In this document: positions 1 through 64,000 of the stretch, piece by piece
How the letters are laid out: each line of letters begins with the position of its first letter
How positions within the stretch are numbered: the stretch's first letter is position 1
Assembly (NCBI GenBank): GCA_027488965.1
Contig: JAIYAO010000131.1
Coordinates: 1 to 64,000 of the forward strand
Direction of reading: 5' to 3'
DNA: 64,000 nucleotides
Source: Alphaproteobacteria bacterium
GTDB lineage: Bacteria > Pseudomonadota > Alphaproteobacteria > Caulobacterales > Aquidulcibacteraceae
Translations under genes and position numbers: made by a program
The notes under the pieces: generated by a model
Told to the model about the DNA's origin: nothing
Seen by the model: the letters and a program-made list of their open reading frames with translations, nothing else
Databases searched by the model: none

Positions 1-575
1 GGGCGCAGGGCGCGGCCTTCATCTCCGACGAGATCTATCACGGTCTCACCTATGAAGGCCCTGCCGCGACGGCCTTGGCGGCAGATCCTGACGCTGTGGT
101 GATTTCCAGCTTCTCCAAATACTGGGCGATGACGGGCTGGCGCGTGGGCTGGATCGTCGCGCCCGAACGCCTCGTCAAACCTATCGAGCGCCTGGCGCAA
201 AACCTCACCGTGGCGCCGCCCACCATCAGCCAGGCCGCCGCCCTCGGCGCCCTTGAGGCGCGCGATGAATGCGAGGCGCGCCGCGAGGTCTATGCCGCCA
301 ACCGCGCGCTGATGCTGGCGGAACTGCCGGGCCTGCGCCTCCCGCCCGTGGTGCGCCCGGACGGCGCCTTCTACGTGCTCGTGGACGTGTCCGCGCACGG
401 GGATGACAGCATGGCGCTGGCGCGTCGCGTGCTCGACGAGGCCCGCGTGACCATCACGCCCGGCGTCGATTTCTGCGAAACACACGGCCGGCGCTGGGCG
501 CGGCTCGCGTACTGCCGTCCGCGCGAAGAGGTGGAGGCGGGGCTGGAGCGGCTCGCGCAGTTCTTCGCGCGCTGA
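1..575 (+). CDS. Class I/II PLP-dependent aminotransferase, C-terminal part (5' end outside window)
   Basis: Frame is open from the window start (AQGAAFISDEIYHGLTYEG...); PLP-lysine motif SSFSKYWAMTGWRVGW; the ORF start at 75 is artificial. Confidence 0.9.
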   Translation, partial: AQGAAFISDEIYHGLTYEGPAATALAADPDAVVISSFSKYWAMTGWRVGWIVAPERLVKPIERLAQNLTVAPPTISQAAALGALEARDECEARREVYAANRALMLAELPGLRLPPVVRPDGAFYVLVDVSAHGDDSMALARRVLDEARVTITPGVDFCETHGRRWARLAYCRPREEVEAGLERLAQFFAR

Positions 576-591
576 TTCCTGCGCGCTGTGA

Positions 592-1359
592 TCAGGCGGC
601 TTCGGCCAGCGGGACGCTGCGCGTGCGGTCGCGGTTGAGGCGTGACGCCACCATGCCGATGAGGCCGGCCACGATGACCGCGACGACGATTGCGCCGAAG
701 CCCGCCACTGCGCCCGCGATCCCCGCGGGGCCGTTGCTGGGGGCAAACAGCGCCGCCAGTTGCGCCGGGTTCACCAGCGCCGACAGTCCGAACTGGAACG
801 CCATGAACGACACGCCTGTCAGCACCAGCGCTCCCGCCACGGCGCTGCGCGTGTAGCGGTTCAGGTAGCGCCCGATCACCACCGCCATCAGCAGGGTCAT
901 CACCACCATGATGATCGACGACGACAGCTGCACCGCCTGGCCGAGCGCCTCGCGGTTGGTGCCCGTCTCCAGGATGGCCGAACGGTCGATGCCGATCTGG
1001 AAGGCGATCTGCACCACGAACGAGACAAACCAGTTCCAGGCCAGCAGGATCGCGCCTCCGGCGATGCCTGTGACGAACCAGGGCGGCAGGTCCGTGCGTC
1101 CTGCGCCGCCGTTGCCCGCGGCCCGCCGGCTGATCAGGCTGTGGAAACTTGAGTTGAGGACAGGGACAGCCCCCAGCGGCAGACCGTTGAGGTAGCCGCT
1201 CAAATGCTCCGGGATGGCCTCCACCCCGCCCAGCACCAGCGAAATGGCGTAGGAGGCGCCGACGCACACCGTGAAGGCGAGCCCCAGCGCGGCCATTTCG
1301 GTCGGCGTGCGCGGCGCCCGCAGCTTGCCGCCATCGGTGCGCCCGGTCGTGTCGCTCAT
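592..1359 (-). CDS. Hypothetical multi-pass membrane protein
   Basis: 255 aa ORF with several hydrophobic segments; ATG at 1357-1359. Confidence 0.7.
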   Translation of the reverse strand: MSDTTGRTDGGKLRAPRTPTEMAALGLAFTVCVGASYAISLVLGGVEAIPEHLSGYLNGLPLGAVPVLNSSFHSLISRRAAGNGGAGRTDLPPWFVTGIAGGAILLAWNWFVSFVVQIAFQIGIDRSAILETGTNREALGQAVQLSSSIIMVVMTLLMAVVIGRYLNRYTRSAVAGALVLTGVSFMAFQFGLSALVNPAQLAALFAPSNGPAGIAGAVAGFGAIVVAVIVAGLIGMVASRLNRDRTRSVPLAEAA

Positions 1360-1427
1360 GGCTTTCCCCTTCGTCGGGAACCTAAGGCAAGGCGGCGTCC
1401 GGACGCAATCGGGGCCGCGGCGGGGGG

Positions 1428-1456
1428 TTGACGGCGTCGGAGCCGGGGCCTATCTC
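1428..1456 (+). promoter_or_regulatory. Candidate sigma70-type promoter for groESL (TTGACG-N17-TATCTC)
   Basis: -35 TTGACG at 1428-1433, 17-nt spacer, -10-like TATCTC at 1451-1456, immediately upstream of CIRCE. Confidence 0.55.
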
Positions 1457-1463
1457 CCGCTCG

Positions 1464-1490
1464 TTAGCAGTCGGGCAGGGTGAGTGCCAA
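1464..1490 (+). promoter_or_regulatory. CIRCE operator (HrcA binding site)
   Basis: TTAGCAGTC-N9-GAGTGCCAA versus consensus TTAGCACTC-N9-GAGTGCTAA (one mismatch per arm), upstream of groES. Confidence 0.9.
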
Positions 1491-1569
1491 AGCGCTGGGA
1501 AACCAGCGAAGAGGTCCGCCGCCGCTGCGAAAGCTCAAAACTGGTAAGTTGTACCTCAAGGAGGGTGAA

Positions 1570-3604
<2,035 letters not shown>

Positions 3605-3611
3605 AGTCCCC

Positions 3612-3660
3612 CGTCATCCCGGACGGCGCGAGAGCGCTGCGCCGGGACCCCGTTCAGAAC
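3612..3660. repeat. Palindromic intergenic repeat (GTCATCCCGG...CCGGGACCCCGT family), partial copy
   Basis: CGTCATCCCGGACGGCGCGAGAGCGCTGCGCCGGGACCCCGTTCAGAAC; shares core and ends with the element inside the TonB receptor gene. Confidence 0.6.
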
Positions 3661-3670
3661 CAAACGCGGA

Positions 3671-3700
3671 AAGGGCGGTGCGCAAGCGCCGCCCTTTTTT
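3671..3700 (+). terminator. Rho-independent terminator of groESL
   Basis: GGGCGGTGCGCAAGCGCCGCCC stem-loop followed by TTTTTT. Confidence 0.85.
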
Positions 3701-3789
3701 GCTCGCGCCATAGTTCTGCGCCCTACTCCTTGACCTGACCTGTCCGGTCGGCAATGAATTCAAGTACGTAGGCATGGCGCGGGGGCAGC

Positions 3790-4290
3790 ATGTTCGGGCT
3801 GAACAAGCAGACATTCTTTTTCTTCGGGTCTCGCGGCCATCCTGACCCCGATCCGACGGGCCAGAACAAGGCGTGGGCTGTGCTGGCGCTTCTCTATGCC
3901 GCCGCAAGGTCCGACGCAGCGACGGACAGCGACATGCGGGCTGAAGAGGAAGTCACGATCGACTCGCTGACGATCCGCACGCACACGCTCTTTGGCATCT
4001 CCCAGGAGACGGTCAGCGCGTTCATGGGCGAGTATCGGGAGATCCTGAGGGGGCGGAACTCCGTGAGCCCATTGATCGAGGCCGCCTGTACGCGTTTGCC
4101 GCGCGAGGAGGGCTTGGCCGAGGCCATTTTTGCGCAATGCGCCGACGTCGTCATGGCGGACCGCGAGGTCGTCGGCATCGAGGACGAGTTTTTGCGCGAA
4201 CTGGCCGACGAGTTGCGCCTGTCTCCGGGGCGACGCCGCGACATCGTCGAGGTCATGCTTTGGAAGAACGAAATGAAGGCAAGCGCCTGA
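3790..4290 (+). CDS. TerB-like fold protein (166 aa)
   Basis: C-terminal AQCADVVMADREVVGIEDEFLRELADELRLSPGRRRDIVEVMLWKN resembles TerB-type acidic helical repeats; similar to the next two genes. Confidence 0.65.
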   Translation: MFGLNKQTFFFFGSRGHPDPDPTGQNKAWAVLALLYAAARSDAATDSDMRAEEEVTIDSLTIRTHTLFGISQETVSAFMGEYREILRGRNSVSPLIEAACTRLPREEGLAEAIFAQCADVVMADREVVGIEDEFLRELADELRLSPGRRRDIVEVMLWKNEMKASA

Positions 4291-4721
4291 TGGCCCGCCG
4301 CGCCCTTGTCCCGCGCTGGTCGCCTGCGCAATGCCAGTTCACGTTCATCGCGATCACCGCACTGATCGACCGCAAGCTGACGGCGGAGGAGGAGTTCGAG
4401 GCGCTTGCGCTGGGGGCGCGCGGTCAGACGATGCAGGAACTCGACCTGCCGACCATGCAGGGCTGGCTGCGAGACGTGATCGCCGAGCGCACCGATGAAG
4501 CGGCGCTTTGGCGGCGGGCGCGCAAGGCGGCGGCCGACTTTCCGCAGGACCTTGCGATGCGACGCGCGATCTATGCGCACTGCGCCGACATTGCCCATGC
4601 TGACCGCACGGTGAAACGGCGCGAGCTTCGCGTTCTCAAATTCATTGCGCGTGAATTGCGGCTGCCGGGCGAGGATCGCAGGAAGATCGACTTGGTCATG
4701 GACCTGAAGAACCGCCACTAG
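4290..4721 (+). CDS. TerB-like fold protein, paralog of the C-terminus of the next gene
   Basis: MARRALVPRWSPAQCQFTFIAITALIDRKL...YAHCADIAHADRTVKRRELRVLKFIARELRL...DLKNRH; ATG overlaps the upstream TGA (TGATG). Confidence 0.7.
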   Translation: MARRALVPRWSPAQCQFTFIAITALIDRKLTAEEEFEALALGARGQTMQELDLPTMQGWLRDVIAERTDEAALWRRARKAAADFPQDLAMRRAIYAHCADIAHADRTVKRRELRVLKFIARELRLPGEDRRKIDLVMDLKNRH

Positions 4722-4729
4722 GAGGGTGC

Positions 4730-6427
4730 GTGTCAGTTCAGGCATCGCCATGGCCGTACCTGCTGGGCCTGCTCGCGCTGTTTCTGGGTTCCGCAAGCAT
4801 TGCGCTGGGCGCGGGTGTATCGCTGCCGGGGCTTCAGGGTTTCGACTGGACCAGCGATGCCGTCGCCGGGCGCGACGTTATCAACTGGCTCGCCCAGCTT
4901 TCGGGGGGCGGGATCGATACTATCCCGGTCGGCATCCTGTTCGTCCTGCCCGTCTTTGCCGCCCGCTTCCTTATGGTTCAGGGCAGGAAGCTGACCCCCG
5001 AGCAGGCGTGGGAGGAGCGGCACGGAGCCAACCTCCTGTCACGGAGCGTCACTCGCCTGGTCCAGGCCGTTGGTCTCGTCGTCATCGTCGCGCTCCTGCT
5101 AGGGACGCCGCTTATTCTTTATCTTAAATCCTTTGTCCTGCCAGCAGGTGCTGTCGACGACAGCTTCCTGCAAGATAGCCTTGTGGCCATCGTCGTCGCC
5201 TCGGTGCTCTATCTCCTTCTGGCCCTTGTGATCGAGGCGCTGACATCCGCGGATGGCGCCATGGTCATCACGTTCTGCGGCGCAGCTGCGACGTTCGGCC
5301 GGGCCGTGACGTCTGCGACGGGGATGACATTCCTGCCTGTTGGCGACATGGCGCCCGAGGCGGCGCGCGCCATGTCGTTAAGCGCCCTTGCCCTTCCGGC
5401 CGTGATCTTCGTTCTGATGGCGCGACGCCCCTTCGTTGTGATGAGGACCCGCTCTCTCGCTCGGAGCACAAAATCGATCCCGGCTGGGACGGGGGAGACG
5501 GAGCTGCCTTTCCCGCTCATTCCAACCAATACTCTGCGGGTCGCGGTCGGGCTGCTGCTCTGGGTTGTCACTGCTGTTGCAGTGACGATGGCCATCGCAA
5601 ATCACACGAGCATCGACATCCCGCATGCGTTCGATTGGTTTGCATTTCCGCTCCAGCCAATCGTCATCGCGCTCACACTTTACGTCCTCGCGACCGGTCG
5701 GCTGAAAGAGGAAATGGAGGCTTTTGCCGACAGGCTGCGGCGCGAAGGTACCTATCTCCCCGACTGCTTGCCGGGTGCGGAAACAGCCAAGCGTCTTGTT
5801 GTTGAGTTCCGCTGGATGCTCATGCGCGCCGCCCTCACCGCGGGAGCAATCTCTGCGGTCGTCACGGCAGCTTACTGGGCCAGCGGCGCTTCGGCGCTGG
5901 AGAGCCTTCAAGGACTTGCCTGGCTATGGACCTTGGGCGTTTCGGGCTATGCCTTGATGCTACCGCTCCAGGCTCGTGTGGCTGGCGCCTCGGTCCTGTC
6001 GAGGCCCTTGCCGCGTCTGCGTTGGTCGCCTGCGCGCGCCCACTTCACTATCCTGTGTGTGGCTGCAGCCATCGACCGGGATGTTGCCCACGAAGAGCGG
6101 TTCGAATCGCTCGCGCTGGGGCGGCGGACGCGCGCGCTGCATGAAGTTGATCGTCAATCGCTTTACCGTTGGCTGTCGGAAGTCGAGGCGAAACAGGGCG
6201 ATCGCCGCGAACTCATCGACCTTGCGACACGCGCGATCGAGGACTACCCCGCCGATCCCAACATGCGTCGCGCCATTTACACGCAATGCGCAGACATCGC
6301 GCATGCCGACCGCAAGTTGAAAGGCATGGAGACATGGTTCCTCAAGTATCTGGCCACCGGACTTGGACTGGCAAGGAGTGAGCGGGCGCGGATCGACGGC
6401 GTCGTTGGCGCCAAGAACCGTCACTGA
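4730..6427 (+). CDS. Polytopic membrane protein with C-terminal TerB-like domain
   Basis: GTG start after AGGAGGG; several TM segments; last ~140 aa (WSPARAHFTILCVAAAIDRD...YTQCADIAHADRKLKGMETWFLKYLATGLGL...AKNRH) align with the upstream gene. Confidence 0.7.
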   Translation: MSVQASPWPYLLGLLALFLGSASIALGAGVSLPGLQGFDWTSDAVAGRDVINWLAQLSGGGIDTIPVGILFVLPVFAARFLMVQGRKLTPEQAWEERHGANLLSRSVTRLVQAVGLVVIVALLLGTPLILYLKSFVLPAGAVDDSFLQDSLVAIVVASVLYLLLALVIEALTSADGAMVITFCGAAATFGRAVTSATGMTFLPVGDMAPEAARAMSLSALALPAVIFVLMARRPFVVMRTRSLARSTKSIPAGTGETELPFPLIPTNTLRVAVGLLLWVVTAVAVTMAIANHTSIDIPHAFDWFAFPLQPIVIALTLYVLATGRLKEEMEAFADRLRREGTYLPDCLPGAETAKRLVVEFRWMLMRAALTAGAISAVVTAAYWASGASALESLQGLAWLWTLGVSGYALMLPLQARVAGASVLSRPLPRLRWSPARAHFTILCVAAAIDRDVAHEERFESLALGRRTRALHEVDRQSLYRWLSEVEAKQGDRRELIDLATRAIEDYPADPNMRRAIYTQCADIAHADRKLKGMETWFLKYLATGLGLARSERARIDGVVGAKNRH

Positions 6428-6551
6428 CCCCCCAAAAATACGGGGATAACACCCCGCGCTATCCCACACCCGCCGCCATGGCCCCCAACGCAAACAAACA
6501 AAAATCGCCCGTCCAATCCGGGGGGTGAGCGGCCGGCCGCATACTTCCGGC

Positions 6552-8270
6552 ATGAGCAAGGACACCGTCGCCGGCGGGGGGACGTTAAACCCCGCACCTG
6601 AAACCCCGCCGCGCAGGAAGGGCGCGCCCATCGCGCCGGAGGTCATGGCCGCCGCGCTCGACGCCTACCGCGCCGGCGGCTCCGCCACCGACATCGCGCT
6701 GCAGTTCGGATTCTCGCGCAATCATCTGTACGAGCGCGCTGCCAGGGCCGGCATCCGCAAGGTCGTGCGCGTGGCGCCCGGCGCGCCCGCGTTGGAGCCC
6801 TTCGCGGAGCCGCCGCAGAAGGTGGAGATCGCGTTCCATCCCGTGCGCTTCGCGCATCCGCGCGACACCTGGCTCGCCGTGCGGCGCGACTACCTCGCCG
6901 GCTATTCCGCGCAGGCGTGCGAGGAACGCTACGGCGTGAAGGAGGCCACGCTGCGTGATCGCGCCGCGCGCGAGGGGTGGCGGCGCAAGGACCGCAAGGT
7001 GCGCAAGGTCGAGCCGCTGCACCCCGAGCCCGATCCCGCCCAGGTGCAGGAGACGCCGGAGGGCGCCGCCGTCAGCAAGTGGGACGCCATCGCCCACGAG
7101 GCGCAGCGCCCGCCCGCGGCGCTGCCGTCGGGCGCGGCGTGGGCCACGTGGCTGCTGCAGGGCGGGCGCGGCGCGGGCAAGACGCGCGCCGGCGCGGAGT
7201 GGCTGGCGGCGCGGGCGGAAGCGTCGCCGCGTGCGCGGTTCGCGCTCGTCGGCGCCACGCTGCACGACGTGCGCGAGGTGATGATCGACGGGCCGTCGGG
7301 CCTGCGCAACCTGCCGGGGCGCGTGCGGCCGGTGTATGAAGTGTCGCGCCGGCGCCTCGTGTGGCCCAACCAGGCGGAGGCGTATGCGTTTTCCGCCGAG
7401 GAGCCGGAGCGTCTGCGCGGGCCGCAGTTCGAGGCCGCGTGGGCCGACGAGTTCTGTGCGTGGCCGCGGGGCGAGTACACGCTGATGCTGCTGCGCATGG
7501 GCCTGCGCCTCGGCGCCGATCCGCGCCTCGTGGTCACCACCACGCCGAAGCCCCAGCCCGCACTGCGCAAGCTGCGCGCCGAGCGCACGTGCGTCACCAC
7601 GCAGGCGCCCACGCACATCAACGCCGCCCACCTCACGCCCACGTTCCTCGCGGGGCTCGAAGCGCTCTACGGCGGCACGCGCTTCGCCGCGCAGGAGCTG
7701 GAGGGCGTGCTGCTGGACGGGGAGGGCGCGCTGTGGCGCGCGCAGGATCTGGCCGCCGCGCGCGGGGCGGCGCCCGCAGCGCTGGATCGCGTGGTGGTGG
7801 CGGTGGATCCCCCCGCGGGCAGCGAGGGGGCGGCGTGCGGCATCGTGGTGGCCGGGCGCCTGCATGATCGCGCGTATGTACTTGCCGACCGCACGGTGCG
7901 CGGAGAATCGCCGCTGGGCTGGGCCCGCGCCGTCGTCGCCGCCGCGCGCGATCACGGCGCCGTGGAAATCATCGCTGAGGCCAACCAGGGCGGGGACATG
8001 GTGCGCGCGGTCCTCGCGCTGGCCGGTGCGCCGTGCGCCCTGCGCCTCGTGCACGCCACCCGCGGCAAGCGCGCCCGCGCCGAACCCGTGGCCGCGCTCT
8101 ACGAGCAGGGCCGGGTGATCCACGCCGGGGCGTTTGCGGCGCTGGAGGAGGAGATGATGGCGCTGGGCGCGGACGGCGCAGGCCCGCTCGATCGCGCCGA
8201 TGCCCTCGTCTGGGCGCTCACGGTGCTGCTGCTGGAGGGCCGGGCCGAACCGCGCGTGCTGCAGCTCTAG
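6552..8270 (+). CDS. GTA/phage-type terminase large subunit with two N-terminal HTH-like segments
   Basis: Walker A-like LLQGGRGAGKTRAGAEW, Walker B-like FEAAWADEFCAW, nuclease-type VVAVDPPAG / AEANQGGDM / RADALVWAL; N-terminal ATDIALQFGFSRNHLYERAARAGI and GYSAQACEERYGVKEATLRDRAAREGW. Confidence 0.85.
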   Translation: MSKDTVAGGGTLNPAPETPPRRKGAPIAPEVMAAALDAYRAGGSATDIALQFGFSRNHLYERAARAGIRKVVRVAPGAPALEPFAEPPQKVEIAFHPVRFAHPRDTWLAVRRDYLAGYSAQACEERYGVKEATLRDRAAREGWRRKDRKVRKVEPLHPEPDPAQVQETPEGAAVSKWDAIAHEAQRPPAALPSGAAWATWLLQGGRGAGKTRAGAEWLAARAEASPRARFALVGATLHDVREVMIDGPSGLRNLPGRVRPVYEVSRRRLVWPNQAEAYAFSAEEPERLRGPQFEAAWADEFCAWPRGEYTLMLLRMGLRLGADPRLVVTTTPKPQPALRKLRAERTCVTTQAPTHINAAHLTPTFLAGLEALYGGTRFAAQELEGVLLDGEGALWRAQDLAAARGAAPAALDRVVVAVDPPAGSEGAACGIVVAGRLHDRAYVLADRTVRGESPLGWARAVVAAARDHGAVEIIAEANQGGDMVRAVLALAGAPCALRLVHATRGKRARAEPVAALYEQGRVIHAGAFAALEEEMMALGADGAGPLDRADALVWALTVLLLEGRAEPRVLQL

Positions 8271-8319
8271 GGGCGCCGGTTTTGGTGGCCTCCCGCGGCG
8301 GAGCAGGCTATCGGCAGGC

Positions 8320-9567
8320 ATGGCCCGCTCAACCTCCTGGTACGCGCGCGACGCGGCCCCCGGCATCATCCTGCTGGGCGCCACCGCGCTCTCGTTCCTG
8401 CTGAACAACAGCTTCGCGGGCGATGCCTTCCGCGCCCTGCTGGACGCCGACATTTCGATTCCGCTGGGCGATTTCACCGCCAATACCACGCTGGCGAAGT
8501 TCATCAAGAACGCGCTGATGGCGGTGTTTTTCCTCTACGTGGGCCTCGAGCTGAAGCGCGAGTGCATCGAGGGGCCGTTCCGCAACCCGCGCGAGGCGGC
8601 GCTGCCCGCCATGGGCGCGCTGGGCGGCATGGCGGCGCCGGCGCTGATCTATCTGGCCATCGCTGCATTTCTGCACCCCGCCGGCGGGCCGGAGTACGCG
8701 CGCGGCTGGGCCATCCCCACCGCCACCGACATCGCGTTCGCCATCGGCGTGCTGTCGCTGTTGGGATCGCGGGTGCCGTCGGGCCTGCGCCTGTTCCTGC
8801 TCGCGCTCGCCATCGCCGACGATCTCGGCGCCATCCTGGTGATCGCGGTGTTCTATTCGGCGAGCGTGTCGCTGGCGGCGTCGATCGCGGCGGCGTCGAT
8901 CTTCATCGCGCTGATGGCCATGAACCGGCTGGGCGTCACGCGGCTGTGGCCGTACGTGGCGGGCGGCGTGGCGCTGTGGGTCGCCATGGCCGGCAGCGGC
9001 GTGTCGCCCACGCTGGCGGGCGTGCTCACCGCGCTCGCCGTGCCCATGCGCCGGCCGGACGGCGGCTCGCCGCTGATCGATGCGGAGCATGCGCTGAAGG
9101 GACCCGTGCAGCTGGGCGTCATGCCGGTGTTTGCACTCGCCGTGGCGGGCGTGGCGGTGGAGGGGCCGGGGTTGGCTGCGGCGCTGGCGCATCCGGTCAG
9201 CCTCGGCGTGGCGTTCGGGCTGCTGGTGGGCAAGCCGCTGGGCATCGTGGCGTTCACGTGGGCGGGCGCGATGGTGCTGAAGCAGAAGCCGCCGTGCGCG
9301 TGGCCGCACCTGGTGGGCGTGGCGCTGATCGCCGGCGTGGGCTTCACCATGAGCCTCTTTGTGGGCGCGCTCGCGTTTCCCGATCACCCGGACCTGGCCG
9401 CGCCCGTGCGCTTCGGCGTGATCGGGGGATCGTTCCTTTCGGCGGCGGTGGGGCTGTTGCTGCTGAACGTGGTGCTGCCGCGCGGCCGTGCGCCCGATCC
9501 CCGCACCTCGCTCTCCGCCGACGAGGACCTCGCGGAATCCCGCGGCGTGCTGCAGGACAACGACTAG
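8320..9567 (+). CDS. nhaA: Na+/H+ antiporter NhaA
   Basis: FFLYVGLELKRE, GWAIPTATDIAFAIGVLSLLGSRVP, LALAIADDLGAILVIAVFY motifs. Confidence 0.95.
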   Translation: MARSTSWYARDAAPGIILLGATALSFLLNNSFAGDAFRALLDADISIPLGDFTANTTLAKFIKNALMAVFFLYVGLELKRECIEGPFRNPREAALPAMGALGGMAAPALIYLAIAAFLHPAGGPEYARGWAIPTATDIAFAIGVLSLLGSRVPSGLRLFLLALAIADDLGAILVIAVFYSASVSLAASIAAASIFIALMAMNRLGVTRLWPYVAGGVALWVAMAGSGVSPTLAGVLTALAVPMRRPDGGSPLIDAEHALKGPVQLGVMPVFALAVAGVAVEGPGLAAALAHPVSLGVAFGLLVGKPLGIVAFTWAGAMVLKQKPPCAWPHLVGVALIAGVGFTMSLFVGALAFPDHPDLAAPVRFGVIGGSFLSAAVGLLLLNVVLPRGRAPDPRTSLSADEDLAESRGVLQDND

Positions 9568-11639
9568 CGCTTCGCGCGCACGCCCACGGTGATCGCCTGG
9601 CCTTCGCCGGGAAAGTACCTGTCATTGCCGAACGCGAAGTCCGCCCGCTCCGCGTAGCGGATATCGGCGAGGTTGCGCACCGCGGCGTTGAACTCGATGG
9701 CCTCCGTCGGCGCCCACGCGGCGCGCAGGTCGATGACGTCATGGCCCGGATAGCGGCGCGTGCCGGCGGCGTTGGTGAGATAGTCCCCCACGTGCGTCCA
9801 GCCGAGTTCGGCCCGCAGCGCGGCGGTGGGCCGCCACGTCAGCTGCATGTTGGCCAGCCGGCGCGGCGCGCTGTCAATGTCGGCGCCGTCGGCGATGCTT
9901 TCGCCCGCCCGCGTCACGGGATCGCTGAAGGCGTAGGTGTGTTCGGCGTAGGTCAGCCACCCCCTGAGTTCGAACCGGTCGCCCAGCGGCGCCACGCCTG
10001 AAAGCTCCACGCCCTCATGGCGCGTGCGCGCGAAGGGCACGGTGAAGCCGTCGGCGTTGCGGAACGCGCTGTTCTTCTTCTCCATCGCATAGAGCGCCAC
10101 TTCCACGCGGGCGCCGCCCAGCTGCGCGCGCCAGCCAAGCTCGGCGCTGTCGATGGTTTCGGCCTTCTGGTCGCCGGGGCGCTGCAGCGTCTGCAGCGAG
10201 TACAGATCGGTCACCTGCGGCGCGCGCGCGCCGCGCGCGAGGTTGAGCCAGACCGACGAGGTGTCGTTGATGGTGCGGATCAGCCCCAGCTTGGGCGTCA
10301 GCGTCTCGAACGTGTCGGAGCGGTCCGCCGGGCGGCGGAAGCGGCCCACGTCCGTGTTCGGTGCGTGGTTGTCGTAGTCGTATTCCGATTGCTCGCCGCG
10401 CACGCCGGCCACCACACGCCATTGCGGCGCGAACGCCCAGCTCGCCTGCGCGTAGGCGGCCAGCACCGTGGCGTCCACGTCGTAGTCGTAGTGCAGGCCT
10501 TGCGTGTAGCCGGCGGGCTGCGTCGGCAGGGACTGCACTTCCTTCAGGGACCCGCGGGTGCGATCGGCGTCGACGCCGAGGATGAGGCCGAAGTCCGCCG
10601 AAGGATCCCAGTAAAGCGCGGTCTGCACGCCGCCGCCGGTCTGGCCGGTTTCCTCCAGCGCCTTCGACGGCAGGAAGTGCTGCAGCAGGTCGGTGTCCAC
10701 GTACCGCGCGAACGGCGTGACGGTGAGCGACCAGTCGCCGAACGCGCGCGACAGCGAGGCCTGCCCGCGCAGCACTTTTGAATTGCGGTACGCCTCGGGA
10801 TTGGCGTTGCGGCGCGACAGCGCTTCGTTGCGGTAGGCGTTGGCGCCTTCCACGAAGCCGGCGGTTTCCTGTTCGAGATTGACGAAGGCGAGGCGCGCGG
10901 CGAGGGACCATGGGCCGAGATCAGTGTCGACGCCGACGAGCGCGTGCTGTTCGTCGAGGCCGGCGTTGTCGCGCCAACCGTCTTCATTCTTGAAGGCGAG
11001 GCCAGCGAACGCGCCACCATCCCCTGCGCCGCGCAGCGGCGATCCGGGATCTCGCGCCGGTTCAGCCTCGTCCCGCACGGGGTCCCGGCTCTCGCTGCCG
11101 CTCGGCCGGGATGACAGAATGATCGATCCGCCGAACCGTCCGAACGATCCTGCGTAGGCCTCAAGCGCGGTTGCGTCCGCCCCCGTCACCATGTTCACCA
11201 CGCCATGCACGGCGTTCGAGCCGTAGAGCGCGCTGCCCGGCCCGCGCGTCACCTCCACACGCTCCGCGAAATCGAGGCTCGTCTCGTAGAGTTCATTGAT
11301 GTTCGCCAGGCCCGGCGCGCGGATCGGCACACCGTCCTCCAGGATCAGGAATGAGCCCGCGCCCTGGCCGCCGGTCAGCACCGGGCTGCGGATGGCCGGC
11401 AGGCTTTCCACGCCTGAGCCGCGATGGATGGCGACACCGGGGATGCGGTTCAGCGCCTCGCTCGGCGCCTGTGCGCCGATGGTCGCGAGGTCTTCGGCGT
11501 CGAGCGACGCTGCGTTGGCGGGCAGCGTGGACAGCGCCTGCGCGCGGCGCTCGGCCGTGACGACGATGGTGTCGTCGGCCTGGGCGGCGCAGGGCGTGAG
11601 GGCGAGCGCGGTGAGGAGAAGGGCGGGGAAGCGTCGCAT
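9564..11639 (-). CDS. TonB-dependent outer membrane receptor (BtuB-like)
   Basis: Signal peptide, TonB box/plug (DTIVVTAERR..., RIPGVAIHRGSG, VEVTRGPGSALYGSNAVHGVVNMVT) and beta-barrel C-terminus; contains an in-frame palindromic insertion. Confidence 0.9.
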   Translation of the reverse strand: MRRFPALLLTALALTPCAAQADDTIVVTAERRAQALSTLPANAASLDAEDLATIGAQAPSEALNRIPGVAIHRGSGVESLPAIRSPVLTGGQGAGSFLILEDGVPIRAPGLANINELYETSLDFAERVEVTRGPGSALYGSNAVHGVVNMVTGADATALEAYAGSFGRFGGSIILSSRPSGSESRDPVRDEAEPARDPGSPLRGAGDGGAFAGLAFKNEDGWRDNAGLDEQHALVGVDTDLGPWSLAARLAFVNLEQETAGFVEGANAYRNEALSRRNANPEAYRNSKVLRGQASLSRAFGDWSLTVTPFARYVDTDLLQHFLPSKALEETGQTGGGVQTALYWDPSADFGLILGVDADRTRGSLKEVQSLPTQPAGYTQGLHYDYDVDATVLAAYAQASWAFAPQWRVVAGVRGEQSEYDYDNHAPNTDVGRFRRPADRSDTFETLTPKLGLIRTINDTSSVWLNLARGARAPQVTDLYSLQTLQRPGDQKAETIDSAELGWRAQLGGARVEVALYAMEKKNSAFRNADGFTVPFARTRHEGVELSGVAPLGDRFELRGWLTYAEHTYAFSDPVTRAGESIADGADIDSAPRRLANMQLTWRPTAALRAELGWTHVGDYLTNAAGTRRYPGHDVIDLRAAWAPTEAIEFNAAVRNLADIRYAERADFAFGNDRYFPGEGQAITVGVRAKR
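11018..11115. repeat. Palindromic repeat element inserted in frame within the TonB receptor CDS
   Basis: On the coding strand reads GTCATCCCGGCCGAGCGGCAGCGAGAGCCGGGACCCCGTGCGGGAC...GATCCCGGATCGCCGCTGCGCGGCGCAGGGGATG; matches the repeat downstream of groEL. Confidence 0.7.
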
Positions 11640-11649
11640 GAAGGGCATT

Positions 11650-11732
11650 CGTAGGGCGGATGAAGCGCAGCGCAATCCGCCGCAACAGACCGGCGAAGTT
11701 GGCGGATTTCGCTACGCTTCATCCGCCCTACG
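11650..11732. repeat. 83-bp palindromic repeat with perfect 18-bp inverted ends
   Basis: CGTAGGGCGGATGAAGCG...CGCTTCATCCGCCCTACG; inner arms AATCCGCC / GGCGGATT. Confidence 0.85.
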
Positions 11733-11739
11733 CTCAGAG

Positions 11740-12276
11740 TTAACGCTTCCGCGCCTTCCATTCCGCCGCCGTCTGGCCCCAGAGATCGATCGGGGCGTTC
11801 TCGAACGGCGGCGGCATCCGGCCCGGCCCGCGATTCACCGACCCCAGCCGCTGCGCCACCGCCTGCGAGGGGGTGTTGGCGGGGTCGATGCAGTGGATCA
11901 CGTCGGTCCAGCCGAGGTGGTCGATGGCCCAGTCGATGCTGGCGGCGGCGCCCTCGGTGGCGTAGCCGCGCCCCTGCGCGTCGCGCACGATCCCCCAGCC
12001 CACTTCCGTGCCCGGCCAGCCCTCCGGCTGCCAGGGGCCCAGCCGCCCGATCCACCGTCCGGTGGATTTCTCGATCACCGAGAACATGGAAAACCCGTTC
12101 ACCATCCAGGCGCCCGCCACCAGCGCCATGTTGCGCCAGGCGCCGGCGCGGGGCTGGTGGCCGCCGATGAAGCGCGCGGCCTCCTCGTCGGCGGCGAACA
12201 CGGCCCATGCCTCAAAGTCCTCCGGCGCGGGCGGGCGCAGGATGAGACGGGCGGTTTCAAGGGTGGGGCCTAGCAT
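11740..12276 (-). CDS. GNAT family N-acetyltransferase (RimJ/RimL type)
   Basis: LETARLILRPPAPEDFEAW..., TEVGWGIVRDAQGRGYATEGAAASIDWAIDHLG. Confidence 0.9.
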   Translation of the reverse strand: MLGPTLETARLILRPPAPEDFEAWAVFAADEEAARFIGGHQPRAGAWRNMALVAGAWMVNGFSMFSVIEKSTGRWIGRLGPWQPEGWPGTEVGWGIVRDAQGRGYATEGAAASIDWAIDHLGWTDVIHCIDPANTPSQAVAQRLGSVNRGPGRMPPPFENAPIDLWGQTAAEWKARKR

Positions 12277-12324
12277 GTGCCACAGACTCCAGAGCGGGGC
12301 CGGCTTCAGCCTATATTCCTTCAG

Positions 12325-13341
<1,017 letters not shown>

Positions 13342-13394
13342 CTAGCGGTGGTTACGCGCGCCCGCAATCGCCGACCGGTGCGCGCCCGCGGGGG

Positions 13395-14006
13395 CTACGA
13401 CGCGTCGGGTTTGCCCTGCCGGGGATTGGCCTTCTCGGCCGGCGCCAGGCGCAGCACCTCGCCCTGGTACTTCTCGTCCTCGCCGGCCACGAGCAGGGGG
13501 GCGGCGTCGGCGCACGCGCGCAGCAACGCCTCCACCCACGGCGCTTCGGCCTTGTGGAAATCGCTCAGCACGTAGCCATGCACAAGGTCCTTGTCGCCGG
13601 GGTGGCCCACGCCCATCCGCGCGCGCCGGAAGCCCGGGCCCACGGCGCTGGCTGCGATGGAGCGGATGCCGTTGTGGCCTGCTGCGCCGCCGCCGGTCTT
13701 CATCCGGAAGCGGCCGGGCGCCAGGTCGATCTCGTCATAGAAGACAACGACATCGGCGGGATCGCGCTTGAAGAAGGCGGCGGCTTCGCCCACCGCGCGG
13801 CCGCTCTCGTTCATGAACGTCTGCGGCTTCATCAGCAGGCACTTCGCGCCGGCGATGTCGCCCTCGGCCACCTCCGCCTGGAAGCGTTTGCGCCACGGCC
13901 CGAAGCGGTGGATGCGCGCGATCTCGTCGACGGCCATAAAGCCGATATTGTGGCGGTGGCGGGCGTACTTGGGGCCCGGATTGCCGAGGCCGGCGATGAG
14001 CAGCAT
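13395..14006 (-). CDS. pth: Peptidyl-tRNA hydrolase
   Basis: [40 protein letters not shown]. Confidence 0.97.
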
Positions 14007-14045
14007 GGGAAACTCCGCCGCCTCCCTCGCTGGCGGAGACGCAGC

Positions 14046-14678
14046 CTACTTCTTCTCGTCCTTCGCGGGCGCGGCGGCGGGGGCCGCAGCAGCGGCTTCC
14101 GGCTCCGCGGCCTCGGCCATGCGGCCGCCGATGGAGGCGATGGTCAGGTCCCGGTCGCGCACGGCGGGCACGGCGCCTTCCGGCAGCGTGATGTTGGACA
14201 GGTGGATCACCGCGCCCACGTCAAGGCCGGTCAGATCCACCACGATCTCTTCGGGGATCTTCGAGGCCGGCACGTTCAGGCGGATGGTGTGCTCCACCAC
14301 GTTCAGCACGCCGCCGCGCTTCAGGCCGGGGCTCTCGAGCTGGTTCTTGAAGTGCACCACCACGTCCACGCCGATGATGCTGTTCTCCTCCACGCGGTAG
14401 AGGTCCACGTGGATCGGCTCGTCCGTCACCGGATGGAACTGGATCGCGCGCGGGATCACCGGCTGGGTTTCGCCCTTATGGTCGATGGTGATCATGTGGG
14501 AGATGAACTTGCCGGAGCGCACGGCCTTGATCAGCTCCTTGCGCGCCACGTCGATCGGCACCGGGCCGCGCGGGCCGCCGTAGAGCACCCCAGGGACGCG
14601 CTCCTGCCGGCGCGTGGCGCGTGCGCCGCCGCTGCCCGTGCGTTCACGCCGTTCGACCGTCAATACAATGCCTGCCAC
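14046..14678 (-). CDS. rplY: 50S ribosomal protein L25/general stress protein Ctc (GTG start)
   Basis: AGIVLTVERRERTGSGGARATRRQERVPGVLYG...; adjacent to pth as is common. Confidence 0.95.
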   Translation of the reverse strand: MAGIVLTVERRERTGSGGARATRRQERVPGVLYGGPRGPVPIDVARKELIKAVRSGKFISHMITIDHKGETQPVIPRAIQFHPVTDEPIHVDLYRVEENSIIGVDVVVHFKNQLESPGLKRGGVLNVVEHTIRLNVPASKIPEEIVVDLTGLDVGAVIHLSNITLPEGAVPAVRDRDLTIASIGGRMAEAAEPEAAAAAPAAAPAKDEKK

Positions 14679-14917
14679 GGTGTCGTCCTTTCGACCCGGT
14701 TGAAGTCTGGGCCGTTCCCGGCCCCGGAGGGCCTGATCCAAAGCGAACGCCGCCCGCGGCGGACGCGAGCGGCTGGAAACGAAGGGGGGCTTCTAGCGGA
14801 GCCGGGCGCGGGTTGCAATGGCGGGCGGAGCGGGTTCTTCAGGGAACCGGACGCGTGCGCGCGCGTTCCTGCTTCACTTGAGGGGAGGCCCCGGCCGGGA
14901 GGCGGGCGGGGAAAGCC

Positions 14918-16948
14918 ATGAAGTTCTTCAGACGGTCGCTGATCGCGCTCGGCATCGCCGCAATCCTGCCGACGTTGGTGTTCGCCTCCCTCCAGGGGGT
15001 TCTGGCGCTCCGTGGGGCGCAGGCGGAGGTGCGCAGCCAGGCCGACGGCCGGGTCCGGCTGATCAACGAGCTGACGGAGGCCGAACTCGGGGCCGACCGC
15101 CGGCTGATCCACACCCTCGTCACCTCGCCGCCGCTGGTTGCCGGCGCCTGGCGGGAGTACCGGCCCCGCGCGATCCGGGCGCTGGAGGCCAATCCCACCT
15201 GGGACGCGCTGGTGGTCACTGCGCCGGACACGGGCGCGGTGGTCTTCGGCCTGCAGCGCCGCGCGGACGCCATTGTCGATTTCTCCGGCCCTCTGACGCC
15301 CACCCCTGCGGTCGGCCCCAAGGGCGGCGTGGGCGGCTCCCTTGTATTCATCTCGGGCGCCCCGCGCGTGGCCATCCAGGCGCCGGTGCTTGCGGAGGGG
15401 CGGCCCCGTTACACGTTCCACGTGCTGAAGGACCCCGCGCCCTTCCAGGCGATCCTCGCGCGCTGGGCGCCGAAGGAAGGCGTGTCGGCCATCGTCGACC
15501 GCGAGGGGCGCTTCATCGCCCGCACCATCTCGCCGGAGACCCGGATCGGCACGATGGCCTCCGAAGGGCTGCGCGGCGCCATCGCGAAGGGGGCGGGCGG
15601 CGAGTATCGCGGCCGCACCCTGGAGGGCATGAAGTCCTACACCCGGTACGAAAGCCTTCCCGACACCGGCTGGTCCAGCCACGTCGCCTACGCAAGTTCG
15701 CGGCTCGACGGGCCGGGGGCCTGGTCGCTGGCCGTGGCCGGCCTCGGCGCGCTCGGCGCGCTGGGGCTCGCAGGCCTGCTTGCGGCGCTCATCCTGCGCG
15801 ACATGGCCGACCGCCGCAAAGCGGAGGATACCCTGCGCCACGCCCAGAAGATGGAGGCCGTGGGCCAGCTCACCGGCGGCATCGCGCACGACTTCAACAA
15901 CCTGCTCACGCCCATCATCGGCGGGCTGGAGCGGATCAAGGCGCGCCTCGGCGCCGACGAGCGCACCCACCGCATCCTCGACAACGCGCTGGAGGCGGCC
16001 CGGCGCGCCGCCAAGCTGACCTCGCAGCTGCTGGCGTTCTCGCGCAGCCAGCGGATGGAGATCGCCACCGTCGACGTGCGGGCGCTGGTGGAGGGCGTGC
16101 GCGATCTGCTCACCCACTCCGTGGGCTCTGGCGTGCGCGTGGAGATCAACGCCCAGCAGGGCGTGCACGCGCTCAGCGATGCAAGCCAGCTCGAACTCGC
16201 GCTGATCAACCTCGCGGTCAACGCGCGCGACGCGATGCCCGACGGCGGCGTGCTGACCGTCACGGTCAAGGGGATGGACTGGCGCGGCTCCGCGGATGCG
16301 CCCGCCGGCGCCTACGTGGACATTGCGGTCGCCGATACCGGCGCGGGCATGACCGAGGAGGTGCGCGCCCGCTCCATGGAGCCGTTCTTCACCACCAAGC
16401 CCACGGGCGCGGGCACGGGCCTTGGCCTGGCCCAGGTGTTTGCGCTGGCGCGCCAGTCGGGCGGGGACGTGCTGATCGAAAGTGCGGTGGGCCGCGGGAC
16501 CACGGTGCACATCCGCCTCCCGCGCGTGGCGGTGGCGGCGGCGCCTACGCCGCTCATTGCCCATCCCGGCAACGTCGATCCCCCGCCCGGCCCGCGTGCG
16601 GCGGTGCTGGTGGTGGACGATGACGCCCACGTGCGCGCCCACATCGTCGATACGCTGGAGGCGGCCGGCTTTGCGGTGACGGACGCGCCCAGCGGCGAGG
16701 CCGCGCTGATGGCCCTCGATGCGCAGAAGTTCGACGTGCTGCTGGCGGATTTCGCCATGCCCGGCATGAACGGCGCCGAACTCGTCCGCGCCGCCCGCGC
16801 CCGCGACAAGGCGCTGCGCGCGCTCATCGTCTCCGGCTATTCCGACAGCGCCGCCATCGATGCGGCGGCGGGAGATGTGCGCGTGCTGCGCAAGCCGTTC
16901 GATGTGGCCGCGCTCGTGGCGGCGGTGAAGGACACGGCGGGGAAGTAG
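14918..16948 (+). CDS. Hybrid sensor histidine kinase with C-terminal receiver domain
   Basis: H-box GQLTGGIAHDFNNLLTPI, N-box LINLAVNARDAM, G-boxes, receiver VLVVDDDAHVRAHIVDTLEAAG...LLADFAMPGMNG. Confidence 0.93.
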   Translation: MKFFRRSLIALGIAAILPTLVFASLQGVLALRGAQAEVRSQADGRVRLINELTEAELGADRRLIHTLVTSPPLVAGAWREYRPRAIRALEANPTWDALVVTAPDTGAVVFGLQRRADAIVDFSGPLTPTPAVGPKGGVGGSLVFISGAPRVAIQAPVLAEGRPRYTFHVLKDPAPFQAILARWAPKEGVSAIVDREGRFIARTISPETRIGTMASEGLRGAIAKGAGGEYRGRTLEGMKSYTRYESLPDTGWSSHVAYASSRLDGPGAWSLAVAGLGALGALGLAGLLAALILRDMADRRKAEDTLRHAQKMEAVGQLTGGIAHDFNNLLTPIIGGLERIKARLGADERTHRILDNALEAARRAAKLTSQLLAFSRSQRMEIATVDVRALVEGVRDLLTHSVGSGVRVEINAQQGVHALSDASQLELALINLAVNARDAMPDGGVLTVTVKGMDWRGSADAPAGAYVDIAVADTGAGMTEEVRARSMEPFFTTKPTGAGTGLGLAQVFALARQSGGDVLIESAVGRGTTVHIRLPRVAVAAAPTPLIAHPGNVDPPPGPRAAVLVVDDDAHVRAHIVDTLEAAGFAVTDAPSGEAALMALDAQKFDVLLADFAMPGMNGAELVRAARARDKALRALIVSGYSDSAAIDAAAGDVRVLRKPFDVAALVAAVKDTAGK

Positions 16949-16979
16949 GTTTTCGCCACACCGCATCGCACACTCGCCT

Positions 16980-17084
16980 CGTCATTCCGGGGCGCGCGGA
17001 ACGCGCGAACCCGGAATCCAGCTAAAGTCTTGCAAGGCCAGGCTGGATTCCGGGCTCATCGCTGCGCGATGCCCCGGAATGACG
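16980..17084. repeat. 105-bp palindromic intergenic repeat
   Basis: CGTCATTCCGGGGC ... GCCCCGGAATGACG perfect terminal inverted repeats, plus internal GAACCCGGAATCCAG / CTGGATTCCGGGCTC arms. Confidence 0.85.
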
Positions 17085-17111
17085 AAATCCAACCGCTCGG
17101 CAACGAGCGCG

Positions 17112-18512
17112 TTACGCCATCCGGCTCTTGCGCACGCCGTAGAGGAAGTAGAGCGCCAGTCCCACCGCCTGCGCGATGAGGAAGTAGATCTGCGTCTGCG
17201 TCGGGAGGGTGGCGAACAGGTAGCCGCATCCGGCGATGGCGAGCACGCCCATCAGAACGCCCAGCGGCGCACGGAACGGGCGCGGGCGGTCCGGTTCGCG
17301 CCGCCGCAGCACGATGAGCGAGGCGCCTACGGCGATGAACGCCGCCAGCGTGCCGGCGTTGGCCAGTGCTGCGATCTCCCCCAGCGGAAAGAAGCCCGCG
17401 ATGGCGGCCACGAAGATCGCGGTGGCGAAGGTCATCGTCAGCGGCGAACCCGTGCGGGCGTTCACGGTGGCGAGGCCGCGCGGCAGCAGGCCGTCGCGCG
17501 CCATCACGAAGAAGATGCGGCTCTGGCCGTACATGAAGGCCAGGATCACGGTGGGCAGCGCCACCACCGCCGCGCCCGCCACGATGGCGGCCGGTCCAGG
17601 CTGGCCGAGGCTGCGCATCACTTCCGCCAGCGGCTCCTTGCTGGCCGCGAGGTCGCCGAACGGCATGGCCCCGATCGCGGCGGCGCCCACGGCCATGTAG
17701 ATCAGCGTGCAGATGAGCATGGAGCCCACGATGCCGATGGCGAGATCGCGCTCGGGCCGGCGCGCTTCCTCGGCCGCGGTGGAGACCGCGTCGAACCCGT
17801 AGAAGGCGAAGAAGATGATGCTCGCCGCCGGCAGCACGCCCAGCTTGGCGCCCTCCGCGCTTTCGGAATACATCCCGAACGGCAGGAACGGCGTGAAGTT
17901 CGCCGCGTCGAACGCCGGCGCCGCGATCGCCACGAACACCGCGAGCGCCGCCACCTTGACCACCACCAGCACCGCGTTCACCGCAGCGCTTTCGCGCGTG
18001 CCCACCGCCAGCAGCCCCGCCACCACTGCGATGATGGCCACTGCCGGCAGGTTGAACAGGCCGCCCGCATGCGGGCCCTTCGTCAGCGCCTCCGGCAGCG
18101 CCACGCCGAGGCCTTCAAGGAAGCCCGTGGCGTAGCCGGACCATCCCACCGCCACTGCGCTGCACACCACGGAGTATTCCAGCAGCAGGCTCCAGCCCAC
18201 GATCCAGGCGATGAACTCGCCCAGCGCGGTGTAGCTGTAGGTGTAGGCGCTGCCGGCGGCGGGCATCATGGCCGCCAGCTCCGCGTAGCAGAGCGCTGCG
18301 AACACGCACACCAGCCCCGCCAGTACGAACGCCGCCATCACGCCGGGCCCCGCCAGCCCCGCGCCCACGCCGATCAGCGTGTAGATGCCGGTGCCCACGA
18401 TGGCGCCCACGCCCAGCGCCACGAGGTGCGGCCATGAGAGCGAGCGCTTCAGCGTCGCGTGGCCGGGCTCCACGTGGCCGTCGATGGGTTTGCGGCGCGT
18501 GAGAAAGGACAT
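17112..18512 (-). CDS. APC family amino acid permease
   Basis: LVALGVGAIVGTGIYTLIGVGAGLAGPGVMAAF...; ~12 hydrophobic segments. Confidence 0.93.
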   Translation of the reverse strand: MSFLTRRKPIDGHVEPGHATLKRSLSWPHLVALGVGAIVGTGIYTLIGVGAGLAGPGVMAAFVLAGLVCVFAALCYAELAAMMPAAGSAYTYSYTALGEFIAWIVGWSLLLEYSVVCSAVAVGWSGYATGFLEGLGVALPEALTKGPHAGGLFNLPAVAIIAVVAGLLAVGTRESAAVNAVLVVVKVAALAVFVAIAAPAFDAANFTPFLPFGMYSESAEGAKLGVLPAASIIFFAFYGFDAVSTAAEEARRPERDLAIGIVGSMLICTLIYMAVGAAAIGAMPFGDLAASKEPLAEVMRSLGQPGPAAIVAGAAVVALPTVILAFMYGQSRIFFVMARDGLLPRGLATVNARTGSPLTMTFATAIFVAAIAGFFPLGEIAALANAGTLAAFIAVGASLIVLRRREPDRPRPFRAPLGVLMGVLAIAGCGYLFATLPTQTQIYFLIAQAVGLALYFLYGVRKSRMA

Positions 18513-18551
18513 GAGTGGTCAGCCTCCGGCGGGCACTGTGTCGGGAAAATG

Positions 18552-18575
18552 CCCCTCTCCCGCAAGCGGGGGAGG
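18552..18575. repeat. Short palindrome CCCCTCTCCCGCAAGCGGGGGAGG
   Basis: Inverted repeat in the intergenic region between two minus-strand genes. Confidence 0.5.
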
Positions 18576-18580
18576 CGATG

Positions 18581-19423
18581 CTACCGCCCCTCAGCCGCCG
18601 CGATCCCGCGCTCCACCGCGTCCAGCACCGCATCCACGCAGCAGGCGTTGAGGAAATGGTCCCCGCCCGGCGCCACGATGTACTGCGCCTTCGCCTGTGC
18701 GGCGAGGCGTTCGGCGGCGGCGGGCACGATGAAGGTGTCCTTGTCGCCGTGCAGCACGATGACCGGCGCCGTCAGCGACGCCAGCGCCGTGCGCGCGGCC
18801 GGCAGCTGCGGGGCCTGGCCGCTGATCTCGGCGAGCGAGTTCTGCATGTCGCGCGGCAGCGCCGGGCGCACCAATGAGCCTAGCGCGTCGAGACGGCGGA
18901 TGGTGGGCCCGCGCTCGCCGTAGAACGCGCTCATCAGCACCAGCGCCTTGATCTTCTCGGGGTGGCGCGCGGCCATGAGCGTGGCGATGGGCCCGCCGTA
19001 GCTCTGGCCGATCACGATCACCTTCTGCGCCGCCGGCCCGTCGAGCAGCGCCGCCAGCGCGTCGGCCTGGGCGGCGATGTCCGTCACCGCGCGCTGCGGT
19101 TCGCTCTGCGCGAAGCCCGGCCGGTCGGCCACCACCATCTCGCGGTCCGGCCCCACCTTCGCCAGCACCGGCGCCCAGTACTCCGACCACGACGGCGTGC
19201 CGGTGACGACCACGATCTTCCACGGCGCAGGCGCAGCCCGCGGCGTCTTGAGCGCCGACAGCTTCCACGGCGTGGCTCCCGCCGCGGTGAAGGACGTGCG
19301 CGTCATCACGTCGGCGGTGAAATCCTTCGAGGTGGGGAAGCGGTCGGCCTCCGGCTCGCTCTCGGCGCGCACGACGCAGGCGGCGAGCAGCAGGACGAGC
19401 GGAAGAAGCAGGGCCAGACGCAT
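18581..19423 (-). CDS. Alpha/beta hydrolase, exported/lipoprotein-like
   Basis: Lipobox-like LLLAACVV; nucleophile elbow VIGQSYGGPIA; VLHGDKDTFIVP; GGDHF. Confidence 0.88.
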   Translation of the reverse strand: MRLALLLPLVLLLAACVVRAESEPEADRFPTSKDFTADVMTRTSFTAAGATPWKLSALKTPRAAPAPWKIVVVTGTPSWSEYWAPVLAKVGPDREMVVADRPGFAQSEPQRAVTDIAAQADALAALLDGPAAQKVIVIGQSYGGPIATLMAARHPEKIKALVLMSAFYGERGPTIRRLDALGSLVRPALPRDMQNSLAEISGQAPQLPAARTALASLTAPVIVLHGDKDTFIVPAAAERLAAQAKAQYIVAPGGDHFLNACCVDAVLDAVERGIAAAEGR

Positions 19424-19524
19424 GGCGTTCCCTAACGCAGCGGCGCCCGCGCGCCAAGACCGTGGCGTCCCTGCGCCTGCGCGGGTTAGGATTGCGTCAC
19501 ATTCATCCACGAGGCGATCATCTC

Positions 19525-20607
19525 ATGTCGGATCTTTTCACGCCGCTGACCTTGCCCGGCGGCCATGTCCTGAAGAACCGCTTCATGCTCGCGCCGCTCA
19601 CCAACCTGCAGAGCGCGCCGGATGGGGTGCTGAGCGATGATGAATTCCGCTGGCTCACCATGCGCGCGCAGGGCGGTTTCGGATTGACCATGACGTGCGC
19701 GGCCTCCGTGCAGGCGGCGGGGCTCGGCTTCCCGGGCCAGCTGGGCGCCCACGACGATCAGCATCTGCCCGGGCTCACCCGGCTGGCGGGCGCCCTCCGT
19801 GAGGCCGGCAGCCACGCCGTGGTGCAGTTGCACCACGCCGGCATGCGCTCGCCGAAGGATCTTATCGGCCATGCGCCGGTCGCGCCGTCCGACGATGCGG
19901 AGACCGGCGCACGGGCGCTGACGACGGCGGAGGTGGAGCAGGTGGCGGCCGATTTCATCGCCGCGGCGCAGCGCTGCCAGCGCGCCGGCTTCGACGGCGT
20001 GGAGCTGCACGGCGCCCACGGGTACCTTTTGTGCGCCTTCCTGAGCCCGGAGATCAACCGGCGCGACGACCGCTATGGCGGGGCGCTGGAGAACCGGGCG
20101 CGACTGCTGTTCGACATCGTGGAGGGCGTGCGCGCCGCCTGCGGGCCGGGCTTCAGCCTCGGCGTCCGCCTTTCGCCCGAGCGCTTCGGCCTGAAGCTCG
20201 ACGAGATCCGCACCGTCGCGCAACGCCTCATGCGGGAAGGCCGCATCGACTATCTCGACATGTCGCTCTGGGACGTCTTCAAGACGCCGGAGGAAGAGGC
20301 GTTCAAGGGCCGCCCGCTGGTGGCGTGGTTCACCAATCTGGAGCGCGGGAACGTGCGTCTCGGCGCGGCAGGCAAGATCACCACGGGAGAGGGCTGTTCG
20401 CGCGCATTGGAGGCCGGGCTCGACTTTGTGGTGATCGGTCGCGCGGCGATCCTGCACCACGATTTTCCGCAGCAGGTGGCGGCCAATCCGGCGTTCACGC
20501 CCGCGCCGTTGCCGGTCAGCCCCGATCACCTGCGCGCGGAGGGGCTTGGGCCCGCGTTCCTCAACTACATGCGCACGTGGAAGGGCTTCGTGGCCGAGGC
20601 GGCGTGA
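19525..20607 (+). CDS. NADH:flavin oxidoreductase (Old Yellow Enzyme family)
   Basis: FTPLTLPGGHVLKNRFMLAPLTN; GFDGVELHGAHGYLLCAFLSPEINRRDDRYGG. Confidence 0.95.
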   Translation: MSDLFTPLTLPGGHVLKNRFMLAPLTNLQSAPDGVLSDDEFRWLTMRAQGGFGLTMTCAASVQAAGLGFPGQLGAHDDQHLPGLTRLAGALREAGSHAVVQLHHAGMRSPKDLIGHAPVAPSDDAETGARALTTAEVEQVAADFIAAAQRCQRAGFDGVELHGAHGYLLCAFLSPEINRRDDRYGGALENRARLLFDIVEGVRAACGPGFSLGVRLSPERFGLKLDEIRTVAQRLMREGRIDYLDMSLWDVFKTPEEEAFKGRPLVAWFTNLERGNVRLGAAGKITTGEGCSRALEAGLDFVVIGRAAILHHDFPQQVAANPAFTPAPLPVSPDHLRAEGLGPAFLNYMRTWKGFVAEAA

Positions 20608-20610
20608 GCC

Positions 20611-21549
<939 letters not shown>

Positions 21550-21668
21550 GGGAACGCCCTGCCTTGCCGCCGCTGTGACAGAACGGTGACTTACCAGAGT
21601 CTCACCGGGCCGCAATGGCGCGGCTGCGCTCCCGGCCGTTGTCCCGGCGGGTGTGGCGCAGCCGCCAC

Positions 21669-22562
21669 CTACCCCGGCTTTTCGCCCGCGCTGTGCTCAC
21701 GAACACCCAGCGCGTCGGCGAGGCGCATCTTCGCGCTGCCGGGCTTCAGGGGCTGCTGCTGGCTCTCGTGGGGCCGCCAGCCCGTGGCGGTGAGGATGTC
21801 GAAGGTGGCGGGCACGCGGCCGTCGCCGGCGGCGTGGCGGTCCCGGTAGAGGGCCATGGCGCGGAAGAGGGCGGTGCGGGTCAGCGGCGGCGCCCGGTCC
21901 ATGAGCGCGCTCGTCTCGCCCATGGCGCGCAGGTCCGCCAGCAGGCGGAGGGGGTCGGCGTAGCGCACCGTGGCGGTGTCGCGGTCCGCCACGGGCAGGG
22001 CGAAGCCGGCCCGCTGCAGCAGGCCCGCCAGATCCTGCGTGTCGGCGAAAGGGGCGATGCGCAGCGCCGCCCCGCCGCGCGTCTCGCTGTCCGCCACGAT
22101 CAGGGCGTCGCGCAGTTCGTGCAGCGTGCGTCCGCCGAACAGCGCCCCCAGGAAGAGGCCATCGGGCTTCAGCGCCCGGCGGATCTGGATGAGCGCGCCC
22201 GGCAGGTCGTTGACCCAGTGCAACGCCAGGATCGAGACCACGAGATCGAAGGCGTCGTCGGCGAAGGGCAGCTGCTCGGGGTCGCACGCCACGCGGAGGC
22301 CGCCGCCTGCGGGCGCGATCCAGTCCGCGTGGATCACCGCGCCGATCTTTTCGGCTGCGCGGGGGTGCGCCGCCAGTGCGGCGTCGAAGGCAGCGCCCCC
22401 GCCCAGCACCAGCACCCGCGCGAACGTGCGGTTGACCGCCTCCAGACGCTCGGCCAGATCCTCCGCGACCCGGGCGTGCAGGAAGTCCGCCTGCGTCCCA
22501 TGGCGCTGCGCACGCGCGCGGTGCAGGCGCACGCGGTTAGGGTCGAACGGGCGGGCGGTCAT
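21669..22562 (-). CDS. SAM-dependent methyltransferase (BioC/NDUFAF5-like)
   Basis: [15 protein letters not shown]..., [47 protein letters not shown]. Confidence 0.85.
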
Positions 22563-22576
22563 CGGGGGAGTATGGC

Positions 22577-23356
22577 GTGGCGGGGAGCCAAGGTCGACAA
22601 TCCGGTCGACAATCCGGTGCGCGGTCCCTTCTGGCGCGGGCCGCCGACGTGGTCTGGCCGCCGCGCTCGCTGCTGTCGGACGCGATCGTGGACCGGCCGG
22701 GCGCCATCGACGCCGCGCACTGGGCGCGGCTGCAGTTCCTGGGCCCGCCATGGTGTGCGGCATGCGGCTTCCCGTTCGCCACGGTGGAGGCCCCGGACGC
22801 CCTGTGCGGCGCGTGCACGGCGGCGCCGCCGCCCTACGCCAGCGCCCGCGCGCCGCTGGCCTATGACGATGAGTCCCGCCGTCTCGTGCTCGATCTCAAG
22901 CGCAGCGGACGGCGCGACGGGCTGCGCGTGTTCGCGGGCTGGATGGCGGAGGCGGGGGCGGCGATGCTGGCCGAGGCCGATCTCCTGGTCCCCGCGCCGC
23001 TGCACTGGACGCGCCTGCTGGAACGGCGGTTCAACCAGTCTGCGTGGCTGGCGCAGGCGGTGGGCGCGCGCGCCGGCATGCCGGTGCTGGTGGATGCGCT
23101 GGTGCGGCGTCGCCGACGCCGCAGCCAGCACGGCCTCACCGCCAGCCAGCGCCGCCGCAACGTGGCGGGGGTTTACCGGATCGGGCCCGGCAAGGCCCCG
23201 GCGGTGGCGGGGCGAATCGTGCTCCTTGTGGATGACGTCTTCACCACGGGCGCCACGGCGGAGGCGTGCACGCGGGCGCTGCTGCGGGCCAAGGCGCGGA
23301 AGGTGCATGTGCTGACGCTGGCGCGCGTTGTCCGGCCCGTGGACGTGGTTATATGA
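22577..23356 (+). CDS. comF: ComF family phosphoribosyltransferase-like protein
   Basis: CAACGFPF...CGAC zinc-binding cysteines; RFNQSAWLA; VLLVDDVFTTGATAEAC PRPP motif. Confidence 0.92.
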   Translation: MAGSQGRQSGRQSGARSLLARAADVVWPPRSLLSDAIVDRPGAIDAAHWARLQFLGPPWCAACGFPFATVEAPDALCGACTAAPPPYASARAPLAYDDESRRLVLDLKRSGRRDGLRVFAGWMAEAGAAMLAEADLLVPAPLHWTRLLERRFNQSAWLAQAVGARAGMPVLVDALVRRRRRRSQHGLTASQRRRNVAGVYRIGPGKAPAVAGRIVLLVDDVFTTGATAEACTRALLRAKARKVHVLTLARVVRPVDVVI

Positions 23357-23378
23357 ACTTGAGGAGAAGCTGGCGTCC

Positions 23379-23639
23379 ATGAAACCGGTCACCGTCTACA
23401 CCACCATGTTCTGCCCCTACTGCACGCGCGCGCTGGCCCTGCTGCAGAAGAAGGGCGCGCCGGTGACGGAGATCCAGGCCGGCATGGACGCGGACAAGAA
23501 GGCCGAGATGGTGCGCCGCTCCGGCGGGGCGCGGACGTTCCCGCAGATCTTCATCGGCGATGCGCACGTGGGCGGCTGCGACGACCTGCACGCGCTGGAC
23601 GCCGCGGGCCGCCTCGATCCCCTGCTGGCGGGCGCCTGA
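23379..23639 (+). CDS. grxC: Glutaredoxin 3
   Basis: VTVYTTMFCPYCTRALALLQKKG; TFPQIFIGDAHVGGCDDLHALD. Confidence 0.97.
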   Translation: MKPVTVYTTMFCPYCTRALALLQKKGAPVTEIQAGMDADKKAEMVRRSGGARTFPQIFIGDAHVGGCDDLHALDAAGRLDPLLAGA

Positions 23640-24481
23640 TGGCGCGCACCCTCCGCGTCGCCGCCGTCCAGTTGCGCTCGGGCATCGCGCTGGAGGCCAA
23701 CCGCGCCCACGCCCTGCCGCTCCTGCGGGAGGCCGCCGCCGCCGGCGCGCGCCTTGTGGCTACCCCGGAAATGACCTCCCGGCTCGATCTCGACCGCGCC
23801 CGCCTGCAGGAAAACCTGTCCCGGGCGGACCTGGTGGCCGAGCAGCGCTCGTGGAGCCGGATCGCGGAGGAGCTGGGCGTGTGGCTTCTGCTGGGGTCCG
23901 CGCCGATCCCGGCCGATGCGGGCCGCGTGTACAACCGCAGCCACCTGTTCGCGCCCGACGGGCGCCTCGCGGCCACCTACGACAAGATCAACCTGTTCGA
24001 CGTGACGTTGGGCGGCACGGAAAACTACCGCGAATCCGCCGGCGTGGCTGCGGGCGCGCGCGCTGTGGTGACGGAGGGGCCCATGGGCGTGAAGCTCGGC
24101 CTCACCATCTGCTACGACATGCGTTTTCCCCGGCTGTATCGCGCGCTCGCCAACGCCGGCGCGGAGCTGATCGCCGTGCCGGCGGCGTTCACCGTGCCCA
24201 CGGGCCGGGCCCACTGGGAAACCCTGCTGCGCGCCCGCGCCATCGAGACGGGCAGCTTCATCATCGCGCCCGCGCAGGGCGGGGTGCATGAGGACGGCCG
24301 CGCCACGTGGGGCCATTCCGTGATCATCGGGCCGTGGGGGCAGGTGCTGAAGGCGCTGCCCGACGACGCGCCCGGCGTGATCGTGGCGGACTGCAACCTC
24401 GACGAGGTGACCGAAGCCCGCGCGCGGATTCCGGCGTGGAGGACGGAGGGCGAGTTCGAGGCCCCCGAGCCGCGCACATGA
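23639..24481 (+). CDS. Carbon-nitrogen hydrolase (nitrilase/omega-amidase family)
   Basis: Glu/Lys/Cys catalytic regions: TPEMTSRL, YDKINLFDV, GLTICYDMRFP. Confidence 0.95.
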   Translation: MARTLRVAAVQLRSGIALEANRAHALPLLREAAAAGARLVATPEMTSRLDLDRARLQENLSRADLVAEQRSWSRIAEELGVWLLLGSAPIPADAGRVYNRSHLFAPDGRLAATYDKINLFDVTLGGTENYRESAGVAAGARAVVTEGPMGVKLGLTICYDMRFPRLYRALANAGAELIAVPAAFTVPTGRAHWETLLRARAIETGSFIIAPAQGGVHEDGRATWGHSVIIGPWGQVLKALPDDAPGVIVADCNLDEVTEARARIPAWRTEGEFEAPEPRT

Positions 24482-24888
24482 TCCGCTACGCGCTGACCTG
24501 CGCCAACGAGGAGTTGTTCGAGGGCTGGTTCGCCTCCAGCGCGGACTACGACGATCAGGCCGCCCGCGGTCTCGTGGAGTGCCCCCTGTGCGGCTCCCGC
24601 GACATTCGCAAGGCGCCGATGGCGCCGGCGGTGGCGCGTTCGCGCGAGGGCGGCGCCAGTCCCGCCGAGTTGGCCGCCCGCGTCCGCGCCCACATCCGCG
24701 AAAAATTCGACTACGTAGGGGAAAGCTTCGCCGATGAGGCGCGCGCCATCCACGATGGCGATGCACCCGATCGCCCGATCTGGGGCGAGGCCACCCCGGA
24801 AGAAGCCCGTGCGTTGTCCGACGAGGGCGTGCCTGTGGCGCCCCTGCCCGATGCGCTCGCCCCCACGCCGCCGCGCAAGCTCAACTAG
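24478..24888 (+). CDS. DUF1178 family protein
   Basis: MIRYALTCANEELFEGWFASSADYDDQAARGLVECPLCGS; start overlaps upstream stop (ATGA). Confidence 0.9.
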   Translation: MIRYALTCANEELFEGWFASSADYDDQAARGLVECPLCGSRDIRKAPMAPAVARSREGGASPAELAARVRAHIREKFDYVGESFADEARAIHDGDAPDRPIWGEATPEEARALSDEGVPVAPLPDALAPTPPRKLN

Positions 24889-25049
24889 GTCCGCGCAGGA
24901 CGCGCCTAAAAACCGCCGTTCGGCGGTCGCACATGCGCCGCTCGCCTGTTCGATGACGTGACCGACCGATGAAGGGATGGTAATGTATCCCGACGTGCGG
25001 GGCCGCGCGGGCGGGCTGGTTTCGGACCGCATGCACAAGGGACGGGGCG

Positions 25050-25964
25050 ATGCCTGAAGAGCTTCTGAACATCGCCGAGGCCATTCGCACGCAACTGTTG
25101 GCGCTGGCCCCTGACTCCGTGCGCGCGCAGATCGAGGCGCTGCCGGGCGAGGTGCTGCTGGCGATCCTCGGCGTGCTCGCGCTGGCCGCGCTTCTGGTCG
25201 TGTTCTCCCTGCTGGGTGCGCTGTTCGGCGGCGGCCGGCGGCGGCGGGAGGAGGAGCAGGAGGTCGCCAACGACTATCGCCCCGAACCGCGCCCCGAACC
25301 GCGCCGCGAGGAGCGCAGGCCGGAGCCCGCGTCCGCCGCCCCGTCCGCATCGCCCGCCAATCTCGCCGCCCGCCACGAGGAACTCATGTCCCGCGGTGAA
25401 CGCCAGGCGCAGGGCAACGACTTCCAGAGCGCGCTGGCCAGCTTCAAGGAGGCGCTCGACGCGGCCCGCCAGCTGGCCTTCACCCGGCCGGAGGCGCCGG
25501 AGCCACAGCGGTTCGTGGCCAAGGCGCTGCACAAGGTGGGCGACGTGAGCGCGCGCCTGGGCGACGGGCACGCCGCCCGGCAGCATCACGAGCAGGCGCT
25601 GGTGCTCCTGCGGCGCGTCCACGGCGCCAACCCCCGCGACGCCGCCGTGGCGCGCGAACTCGCCGTGACGCTGGAACGCCTCGGCGGCGCTGCCGCACAA
25701 GCGGGTGATCGCGCCGGCGCGCGGAACGCCTTCGAGGAAGAACTGCGCATCGCCGGCGCCATGGCGCAGCAGGAGAACCACGATCTGGCGTGGGTACGGT
25801 TCAAGGCGGTCGTCCACATCATGCTGGGCAATCTCAATGATCCCGACAGCCGCGCGCACTACGAACAGGCCCGCCAGCTGTTCGAGACCTTGGAGCGCGC
25901 CAACCAGATCCAGACCCAGGACGCCCAGACCCTGCAGCAGCTGCGCGGCGTGCTGAGCGCCTGA
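25050..25964 (+). CDS. TPR-like protein with N-terminal TM segment, hypothetical
   Basis: Hydrophobic VLLAILGVLALAALLVVFSLLGALF, charged linker, then helical TPR-like repeats. Confidence 0.7.
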   Translation: MPEELLNIAEAIRTQLLALAPDSVRAQIEALPGEVLLAILGVLALAALLVVFSLLGALFGGGRRRREEEQEVANDYRPEPRPEPRREERRPEPASAAPSASPANLAARHEELMSRGERQAQGNDFQSALASFKEALDAARQLAFTRPEAPEPQRFVAKALHKVGDVSARLGDGHAARQHHEQALVLLRRVHGANPRDAAVARELAVTLERLGGAAAQAGDRAGARNAFEEELRIAGAMAQQENHDLAWVRFKAVVHIMLGNLNDPDSRAHYEQARQLFETLERANQIQTQDAQTLQQLRGVLSA

Positions 25965-26039
25965 TCCACCGCTACGGGTGTTTGCGCAGGCGGTGAAACG
26001 CGCGTACCACGCGCGATCGCATTCCGGGGACCTTCAAAC

Positions 26040-27245
26040 TTGCGCCTGCAGCGCACCTTCGGCGGGCCTGTGGGCCGGCTCACGCTGGTCATGTCGTGCA
26101 TCTTCGCAGGCACGGGCATGGCGCTGCCGTTTCTCGCCCGCTGGCTGGAGGAAAAACACGGCCTGTCGGGCATCGAGATCGCGGCGGTGGTGTCGGGCGC
26201 GCAGCTGGCGCGGTTCGTGGTGGGGCCCCTGATCGCCGCGTGGGCGGACGGGTTCGCCGATCGCCGCACGCCGCTGCGCGTGCTCTCGGTGGCGGCCGTG
26301 GGGCTTTATGCGGCGTTCTTCTATGCCGAAGGATTCTGGGCGCTGCTCATCATGAGCTTTCTCGCGCAGACGGCGGGCATGGCGATGACGCCGCTGGTGG
26401 AGGGCGCGATCCTGCGCGGCGCCATCACGCACGGGGGCTTGAGCTACGGCGTCTCGCGCGGCATCGGCTCGCTCGCGTTCATCGTGTCCAACGTCATCGG
26501 CGGGGCGATGATCGCGCGCTTCGGGCTCGATGCGGTGGCGGTCTATGTGATCGCGTCGATGGCGGCTGCGATGCTCAGCACGCTGTTCGTGCTCGCGCCC
26601 GATCGCGTGGAGACGGGCGAAGGCGGCGGCGGATTCCGCGCGCGGCTGAAGGAGGCGCTCGGCCTCTTCCGCAATCCGGCCTTCGCCATTCCCGTGGCCG
26701 CCGCGAGCATCATCCAGTGCGGCCACGCGTTCTACTACGGGTTCTCCACGCTGGTCTGGGTCAAGCAGGGGTTCTCCGATGCGCTGATCGGCTGGCTGTG
26801 GGCGTTCGGCGCGATCATCGAGGTGGGCCTTCTGTGGACGCTCCCGAGGTTCGAGCGGCGGTTCACGCCGGAGGCGCTCATTGCGCTGGGCGGGGCGGCA
26901 GCCGTGGTGCGCTGGGCGGCGCTGGCGTTCATGCCGCCGGCGGAACTGCTGTGGCCGCTGCAGGCGCTGCACGCGCTCACGTTCGCCGCCACCCACGTGG
27001 GCGCGCTCAAGCTTGTGCAGCGGGAGGCCCCGGTGCGGATCGCCGGCGTGGCGCAGACGCTCTACGCCGCGCTGGCTTCGGGCACGCTGGCGGGACTGGC
27101 CATGCTCCTGGCGGGGGCGCTCTACGACTCCGTCGGCGCGCTCGGATACCTCGCCATGGCCGCCTTCGGCGCCGCCGGCTGCGCGATGATGGCGGCGGCC
27201 ATTCGCCTGTCAGGCGCAAAGCGCGTCCGTACGTCCACACCCTGA
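26040..27245 (+). CDS. MFS transporter
   Basis: ~12 TM segments, GPLIAAWADGFADRRTPLRVLSV motif; TTG or internal ATG start. Confidence 0.9.
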   Translation: MRLQRTFGGPVGRLTLVMSCIFAGTGMALPFLARWLEEKHGLSGIEIAAVVSGAQLARFVVGPLIAAWADGFADRRTPLRVLSVAAVGLYAAFFYAEGFWALLIMSFLAQTAGMAMTPLVEGAILRGAITHGGLSYGVSRGIGSLAFIVSNVIGGAMIARFGLDAVAVYVIASMAAAMLSTLFVLAPDRVETGEGGGGFRARLKEALGLFRNPAFAIPVAAASIIQCGHAFYYGFSTLVWVKQGFSDALIGWLWAFGAIIEVGLLWTLPRFERRFTPEALIALGGAAAVVRWAALAFMPPAELLWPLQALHALTFAATHVGALKLVQREAPVRIAGVAQTLYAALASGTLAGLAMLLAGALYDSVGALGYLAMAAFGAAGCAMMAAAIRLSGAKRVRTSTP

Positions 27246-27335
27246 TAATTAATCGCATGGGGCGCAGTACGATCGCGCGCCTGAAGCGTTAGGGGTTCAG
27301 GGGACCGCTTATCCTCTGATACGACCAAAGGGTTC

Positions 27336-28472
27336 ATGGGCGAGGCAGACATCATTCCGGACGCCCAGGCGCCCGCCTACGACGTGCGCGGTGACGCGGG
27401 CGCGCGGGTGCTTGCGCTGCGGGGCGATTGGACGGTGCGCACCGTGTCCGGGATCGACGCACCGCTGCGCGCCCTGTCCGACGGCATCGACCGGGTCGAT
27501 GTCACGGGCCTCGGGCGCATGGACGTGGCGGGCGCGTGGCTCATCGTGCGCACCTGCGGGCGCGGGCGAGAGGACATCGCGCTCGACGGCGAACATGAAA
27601 ACGCCAGCCGTCTCATCGCGGTGGCGCAGCGCGCCACGCACGGCGAACTGGCCCACCCGGAGCGTCCGCACGGCGTCATCGCGGTGTTCGACCGGATCGG
27701 CCGCTCGCTCGTCAACATCCGTGACGAGGCGCTGCACACTCTCGGCTTTCTGGGGCTTACGCTCGTCACCTTGCTGCGCCTTGTGCGCCATCCGCGACGC
27801 ATCCGCTGGATCTCCGTGGTCAGCGTGATGGAGACGGCCGGCCTCAATGCCTTGCCCATCATCATGCTGCTGGCGTTCTTCATCGGCGTGGTGGTGGCGT
27901 TCCTCGGCTCGCGCGTGCTGGGCGATTTCGGCGCGGCGGTCTTCACCGTGGAGCTTGTGGCGTTCTCCGTGATGCGGGAGTTCGGCGTCGTCATCACCTG
28001 CGTGCTGCTGGCGGGCCGCACCGACAGCGCGTTCACCGCCCAGATCGGCGCCATGAAGATGCGCCAGGAAATCGACGCCATGCGCGTGCTCGGGCTTGAT
28101 CCGATGGAGGCCATCGTCGTGCCGCGGCTGATCGCCATGGTGGTCATGACGCCGGTGCTTACGTTCGCCGCGACCATGGCGGGCCTGCTGGGCGGGCTGG
28201 TGGTCTGCTGGGCCATGCTCGATGTGAGCCCGATCATGTTCTTCACGCGCATCAGCGAAGCGGTGCCCGCGCAGCACTTCTGGGTGGGCATGCTGAAATC
28301 GCCGGTGCTGGCGGTGGTGCTGGCGCTGGTGGGCTGCCGCCACGGGCTGGAGACGGGCGACGACGTGACCTCGCTCGGCAAGCGGGTGACCGCATCCGTG
28401 GTGCAGTCCATCTTCCTGGTGATCGTGATCGATGCAGCCTTCGCCATCTGGTTTCTGGAGATGGACTGGTGA
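27336..28472 (+). CDS. mlaE: MlaE-type ABC permease with N-terminal STAS domain
   Basis: STAS-like N-terminus; MREFGVVITCVLLAGRTDSAFTAQIGAMKMRQEIDAMRVLGLDPMEAIVVPRLIA. Confidence 0.93.
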   Translation: MGEADIIPDAQAPAYDVRGDAGARVLALRGDWTVRTVSGIDAPLRALSDGIDRVDVTGLGRMDVAGAWLIVRTCGRGREDIALDGEHENASRLIAVAQRATHGELAHPERPHGVIAVFDRIGRSLVNIRDEALHTLGFLGLTLVTLLRLVRHPRRIRWISVVSVMETAGLNALPIIMLLAFFIGVVVAFLGSRVLGDFGAAVFTVELVAFSVMREFGVVITCVLLAGRTDSAFTAQIGAMKMRQEIDAMRVLGLDPMEAIVVPRLIAMVVMTPVLTFAATMAGLLGGLVVCWAMLDVSPIMFFTRISEAVPAQHFWVGMLKSPVLAVVLALVGCRHGLETGDDVTSLGKRVTASVVQSIFLVIVIDAAFAIWFLEMDW

Positions 28473-29248
28473 GTGGCGACGACGACATCGCGATCCGCGT
28501 GCGCGGCATCGTCACGCGCTTCGGCGCGCAGACCGTGCACGATGGCGTCGATCTCGACGTGCGCCGCGGCGAGATCCTTGGCGTCGTGGGGCCGTCCGGT
28601 TGCGGCAAGTCCGTGCTGCTGCGGGAAATCGTGGGCCTCGATTCGCCGGAGTCCGGTGAGGTGCACGTGTTCGGCGTGGACGTGATCGCGCTCTCGGAAG
28701 CAGAACGGCGGGCCACGAACCAGCGCATGGGTGTGATGTTCCAGGACGGTGCGCTCTTCTCGTCCCTAACCGTGCGCGAGAATGTGGAGGCGCCGTTCCG
28801 GGAGCACACCACGCTGCCGCTGGAACTGGTGCACGAACTCGCGGCGCTCAAGCTCACAATGGCGGGGCTCGACGAGGGCTCGCACTTAAAGTCTCCCGGG
28901 CAGCTGTCTGGCGGCATGCGCAAGCGCGCGGCGCTGGCGCGGGCGCTGGCGCTCGATCCGGAGCTTCTGTTTCTGGACGAACCCACCGCCGGCCTCGATC
29001 CCGTCACCGCGGGCAACTTCGATGCGCTCCTGCGCGAGCTCACCGACGCCCTCGATCTCACCGTTTTCCTGGTTACTCACGACCTCGATACCCTCGCGGC
29101 CGTGTGCGACCGCATCTGCGTGCTGTACGGCGGCAAGGTCGCCGCGATCGGCACGCTGGATGAGGTCCGCGCCAACGCCACCGGCTGGATCGCCGACTAT
29201 TTCTCCGGGCCCCGCGGTCGCGCGGCCCTCCGCAGCAAGGAAAGATGA
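28469..29248 (+). CDS. mlaF: MlaF-type ABC transporter ATP-binding protein
   Basis: Walker A GPSGCGKSVLL, signature LSGGMRKRAALARALALDPELLFLDEPTAGLDP. Confidence 0.95.
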   Translation: MSGDDDIAIRVRGIVTRFGAQTVHDGVDLDVRRGEILGVVGPSGCGKSVLLREIVGLDSPESGEVHVFGVDVIALSEAERRATNQRMGVMFQDGALFSSLTVRENVEAPFREHTTLPLELVHELAALKLTMAGLDEGSHLKSPGQLSGGMRKRAALARALALDPELLFLDEPTAGLDPVTAGNFDALLRELTDALDLTVFLVTHDLDTLAAVCDRICVLYGGKVAAIGTLDEVRANATGWIADYFSGPRGRAALRSKER

Positions 29249-29252
29249 GGCC

Positions 29253-30176
29253 ATGGAGACGCGCGCAAACTATGTGCTGCTCGGCGCCGTGACGGTCGCC
29301 GGATTTGCGCTGGTGATGTTGTTCGCCATGTGGCTCGCCCGCGCCACGTTCAACCGGGAGTTCGCCACATACGATGTGGTGTTCGACGGCCCCGCCCGCG
29401 GCATCGGCGCCGGTACGGAAGTGCGCTTCAACGGCATCCGCGTGGGCGAAGTCACCGACCTCTTCATGGATCCGGGCCAGGAAACAAACGTCGTGGCGCG
29501 CCTGCGGATCGGCGCCACGTGGCCGGTGCGCACCGACAGCGACGTGCGCCTCGAGCCGCTGGGCCTCACGGGCCTCAACCTCATCCAGATCAGCTCCGGC
29601 GAAGCCACGGGGCCGCTGTTGCGCCAGCGCATGGGCGATGCCCCGCCGCGCATCGCCGCCCGCGGCGCCGCCCTCGACCAGATCCTGGAGTCCAGCGAAA
29701 CCATCGCCCGTAACGCCACGGAGGCCCTGGCCGGCGCGCGCGACATTCTCAATCAGGAGAACGCCGCGCGCCTCTCGCGCATCCTCAAGAATCTGGAAGA
29801 TGTCTCCAACACGCTTTCCGCGGAGCAGGGCGCCATCAACAACACCGCGCGCGCAGCCGAGGAGTTGCGCGTGGCCGCCCGGCAGTTCACCGCCACGGCG
29901 CGAGAGTTCGAGCTTCTGGCCAAGGATGGCCGCCAGTCCATCGTGGCGCTCGACACCAACGCCAACCGCGCCCTCACCAGCATCGGGACCGCCGCCGAAA
30001 GCCTTGGCGCCGCGTCCACCTTCGCCTCCACCGGCGCGCTGCCGGAGCTCACCGCCGCCTCGCGCGACATGCGCCGCCTTGCGGTGACGCTGGAGCGGGT
30101 GGCCACCAATATCGAACGGTCCTCGACGCTGGCGTCGGTGGGCGAGCAGAAGCCGACAGTGAGGGTCAACCCATGA
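29253..30176 (+). CDS. mlaD: MlaD/MCE family substrate-binding protein
   Basis: METRANYVLLGAVTVAGFALV; FDGPARGIGAGTEVRFNGIRVGEVTDL MCE motif; coiled-coil C-terminus. Confidence 0.95.
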   Translation: METRANYVLLGAVTVAGFALVMLFAMWLARATFNREFATYDVVFDGPARGIGAGTEVRFNGIRVGEVTDLFMDPGQETNVVARLRIGATWPVRTDSDVRLEPLGLTGLNLIQISSGEATGPLLRQRMGDAPPRIAARGAALDQILESSETIARNATEALAGARDILNQENAARLSRILKNLEDVSNTLSAEQGAINNTARAAEELRVAARQFTATAREFELLAKDGRQSIVALDTNANRALTSIGTAAESLGAASTFASTGALPELTAASRDMRRLAVTLERVATNIERSSTLASVGEQKPTVRVNP

Positions 30177-30805
30177 AGCGTCTTGCAGGTCTTGCCGCGA
30201 TCGCCGCGCTGGCGCTCGGCGGCTGCGTGTCGCTGTTGCCGAAGCCGCCGCCGCCGCCGGCCATCTACAGCCTCCGCGCCGGTGCGGTGGAGCGGATGGC
30301 CGGGCCGCCGAAGGATCTGGTGATCGGCGTGACGGCGCCGGAGGCGCCGCGCTCGGTGGCGGGCGCCGACATCGTGTGGCGCACCGGCCCGCAGATCGCA
30401 TTCATGGAGCGCGCGGCGTGGGACGGTTCGGCCCCGGAGCTGCTGCAGGACATGCTGGTCGACACCATGGATCGCCGCGGCGGCGTGCGCGCCGTCACGC
30501 GGGCGGGCGGGGGCGTGCGCTCCGACGCCAATCTCACGTGGGATGTGCTGACGTTCGAGGTGCTGGAGGCGGATGGCAAGCTGGAAGCGCGCATCGAAGT
30601 GGTGGCCCGCCTCATCGACCTGCGCACGCGCGCGATCACCGTCGTGCAGCGCTTCAACGCAAACGCCCCGATCTCGGCGAGATCGGGGCGGGCTGCGGCC
30701 GCAGCGTTGGAGCGCGCCGCAGGCGCAGCAACCTTGCAGATCGCCGACTGGGCGATCGCGCAGGCGGAAGCGCCTCAGCCGAGTGCGGCGTCCACCAGCA
30801 GGTAG
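30173..30805 (+). CDS. ABC-type transport auxiliary lipoprotein (PqiC/LptE-like family)
   Basis: Lipobox ALGGC; follows mlaEFD; LVIGVTAPEAPRSVAGADIVWRTGPQIAFMERAAWDGSAPELLQDMLV. Confidence 0.85.
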   Translation: MKRLAGLAAIAALALGGCVSLLPKPPPPPAIYSLRAGAVERMAGPPKDLVIGVTAPEAPRSVAGADIVWRTGPQIAFMERAAWDGSAPELLQDMLVDTMDRRGGVRAVTRAGGGVRSDANLTWDVLTFEVLEADGKLEARIEVVARLIDLRTRAITVVQRFNANAPISARSGRAAAAALERAAGAATLQIADWAIAQAEAPQPSAASTSR

Positions 30806-32547
30806 GCGATCAGCACTGTCTTGCCGCCCGGCTGGGTGGCGAGGTCGGGCTTGGCGCGGAACGCGACGGCCTCATTGCGGGCATGCACATTGTGCTCGAA
30901 CAGGCGCTGCAGGCGGGCGACTGCGTCCGGCGCGGCGGCCGTCACGGCCTGGCGGCGCGAGGCGCCGCCCTGGCGGGCGCGGCTGGCGATGAAGTCGAGG
31001 TCGGCGGTGGCGAACACATCGCCGGCGCGCACGCCCACCTGCATCAGCATCTCGATGGCCTTTTCCGCCTGGCTCTTCTCGACCAGGTTGAACCGCTCTG
31101 CGGGGCCGGCGTCGTTGGCCGAGGCCGGCACAGCCCAGTTCTGGGTGTAGTCCGTGTTGGCGAAGCGCGGGGCTTCCACGGTCTCGGCGACGACCGCAGC
31201 GTAGGCGGGACGGCCGCCGGCGCTGGCGTACATCTTCTCCACCACGTGCTGGCTTTCGGCCACGGCTGCGGGCGCAGGTTCCGCCATGACGGGCTTTTGC
31301 GCGACCTGGGCGGCCCCTGCCATCGCCGAGAGGCGACGCTGGATCGAGGCGGCGTGACGGTCGGCGGCGGCCTGCGCCTCTTCGGAAGCGCGGCGCGCTT
31401 CGTCGGCGGCGTCCTTCAGCTTCGCCAGCGTGGAAACGGCGCTGTCCTCCATCGCCTGCGTTTCGCTGCGGATCATCTGTGCGACGCGGCGTGCGTCGGC
31501 GACGGCGCGCTGCGTCGTCTCACGAACAGCGCTTGCAGTGGCGTTGGCGGCCTGGGTGGCGTTCTCGGCGGACTGGCGGGCGGTATCGGTGAGCGTCGTC
31601 GCCTGGGTGAGGGCCTCCAGCGCCGACACGATCGTGCCGTCGAGGCGTTGGGCTGCGAGCTGCGTGGCGGTGGCGGCTCCGTCCATGGCTTCGGTGCGCT
31701 CGGCCATCAGGGCGGCGGAGGCGGCGAAGTTCGTGAGGTGCGACTGGAAGGTCTCGTCGGCGGCCACGTACTCCTGGCGCACGAGGCGGGAGGCCTCCCG
31801 CATGAGGCGGATCTGGCGGCCCACGTTCTCGCCCAGCACATCGGACTGCTGACGCAGTTCGGTGGTGAGATCCTCGAACGCAATCCGTTCGCTCTGCAGC
31901 GTGGCCGACAGCGTGCCCGCGCCGTCCTTGGCGCTGGCGACAGCCTGGTCGAACACCACCGCGTTGCGCGCGGCGGCGGCCTCCAGTTCGGCGAAGCGGT
32001 CGAGCGCCACTTCGACGACGGACTGCAGCGCGCCGATTTCGGCGCGGACGGTTTCGCCCAGCGAGCGGGCGCGGTCTTCCACGGCGTCGGCGGGCGCCAG
32101 AGCCTGGGTGGCGAGCTTCGCCAGCTGCGCAGTCTCGCGCCGCACGCGGTTGGCCTCGCGCGCCGCGGCGGCGGTGAAGAGGATGAGCAGTGCAGGCGCC
32201 AGCGCCACCGCCACAATGCCCACGAGTACCGCCGGGTGCTGGTACTGGAGGGCGTCGCGGCCGATGAATGCGAGCGGCGCGCCGAGCGCTGCGCCAATCC
32301 ACGCGAGCGCGCCCGTCACGCCCCAGAACCCCGCGCCCGCAGGGGCGGGGGTGTCTTCAACGGGATCCGACGCAAGCGCCTCGATCTCCGCGAAGGGGAT
32401 CATGGTTTCTTCGGCGCCGACGGAGGCCGCTTCCGGCGGGTCTTCCGCGGTCACGGCCGCGGCTTCCGCCAGGTCGCCTTCGCGCAGGGCGGCCTCAAGG
32501 TGGGCGAACTCTTCGTCGAGAGTTCCCGGTTTGACATCGTCGTGCAT
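30775..32547 (-). CDS. Membrane-anchored coiled-coil protein, TipN-like (tentative), copy 2
   Basis: Two N-terminal TM segments, long Ala/Glu-rich coiled coil, C-terminal module VGVRAGDVFATADLDFIASRARQGGASRRQAV...LLVDAALG shared with the neighbour. Confidence 0.6.
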   Translation of the reverse strand: MHDDVKPGTLDEEFAHLEAALREGDLAEAAAVTAEDPPEAASVGAEETMIPFAEIEALASDPVEDTPAPAGAGFWGVTGALAWIGAALGAPLAFIGRDALQYQHPAVLVGIVAVALAPALLILFTAAAAREANRVRRETAQLAKLATQALAPADAVEDRARSLGETVRAEIGALQSVVEVALDRFAELEAAAARNAVVFDQAVASAKDGAGTLSATLQSERIAFEDLTTELRQQSDVLGENVGRQIRLMREASRLVRQEYVAADETFQSHLTNFAASAALMAERTEAMDGAATATQLAAQRLDGTIVSALEALTQATTLTDTARQSAENATQAANATASAVRETTQRAVADARRVAQMIRSETQAMEDSAVSTLAKLKDAADEARRASEEAQAAADRHAASIQRRLSAMAGAAQVAQKPVMAEPAPAAVAESQHVVEKMYASAGGRPAYAAVVAETVEAPRFANTDYTQNWAVPASANDAGPAERFNLVEKSQAEKAIEMLMQVGVRAGDVFATADLDFIASRARQGGASRRQAVTAAAPDAVARLQRLFEHNVHARNEAVAFRAKPDLATQPGGKTVLIAYLLVDAALG

Positions 32548-32637
32548 GATCGATCGCTCCAAGATCGGCCTGCGCCGTCGCGGTGTGCAACGGGGGGAGG
32601 GCTCGCGGATCAGGGGAAGCAATTCGGGCGCCAGACG

Positions 32638-32667
32638 AAAAACGCGCCGTGGTTCCCCACGGCGCGT
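32638..32667 (-). terminator. Rho-independent terminator of the 689-aa coiled-coil gene
   Basis: Minus-strand ACGCGCCGTGG-GGAA-CCACGGCGCGT (perfect 11-bp stem) followed by TTTT. Confidence 0.8.
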
Positions 32668-32692
32668 CAATCATGTCCCCCGTGAGGGGCGC

Positions 32693-34762
32693 CTAGCTTG
32701 AGGCGGCGTCGATCAGGAGGAAGGCCCGGGTCTGGTCGGCGCTCATGGAGGCCCGGCCGCGGCCGAGCAGGTCGGCGATGCGGGCGCCTTCGGCTTCGAG
32801 GAAGCGGGCGGCTTCCTCGCGGGCGCGGGGGTCCGTATCGAACCGTTCGGCCAGCCGCAGCACCGCCTCGGGGGCCGCGTCGCGGACCGCGCGGCGCCGC
32901 GCCTGGGTGCCGTTGCGGGCGCGGGCCCCGATCCGGTCCAGCGCCGCCGTGGAGAACACCTCCGGCAGGCGCACCCCGATGGTCTCCATCATCTGGGCGG
33001 TACGCCCGGGGGTCGGGGGCGGACGGTCAAACAGGGGGTCGGCGGGGCGCACGGCGCCGATGGCGGCGGCCGGCGCGCTGTGGTGAAGGGAAAACGTCTG
33101 GGGCTGGGCGGCCCCCCGGGCCGAAACCGGCGCGGTCGCCGGCGCCGGCGGCTGCGCAAACGCGTGGGCGAAGCCGGGCATGGCGGGGGTCGCCGCAGCG
33201 GCGCTCATCGCCGGGGTCCGCGGGGGCTGCACGGGCGGAGGTTCCGGGGCACGGCGCACGGCCACAGGCGCCTCATACTCGTTGGGGGCGGCGGTCACGA
33301 GCGGCCGGCCGGCCGGCTCCCGCAACTGGCTGACGGCAGGCTCGGCGTCGACGCTGCGCAGCATGTCGCGCCAGCTCCAGCGGTCGGCGTTGCCCCGCTC
33401 GGCGTTGACCTTCTCTTCAAGCGTCGCCCGTCCGTCGGCGCGGGACTGGATGCGCGGGCCGATGCCGAACTGTTCGCCGAAGCCTGGGCGGCGCTGATCC
33501 GCCGGCAGGGCGGCGACCCGGGCCACCTGCTCCTCGAAGCGCTGGGCTTCCATCCGCTCCACGTCGCGACGGGCGGTTTCGGCCCGCGCCGCTTCCCGGG
33601 CTGCACGATCCTTGCCGCCCTGGATGAAGCTGAAGGTGCGGTTCTGGGCGGGTTTGCGGGAGGGCGGCGGCAGGGCGCCGGTCGCCTCGCGGGCGTCCAC
33701 GGCGGCGCCGCGGGCCGCTTCAGCCGCTTCGCGCAGGCGCTCCAGCGCCACGGCGGCTTCCCGCTCCACGGTCTGGGCCTCGGCGCGGATGAGTTCGGCC
33801 ACCCGGCGGGCATCGTCGATGGCGCGGTTGGTCGTCTCGCGCACCGCGCCGGCAGTGGTGTTGGCGGCCAGCGTCGCGGCCTCGGTGGATTTCTTGGCGG
33901 CCTCGGTGAGGCTGGTGGCCTGGGCCAGCGTGTCCAGTGCGCCCGACAGCGCGCCCTCCAGGCGCTGGGTGCTCTCGGCGGTGGAGGCGGCGGCCTGGGT
34001 CAGCAGGCCGGTGCGTTCGCCGATGGACTGGGCTGTGGCCCCGATCGCCTGCAGGCGGCCGTCCAGCACCTGGTCGACTGCACGCAGCTGCACTTCCGCT
34101 TCGCGGGCCGCCGCCGTGATCGAGTGGGACTGGCGTTGGATGGTCTCGCCCAGCCGCGCCACGTTGGTGTTGAGGTCGCCGGAGATCTGCATGAGCACCG
34201 CGCGCTCGCGCTCCAGACCGCTGATCATGGCGCCTGCGCCCTGTTGGGCGGTGGCGGCGGCCTGGTCGATGGCGGCCTTCTGGCGGGTGACGACAGTCTC
34301 CACCGCCGCGAGCTTGGCGAGGGCTTCCTCGAGGGACTTGTCGAGCGCCGCGATCTCCCCGCGCATGGAGATGCCAAGGCGGCGCGCCGCAGCCTCCGCT
34401 ACCGGGGACGGATTCATCATGCGGTCCGCCGCGTCGGCCAGCCGGCGCGCCTGCGCCTGCGCCCGTACGCCTTCACGCACTGCTGCGCCGGCAAAAAGCA
34501 GGAGGCCGGCGGGCAGGAGTGCGGTGAACGCCAGCGCCGCGCCCTGAATGAACGTCATGGCGCCCAGGGCGCCAAATCCCACGAGGGCCGCCGTCACGCA
34601 AAGCACCGCCGCCACCCAGGCCAGGGCCAGGAACGCGGCTGCGCGCGCCATCCAGCCGCCGGCCTGCGCCGTCTCCGCGGCGGGCTCCAGCGGGCGGTCC
34701 ATCACGGCGTGCTCGGCCGGGACCGGGGTGATGTCGTCGCGTTCCGGAATGATCCGCCCCAT
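32693..34762 (-). CDS. Membrane-anchored coiled-coil protein, TipN-like (tentative), copy 1
   Basis: Two N-terminal TM segments, coiled coil, Pro-rich linker, C-terminal IGVRLPEVFSTAALDRIGARARNGTQARRRAV...FLLIDAASS. Confidence 0.6.
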   Translation of the reverse strand: MGRIIPERDDITPVPAEHAVMDRPLEPAAETAQAGGWMARAAAFLALAWVAAVLCVTAALVGFGALGAMTFIQGAALAFTALLPAGLLLFAGAAVREGVRAQAQARRLADAADRMMNPSPVAEAAARRLGISMRGEIAALDKSLEEALAKLAAVETVVTRQKAAIDQAAATAQQGAGAMISGLERERAVLMQISGDLNTNVARLGETIQRQSHSITAAAREAEVQLRAVDQVLDGRLQAIGATAQSIGERTGLLTQAAASTAESTQRLEGALSGALDTLAQATSLTEAAKKSTEAATLAANTTAGAVRETTNRAIDDARRVAELIRAEAQTVEREAAVALERLREAAEAARGAAVDAREATGALPPPSRKPAQNRTFSFIQGGKDRAAREAARAETARRDVERMEAQRFEEQVARVAALPADQRRPGFGEQFGIGPRIQSRADGRATLEEKVNAERGNADRWSWRDMLRSVDAEPAVSQLREPAGRPLVTAAPNEYEAPVAVRRAPEPPPVQPPRTPAMSAAAATPAMPGFAHAFAQPPAPATAPVSARGAAQPQTFSLHHSAPAAAIGAVRPADPLFDRPPPTPGRTAQMMETIGVRLPEVFSTAALDRIGARARNGTQARRRAVRDAAPEAVLRLAERFDTDPRAREEAARFLEAEGARIADLLGRGRASMSADQTRAFLLIDAASS

Positions 34763-34969
34763 CGCGCTGTCTTTCCCGTGGCGTCCGCCGGAGTCACCCG
34801 GCCATACGACCCGCAGGGGTCGCGCAGGGACGCGCGTAACGGAAACCCGGAAATCGTGTCAGGACAAGGGCGCCAACGCCCTCGCGCGCTTTCCTCGCCC
34901 CTCGATTGCGCAGAATACGCCAGAGGCGAACAACAAACCGTAAGCGTGCCGAAACTTCAGGCGGACGGC

Positions 34970-35185
34970 TCAGCCGTTGGGGCACGCGCCAGGCGATTGC
35001 AGCTCCATCCCGAAGCCGGCCACATTGAAACTCGGCGCCCGGGCGCTCGAACACATGGCGGGGGCGCTGTCTGCGCCCTTCACGGGGCAGGCCGCTTCCT
35101 CGGCGGCCGGGACGATGGTCACCCCGATCCAACCCAGCGCCAAGGCAATCACCAGGTCGCGTATCAGAACCACGACGCGGATCAT
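34970..35185 (-). CDS. Small hypothetical membrane/exported protein (71 aa)
   Basis: MIRVVVLIRDLVIALALGWIGVTIVPAAEEAACPVKG... with N-terminal hydrophobic segment. Confidence 0.5.
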   Translation of the reverse strand: MIRVVVLIRDLVIALALGWIGVTIVPAAEEAACPVKGADSAPAMCSSARAPSFNVAGFGMELQSPGACPNG

Positions 35186-35347
35186 CTGCGACTCCCTCGC
35201 TCCCACAACCAAGCTTTTGCGCCCAACGCGTCCTGCGGGCAAGTCCTTGTCTCGCCCGGCCCGCCTGAATTCCGCGCCGGTGTGGCGACAGGGTTGACGG
35301 AGTACGCCTGATGGGGGAAGGTGCAAGCGTTACATTATAACGGATCA

Positions 35348-35758
35348 ATGATGCTGGATGGACAGGCCCGCGCCGATGCCCTCGCGGCCCCTGCGCCGCG
35401 GGGCGGCGGGGCGCACTGGGCGCACGTGGCGATGGTCGCGCTGCACACCCTGTGCTGCGCGCTGCCTGTTCTGGCGTCGCTGATGGGGCTGGCCGCGAGC
35501 GCCGCTCTGGTCGGCGGCGTGCTGCGCATCCACGATGTCCTGCACGGTCGGGAGTTCATCCTGCTGGGGGCCTCCGCCGTACTGGTGGCGTTCGGCGGGT
35601 TGGCCGAGTGGCGGCTTTACGGGGCGGGTCGGCGGCGCATCTCGGTCCTGTTCGCCATTTCGTTGGCCTGTTTCGCGTTCAACGCGGCGATCGTGTTCGG
35701 CCACCGGGCCCGCGCGGCTGAGATGGTCGTCGCGCCCGTGGTTGCGCCGCTGGTCTGA
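35348..35758 (+). CDS. Small hypothetical membrane protein
   Basis: Four hydrophobic segments; HTLCCALPVLASLMGLAAS cysteine-containing first TM. Confidence 0.65.
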   Translation: MMLDGQARADALAAPAPRGGGAHWAHVAMVALHTLCCALPVLASLMGLAASAALVGGVLRIHDVLHGREFILLGASAVLVAFGGLAEWRLYGAGRRRISVLFAISLACFAFNAAIVFGHRARAAEMVVAPVVAPLV

Positions 35759-35864
35759 AGCCGCAAGGCGCGTGTTGCATTTCGGGGCGCCGCCGCTATG
35801 GTCCGCCCCCTTCGGCAGGCGCGCGAGTGAGTCGCGCACCTGAAGACGGGCCTCAGGGTTCGGC

Positions 35865-35940
<76 letters not shown>

Positions 35941-36063
35941 AGGTGCCTCATGGTTATGGGCGCACCACCGGGTCCGGCCCGGTTCACCACTCTCCGCCGC
36001 GCGGCTTTCGCGCCGGGATTTCCTCGCCCATAGTCTGCGCCAGACAAAGACTCCGGAGGGGGC

Positions 36064-36912
36064 ATGGGAGAGACGCCGTGGCAGGACTGGGTCGGGCGCA
36101 CCGACGTCCAGACCGACGTGATCACCGCGGCCCCGGTGCGGGCGCTCGCCGCCACGCTCAACCAGGCTGACGCCATCGCCGCCGAGGCGGGCGCGCCGCT
36201 GCCGCCGCCGTGGATCTGGCTGTATTTCCTGCCGTTTGCGCCCATGGCGGAGGTGGGCCCGGATGGGCACCCCAAACGCGGCGGGTTCCTGCCGCCCATT
36301 CCGTTGCCCCGGCGCATGTGGGCGGGCAGCGCGTGCACCTTCCACGCGCCCGTGCGCATCGGCGATACGGTGACGCGCACCTCCACCATCGCCAACGTTG
36401 CGGAGAAGTCCGGCAAGACCGGCGCCATGGTGTTCGCCACGGTGCGCCATGAGGTGCGCGTGGGAGATGTGCTCGCCATCGAGGAAACGCAGGACATCGT
36501 CTATCTGCCGATCCCGGACCGCTTCGCCCCGCCGCCGCCCACGCCGGTCCCCGCGTGCGACTGGCGAGAACCCGTCGCGATCGATCCCGTGCTTCTGTTC
36601 CGGTTTTCGGCGCTCACCTTCAACGGCCACCGCATTCACTATGACCGCACCTACGCCACCGAGGTGGAGAAGTATCCGGGCCTTGTAGTGCATGGACCGC
36701 TGCAGGCGGTGCTGTTGTTCGACGCTGCACGCCGCCACGCGCCGGGGCGAACGCCCACGCGATTTGCGTTCCGTGGTCTGCGGCCGCTGTTCGATTTCGA
36801 TGCGGTGACTTTGCAGGGCCGCGCGCGCGAGGATGGCGGCGCGGATCTCTTTTCCGCCAACGCAGAGGGCGCCATCGGCATGCAGGCGTCCGTGCACTGG
36901 GCGACGCCATGA
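36064..36912 (+). CDS. meh: Mesaconyl-C4-CoA hydratase-like FAS1-type dehydratase
   Basis: WIWLYFLPFAPMAEVGPDGHPKRGGFLPPIPLPRRMWAGS; C-terminal RFSALTFNGHRIHYDRTYATEVEKYPGLVVHGPLQA. Confidence 0.85.
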   Translation: MGETPWQDWVGRTDVQTDVITAAPVRALAATLNQADAIAAEAGAPLPPPWIWLYFLPFAPMAEVGPDGHPKRGGFLPPIPLPRRMWAGSACTFHAPVRIGDTVTRTSTIANVAEKSGKTGAMVFATVRHEVRVGDVLAIEETQDIVYLPIPDRFAPPPPTPVPACDWREPVAIDPVLLFRFSALTFNGHRIHYDRTYATEVEKYPGLVVHGPLQAVLLFDAARRHAPGRTPTRFAFRGLRPLFDFDAVTLQGRAREDGGADLFSANAEGAIGMQASVHWATP

Positions 36913-37841
36913 GCGCCGCGGCCCCGCCTCGGCTGGAGCGGTCGATCCTCATCGTGCCCGCCTCCAGTCCCGCCATGATCGCCAAGGCCGCCGCCGCGAC
37001 AGCGGACGCGGTGTGCATCGACTGCGAGGATGCAGTGGCGCCGGACCAGAAGGCTGCGGCGCGCGGCCATGCGGCGCACGCGCTCAACACGCTCGATTTC
37101 GGCGGCAAGTTGAAGCTCGTGCGCATCAACGGCCTCGACACGCCGTTCGCATATCGCGACGTGGTGGAGATCGTGGAGGCGGCGGGCGCGCGCCTTGACC
37201 TGATCGTCGTGCCCAAGGTCAACGGACGCGACGAGGTGCGCTTCGTCGATACGCTGCTGACGCAGGTGGAAGCGGCGTGCGGCCTTGCACGCGCCATCGG
37301 CATCGAGGCGCTCATCGAGACCGCTGCAGGCGTGCTCAACATCCGCGACGTCGTCACCGCGAGTCCGCGCCTGGAGGCGCTCATCTACGGATCGGGGGAC
37401 TACGCCGCGTCCGTGGGCATGCCGCTCGACGCCATCGGCGCCTTTGACGCGCATGATGCGCTCTATCCCGGCCATCGCTGGCATCACGTGATGGGGGCCG
37501 TGGTCAACGCCGCGCACGCGCACGGCCTGCGCGCCATCGACGGGCCTTTCGCGCCGTTCCGGGACGGCGAAGGTCTCGAGAAGGCGGCGCGCATAGCGCG
37601 TGTGATGGGCTTTGACGGCAAGTGGTGCATCCACCCCAGTCAGCCCGCCACGGTCGATGCGGTGTTCGCGCCGACGGCGAAAGAGATCGCCTTCGCACAG
37701 GAGGTCGTGGCCGCCTATGCGGAAGCCCAGGCGGCAGGCCGCGGGGCCATCTCCGTCCAGGGCCGGATGGTGGACGCCGCGAACCTGCGCATGTGCGGGG
37801 AAATCCTGGCGCGCGCGCGTCTCGCGGGTCTCGTGAAATAG
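36909..37841 (+). CDS. HpcH/HpaI-CitE-type CoA ester lyase (citramalyl/malyl-CoA lyase-like)
   Basis: RSILIVPASSPAMIAKAAAATADAVCIDCEDAVAPDQK; LIETAAGVLNI; GKWCIHPSQ. Confidence 0.9.
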   Translation: MSAAAPPRLERSILIVPASSPAMIAKAAAATADAVCIDCEDAVAPDQKAAARGHAAHALNTLDFGGKLKLVRINGLDTPFAYRDVVEIVEAAGARLDLIVVPKVNGRDEVRFVDTLLTQVEAACGLARAIGIEALIETAAGVLNIRDVVTASPRLEALIYGSGDYAASVGMPLDAIGAFDAHDALYPGHRWHHVMGAVVNAAHAHGLRAIDGPFAPFRDGEGLEKAARIARVMGFDGKWCIHPSQPATVDAVFAPTAKEIAFAQEVVAAYAEAQAAGRGAISVQGRMVDAANLRMCGEILARARLAGLVK

Positions 37842-37869
37842 CCGGGCCAACCGGCGCGCGGAGGAAACG

Positions 37870-39084
37870 ATGGTCAAGATTCTCGAAGGCCTGCGGATCG
37901 TGGAGGGATCGGCCTTCGTGGCCGCGCCGCTCGCCGGCATGACGCTGGCGCAGATGGGCGCCGACGTGATCCGTTTCGATCGCATCCGCGGCGGGCTCGA
38001 CAATGCGCGGTGGCCGGTCACCGACACGGGCCGCAGCCTGTTCTGGGCCGGGCTCAACAAGGGCAAGCGCAGCCTCGCCGTCGACATGGCCACCCCGCGC
38101 GGGCAGGAACTCGTCACCCGCCTCATCTGCGCGCCCGGCGAACAGGCCGGCATTTTCCTCACCAACCTGCGCGTGCGGGGCTGGATGGACTACGACTCGC
38201 TGAAGAAACACCGCGCGGATCTCATCATGATGTCCGTCACCGGCGACCGCCGCGGCGGGCCGCAGGTGGACTACACCGTCAACCCCGCCGTCGGTTTTCC
38301 CAACGCCACCGGGCCCGAAGGCTCCACCGAGCCGGTGGGCCACGTGCTGCCGGCGTGGGACTGCATCACCGGCCAGCAGGCTGCGCTCGGCATCCTTGCC
38401 GCCGAACGGCACCGGCGCCTGACGGGGCAGGGGCAACTGGTGGAGCTGGCGCTGAAGGACATGGCGCTGGCCATGTTGGGCAATCTCGGGATCATCGGGG
38501 AAGTCACCGTCAACGGCGTGGACCGGCCGAAGATGGGCAACTCCCTGTACGGCGCCTATGCGCAGGACTTCGTGTGCAAGGACGGTGGCCGCGTCATCGT
38601 CGTGGCGCTCACCATCCGCCAGTGGGACAACCTCAAGGCCGCCACGCACACGCAGGTGGCGTTCGATGAACTCGCCGCCGCGCTGGGCGTGAAGCTGAGC
38701 CTGGAGGGCGAACGGTTCAAGCACCGCCATGCCATCTCGAAGGTGCTGAAGCCCTTCTTCGACACGCGCCGCGTGGAGGATTTCGCCAAGGCTTTCGACG
38801 AGAAGGGCGTGACCTGGTCACGCTACCGCAGCTTCAAGGAAGCCATCGAGCAGGACCCCGACCTCTCCACCGACAACCCCATGTTCTCCATGCTCGAGCA
38901 CCCGGGCATCGGTACGTATCTTACGCCCGGCAATCCCATCGCCTTCTCGGATGTGGAGCGCATCCCGCCGACGCGCGCGCCGAGCCTCGGCGAGAACACC
39001 GACGAGATCCTCACGGAAATCGGCTACACCGACGCCGAGATCGCACGCCTGCACGACGACCAGATTGTCGCCGGCCCGCACTGA
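37870..39084 (+). CDS. mct: Mesaconyl-CoA C1-C4 CoA transferase (CaiB/BaiF family)
   Basis: GLRIVEGSAFVAAPLAGMTLAQMGADVIRFDRIRGGLDNARWPVT...FWAGLNKGKRSLAVD; close to Chloroflexus-type Mct as remembered. Confidence 0.85.
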   Translation: MVKILEGLRIVEGSAFVAAPLAGMTLAQMGADVIRFDRIRGGLDNARWPVTDTGRSLFWAGLNKGKRSLAVDMATPRGQELVTRLICAPGEQAGIFLTNLRVRGWMDYDSLKKHRADLIMMSVTGDRRGGPQVDYTVNPAVGFPNATGPEGSTEPVGHVLPAWDCITGQQAALGILAAERHRRLTGQGQLVELALKDMALAMLGNLGIIGEVTVNGVDRPKMGNSLYGAYAQDFVCKDGGRVIVVALTIRQWDNLKAATHTQVAFDELAAALGVKLSLEGERFKHRHAISKVLKPFFDTRRVEDFAKAFDEKGVTWSRYRSFKEAIEQDPDLSTDNPMFSMLEHPGIGTYLTPGNPIAFSDVERIPPTRAPSLGENTDEILTEIGYTDAEIARLHDDQIVAGPH

Positions 39085-39091
39085 AAAACGT

Positions 39092-40810
39092 CTACTTGCA
39101 GCGTGTGGCGGCGGGCCCCAGCAGTTCCGGATTCCATCGCGTCGTCGCCTTGTAGGCGGCGCACTGGCTTTCGCGCGTTTTCAGCGCCGGATCGGCGAAC
39201 AGATCGGCCACGATGGCGTCCGGAGTCTCCACGGTGGAGATCATGCGCAGGCCGCCGCCGTTGTCGGTGTCCAGCACCATGGCCTTCAGCCCGTCCGGCG
39301 CAGCAGACCAGCGCTGCCATTGCGGCAGCCTGCCGTCCACGCCGCGGGCGGGATCGCCGGCAGCGGCGAAATGGGCCCAGTAGCTCATCATCGCATCCGA
39401 CAGCACCAGCCGGCCCGGGGCGTTCGCTTTCGTGAAGGCGTACTTGTCGAAGGTCCCCAGCAGCTTGAAGTGCCCGAACACGAACGGGATCTCCAGGCTG
39501 TGGCCGGCGCCGAGAAGCTCCGCCAGGTTGGTCACGAACACGCGGCCTTCCTCGTCCCAGTCGAAGCGGTAGGTCCACACATCCGGATGGCCGCCCGCCA
39601 CCATGCGGGCCGCCGGCCGGTCCACGCCGGCGGCGCGCCAGAAGCGGCTGGGGTAGGCGGACATCGCCTCGTACACGGCCTTGTCGCGGGCCTGCGGGAA
39701 AAGGCCCAGCGTGCGCGTCACCAGTTCGGGGTTCAGCACGTTGAACAGTTTCATCTCATCGCGGTTCGTGCCGAGGATCACCGGCACGGCGTTGTAGGCG
39801 CCCGGGCTGTCGAGCAGCGGATGAATGCCCCCGGCGGGAATGACGATGCCGTCGGCTATCACGCGCGGCGGATCGAACGCGCCACGGCTGGTGTCGTAGG
39901 CGCCGTAAACGTCCGTCAGCGGCACGGCGCGCAGCGCTTCGCCCGTCACCGCGCCGCCGCGAACGAGCTTGGCGGCGATGGCGGCGCCGGAGTCCGGGCG
40001 GTCGCCGCTCTCGGCCTCCGCCAGCGGCACGGTGTTAAACGAACCGGACTGCACGATGGCGCGGTGGAAGAGGCCCTTCGCCAGCGGGCTCGCCATCAGC
40101 GCCGCCACGTCGTGGCCGCCGGCGCTTTCACCGAAGATCGTCACCCGGCCGGCGTCGCCGCCGAACACGGCGATCTCGTCGCGGATCCATTCCAGTGCGC
40201 GGATGTGATCGAGGGCGGCGAAGTTCGGCGAGGCGTCCTGCGGCGTCTCGGCGCCTTCGCGCAGCGCGGCGTGCGCAAACCACCCCATGGGACCGAGGCG
40301 GTACTGCACGATGACCACGATCACGTTGCGCTTCGCCGCCAGCGTCGCCCCGTCATACTGTTCAGCGCGGCCCCACGTGTTGGCCCCGCCGTGGATCCAC
40401 ATCATCACCGGCAGCTTCGCGCCGCGCGCGGCGTCGGCCGTCATCGGCGGGGCGTAGACGTCGAGGTAGAGGCAGTCTTCCTGGCCGGCGATCTCGCCCC
40501 AGCGCTTCTCGTCGACGCCATCGAGCGCGTTGAGCACCTGCGGGCACCAGGGCGCGGGCGCGAGCGCTGCGCGCTCTCCCGTCCATGCGGCGGGCGGGCG
40601 CGGCGCGCGCCAGCGCAGGGCCCCCACGGGCGGGGCCGCGAAGGGAATGGCGCGCCAGACGTGCGCGCCGCTCGCCGCCACGTAGCCCACAAGCGCGCCG
40701 GTAGAGACGGTGCGGGCGGTGGCGGCGTCGGCTTGCGGCGGCGGCGCCTCGGCGGCGGGCGCGCACGCAGCGACCAGCAGCGCGACAAGCGCGGTCAGGA
40801 TCCGGATCAT
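39092..40810 (-). CDS. Type-B carboxylesterase, exported
   Basis: EDCLYLDVYAP; nucleophile elbow VTIFGESAGGHDVAALM; lipobox VAACAPA. Confidence 0.94.
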   Translation of the reverse strand: MIRILTALVALLVAACAPAAEAPPPQADAATARTVSTGALVGYVAASGAHVWRAIPFAAPPVGALRWRAPRPPAAWTGERAALAPAPWCPQVLNALDGVDEKRWGEIAGQEDCLYLDVYAPPMTADAARGAKLPVMMWIHGGANTWGRAEQYDGATLAAKRNVIVVIVQYRLGPMGWFAHAALREGAETPQDASPNFAALDHIRALEWIRDEIAVFGGDAGRVTIFGESAGGHDVAALMASPLAKGLFHRAIVQSGSFNTVPLAEAESGDRPDSGAAIAAKLVRGGAVTGEALRAVPLTDVYGAYDTSRGAFDPPRVIADGIVIPAGGIHPLLDSPGAYNAVPVILGTNRDEMKLFNVLNPELVTRTLGLFPQARDKAVYEAMSAYPSRFWRAAGVDRPAARMVAGGHPDVWTYRFDWDEEGRVFVTNLAELLGAGHSLEIPFVFGHFKLLGTFDKYAFTKANAPGRLVLSDAMMSYWAHFAAAGDPARGVDGRLPQWQRWSAAPDGLKAMVLDTDNGGGLRMISTVETPDAIVADLFADPALKTRESQCAAYKATTRWNPELLGPAATRCK

Positions 40811-40886
40811 GTGTTTCCCCGCAAGTTTCGCCACGATTAGCCGCTGGCGCGGGGCGCGCCAAGGGTGGGGCGGTTGGGCAGGCGGC

Positions 40887-43220
40887 TCAGGCGCGTTGCG
40901 CGCGGGCGCCGGCGTTGCGCATGAAGTGGATGAAGTCACCTACGGGCATGGGCCGGCCGATGAAGTAGCCCTGCGCGAGGTCGCAGCCCATGGTCTGCAG
41001 CACGGCCAGCGCCTCGGCGCTCTCCACCCCCTCCGCCGTCACCTTCAGCCCCAGGCTGTGGGCCAGATCGATGGTGGATTTCACCAGCAGCGCGTCGCGG
41101 TGGCTCTGTGCAAGCGAGAGCACGAACGCCTTGTCGATCTTCAGCTCGTCGGCGCGGATCTGCTTGAGGTAGGCCAGCGACGAGAGGCCCGAGCCGTAGT
41201 CGTCGATGGAGATGGAGATGCCCGCCGCCGCATACAGGTCGATCAGCCGCAGCGCCACGTCCGGGTTGTCGATGACGGCGGTCTCCGTGATCTCGAAGCA
41301 GATGCGGGCGCGGGCGCTGCGCACCATGTCGATGGCGCGCTCTGCGAAGTCCTGGTCGTTCATCAGGCGCCCGGAGATGTTCACCGCGATGGCGAGGTCG
41401 TGGCCGTCTTCGCGCAGCATCGCCTGCGTGCGGATCGCCTGCGCCAGTACCCAGTCTGTCAGCGGCCGGATATGGCCGGTCTCCTCCGCCATGCCGATGA
41501 AGAGATCGGGCGGCACCATGCCGCGGCGCGGGTCGCGCCAGCGAAGCAGGGCTTCCGCGCCGGTCACTGCGCCGCGGCGCAGGTCGAACTTCGGCTGCAG
41601 GTGGATCGACAATCCACCGCTGGCGATGGCGCCCATCATGTCGCTGGTCAGCGACAGGTTGCTCGTGGGATCGCCGTAGGCTTCGGCGTCGAACACGGCG
41701 ATCTTGCGTCGTCCCGCCCGCGCCTGGTCGAGCGCGATGCTGGCGCGGTCGATGATGCTTTCGGTGGTCTTGCCGGCCTCGTGCGCCGCAAGACCGATGG
41801 TGACGCTTGCATCCACGCTGTCGCCGTTGAGCCGGATCGGCTGGTCGAGATCGGCTTGCAGGGCGGCCGCGAAGCGCTGCGCGTCTTCGGTGTCGCTGGC
41901 CTCGAACACAAACCCCAGCACGCTGGTGGCCAGCCGTGCGACCCGTGTGCTGGCGTGCCGGCGCCCCAGGCGGTCGCCGATCTCGCGCACCAGCGTGTTG
42001 GCCAGGGTGTAGCCGATGGCGGAACGCACCTGGTGGAAGCGGTCGACGCCCAGCGCCGCCACGAACGTGACGCCGCCGGCGTTCTCGCGCAGCGATGCTT
42101 CGGCGAAGTTGCGCAGGGCGACGCGGTTCGGCAGTCCGGACTCCGAGTCGTGCAGCGCCAGGTGCGTGATCGTGCGTTCGCGCGTGCGGATCTCGGTGGC
42201 CATGGCGTTGAACGTGCCCGCAAGCCGACCGATCTCGTCGTTCGTCTCCACCGGCACCGACACGTCGGCGCCGTGGCGCAGCCGCTGGGCCGCCGCGTCC
42301 AGCGCAATGATCGGCCGCGTGACGCCGCGCGCCAGCAGCCAGCTGCCCCCGATCACCATTGCGACGCCGATCAGGCCCACCAGCACCACAGCCACAAGGA
42401 TGGGCTGGTAAGGAGCCAGCGCCCGCGCAAGCGGATAGCGGAGCAGCAGTGCAGAGTGTTCGCCGCCGCCGAGGTCGGCCAGCGGCTTCGCCAGCGCGAT
42501 GGCGCGCCCGTTGATCGTCTGCAATTCCCTCGCGCTGCCGTCGGCGCGGCCGAGGGCGGCGTCTATGAAGCGGTGCAGCCCTGCGGCATCGGCGAACGCC
42601 TTCTCGCCGCGCACGGGCGCCCATGCGCCATCGCCGTTGCGCTGCACCACCGTCGCCTGCAGCGGGATCGAGGAGAGCTTTTCGAGGCGGCGCATTTCCG
42701 CGGCGTCGAGTCGCGTGGCGAACACCACCCATCCGCTCAGCGTCGGGCTCATGATCGGCGCCGAGATCGCCTGGTAGGGCTGATCGGCGATGGCGATCAC
42801 GCCGGCGGCGTTCTCCTGGCTGTCGAGCGCGGTCCATAGCGCCGTCGCACGGTCTGCGTCGATGGGGGTGTCGAGGCCGGTAATGGCGCCGTCCATGCCG
42901 ACGATGAAGGCAAGGTGGAGATCAAGGCGGTTGCGGAGGTTGTCGAGCGCTGAGCGCACGGTCGCCTCGTCGCGCGTGGCCACCGCCTCGCGGAAGCCGA
43001 AGTCGCGCGCCAGCAGGTTGGCGCTGTCGCGCAGCTGGCTGGAGCGCATCTCCCACAGACGGTCGAAAACGATTCCGCTGGTCTGCAATTCGCTGCGCAC
43101 CGTGCGCGCGGCGTTCTTGGAGATCTCCATGTAGACGACGGCGCCGGTCAGCAGCATCGCCAGGCAGAACAGCCCCGCGAACAGGACCACGAGCCGGGTC
43201 TGGAGGCGCGTGAACTTCAT
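40887..43220 (-). CDS. EAL-domain c-di-GMP phosphodiesterase with sensor, HAMP and degenerate GGDEF
   Basis: N-terminal TM-periplasmic-TM, HAMP; EAL motifs EALLRW, DDYGSGLSSLAYLKQI, KIDKAFV, TAEGVES; GGDEF signature replaced by LATSVLGFVF. Confidence 0.92.
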   Translation of the reverse strand: MKFTRLQTRLVVLFAGLFCLAMLLTGAVVYMEISKNAARTVRSELQTSGIVFDRLWEMRSSQLRDSANLLARDFGFREAVATRDEATVRSALDNLRNRLDLHLAFIVGMDGAITGLDTPIDADRATALWTALDSQENAAGVIAIADQPYQAISAPIMSPTLSGWVVFATRLDAAEMRRLEKLSSIPLQATVVQRNGDGAWAPVRGEKAFADAAGLHRFIDAALGRADGSARELQTINGRAIALAKPLADLGGGEHSALLLRYPLARALAPYQPILVAVVLVGLIGVAMVIGGSWLLARGVTRPIIALDAAAQRLRHGADVSVPVETNDEIGRLAGTFNAMATEIRTRERTITHLALHDSESGLPNRVALRNFAEASLRENAGGVTFVAALGVDRFHQVRSAIGYTLANTLVREIGDRLGRRHASTRVARLATSVLGFVFEASDTEDAQRFAAALQADLDQPIRLNGDSVDASVTIGLAAHEAGKTTESIIDRASIALDQARAGRRKIAVFDAEAYGDPTSNLSLTSDMMGAIASGGLSIHLQPKFDLRRGAVTGAEALLRWRDPRRGMVPPDLFIGMAEETGHIRPLTDWVLAQAIRTQAMLREDGHDLAIAVNISGRLMNDQDFAERAIDMVRSARARICFEITETAVIDNPDVALRLIDLYAAAGISISIDDYGSGLSSLAYLKQIRADELKIDKAFVLSLAQSHRDALLVKSTIDLAHSLGLKVTAEGVESAEALAVLQTMGCDLAQGYFIGRPMPVGDFIHFMRNAGARAQRA

Positions 43221-43229
43221 GGCAGCCGC

Positions 43230-43847
43230 CTAGTGGCGGCTTCCGGCCGCGGCGCGGCGGTCGATCGTCACGGCTTCGCCTGCCGGCGGGCGCGCGGCGG
43301 TAATCTGGCGGGTGCTCTGGTTGGACGGTGCGCGCAGATCCGCGTGCCAGACGGTGAGTGCGCCCGCGCCTTCGGCGCCGCTCAGCACGGCACGTCCGTC
43401 CGGGCCTGTCTTTGCGGCGTAGGGCGTGTCGACCACCACAATGAACGCCGACATGCGGTCGTGGATATTGCACCCGATGGCGGCTACGCCGGGCGCTGTG
43501 AAGCGATAGCTGCGCGTCTCGTCGCGGCCGAACAGCCGCAGCTCGAACCGGTTGCCGGTGGAGAACGAGTAGACGTGGTGGCGCACGCTGTCGAAGTTCG
43601 GAAACGAGACCTCGGCGCCGACGGGTACGATCAGCACGTGCGGCTCGAACGCGATCTCGCGCTGCGACATGCGCATGGGCCAGTCGAAGCGGATCGGCCC
43701 CTTCGCGCCGCCCGCGGCAGGGCGAAAGGTGACCACGGCGTTCTCCACGGCCGCGCCCGCCTTGTCGCGCACCGTCACGGTGAGGTCGGCGGCGTGCGCT
43801 GCGCCGGCGAACAGCACGGCGACGGCCAGGGCGAGGCGACGGATCAT
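43230..43847 (-). CDS. Exported methylamine-utilization/plastocyanin-like cupredoxin domain protein
   Basis: Signal peptide; VPVGAEVSFPNFDSVRHHVYSFS and GCNIHDRMSAFIVVVDTPYAA (His/Cys/His/Met copper-type motif). Confidence 0.85.
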   Translation of the reverse strand: MIRRLALAVAVLFAGAAHAADLTVTVRDKAGAAVENAVVTFRPAAGGAKGPIRFDWPMRMSQREIAFEPHVLIVPVGAEVSFPNFDSVRHHVYSFSTGNRFELRLFGRDETRSYRFTAPGVAAIGCNIHDRMSAFIVVVDTPYAAKTGPDGRAVLSGAEGAGALTVWHADLRAPSNQSTRQITAARPPAGEAVTIDRRAAAGSRH

Positions 43848-43947
43848 CCCGACGCCGTACCAGTTCGCCCATAAGGTTCCGTAAATTGTGCCCGGAGCGC
43901 GGTGCGGCAACGCGGTGTTAACCAATGTCCGGCTTGTGCTTGCAAGA

Positions 43948-44853
43948 ATGGGCAACAATCACTCCATCCGCGGGCGTGTCGCGGCGCCTTTCCTGCTCGC
44001 AGGGCTCATGGCGGGGGCGGGCCTTGCGGGCGAGGCGTCCGCGAAACCTCTGGTGAACGGCGGCAAGCTGCTGCTGACGCGCGGCGTGTCCGCCGTGGAG
44101 GGCAGCGGCGGCGGCGGCCTCTCCACTTGGGCGCTGATCACCGGCAATGAAACGGAGGACGGCGTCGGCGCCACAGCCTTCGTCACCCACGCGCCGCTGC
44201 CGGACTATGACCTCACGGTCGTGGGCGCCGCAGTCGGCCTGCGCGACCGCTTCGAGATTTCCTACGCACACCAGGAGTTCGACACAGGCGCCACCGGGCC
44301 CGCACTGGGGCTGCGGGGCAATTTCACTTTCGTGCAGGACGTGATCGGCGTGAAGGTCCGCGTGGCGGGCGACGCCGTGTACGACCAGGACCGCCTACTG
44401 CCGCAGATCGCCGTCGGCGCCCAGTTCAAGCAGAACACCCAGAGCAACGTGCTGCGCGCCATCGGGGCCGGCAATGACAGCGGCGTCGACGTTTACCTGT
44501 CGGCAACCAAGCTGCTGCTGGCGCAGAGCCTGCTGTTGTCGGGCACGCTGCGCTATACGGAAGCCAACCAGACAGGGCTGCTAGGGTTCGGCGGCGACCG
44601 CAACGACGGCCATTCGCTGCAGGTGGAGGCGTCGGCGGCCTACATGCTGTCGCAGCGCTTCATTGTCGGGGCCGAGTACCGCACGAAGCCGGACAACCTG
44701 CTCTTTGCGAAGGAAGACGACGCCTACGACGTCTTTGCCGCCTACGCCGTGTCGCCGAACCTCACAGGCACGCTGGCCTATGTGGACCTTGGCGACATCG
44801 CCACGCGCGAAGGCGAGCGCGGCATCTATCTGTCGCTGCAGGTGGGATACTAG
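43948..44853 (+). CDS. DUF3034 family protein (porin-like)
   Basis: PLVNGGKLLLTRGVSAVEGSGGGGLSTWALITGNET...; alternating beta pattern ending SLQVGY. Confidence 0.8.
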   Translation: MGNNHSIRGRVAAPFLLAGLMAGAGLAGEASAKPLVNGGKLLLTRGVSAVEGSGGGGLSTWALITGNETEDGVGATAFVTHAPLPDYDLTVVGAAVGLRDRFEISYAHQEFDTGATGPALGLRGNFTFVQDVIGVKVRVAGDAVYDQDRLLPQIAVGAQFKQNTQSNVLRAIGAGNDSGVDVYLSATKLLLAQSLLLSGTLRYTEANQTGLLGFGGDRNDGHSLQVEASAAYMLSQRFIVGAEYRTKPDNLLFAKEDDAYDVFAAYAVSPNLTGTLAYVDLGDIATREGERGIYLSLQVGY

Positions 44854-44855
44854 GG

Positions 44856-45341
44856 ATGCGCATCCTGCTGCTGAGCGCGATGATTCTAAGCATCGCCGCC
44901 GCGCCGCGTGCGCGGGCGGAGGAAAAGCCCGTGGCGCCCTACACCCAATCGAACGCGAACGCCGGCGCACGGCCGCTGGAAGGGACCGCCGTCTTCGACG
45001 CGATGAACGGCCTCGACGGCATCCAGCGGATCGTGGACGATCTCGTCGACCACTCCGTCGCCGACCCTGTGATCGGGGATATCTTCGTCAATCAGGATAT
45101 CGCGCGCTTGCGCCGCACGCTGGGCGAACAGATCTGCTATCTCGCGGGCGGCCCCTGCACATATACCGGGCGCACCATGGCGGACGCGCATAAGGACATG
45201 GGCGTCACCACCAGGGACTTCAACGTGCTGGTGGAGCATTTGCGCGCCGCGATGGACAAGGAAGGCGTGCCGTTCGTGCAGCAAAATCGCCTGCTTGCGC
45301 GCCTTGCGCCGATGCACCGCACGATTGTGGAGCCGAGGTAG
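44856..45341 (+). CDS. Group 1 truncated haemoglobin with signal peptide
   Basis: DPVIGDIFVNQDIARLRRTLGEQICYLAGGPCTYTGRTMADAHKDMGVT with proximal His; N-terminal cleavable-type signal. Confidence 0.87.
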   Translation: MRILLLSAMILSIAAAPRARAEEKPVAPYTQSNANAGARPLEGTAVFDAMNGLDGIQRIVDDLVDHSVADPVIGDIFVNQDIARLRRTLGEQICYLAGGPCTYTGRTMADAHKDMGVTTRDFNVLVEHLRAAMDKEGVPFVQQNRLLARLAPMHRTIVEPR

Positions 45342-45396
45342 ACGGTGCGCCAGCGGCGGCGCGGCCCTGTCAACGCCATGAACCTCACAGATGTGA

Positions 45397-46161
45397 TCAC
45401 GTCGCCGGGCAGGTGAGCCGAAGCGCGGGCGTGTAGTGGGCGTCTTCCAGCAGGTGCAGCGCCACTTCCAGCGCGTCGGGGTGGACGTCGATCTCCACAA
45501 ACCCATGGCCCGCGCTGCGGCTGCGACCTGAGGACAGCGTCGGCGCCACGATCATCCGGGCATGCAGCAGCGGCGGCACGCGCATCACGGCGAAGCGGTG
45601 GAGGTGCCCGCAGAGCAGCAACGTTCGGCGTGCGCGGCCGAGCGCATCCCAGGACTCCGGCCCGCGCTGGGAATCGCTGCGCACGTGTGCGCCGCCCATG
45701 GACACCGGCGGATGGTGCGCCGCCACAATGCGCCAGGCGCCGTCGGTGTGGTCGTCGGCAAAGGCTGCGAACGCGCCGCGGGGATAGACGCCCTGCGACC
45801 AGTCCCTGCGCGCCTGAATGGGCCGTGCGGTGTTCAGCGTGCTGATCTCCACCGCCGGATCGGCGCCGCGCCAGTCGGTCGCCATGCCCAGCGTGTCGAA
45901 GCGTTCGAACGGCGTGAACACGCGTGCGATCACGTTGTAGACGGGGGAATCGTGATTGCCCGGCGTGCCGACGATGGGGCTCTCGATCAGCGAGAGAAAG
46001 CGTGCGGCCTCGGCAAACTCCCGCACGCGGCCGGCCTGCGTGAGATCGCCGCTGAGCACGACCACGTCGGGTCGCAGCGCGTTGACGGCCCCCGCCGCCG
46101 TTTCCAGGCGCGACCAGGGTGAATCGCCCACGTGCACGTCGCTGATGTGAACGATCTTCAT
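45397..46161 (-). CDS. Metallophosphoesterase
   Basis: MKIVHISDVHVGD; VVLSGDLTQAG; GNHD; AAHHPP; LCGHLHR. Confidence 0.94.
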   Translation of the reverse strand: MKIVHISDVHVGDSPWSRLETAAGAVNALRPDVVVLSGDLTQAGRVREFAEAARFLSLIESPIVGTPGNHDSPVYNVIARVFTPFERFDTLGMATDWRGADPAVEISTLNTARPIQARRDWSQGVYPRGAFAAFADDHTDGAWRIVAAHHPPVSMGGAHVRSDSQRGPESWDALGRARRTLLLCGHLHRFAVMRVPPLLHARMIVAPTLSSGRSRSAGHGFVEIDVHPDALEVALHLLEDAHYTPALRLTCPAT

Positions 46162-46271
46162 CGTCCCGCACCAAAGCGCGCGCGACCCGACCGCGCAAGG
46201 GTCCGCGGCGGCGATGCGCAGTGGGAACCGCCCGGCGCCGGTGGCGTTGTTGGCCGAACGGGGAGAGTGTC

Positions 46272-47237
46272 GTGTTGGAACCTGTGCGGACTGACGGAGA
46301 AGAGCGCATCGATCCGCGCACCGGGACGATCGTGGCCATCGCCAATCCTGTGGCGGGTGCAGCGTCGAAGCTCGACCTTCCTGCGCTGGAGGCGCGCCTG
46401 CGCGATACGCTGGGCGAACGCTTCGACCGCATGGAGGTCGCGCCGCCGGACGCCATCGCCGCCACCATGAAGGCGCTCCTGGCCTCCGCACCGGCGGCGC
46501 TTCTCGTCATCGGCGGCGACGGTACGGCGCGGGCGGCGGCGAAGGCCGTCATGGCCGGCGGCGGCGCGACTGCGATCATTCCGCTGCCCGCCGGCACCAT
46601 GAACATCCTGCCCCGCCTCGTCTTCGGGCACGCCGATCTCAATCGTGCGGTGGACGAACTTGCCGATCTCGCGCCCGACACGCTGCCTGCCGGGATGGTG
46701 GGGGGCGAGCCCTTCTTTCTGTCGGCGGCCTTCGGCTTTGCGGCCTCGCTGGCGCGACTGCGTGAGGCGCTGCGGCCGCCGCGGGTCTGGCCCGATGTGG
46801 CGGCGGCGGCCGGTGCGTGCGCACGCGCGAGCCTGCACTCCCTGCGCGGAGGGCCGCACTACACTCTGGATGGCGGCCGCTGGCGGCGCGCGCATACGCT
46901 CGTGGTGGCCGTGGGCTCCGTCGCTCGGGTGGCGGCGCCCGACGATGCGGCGCCACCGGCGGAAGCCTTCGAAGTGGCGGCGTTGCATCTGCGCTCCGCC
47001 GTGGACGCGTTGCGCGCCGGCGGCGTGGCTCTCACCAGCGACTGGCGCAAGTCGCGTCACCTGCGGATCGCCAATGCATCAGAGGTGGGCATCCGCATGC
47101 GGTCCCACCGCCCGATGATCGTGCTGGACGGGGAGCCCGTGCGGGTCGCGCGCATGGACCAGATCACGTTCGTGCCGGACGCCGTGCCGATCCTGGCGCC
47201 GGCGTCGCGGCTTGCGCCGCGCGCCGCGCACGCCTGA
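46272..47237 (+). CDS. Diacylglycerol kinase catalytic domain protein (GTG start)
   Basis: AIANPVAGAAS; LLVIGGDGTARAAAKAVM; IIPLPAGTMNILPR. Confidence 0.9.
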   Translation: MLEPVRTDGEERIDPRTGTIVAIANPVAGAASKLDLPALEARLRDTLGERFDRMEVAPPDAIAATMKALLASAPAALLVIGGDGTARAAAKAVMAGGGATAIIPLPAGTMNILPRLVFGHADLNRAVDELADLAPDTLPAGMVGGEPFFLSAAFGFAASLARLREALRPPRVWPDVAAAAGACARASLHSLRGGPHYTLDGGRWRRAHTLVVAVGSVARVAAPDDAAPPAEAFEVAALHLRSAVDALRAGGVALTSDWRKSRHLRIANASEVGIRMRSHRPMIVLDGEPVRVARMDQITFVPDAVPILAPASRLAPRAAHA

Positions 47238-47241
47238 CCTG

Positions 47242-48030
47242 CTACGCCGCCTCTGCGGTGGAGTTGAAGAACAGCGCTTGGCTGACGGCGGCGCGCACGG
47301 TGTCTTCCGCATACGGCTTGGTGATGAGGAAGGTGGGTTCCGGGCGCTCGCCGGTGAGCAGGCGATCGGGGAACGCGGTGATGAAGATCACCGGCACTGT
47401 GATCTGCGACAGGATGTCGTGAACGGCGTCGACGCCGGAGGAGCCGTCGGCCAGCTGGATATCAGCGAGGACGAGATCGGGCTGGTGCGCCTTCGCCGCC
47501 GCCACCGCGCGGCTGGCGGTGTCCGCCGTGGCGACCACCGTATGGCCGAGGTTGGTGACGATGTCGCTCAGGTCCATGGCGATCAGCGTTTCGTCCTCGA
47601 TGATGAGGACGCGGGCCCGCGTCTGGGCCGCGATTTCCGCGCGCGCATCGGCCACCAGGTCGGCGACCTTGTCGGGACCGGCGCCGAAGATCTGGCCCGC
47701 CTCGGTGAGGGAGAAGCCTTCCACCGCCGTCAGCAGCAGCGCCTGGCGGCTCATGGGCGTCAGATGCTGCAGCCGTTCGTGCGCGCGCGCGGCGGCCCCA
47801 ACGTCCTGCGCCGGCGGAGCTTCCACGTTGCCGGTGGACCAGATGGTGTGGAAGAGCTTGTAGAGCGCCACGCGGGGCGCGACCTCGGGATCGAGCGCCT
47901 CGCGCGATTCAAGGATCGCCCTGAGGGAGGCCGCTACGAAAGCGTCGCCGCTCTTTTGTGAACCTGTGAGCGCCCTGGCGTAACGGCGCAGCAGGGGAAG
48001 GTGGGGCGCAATCATCTGCGAAGAAGTCAT
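47242..48030 (-). CDS. phyR: General stress response regulator PhyR
   Basis: N-terminal sigma-like domain fused to receiver RVLIIEDETLIAMDLSDIVTNLGHTV...VLADIQLADGSSGVDAV; divergent from nepR-ecfG. Confidence 0.95.
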   Translation of the reverse strand: MTSSQMIAPHLPLLRRYARALTGSQKSGDAFVAASLRAILESREALDPEVAPRVALYKLFHTIWSTGNVEAPPAQDVGAAARAHERLQHLTPMSRQALLLTAVEGFSLTEAGQIFGAGPDKVADLVADARAEIAAQTRARVLIIEDETLIAMDLSDIVTNLGHTVVATADTASRAVAAAKAHQPDLVLADIQLADGSSGVDAVHDILSQITVPVIFITAFPDRLLTGERPEPTFLITKPYAEDTVRAAVSQALFFNSTAEAA

Positions 48031-48166
48031 GTGGGCTCCGGCCTCTGGTCTCTTCCTGGTTGGTACTGCAATGCTGTCGCCCCCCGCCTGTCGCGTCGTT
48101 GCGGCCTGGAACATCGGACCGGTCCGGTGCGTTCAAAAGCAGTCGGAAAAGCGTTCTGAGGGTACA

Positions 48167-48191
48167 AACCCCGCATCCGCCCAATGGTTCC
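48167..48191 (-). promoter_or_regulatory. Candidate EcfG-type promoter for phyR (GGAAC-N16-GGTT)
   Basis: Minus strand GGAAC (48187-48191), N16, GGTT (48167-48170); -10 differs from CGTT at one position. Confidence 0.55.
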
Positions 48192-48199
48192 CGGCCGTG

Positions 48200-48224
48200 G
48201 GAACCAACCGCCCCCCGACGCGTT
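48200..48224 (+). promoter_or_regulatory. EcfG-type promoter for nepR-ecfG (GGAAC-N16-CGTT)
   Basis: GGAAC-CAACCGCCCCCCGACG-CGTT. Confidence 0.85.
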
Positions 48225-48266
48225 ACCATCGCGAAACCCGATGCACCGAAAACAGAGGCGCATGAT

Positions 48267-48542
48267 ATGGGCATGATCAAGTCATCTGCCGGAAGCCACA
48301 ACATGGAACGTGACACACCACCCCGGTCCCAGCCCCCGAAGTCCGCGCCCGATGCGCCTGCGCCCCCCAAGCGCGCGCGGCTCCGGCAGGACTTCGCCTC
48401 CCAGAAGGACCTCCACGTGGATCCCATCACCCGGAACTTGCGCAAGGCGTTCGACGAGGTGGCCGCCGAGCCGCTTCCCGAGGAGTTTCTCGATCTGCTT
48501 CGCCAGATCGACGAATCTGCGGGAGGCGAGAATGAGCGCTGA
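48267..48542 (+). CDS. nepR: Anti-sigma factor NepR
   Basis: DPITRNLRKAFDEVAAEPLPEEFLDLLRQID; between phyR and ecfG. Confidence 0.93.
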   Translation: MGMIKSSAGSHNMERDTPPRSQPPKSAPDAPAPPKRARLRQDFASQKDLHVDPITRNLRKAFDEVAAEPLPEEFLDLLRQIDESAGGENER

Positions 48543-49131
48543 ACCCGTGTCCGTCGCCGCCAGGCCCATGCCCGCCCAGGGAGTCGCGGACGTCCGCGCC
48601 GGCTTCGTGGAGGCCGTGCCGCACCTTCGCCTGTTCGCCCGGTCGCTCACCCGAAACTTCGTGGAGGCCGACGATCTCGTGCAGGAGACGATGCTGAAGG
48701 CCTTGGCCAACATCGACCGGTTCGAGCCCGGCACGCGTCTGCGCCCATGGCTTTTCACCATCATGCGCAACACTTTCTATTCGGACCTGCGCAAGCGGCG
48801 TCGCGAGGTGCAGGACGTGGACGGCGAACACGCCGCGCGCCTCGTGCAGGCGCCGCGCCAGGACAGCAGCGTCGACTTCGAGGACTTCAAGCAGGCCTTC
48901 GCCCAGCTCCATAGCGATCACCGCGAAGTGCTGACGCTGATCGGCGCTTCGGGTTGCTCCTACGAGGAAGCCGCCAACATCTGCGGCTGCGCCGTGGGCA
49001 CGATCAAGAGTCGCGTCAACCGTGCGCGGCGGCGCCTGGAGGAGATCATGAACGGTGCGGCCGGCGGGGCCGGGGCCGATGCCGATCAAGAGACGCCCCC
49101 GTCGCAGGACGCCATCGCCGGCGCCTGGTGA
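48532..49131 (+). CDS. ecfG: ECF sigma factor EcfG
   Basis: VEADDLVQETMLKALANIDRFEPGTRLRPWLFTIMRNTFYSDLRKRRRE; starts 11 bp inside nepR. Confidence 0.95.
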   Translation: MSAEPVSVAARPMPAQGVADVRAGFVEAVPHLRLFARSLTRNFVEADDLVQETMLKALANIDRFEPGTRLRPWLFTIMRNTFYSDLRKRRREVQDVDGEHAARLVQAPRQDSSVDFEDFKQAFAQLHSDHREVLTLIGASGCSYEEAANICGCAVGTIKSRVNRARRRLEEIMNGAAGGAGADADQETPPSQDAIAGAW

Positions 49132-49135
49132 GTCC

Positions 49136-50848
49136 GTGACAGGTGTGGGGCCGCCACGCCCCTTCCTCGGCATGTTTTCCCTGCATTCACTGCGGGGACG
49201 GATGGCGCTGCTCCTCGGGGCGGCGCTTTTGCCGATGGGGCTCATGACTCTCAACGCCGGCCTGCGCGCGGCGACGCTCGCGGAGGCGGCTTCCCAGGGT
49301 GAGATCGCTGCGCACGTGCAGGAAAGCATGCTGCAGCGCGAACGCGATGTGGTGCGCTTGCGGACGGTCACGCGCACCATCGCTGCGAACTCCACGTTCG
49401 CGCGCGGCGGCGCTGCGCAGTGCAATTCCGTGATGAACACTCTCGGCAAGGAGTTCGCCGAGTTCGCCGTGGTGACGATCCTGGACCGGGGCTCGCGGAT
49501 CGTGTGCGCCTCGCGCCCTGACGCGGTCGGTCGCGTGGCCGCATCCGGCGGTCTGGTGGAGGCCGCAACGGCCAGTGGCGACGTGGCCATCGGTTTCGTG
49601 CCCGCGCCGCGGATCAGCGAGGAGCCGGTGCTTGCGGCCGTTGCGCCCATCGGCGCCGCGGGCAGCGCCGCGAGGCTCTTTGTCGGCGTCACCCGCACCA
49701 GCGCGCCGCTCCTTGCACGCGCTTCGGGCGTGGATTCGGTGTTCGCCGCGCTCACGGATTCGAACGGTCGGGTGCTCCAGGTCTCCGGTCTCGATGTGCA
49801 GGGAGAAGACTATCGCGCGCTGATCCGCACGCTGGCCGCGCAGTCCCTGCGCAGCCGCGATGCGCCGTTCCGCGTGGGCAACCTGTGGGCGGTGACGGCA
49901 GAGCTCGCTGACGCCGACATCTACCTCGTGGAGGGCTGGCGCCGCCCGCCGCTGACCGCGGGCAGCGTGGCGCGCACGGTGTGGGCGATCTCCGCGCCGG
50001 TGCTGGTCTGGCTCATCGCGGTGCTGGCCACATGGTTCGCGGTGGAAATCTACATCGCGCGCCCGCTTACCGCGCTGGAGCTTCTGGCGCGCGCCTACGC
50101 GCGCGGGGAAGACACCACGACGCCGGAGTCCTTCCGCAACGCGCCGGTGGAGATTTCCTCCCTGCGTCGCACGCTGGCGGCGATGGCCAAGACGCTGCGC
50201 GGGCGGGAACATCGCCTCGCGGAGGCGCTGCAGGAGGAGCGTGCGCTTCTGCGGGAGGTGAACCATCGCGTGAACAACAACCTGCAGCTCGTGGCCAGCC
50301 TGCTGTCCATCCAGTCGCGCGCGACCACGGTGGAGCAACAGGCCGTCGGCCTTGCCCGCGCACACGATCGCATCCAGCTGCTGGCGCTCGCGCACAACCA
50401 GATCTACGGGTCGGGGCAAGTGCACGATGTGCGGGTGGACGACCTGGCCGGAGAGATCGCCCGCGCGCTGACGGCGGCCCGCGGCGCGAACACGGGGCGC
50501 ATCGTGCTGAACCTCGACATGCAGCCGGCGCACGCGCCGGTCGATCATGCGGTGCCGCTGGCGTTCCTGATCGGCGAGAGCGTCTCGCAGGCGCTCGACA
50601 TGCTGGAGGGGGCGGAGCGGGCGACGCTGAACGTCGCGCTGCACTGCGAACCGAATGGGGACGTGACGTTCACCGTATCCTCCCCGGAGCACGGCCCGCG
50701 CAAGGTGCCGGCCTCGCCGGCCAAGCGCATCATCGAGGCGTTCGCGCGCCAGATCGGCGTCACCGTCGGCTACGATCCGCAGGATCCCCTCAGCGTGCGG
50801 CTGGTGATGAAGATGGCGTCGGCGGAGGTCGAAACGGCCCCTGCATGA
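49136..50848 (+). CDS. HisKA_2/HWE-type sensor histidine kinase (PhyK-like)
   Basis: TM-periplasmic-TM, HAMP, EVNHRVNNNLQLVASLLSIQSR H-box; next to ecfG. Confidence 0.9.
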   Translation: MTGVGPPRPFLGMFSLHSLRGRMALLLGAALLPMGLMTLNAGLRAATLAEAASQGEIAAHVQESMLQRERDVVRLRTVTRTIAANSTFARGGAAQCNSVMNTLGKEFAEFAVVTILDRGSRIVCASRPDAVGRVAASGGLVEAATASGDVAIGFVPAPRISEEPVLAAVAPIGAAGSAARLFVGVTRTSAPLLARASGVDSVFAALTDSNGRVLQVSGLDVQGEDYRALIRTLAAQSLRSRDAPFRVGNLWAVTAELADADIYLVEGWRRPPLTAGSVARTVWAISAPVLVWLIAVLATWFAVEIYIARPLTALELLARAYARGEDTTTPESFRNAPVEISSLRRTLAAMAKTLRGREHRLAEALQEERALLREVNHRVNNNLQLVASLLSIQSRATTVEQQAVGLARAHDRIQLLALAHNQIYGSGQVHDVRVDDLAGEIARALTAARGANTGRIVLNLDMQPAHAPVDHAVPLAFLIGESVSQALDMLEGAERATLNVALHCEPNGDVTFTVSSPEHGPRKVPASPAKRIIEAFARQIGVTVGYDPQDPLSVRLVMKMASAEVETAPA

Positions 50849-50863
50849 ACCGGTCGCGCGGCG

Positions 50864-50888
50864 GGAACGAGGGCGCGTGCAAGCCGTT
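50864..50888 (+). promoter_or_regulatory. EcfG-type promoter for csbD (GGAAC-N16-CGTT)
   Basis: GGAAC-GAGGGCGCGTGCAAGC-CGTT, 46 bp upstream of the ATG. Confidence 0.85.
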
Positions 50889-50933
50889 GTTCGAGTGCGG
50901 GACGCACCCGCAGACATTCGGAAAGGCTTACGC

Positions 50934-51134
50934 ATGAATTGGACACAGGTTGAAGGCAAATGGGACCAGCTCAAGGGCAGCGCCCAGAAGCAGTGGGGCA
51001 AGCTGACCGATGACGATCTGGCCGTCGCCCGCGGCAGCCGCGACGAGTTCGTCGGACGCGTCAAGGAGCGCTACGGCATCGCGAAGGAAGAGGCCGAGCG
51101 CCAGGTCGACGACTTCATGAAGCATCAGGGCTGA
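50934..51134 (+). CDS. CsbD-like stress protein
   Basis: MNWTQVEGKWDQLKGSAQKQWGKLTDDDL. Confidence 0.95.
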   Translation: MNWTQVEGKWDQLKGSAQKQWGKLTDDDLAVARGSRDEFVGRVKERYGIAKEEAERQVDDFMKHQG

Positions 51135-51166
51135 GACGTAGGCCACTGCTGTCGACGTCGACACGG

Positions 51167-51196
51167 AACGCCGCGACGCAAGTCGCGGCGTTTCTC
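51167..51196 (+). terminator. Rho-independent-type terminator after csbD
   Basis: AACGCCGCGAC-GCAA-GTCGCGGCGTT then TCTC. Confidence 0.7.
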
Positions 51197-51257
51197 GTTT
51201 CCGGACCGCTCCCATGGGCGGCTAGATGGGCGGGCGCTGTGCACGGCGCACAAGGAA

Positions 51258-51290
51258 GCGGCGGCCCCCTGTGGGAGCCGCCGCCCTTTT
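51258..51290. terminator. Terminator-like hairpin between csbD and the convergent DUF883-like gene
   Basis: GCGGCGGC...GCCGCCGC followed by CCTTTT on the plus strand. Confidence 0.5.
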
Positions 51291-51307
51291 CGTCTCTCGC
51301 CAGGCGC

Positions 51308-51601
51308 CTAGCGGCGCGCGAGCATCAGCCCGATCAGCACGCCGACGCCGGCGGCCACGCCGACCGCGAGGGTGGGCCGTTCGCGGACCGTTTCCTTCAT
51401 GGCGCCGTAGCTGCGCGAAGCCTGGTGCTCCACCTTCGCCACCAGCTGGTCGGCCTGGTCGCCCAGGCCCACCTGGTCGGCGATCTTGTGGACCTGCCGC
51501 TGCGCCTTCGCCGCCAGATCGCCAAAGCGCTTGCCGGCTTCCTGGGCGCCGTTCTCGTGGGTCGTGTCGCCTGTCATGGGCATGAAAGCCTCCATTGCCA
51601 C
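51308..51601 (-). CDS. ElaB/YqjD/DUF883-like membrane-anchored stress protein
   Basis: Helical AKAQRQVHKIADQVGL... with C-terminal PTLAVGVAAGVGVLIGLMLARR TM anchor; start 51601 or 51580. Confidence 0.85.
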   Translation of the reverse strand: MAMEAFMPMTGDTTHENGAQEAGKRFGDLAAKAQRQVHKIADQVGLGDQADQLVAKVEHQASRSYGAMKETVRERPTLAVGVAAGVGVLIGLMLARR

Positions 51602-51624
51602 GGCCTGTCCGCCGTCGCCTGAGA

Positions 51625-51649
51625 AACGTGGTTCGTGCGGTCAAGTTCC
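51625..51649 (-). promoter_or_regulatory. EcfG-type promoter for the DUF883-like gene (GGAAC-N16-CGTT)
   Basis: Plus strand reads AACG-N16-GTTCC. Confidence 0.8.
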
Positions 51650-51676
51650 GTGTCCGGGCGCGATGCCGCAGCCGCG

Positions 51677-51701
51677 GGAACCGAAGCGGCGACGCGGCGC
51701 T
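51677..51701 (+). promoter_or_regulatory. Weak EcfG-like promoter (GGAAC-N16-CGCT)
   Basis: GGAAC-CGAAGCGGCGACGCGG-CGCT upstream of the 82-aa ORF; one mismatch in -10. Confidence 0.4.
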
Positions 51702-51748
51702 TTAGAGGGGTGAGGCGACCGCATCGAGACGATGCAGAGGAGACCACG

Positions 51749-51997
51749 ATGGACATCGACATGAGCACGCTCGACCAGAAGATGCTCAATCCGTCCCGGG
51801 CCTACACGTCGCCCGGGCATGTGCTGCTGGACAGCGGCCTGACCTGGGACCAGAAGCGCGACGTGCTCGCCGCCTGGCGGCTCGACGCCGAGCGGATGGC
51901 GGAGTCGAGCAACGAAGGCATGGGCGGCGGCGAACAGTCCCGCCTGCGCGAGGTGGCCATCGCCCAGCAGCAGCTTGCCGCGCTGGTCTCCGACTAG
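51749..51997 (+). CDS. Small hypothetical protein (82 aa)
   Basis: MDIDMSTLDQKMLNPSRAYTSPGHVLLDSGLTWDQKRDVLAAWRLDAERM...; soluble, in the stress island. Confidence 0.7.
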   Translation: MDIDMSTLDQKMLNPSRAYTSPGHVLLDSGLTWDQKRDVLAAWRLDAERMAESSNEGMGGGEQSRLREVAIAQQQLAALVSD

Positions 51998-52007
51998 ACC
52001 TCGCCGA

Positions 52008-53285
52008 CTAGACCAGCGACGCAAGCAGCCGCGTAATGTCGATCAGCGCGAACGCCACGGAGCTGTCGGCCACGCCGTAGGGCAGAAGCAGGCAGTCCCC
52101 GTGCCGCAGCGCGCCGCACGTATAGACGACGTTCGGCACATAGCCCTCCCGGCTCGCCGCGGAGGGGGAGAGCACCGGCGTACGCGACCGCGCCAGCACC
52201 TTGCGCGGATCGGCCTTGTCCAGCAGGGCGGCGCCGATGGCGTACTTGCGCATGGCGCCCACGCCGTGGGTCAGCAGCAGCCAGCCCTCGTCCAGTTCGA
52301 TGGGCGCGCCGCAGTTGCCCATCTGAACGTACTCCCAGGGGTACTTCGGCGTCATCATCTTCTCGCCGCCGGACCAGCGCGTGAGGTCGCGGGAGCGAAG
52401 CAGGAACATGCTTTCGTTGTCCTGCCGGCCGATCATCGCATAGTCGCCGTCCAGCAGGCGCGGGAACAGGGCCATGCCCTTGGCGAGCACGGCGTCCCCG
52501 TCCAGCGGCGAGAGCGAGAAGTCCCGGAAGTCCGCGGTCGTCAGCAGCTCCGAGCGCACGCCGGCGCCGGAGTAGGCGGTGTATGTGCCGTAGTAGGTGG
52601 CGCGCCCCTCGTCTTCGAACCGTACGAGGCGCAGATCCTCCAGGCCGTTGCGCTGCGCCGGCGTGAACGGGAAGATCACCATGCCGGAGACGGCCACGGA
52701 GTCTGGCCGCGTGGCGCGCACGGCGCCGTCGGCGGTGATCTCGGTGGCGTCCAGCGCGAGCGAGAACGGCGGCTGCGGCCACAGCGACAGCTGGTTGCGG
52801 CCGTCGATGATGCCTTCGCGGAACACGATGGAGGAGATGTGGCCCTCGCCCACGGCGCGCAGCGACAGCACGAAGCGCTGGCTCCCGCGGGGCAGGCCCG
52901 ACTGGTCCGGGTGCATCACGATGGACGGATTCATCAGCGCCGCGGCGGCGTAGGAGTATTCATGGCAGAAGTGGGCGCCGATCAGCTGGCGGCGCGTGTC
53001 GCTCATCTGCGCGTCGAGGCTCACTTCCGCAGCGATACGGCTGTAGCGCTCGAGATAGACGGCGCGGGTCTGCCAGTGGCGCTGCTCGAAGTCGACGTTG
53101 AGCGCCTGCAGCATGTCGGCGCAGTCTTCTTCCGAGAGATTCAGGATCGCATCGATGATGCGGTTGGCCCGCGCGTTGCTGGGCGGGTTCTTGTCGCGCG
53201 GCTCGGAGGCAAGGTGGAACGGCCGCAGCACGACGCGGGTGGCGTCGGCGGAGAGCCGGACGGGATAGTGGCGCAGGATCGGCAT
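52008..53285 (-). CDS. Glycoside hydrolase/phosphorylase family 130-like protein
   Basis: VMHPDQSGLPRGSQRFVLSLRAVGEGHISSIVFREG, NGLEDLRLVRFEDEG, GNCGAPIELDEGWLLLTHGVG. Confidence 0.85.
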   Translation of the reverse strand: MPILRHYPVRLSADATRVVLRPFHLASEPRDKNPPSNARANRIIDAILNLSEEDCADMLQALNVDFEQRHWQTRAVYLERYSRIAAEVSLDAQMSDTRRQLIGAHFCHEYSYAAAALMNPSIVMHPDQSGLPRGSQRFVLSLRAVGEGHISSIVFREGIIDGRNQLSLWPQPPFSLALDATEITADGAVRATRPDSVAVSGMVIFPFTPAQRNGLEDLRLVRFEDEGRATYYGTYTAYSGAGVRSELLTTADFRDFSLSPLDGDAVLAKGMALFPRLLDGDYAMIGRQDNESMFLLRSRDLTRWSGGEKMMTPKYPWEYVQMGNCGAPIELDEGWLLLTHGVGAMRKYAIGAALLDKADPRKVLARSRTPVLSPSAASREGYVPNVVYTCGALRHGDCLLLPYGVADSSVAFALIDITRLLASLV

Positions 53286-53311
53286 GGAAACGAGGGCCCC
53301 CGGGCGCGCCG

Positions 53312-55555
53312 CTAGTCGCGGACGCGCCCCTTGATGACGTCGAGACCGGCGATGGCGCACGCCGACATCTGCACGGCGAGCACCGATTCCGCGCCCTGGT
53401 TGAGGTTGAGCCCGTCCGCCGTGAGACCGTCGTGGCACGATCCCTCCTCGTCCACCAGCACCGCGCCTAGCGCATTGGCGCCGTGGAACCACGCGTGCGC
53501 GCGCAGCGCCTCCGTGCGCCAGAACGGATCGCCGGTGGCCTGGAACGCGCGGACGCACGCTTCCGCCGTGGCGGTGGCCTCCAGCGGCTGCTGGTCGAAC
53601 GGCGCGGGCGAGGCGTAGCGGTCGTTGAACGAGGCGTTGCCCGCCGGCTGCAGCACGCCGCCCGGGCCCGTCTGCACGCCGGCCAGCCAACGGAGCGCGC
53701 AGAGCGCATCGTCGCGCATGCGCGTGTCGCCCAGCTGGGCTGCGCACACCAGCAGCGCCTCGGGAAGGCGCGCGTTGTCGTACGTCAGCGTCGGTTCGAA
53801 CCAGGTCCAGCCCGGCTTGCGCGTGGCGTGCAGCGCCCGCTGCAGCGCAGCCCCCACCCGGGCCGCCAGCGTGGTGTCGCGCACGCCCAGCGCCGTGAAC
53901 GCCTGCGCGCGCAGCGCAACCACCTTGTCGAGCGCGGGCCTGGCTTCCACCAGCAACCGCTGCGCCCAGGCGCCCATGGCGGGCGTCATCGGCCGGTGCG
54001 CGGCCTCGCCCAGCGCCCAGAAGGCGCGGCCCATGCTGTCGTTGGAGCCTGCATCCTCCAGCCACCGGCGGTCATAGCTCATGAAGTTGCGGAACGCCGC
54101 GTGCGGGCCATTCCAGGCGTGCTGGATGAACGCCGCGTAGGTGTGGGCCAGCCTGCGCGCCTGCGGGGTGCGGATGCCCAGCGCGTGCATCCGGTGCACC
54201 AGGATCAGGCCGCGCGCGGCGTCGTCCAGGCAGTAGCCGTGGGCGCGATCGGCCACCACGCCGCAGCCGTGCTGCATGATTCCGCAGTCGTCGGTGATGC
54301 GCAGCACCGCAGTGAGGCCCGGCGACGGCGCGGGCGTGCGCACCGGCGGTCTGTTCTGCTCGCGCAGCGCGGCATCGAAGGCTGCACGGTAGGCCTCGCC
54401 GGACCGGGCCCAGATGGTGGCGCGTCCGCGCGCATAGGCCCGCGACGCCATGTCCGCGCACGCCGCGTCGTCGCCCAGCAGGGCGCCGATGGCGGCGGCA
54501 AGCGCCGGCGCGTCGTCGAACGGCACCAGCGCGCCCACGCCGTCGGCGAGCAGTTCGCGCGCATGCCAGTACGGCGTCGAGACCACGGGCTTTCCGAGCG
54601 CCACGGCGTACGCCAGCGTGCCGGACGTGATCTGCGCCTCGTTGCGGTAGGGCGTCACGTAGATGTCGGCCGCATCCAGGAAGTCGAGCAGTTCCGGCTG
54701 GTCGGTGTAGCGATGTTCGAACCGCACATGCGCGCCGACGCCGAGCGCATCGGCGTGCGCCTTCAGGCTCTGAAGGTAGGCCTCGCCCTCGCGGCGCAGC
54801 AGGTGCGGGTGCGTGGCGCCGAGCACCAGATACGTGATGTCGGGGTGCGCCTTCACCAGGTCTGGCAGCCCGGAGATGACGGATTCGATCCCTTTGTTCG
54901 GCGAAAGCAGGCCGAACGTCATGAGCACGCGGCGACCTTCGAGGCCCAGCGCCGCCTTGGCGGCCGCGCCTGAGGTGAGCGGGCGGTCCGGCGCGCCATG
55001 GGGGATCACCACGATGCGGTCGCGCGGCGCGTTGAAGCGCTCGATGAGGATGTTGCGCCCGAACTCGGACATGACGATCACCCGCGCAGAGCGCCGCACG
55101 ATCGCCGACAGCACGCGGCGCTGGTCTTCGTCGGGCGCCTGCAGCACGGTGTGCAGCGTGCTGACGACGGGGCAGTCCAGCGCGTCCAGCAGCGTCAGGA
55201 TGTGGTCGCCGGCGGCCCCGCCGAAGATGCCGAACTCGTGCTGGAGCGACACCACGTCCACGCGCGCGCGGTTCAGGGCGCGTGCGGCGGCGCGATAGTC
55301 CTCGATCTCGTCCTGGCGGATGATGTCGGTAACGGGTGCATCGTAGGCCTGCGGGCCGTCGCTCATGGCCACCACGCGGCAGCGGATGTCGTCGCCGAGG
55401 GAGGCGGCGACGTCGGCGGTGAAGGTGGCGATGCCGCAGCGGCGCGGGGGGAAGTTGCCGATCACGGCGATGTGGCGTGCGCCCGCCCGTGCAGCGCCAG
55501 GCGGGAGGCCGGCGTCGCCATACGTGCGCGCAGGTGGTGTGACCTCATGGAGCAT
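53312..55555 (-). CDS. GT4-type glycosyltransferase fused to an (alpha/alpha)-barrel-like C-terminal domain
   Basis: N-terminal NFPPRRCGIATFTADVAASL, LMTFGLLSPNKGIESVI, YVTPYRNEAQITSGTLAYAVALGKPVVSTPYWHA; C-terminal HGYCLDDAARGLI..., SNDSMGRAFWALGEA. Confidence 0.85.
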   Translation of the reverse strand: MLHEVTPPARTYGDAGLPPGAARAGARHIAVIGNFPPRRCGIATFTADVAASLGDDIRCRVVAMSDGPQAYDAPVTDIIRQDEIEDYRAAARALNRARVDVVSLQHEFGIFGGAAGDHILTLLDALDCPVVSTLHTVLQAPDEDQRRVLSAIVRRSARVIVMSEFGRNILIERFNAPRDRIVVIPHGAPDRPLTSGAAAKAALGLEGRRVLMTFGLLSPNKGIESVISGLPDLVKAHPDITYLVLGATHPHLLRREGEAYLQSLKAHADALGVGAHVRFEHRYTDQPELLDFLDAADIYVTPYRNEAQITSGTLAYAVALGKPVVSTPYWHARELLADGVGALVPFDDAPALAAAIGALLGDDAACADMASRAYARGRATIWARSGEAYRAAFDAALREQNRPPVRTPAPSPGLTAVLRITDDCGIMQHGCGVVADRAHGYCLDDAARGLILVHRMHALGIRTPQARRLAHTYAAFIQHAWNGPHAAFRNFMSYDRRWLEDAGSNDSMGRAFWALGEAAHRPMTPAMGAWAQRLLVEARPALDKVVALRAQAFTALGVRDTTLAARVGAALQRALHATRKPGWTWFEPTLTYDNARLPEALLVCAAQLGDTRMRDDALCALRWLAGVQTGPGGVLQPAGNASFNDRYASPAPFDQQPLEATATAEACVRAFQATGDPFWRTEALRAHAWFHGANALGAVLVDEEGSCHDGLTADGLNLNQGAESVLAVQMSACAIAGLDVIKGRVRD

Positions 55556-55653
55556 GGCGGACCTCGATGACTGAAATGGGGGCGGGACACACCGGCGTCC
55601 GCGGACGCAACAGATGTCGCGTCCGCAGTTGCCGTGGTGCGTAGTGCGGTCGC

Positions 55654-56019
55654 TCAACTCCAGTTGCGCGGCGCGCCGTAATAGTCATGCGCCGATTGGC
55701 GCCACTGATTGCCGTCATCGCGCGTCAGCACGTCGATGCTGTCGGCGGGTGCGGACTTCAGCTCATCCTTGGTCTTGTGGATGATGTAGGCGCTGTCGGG
55801 CTCGTTGTAGTCAAGGCTCGCCCACGGAATGGGGTGGAACTTCTCGCCCATGCCGAGCACGCCGCCGAAGCCGACGACGGCGAAGAGGATGGCGTTGGAC
55901 GTCTTGTCGAGGACGATATCCTCGATGACGCCGATCTTTTCGCCCTGCGCATCCTTCACCGAAGTGCCGATGACGGTCTTGGCGCGAACGGCCGTGGTGT
56001 GTCCAGAGGGGGTGGGCAT
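55654..56019 (-). CDS. PRC-barrel domain protein
   Basis: AKTVIGTSVKDAQGEKIGVIEDIVLDKTSNAILFAVVGFGGVLGMGEKFHPIPW. Confidence 0.93.
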   Translation of the reverse strand: MPTPSGHTTAVRAKTVIGTSVKDAQGEKIGVIEDIVLDKTSNAILFAVVGFGGVLGMGEKFHPIPWASLDYNEPDSAYIIHKTKDELKSAPADSIDVLTRDDGNQWRQSAHDYYGAPRNWS

Positions 56020-56053
56020 GATCGTCTCCTGCAAGCGTTGGGGATGTCTGAGC

Positions 56054-56079
56054 AACGCGATGTACGCGCGTGCGGTTCC
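56054..56079 (-). promoter_or_regulatory. EcfG-type promoter for the PRC-barrel gene (GGAAC-N17-CGTT)
   Basis: Plus strand AACG-N17-GTTCC. Confidence 0.75.
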
Positions 56080-56113
56080 TGCGGCGGATGCTGCACGGCG
56101 CCGCCGACGCACA

Positions 56114-56141
56114 AACGCCCGCACCTTGCGGTGCGGGCGTT
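56114..56141 (-). terminator. Terminator after the small lipoprotein gene
   Basis: AACGCCCGCACC-TTGC-GGTGCGGGCGTT, perfect 12-bp stem. Confidence 0.7.
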
Positions 56142-56164
56142 GCGCCAGGCGATATGGCCCTGCG

Positions 56165-56437
56165 TTACTTCGGCGGATCTTTCGGCGTGTTCTCGTCGAT
56201 CGCCTTTTCCACGCTGTTCTGCGCATCCTTGGCGGCCTCGGCCGCATCGGCGCCCGCAGCGTCGATGGCTTCGCCTGCGTTCTCCATCGGGCCGTCCGTC
56301 ATGTCCTTCTGGCCCTGAGTCGTTTCTTCGAACGCGCTGTCGGCGTTCTCGCCGGCTTTCTCCGCCGTGCCCGGCGAGCATGCGGCGATGGCTGCAGCGA
56401 CGAAACCGGCGGCGATGGCGAGGGCGATCTTCTTCAT
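56165..56437 (-). CDS. Small Ala/Glu-rich lipoprotein (90 aa)
   Basis: MKKIALAIAAGFVAAAIAACSPGTAEKAGENAD... lipobox IAAC. Confidence 0.8.
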   Translation of the reverse strand: MKKIALAIAAGFVAAAIAACSPGTAEKAGENADSAFEETTQGQKDMTDGPMENAGEAIDAAGADAAEAAKDAQNSVEKAIDENTPKDPPK

Positions 56438-56479
56438 GGGATTTCCTTCAGGACTGAGAAAAGTTGCGATGCGCGAAAG

Positions 56480-56656
56480 TTACGCGAGGGGCGGCTTGCC
56501 GCGGAGAGCGCCAGCAAGGACGCTGACGGCGAACAGCACTATGAATACTAGGAACAGCAGCTTGGCGATACCGGCAGAGGCCGCAGCGATGCCGCCGAAG
56601 CCGAAGACCGCGGCGACGAGCGCCAGGACGAGAAAGACCAGGGCGTAGTGCAACAT
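56480..56656 (-). CDS. DUF1328/YtjA family membrane protein (58 aa; absent from ORF track)
   Basis: [58 protein letters not shown] translated by hand. Confidence 0.9.
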
Positions 56657-56706
56657 CGACGATCCTTTCCACTGCAGGAGCCAGACGGGGGCGTCTTACA
56701 TGGACA

Positions 56707-56731
56707 AACGCGTCATGCTCCGTGCGGTTCC
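56707..56731 (-). promoter_or_regulatory. EcfG-type promoter for the DUF1328 gene (GGAAC-N16-CGTT)
   Basis: Plus strand AACG-CGTCATGCTCCGTGCG-GTTCC, 50 bp upstream of the ATG. Confidence 0.85.
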
Positions 56732-56869
56732 GTGCAGTGTTGCGCGTGGCGAAAGAGATCGCGGCGCCGAAGCGCCTCGGAGGGGACATTCGACGCGCCG
56801 CGCCGCCCGAGGGGCAGGCCCGAAAGGCAGGATCGGGCGGTCCTGTGGCCGGCCGTCGCGGTTCCGGCG

Positions 56870-58405
56870 CTACGCCGCCGGTGCGCGCTCCGCCGCCGTC
56901 CTTGCCGGCGCGGCCCCCGCGGCCGCCGGCGGGTTTGCGTAGACCATCTCGTCGTCCACTGCGCCGAAGCGCAGGTTCACGAGATCGAGCGCGTAGTTCT
57001 GGTGCAGCCGCCACGGCGCCCGCGCGCCCTGCTTGGGCAGGATATGGAGCGCCCGCTGGAAGTAGCCGGAGGAGAAGTCCACCCACGACTCGCGCGGCAT
57101 GTCCGGATCGGCCAGCCGCGGCGTGCAGATGCGCACGCCCTGCGCGTCCATGTGCTTGAGCAACCGGCACACGTACTCGCAGATGAGGTCCGCCTTCAGC
57201 GTCCACGAGGCGTTGGTGTAGCCAAACACCGAGGCAAGGTTCGGCACGCCCGAATACATCATGCCCTTGTAGTTCACGGTGTCGGCGAGATCGACCTTCG
57301 CGCCGTCGACCGCGATCTCGACGCCGCCCAGCATCTGCAGCTTGAGGCCCGTGGCGGTGACGATGACGTCCGCCTCCAGCGTCTCGCCGCTCTTCAGGCG
57401 GATGCCGGTTTCGGTGAAGCTGTCGATATGGTCGGTCACGACCGCGGCGCGGCCGTCGACGATGGCCCGGAAGAGGTCTCCGTCCGGCACCATGCACAGG
57501 CGCTGGTCCCACGGGTTGTAGGTGGGGGTGAAGTGCTTCTCCACCATCTCTGCGGGCAGGTAGGCGCGGACGCCCTTTTCGATGAAGGCGCGCACCTTGT
57601 CGGGCGCGGACTTGCACATGCGGAAGAAGTACATGCCGAACAGCACGTTCTTCCAGCGGGTCATGGAGTAGGCCATGCGCCGGGGCAGCCAGCGACGCAG
57701 CGCGTGCGCGATGGGATCCTTTGCGGGGCGCGAGGCGATGTAGGTGGGCGAGCGCTGCAGCATCGTCACGTGCGCCGCCGTCTGCGCCATGGCGGGCACG
57801 AGGGTGACGGCGGTGGCGCCGCTGCCGACGACGATGACTCGCTTGCCCGCGTAGTCGAGGTCTTCCGGCCACTTCTGCGGATGGACGATTGCGCCCTTGA
57901 ACGTGTCGGCGCCGGGGAAGTCCGGCGTGTAGCCGCCGGCGTAGTCATAGTAGCCGCTGCACATGAACAGGAAGCCGCAGGTGAAGCGCAGGGCCTCGCC
58001 CGCCGGGCCGCTGACGTCCACCGTCCACAGCGCTTCCGCGCTCGACCACGCCGCGCGCGCCACGCGGTGTTTGAAGCGGATCTTGCGGTCGATGCCGAAG
58101 TCGGCGGCCACCTCGGTCACGTACTTGCGGATCAGCGGGCCATCCGCCAGCGCGTTGTCCTCCAGCCACGGACGGAAGGCGTAGCCGAAGGTGTACATGT
58201 CGCTGTCGGAGCGGATGCCGGGATAGCGGAACAGGTCCCATGTGCCGCCGATGGCGTCGCGCGCCTCCAGGATCGCGAAGGACTTGTCCGGGCACTTGTC
58301 CTGCAGGTGCCAGCCCGCGCCGATGCCGGAAATGCCGGCGCCGACGATGAGCACGTCCACGTGCTCCGTGCGTGTGATGGGCGGGTCGGCGGCGAAGCTG
58401 TCCAT
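56870..58405 (-). CDS. Flavin-containing monooxygenase/Baeyer-Villiger-type monooxygenase
   Basis: VLIVGAGISGIGAGWHLQ; GGTWDLFRYPGIRSDSDMYTFGY; VIVVGSGATAVTLVPAMA. Confidence 0.95.
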   Translation of the reverse strand: MDSFAADPPITRTEHVDVLIVGAGISGIGAGWHLQDKCPDKSFAILEARDAIGGTWDLFRYPGIRSDSDMYTFGYAFRPWLEDNALADGPLIRKYVTEVAADFGIDRKIRFKHRVARAAWSSAEALWTVDVSGPAGEALRFTCGFLFMCSGYYDYAGGYTPDFPGADTFKGAIVHPQKWPEDLDYAGKRVIVVGSGATAVTLVPAMAQTAAHVTMLQRSPTYIASRPAKDPIAHALRRWLPRRMAYSMTRWKNVLFGMYFFRMCKSAPDKVRAFIEKGVRAYLPAEMVEKHFTPTYNPWDQRLCMVPDGDLFRAIVDGRAAVVTDHIDSFTETGIRLKSGETLEADVIVTATGLKLQMLGGVEIAVDGAKVDLADTVNYKGMMYSGVPNLASVFGYTNASWTLKADLICEYVCRLLKHMDAQGVRICTPRLADPDMPRESWVDFSSGYFQRALHILPKQGARAPWRLHQNYALDLVNLRFGAVDDEMVYANPPAAAGAAPARTAAERAPAA

Positions 58406-58429
58406 GATGGGGGTCCTCGCTTGTCAGGC

Positions 58430-59734
<1,305 letters not shown>

Positions 59735-59864
59735 CTACGCAGGCGTCCGGCCCTTCCACGCTCGACCGCATCGTCCCCGCGCCGCTGACAGCTGGATCCG
59801 GCTGCCCTCCTGCGGAGGCGATGCGCGCATTCTAACTCAGGTTTGGTGGTGTGGGATAAGCAAT

Positions 59865-59925
59865 CGTACCGCCGGCTTCAGCCGGCGCTTTCATGTGAAG
59901 GATGCCGGCTAAAGCCGGCGGTACG
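59865..59925. repeat. 61-bp REP/BIME-like palindrome
   Basis: CGTACCGCCGGCTTCAGCCGGC...GCCGGCTAAAGCCGGCGGTACG. Confidence 0.85.
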
Positions 59926-59978
59926 GAATGGCTGCAACGGCGGCGTTTTCTGATCGGTCCACGGTGTCTATGGGCTTC

Positions 59979-60005
59979 GGGCTCATCGCTGTGCGATGCC
60001 CCGGA
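59979..60005. repeat. Truncated half-copy of the 16980-17084 repeat
   Basis: CGGGCTCATCGCTGTGCGATGCCCCGGA versus CGGGCTCATCGCTGCGCGATGCCCCGGA at ~17051-17078. Confidence 0.75.
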
Positions 60006-60038
60006 GGAAGAGGGCAAATGCTGGATAAGCACGCCGCC

Positions 60039-60119
60039 CGCCCGTATCGCCGGCGCCCCGCCGGCCAGATGCTGCAGGACGCTACTCGGCATGCCGGCGG
60101 GACGCCGGCGGTACGGGCG
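60039..60119. repeat. Second REP/BIME-like palindrome (diverged)
   Basis: CGCCCGTATCGCCGGCGCCCCGCCGGC...GCCGGCGGGACGCCGGCGGTACGGGCG. Confidence 0.75.
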
Positions 60120-60127
60120 GCTGGAGT

Positions 60128-61027
60128 TCAGGGCTTCGCGCGCACCGGCAGCAGCACGCTGCACAGGTCGATGTAGCCGGCGGGCTGCTTGTACCAGGCG
60201 TCGCGGCGGTTGCGGCGGGCTTCCACGAGCGCTTCGAAACTCGCGCTGTCGGTGCGCAGCGCCTCCAGCTTGCCGGCGGGGCCGCCGTCCGGCAGGTCCG
60301 CCGCCACGCGCACCGTGGCGATGGGCGTGCGCTGGCGCGCCTCCTCGTAGAAGCCAAGCGGCCCGGTCCCGCGCGGCAGCGACGCAAGATGCTCCATGCC
60401 CTGCACCACGCGGCCCACCAAAGTGATGTTGCGGTCCAGCTGGCGCGGCCCGTGGCCGATGACCACGTAAAGCTCCCCGCCGCTGGCGCTGTCGGGCGCA
60501 TCGCCGCGCCCGGCGCCCACCATGGCGTAGCAATGGGCCAGCCACGTGTCGCGCCGGTTGCGCGCCACGGGGAAGCCGCCGGAATGGCCCACTTCCGGCG
60601 CGTAGCCGTCGCGGTCTTTCAGCCGCGTGAACGGCAGGGCGCGGTCGCGCGGGCGCGACCATTCGGGTGGGATCGTCGTCTTCGCCGCGCCGAGGGACCG
60701 GGCCTTGTCGGTCTCACCCTCGGGATCGCCCCACTGGGTGACGAAATTGTCCTGCACGCGCACCACGGCGAGGCCGTCGAAGAAGCGCTGGCGCGCAAGG
60801 GTGAGGATGTTGGCGGTGGTTTCGGGCGCGAACGCCGGCGCCAGTTCGATGATCGCGGTCTTGCCGGCGCCGAACGTCATCACCAGCGTGTGGTCGAGAT
60901 CGAGCGGGCGCCATTCGCCGGGTTGCGCGGCGGCGAGGATCTCGGCGGTGGTGCGCGGCGCGGGCTGCGCGGACGCGGCGGCGGCGAAAGCGAGCGTGGC
61001 GAACAGGGCGGCGATGGACAGGCGCAT
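60128..61027 (-). CDS. Cyclophilin-type peptidylprolyl isomerase, exported
   Basis: Signal peptide; [46 protein letters not shown]. Confidence 0.9.
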
Positions 61028-61128
61028 GACGGTTTCCCCTGAAGGCTCGCGGTCCGCATAGCGCGTCGCGGGGGCCTGTCGCAACGGCGCCGCTCGACGG
61101 CGGCGCCCGCCCGCGTCTATCGTCGGCC

Positions 61129-62745
61129 ATGCCCGTCTTTCACTCCCGCTTCCTCCCCGGCGCCGAAGATGCGGCCCGCAATCGCGCCCAGGCGCTGGCG
61201 GCGCTGGAAAAGCTGCGGACCATCGAGGCGCGCACCCGTGCTGCATCTGCGAAGGCCGGCCCCCGCTTCGCCAAACGCGGGCAATTGCTGCCGCGCGAAC
61301 GCCTCGGCCTGCTGCTCGATCCCGGTGCGCCGTTCCTCGAACTGTCGACGCTCGCCGGCTATTTGTTCGACAGGCCGGACCCGGACGCGAGCGTGCCCGG
61401 CGGCGGCTTCATCATCGGCATCGGTTATGTGGGCGGCGTGCGCGCGCTGGTGGCGGTGGACGACAGCGGCATCGACGCGGGCGCGCTGCAGCCGTACGGC
61501 ATCGAGAAGCTCCAGCGCGCGCAGGACATCGCGTTCGAAAACAAGCTGCCGTTCCTCCACCTGATCGAAAGCGCCGGCGCCAACCTGCTGCAGTACCGCG
61601 TCGAGGATTTCGTGCGCGGCGGCAAGAATTTCTACAACCTGTGCCGCCACTCCGCCGCGGGGCTTCCCGTCCTGGCGGTGACGCACGGCTCCTCCACCGC
61701 GGGCGGCGCCTACATGACCGGGCTGTCGGACATGGTGGTCATGGTGCGCGGCCGCGCGAAGGCGTTCCTCGCCGGCCCGCCGCTGCTGAAGGCCGCCACC
61801 GGCGAAATCGCCACCGACGAGGACCTCGGCGGCGCCGACATGCACGGCCATGTGTCCGGACTCGCGGAGCACATCGCTGAAGACGACGCGCACGGAATTG
61901 CCATCCTGCGCGAGCATTGCGCGAAGATGGCGTGGTCGCGCGATCTCGACGCCGTGCCGCAGGGCGCAGCGCCATTGTACGACGCCGAAGACCTCCTCGC
62001 GCTCATGCCCGCGGACGGCAAGAAGCCCATGGACATGCGCGAGATCGTCGCGCGGCTGGTGGATGGCTCGGATTTTCTCGAATTCAAGTCCGCCTACGGC
62101 CCCGGCACGCTGTGCCTCGACGCCGTGCTGATGGGCATGCCCATCGGCATCATCGCCAACAACGCGCCCATCGATCCCGAAGGCGCCACCAAGGCCACGC
62201 AGTTCATTCAGATCTGCGCGCAGACGCAGAAACCCATCGTCTATTTGCAGAACACCACCGGCTACATCGTCGGCACGGCGGCCGAGCGTGCGGGCATGAT
62301 CAAGCACGGCTCGAAGATGATCCAGGCCGTGGCCAACGCCGGCGTGCCGCAGGTCACCGTCATCTGCGGCGCCTCGTTCGGCGCCGGCAACTATGGCATG
62401 TGCGGGAAGGGCTTCGGCCCCGATTTCTCGTTCTCCTGGCCCACCGCGCGCATCGCCGTCATGGGCGCCGAACAGGCCGCGACGACGATGAAGATCGTCA
62501 TGGAGGACGGCGCGAAGGCGCGCGGGCAGGCGCCCGACCGCGCCGAAATCGACAAGCTCTACGCCGCCGTGATCGAGACGTTCGAGAAGCAGCAGTCGGC
62601 GCTCCATCACTCCGCCCGTGTGCTGGACGACGGCGTCATCGATCCGCGCGACACGCGCCACGTGATCGCATTCTGCCTGTCGGTGGCGCTGGCGGCGAGG
62701 AAGCGCACGCTCAACCCGCTGTCGTTTGGAGTCGCACGCCCATGA
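61129..62745 (+). CDS. Acyl-CoA carboxylase beta subunit (methylcrotonyl-/geranyl-CoA type)
   Basis: RGQLLPRERLGLLLDPGAPFLELS; THGSSTAGGAYMTGLSD; GASFGAGNYGMCGKGFGPDFSFSWPTARIAVMGAEQAA. Confidence 0.92.
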   Translation: MPVFHSRFLPGAEDAARNRAQALAALEKLRTIEARTRAASAKAGPRFAKRGQLLPRERLGLLLDPGAPFLELSTLAGYLFDRPDPDASVPGGGFIIGIGYVGGVRALVAVDDSGIDAGALQPYGIEKLQRAQDIAFENKLPFLHLIESAGANLLQYRVEDFVRGGKNFYNLCRHSAAGLPVLAVTHGSSTAGGAYMTGLSDMVVMVRGRAKAFLAGPPLLKAATGEIATDEDLGGADMHGHVSGLAEHIAEDDAHGIAILREHCAKMAWSRDLDAVPQGAAPLYDAEDLLALMPADGKKPMDMREIVARLVDGSDFLEFKSAYGPGTLCLDAVLMGMPIGIIANNAPIDPEGATKATQFIQICAQTQKPIVYLQNTTGYIVGTAAERAGMIKHGSKMIQAVANAGVPQVTVICGASFGAGNYGMCGKGFGPDFSFSWPTARIAVMGAEQAATTMKIVMEDGAKARGQAPDRAEIDKLYAAVIETFEKQQSALHHSARVLDDGVIDPRDTRHVIAFCLSVALAARKRTLNPLSFGVARP

Positions 62746-63899
62746 ACTGGACCGCAGACCACCTCGCCATCCGCGCCACCATCGACAAGGTCATCGACCA
62801 GGAGATCAACCCGCACGTCGATGCGTGGGAGGAGGCGCGCGCTTTTCCGGCGCATGATCTCTTCGCCAAGCTGGGCCGTCTCGGCCTGCTGGGGCTGACG
62901 AAGCCCGTCGAGTACGGCGGTATGGGCCTCGACTATTCCTACGCCGTGCTGATGGCCGAAGCGATGGGCCGCGTCCGCTGCGGCGGCGTGCCGATGGCCA
63001 TCGGCGTGCAGACGGACATGGCCACGCCCGCGCTCGCGCGGTTCGGCTCGGACAAACTGCGCGAAGAATTCCTCGCCCCCGCCATCGCCGGCGAATACGT
63101 CGCGTGCATCGGCGTCAGCGAGCCGGGCGCGGGCTCCGACGTGGCCGCGATCAAGACACACGCAAAGAAGGACGGCGGCGACTACCTGATCAACGGCGGC
63201 AAGCTGTGGATCACCAACGGCGCGCAGGCGGACTGGATCTGCCTCCTCGCCAACACCGGCGACGGGCCCAACCACAGGAACAAGTCGCTCATCGTCGTGC
63301 CGATGAAGACGAAGGGCGTCACCGTGGCGCGCACGCTGCACAAGATCGGGATGAATTCGTCCGACACCGCGCAGATCCATTTCGACGACGTGCGCGTGCC
63401 GCAATCGCATCGCATCGGCGACGAGGGTCAGGGCTTCACCTACCAGATGCTGCAGTTCCAGGAGGAACGCCTGTTCGGCGCGGCCAGCAGCATCCTCGGG
63501 CTGGAGAACGCCATCGACGCCACCATTGCGTACACCCGCGAGCGCAAGATCTTCGGCCGCTCCGTGCTCGACAACCAGGTGGTGCACTTCACGCTGGCGG
63601 AACTGAAGACCGAGGTGGAGGCGCTGCGTGCGCTCACCTATCGCGCCACGGAGATGTATGTGGCCGGCGGCGATGTCACCGAGCTTGCGTCCATGGCGAA
63701 GCTGAAGGCCGGCCGGCTCACGCGCGAAGTGGCCGACAAGTGCCTGCAGTACTGGGGCGGCATGGGCTTCACGTGGGACAATCCCGTCTCGCGTCTCTAC
63801 CGCGACGGGCGCCTGCTCTCCATCGGCGGCGGCGCCGATGAGGTGATGCTTGGCATCATCGCCAAGAAGATGGGCACGCTGCCGAAGCGGGAAGGGTGA
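62742..63899 (+). CDS. Acyl-CoA dehydrogenase (citronellyl-CoA dehydrogenase-like)
   Basis: GVSEPGAGSDVAAIKTHAKKDGGDYLINGGKLWITNGAQADW; QYWGGMGFTWDNPVSRLYRDGRLLSIGGGADEVML. Confidence 0.93.
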   Translation: MNWTADHLAIRATIDKVIDQEINPHVDAWEEARAFPAHDLFAKLGRLGLLGLTKPVEYGGMGLDYSYAVLMAEAMGRVRCGGVPMAIGVQTDMATPALARFGSDKLREEFLAPAIAGEYVACIGVSEPGAGSDVAAIKTHAKKDGGDYLINGGKLWITNGAQADWICLLANTGDGPNHRNKSLIVVPMKTKGVTVARTLHKIGMNSSDTAQIHFDDVRVPQSHRIGDEGQGFTYQMLQFQEERLFGAASSILGLENAIDATIAYTRERKIFGRSVLDNQVVHFTLAELKTEVEALRALTYRATEMYVAGGDVTELASMAKLKAGRLTREVADKCLQYWGGMGFTWDNPVSRLYRDGRLLSIGGGADEVMLGIIAKKMGTLPKREG

Positions 63900-64000
63900 T
63901 GCGGCGCTTTGCGTCCCTCCTCATCGCCAACCGCGGCGAGATCGTTGTGCGCATCGCGCACACGGCGCGCGAGATGGGCATCCGCACCGTCGCCATCCAC
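63899..64000 (+). CDS. Acyl-CoA carboxylase alpha subunit/biotin carboxylase, N-terminal fragment (runs off window)
   Basis: MRRFASLLIANRGEIVVRIAHTAREMGIRTVAIH; ATG overlaps upstream TGA. Confidence 0.9.
   Translation, partial: MRRFASLLIANRGEIVVRIAHTAREMGIRTVAIH

Follow-up and report, generated by a model that had tools for sequence, protein, structure and literature searches.

Next to groEL of one alphaproteobacterium, we identified a three-gene unit (positions 3790–6427) in which every gene carries a TerB stress-response domain and the third additionally encodes a polytopic membrane part. Sequence comparisons identify this membrane part as a divergent SecY homologue, and the resulting SecY-TerB fusion as a rare new architecture. 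Positions are those of the window, the whole stretch of 64,000 nt that was analyzed, and the three genes, their parts and the preceding groESL terminator are on the forward strand.

Gene arrangement of the TerB unit

The first gene (g1, 3790–4290) encodes a soluble TerB protein of 166 amino acids, the second (g2, 4290–4721) another of 143 amino acids, and the third (g3, 4730–6427; GTG start) the membrane protein of 565 amino acids. The stop codon of g1 and the ATG of g2 overlap in TGATG, and g2 and g3 are separated by 8 bp, with the ribosome-binding site AGGAGG at 4720–4725 preceding g3. These positions and the tight coupling are as a previous sequence-only reading had described them. The upstream border of the unit is the strong intrinsic terminator of groESL at 3669–3700 (13-bp stem, GCAA loop and T run; minimum free energy −24.5 kcal/mol, z = −3.96), which parts groESL from the three genes.

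Downstream, a gene for a terminase large subunit (PF03237/PF17289; 6525–8270) lies between the TerB unit and nhaA; no other phage genes are adjacent, and two further copies are located on contigs C65 and C151 of the same genome. Elsewhere in the window, the region 30376–35311 contains long open reading frames (ORFs) overlapping on both strands, with zero Pfam matches at 1e-5. An ordinary alphaproteobacterial general stress cluster, consisting of a PhyR response regulator, a sigma-70-like factor and a HisKA_2 kinase (47245–50845), supports the class assignment.

Three related TerB domains

The Pfam profile PF05099 matched all three genes, in agreement with the earlier TerB assignment. The match to g3 (residues 438–555, 6041–6394; E = 2.8e-5) is just above the curated cut-off, those to g1 (E = 1.5e-4; 22.5 bits versus a cut-off of 24.4) and g2 (E = 2.8e-4) just under it. 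Searching the whole genome with this profile returned the same three sites and, on other contigs, three additional TerB loci. The g2 protein and the C-terminus of g3 share 46% identity and both end in KNRH, and in a tree of 19 TerB domains they are sisters with a support of 99/99, which bears out the paralogy noted in the sequence-only reading. The related domain seen in g1 shares 28% identity with the TerB domain of g3; in the tree, g1 forms a long branch of unsure placement. An AlphaFold model of the TerB domain, computed from a three-sequence alignment, is a seven-helix bundle (mean pLDDT 75). Its best matches in the PDB include the tellurite-resistance protein 2ou3 and PG1108 (2h5n), at TM-scores of ~0.5 and with poor E-values of 0.7–3. 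No family of the TerC/TerD type was found among the scanned ORFs of the window, as the sequence-only reading had noted for the usual ter partners.

A different TerB operon recurs within the same taxonomic order and in the genome itself. An exported protein, of TPR type or similarly placed, is followed by a coiled-coil protein with a single transmembrane segment and a TerB protein (L047:874–3928 on contig C191 of the own genome, L050:5531–8744, L055, L057, L058 and L045). This resembles a conserved TerB system, perhaps one not yet described. In the own-genome copy, the large protein shows no Pfam match and no detected similarity to the others. In the relatives G110 and G246 (L044:3101–10030 and L045:7235–13312), two or three TerB genes are located among genes for TPR and membrane proteins.

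The membrane part of g3 is related to SecY

The SecY-like domain of g3 spans approximately residues 25–393 (4802–5908). The SecY profile TIGR00967 matched residues 26–393 (E = 1.7e-7), collinear with profile positions 16–386 of 414. When g3 was compared with the PDB by phmmer, SecY chains were the sole significant matches (E = 3e-7; residues 151–365 on SecY 150–369). Genome searches with g3 matched SecY-sized ORFs of other bacteria across residues 24–375, and in two such loci (L038 and L120) the ORFs carry SecY sequence. Identity is 26% to an alphaproteobacterial SecY and ~21–26% in comparison with SecY/Sec61. The Pfam SecY family PF00344 did not match g3 significantly, which makes g3 a distant SecY relative.

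Several controls address a chance or compositional likeness. With a hidden Markov model (HMM) built from 16 SecY proteins, g3 scored 14.5 bits in hmmsearch, compared with a maximum of 8.1 among 1000 local shuffles and −3.2 for the reversed sequence. With an HMM from 33 SecY proteins it scored 19.5 bits, whereas none of the unrelated polytopic proteins exceeded 0.1 bits. Using hhalign, residues 25–356 aligned to SecY 38–369 with P = 8e-4 (NhaA control, P = 0.59). Together, the local shuffles, the reversed sequence, the unrelated polytopic proteins and NhaA rule out such a likeness. Block shuffles retaining 40-residue pieces reached 13.1 bits, compared with 14.5 for g3, as expected if these pieces themselves hold SecY signal. 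Among 116 near-invariant SecY positions, g3 retains 35, compared with a mean of 7.7 and at most 18 among shuffles; because the latter were not realigned, the comparison is biased toward the observed value.

The sequence-only reading had described a membrane anchor belonging to the unit. The polytopic membrane part is indeed present, but this description understated it, given its homology to SecY. A SecY-like fold with a ten-helix core, and with the plug and lateral gate of such a channel, may be predicted for g3. A single-sequence AlphaFold model has a helix order compatible with SecY but carries no evidential weight at a pLDDT of 44, and a fold search with this model yielded zero matches.

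SecY features kept and lost in g3

SecY is the channel that normally takes proteins across the membrane, nearly always encoded by one essential copy per genome. A separate, normal secY is present in the same genome, on contig C39. Nearly all of 385 genomes from this class had one TIGR00967 match; besides this genome, two matches occurred in only ~10, which may represent genes split between contigs.

Recognizable in g3 are the segments GAGVSLPG following TM1, LSGG in the plug region, ETELPF ahead of TM7 and ADRLRREGTYLPDCLPGAETAKRL at the position of the C5 loop (5726–5797). The N-terminal amphipathic helix of SecY is missing, the C4 loop is shorter by ~8 residues, and the TM4-5 motif GEQIT.RG.GNG is degenerate. 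In the C5 loop, alignments place LPG at the site of the SecY motif RPG, with Leu347 (5768–5770) instead of the arginine. A role in coupling SecY with its motors has been assumed for this arginine. According to one report, it is conserved without exception across every domain of life (PMC4826270). The TerB domain follows the region aligned to TM10, at the place of the short SecY tail.

One alternative is that g3 is a dedicated second translocon resembling SecY2, which still passes or inserts specific substrates, with the TerB proteins taking the place of SecA or of ribosome docking. The plug-like SGG segment, the retained C4 and C5 loop positions and the location of TerB at the SecY tail would suit such a channel. 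The lost arginine, the short C4 loop and the degenerate TM4-5 motif speak against it, and SecA2, SecE or an obvious substrate gene were not noted in the scanned neighborhood. We regard a second translocon as unlikely.

Distribution and origin of the unit

The SecY-TerB fusion was absent from all other genomes searched (~1,695 counted), and with the unit found in one genome only, there was no sign of a wider conserved system. Scans of genome contigs, which rely on short exact peptide patterns, found zero further fusions, and none was found in viral contigs, phages or plasmids, where SecY fragments in the viral contigs were too short to align. As these scans differ in sensitivity, the absence is not proof. 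A match in the viral contig L019 was dismissed as chance, comprising 41 residues of a short frame that lies opposite a more convincing ORF. In the literature searched, the combination of a SecY-like protein with a fused TerB domain and two free TerB proteins was not found; the sole paper naming both TerB and SecY is an Enterobacter isolate survey, unrelated by its title and abstract.

Contamination is unlikely because groEL is 94–96% identical to that of congeners and the flanks are syntenic. In two of these congeners (G001 and G002) the unit is missing from the same spot downstream of groEL. There, groEL is followed in G001 by a short 164-codon gene plus nhaA, and in G002 by a different membrane protein, in each case followed by the shared TonB receptor. 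The region 3.6–8.3 kb is thus an insertion, or the result of differential loss, at a variable spot. Codon usage in g3 is atypical, with a GC3 of 0.72 compared with 0.86 (SD 0.07) for the ORFs of the window and a codon adaptation of 0.47 compared with a mean of 0.71, in a comparison set that may include some false ORFs. This fits an acquisition of the unit. A phage or plasmid origin was rejected: the respective collections contained no full match to the unit and just one weak Hymenobacter TerB, and a search with the TerB alignment likewise returned none.

The occurrence in a single genome and the low codon adaptation would also be expected of an orphan unit that evolves fast or decays without a selected function. 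Three intact, coupled genes, a g3 frame unbroken over 565 codons with a strong ribosome-binding site ahead of it, and two well-preserved TerB paralogues speak against this explanation, to which we give a low probability.

The acquired-looking unit at a variable spot could furthermore represent a defense or stress-triggered effector, in which TerB senses phage or envelope stress and the SecY-like channel opens or blocks the Sec route; terC has been tied to phage and metal resistance (PMC12054061). However, PADLOC returned nothing but a weak PDC-S48 match to g1 (E = 0.013), defense genes are absent nearby, and the phage and plasmid collections held no full match. An effector of this kind appears quite improbable.

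A possible membrane-bound TerB assembly

Our preferred reading, plausible though still tentative, is that g3 is a SecY-family membrane protein which departed from the role in translocation driven by SecA or the ribosome. The degenerate SecY would be reused as a membrane platform or gated channel, with the usual translocation gone. Located in the inner membrane, g3 would bear its TerB domain at a cytosolic end and recruit the co-encoded soluble g1 and g2 proteins, giving a membrane-bound TerB assembly. This assembly would probably sense or act on inner-membrane, metal or translocon stress, and perhaps touch the Sec translocon or metal handling. The unit may be a membrane sensor or assembly system, as the sequence-only reading had proposed.

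In Bacillus, TerC proteins co-immunoprecipitate with SecY and SecDF (PMC10550928), while PMC12054061 cites a complex of TerC with TerB. Since TerC co-purifies with SecY, and TerB with TerC, a SecY-TerB fusion is suggestive, as it would bring TerB to a Sec-type channel. This link passes via TerC, which was not seen in the locus; this counts against our preferred reading, as do the missing PF00344 match and the low-confidence single-sequence model of g3. Because no homologue of the same architecture was found, conservation cannot back a function of g3.

If correct, the joining of TerB to a second, degenerate SecY in one gene would hint at the secretion channel as the site where Ter proteins work, in agreement with the TerC-SecY contacts in Bacillus, at a time when the job of Ter proteins is still unclear. 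It would also exemplify the reuse of a universal channel fold. That a SecY-type channel was removed from general secretion and placed under TerB control, as a new class of TerB-gated channel or specialized translocon that would be genetic evidence for the Ter stress machinery acting at the Sec translocon, is a bolder and rather doubtful proposition.

Comparison with known systems

Compared with SecY/Sec61 (PF00344, TIGR00967), g3 is collinear over most of the chain with recognizable plug, C4 and C5 motifs, but differs in the lost arginine and N-terminal helix, the shortened C4 loop, the C-terminal TerB domain and its status as a second genome copy. Like the accessory SecY2 of Gram-positive bacteria (TIGR02920), it is a divergent extra SecY in a genome that also encodes the housekeeping copy. 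In contrast to SecY2, it is fused to TerB, no SecA2 gene was noted nearby, and TIGR02920 matched only weakly (E = 0.03; 13 bits versus a cut-off of 249.6). The unit has three domains of the TerB family (PF05099, COG3793), for which a seven-helix bundle is predicted, and one of them is here fused to a SecY-like domain. TerC, TerD and TerZ were not seen within the window, and the adjacent TerC and TerD-type partners of the canonical ter operon (TerZABCDE) are missing among its scanned ORFs. The association of TerC (MeeF/MeeY) with SecYEG likewise ties Ter proteins to the translocon; there it is a contact between TerC and the translocon, whereas here it is a TerB-SecY gene fusion.
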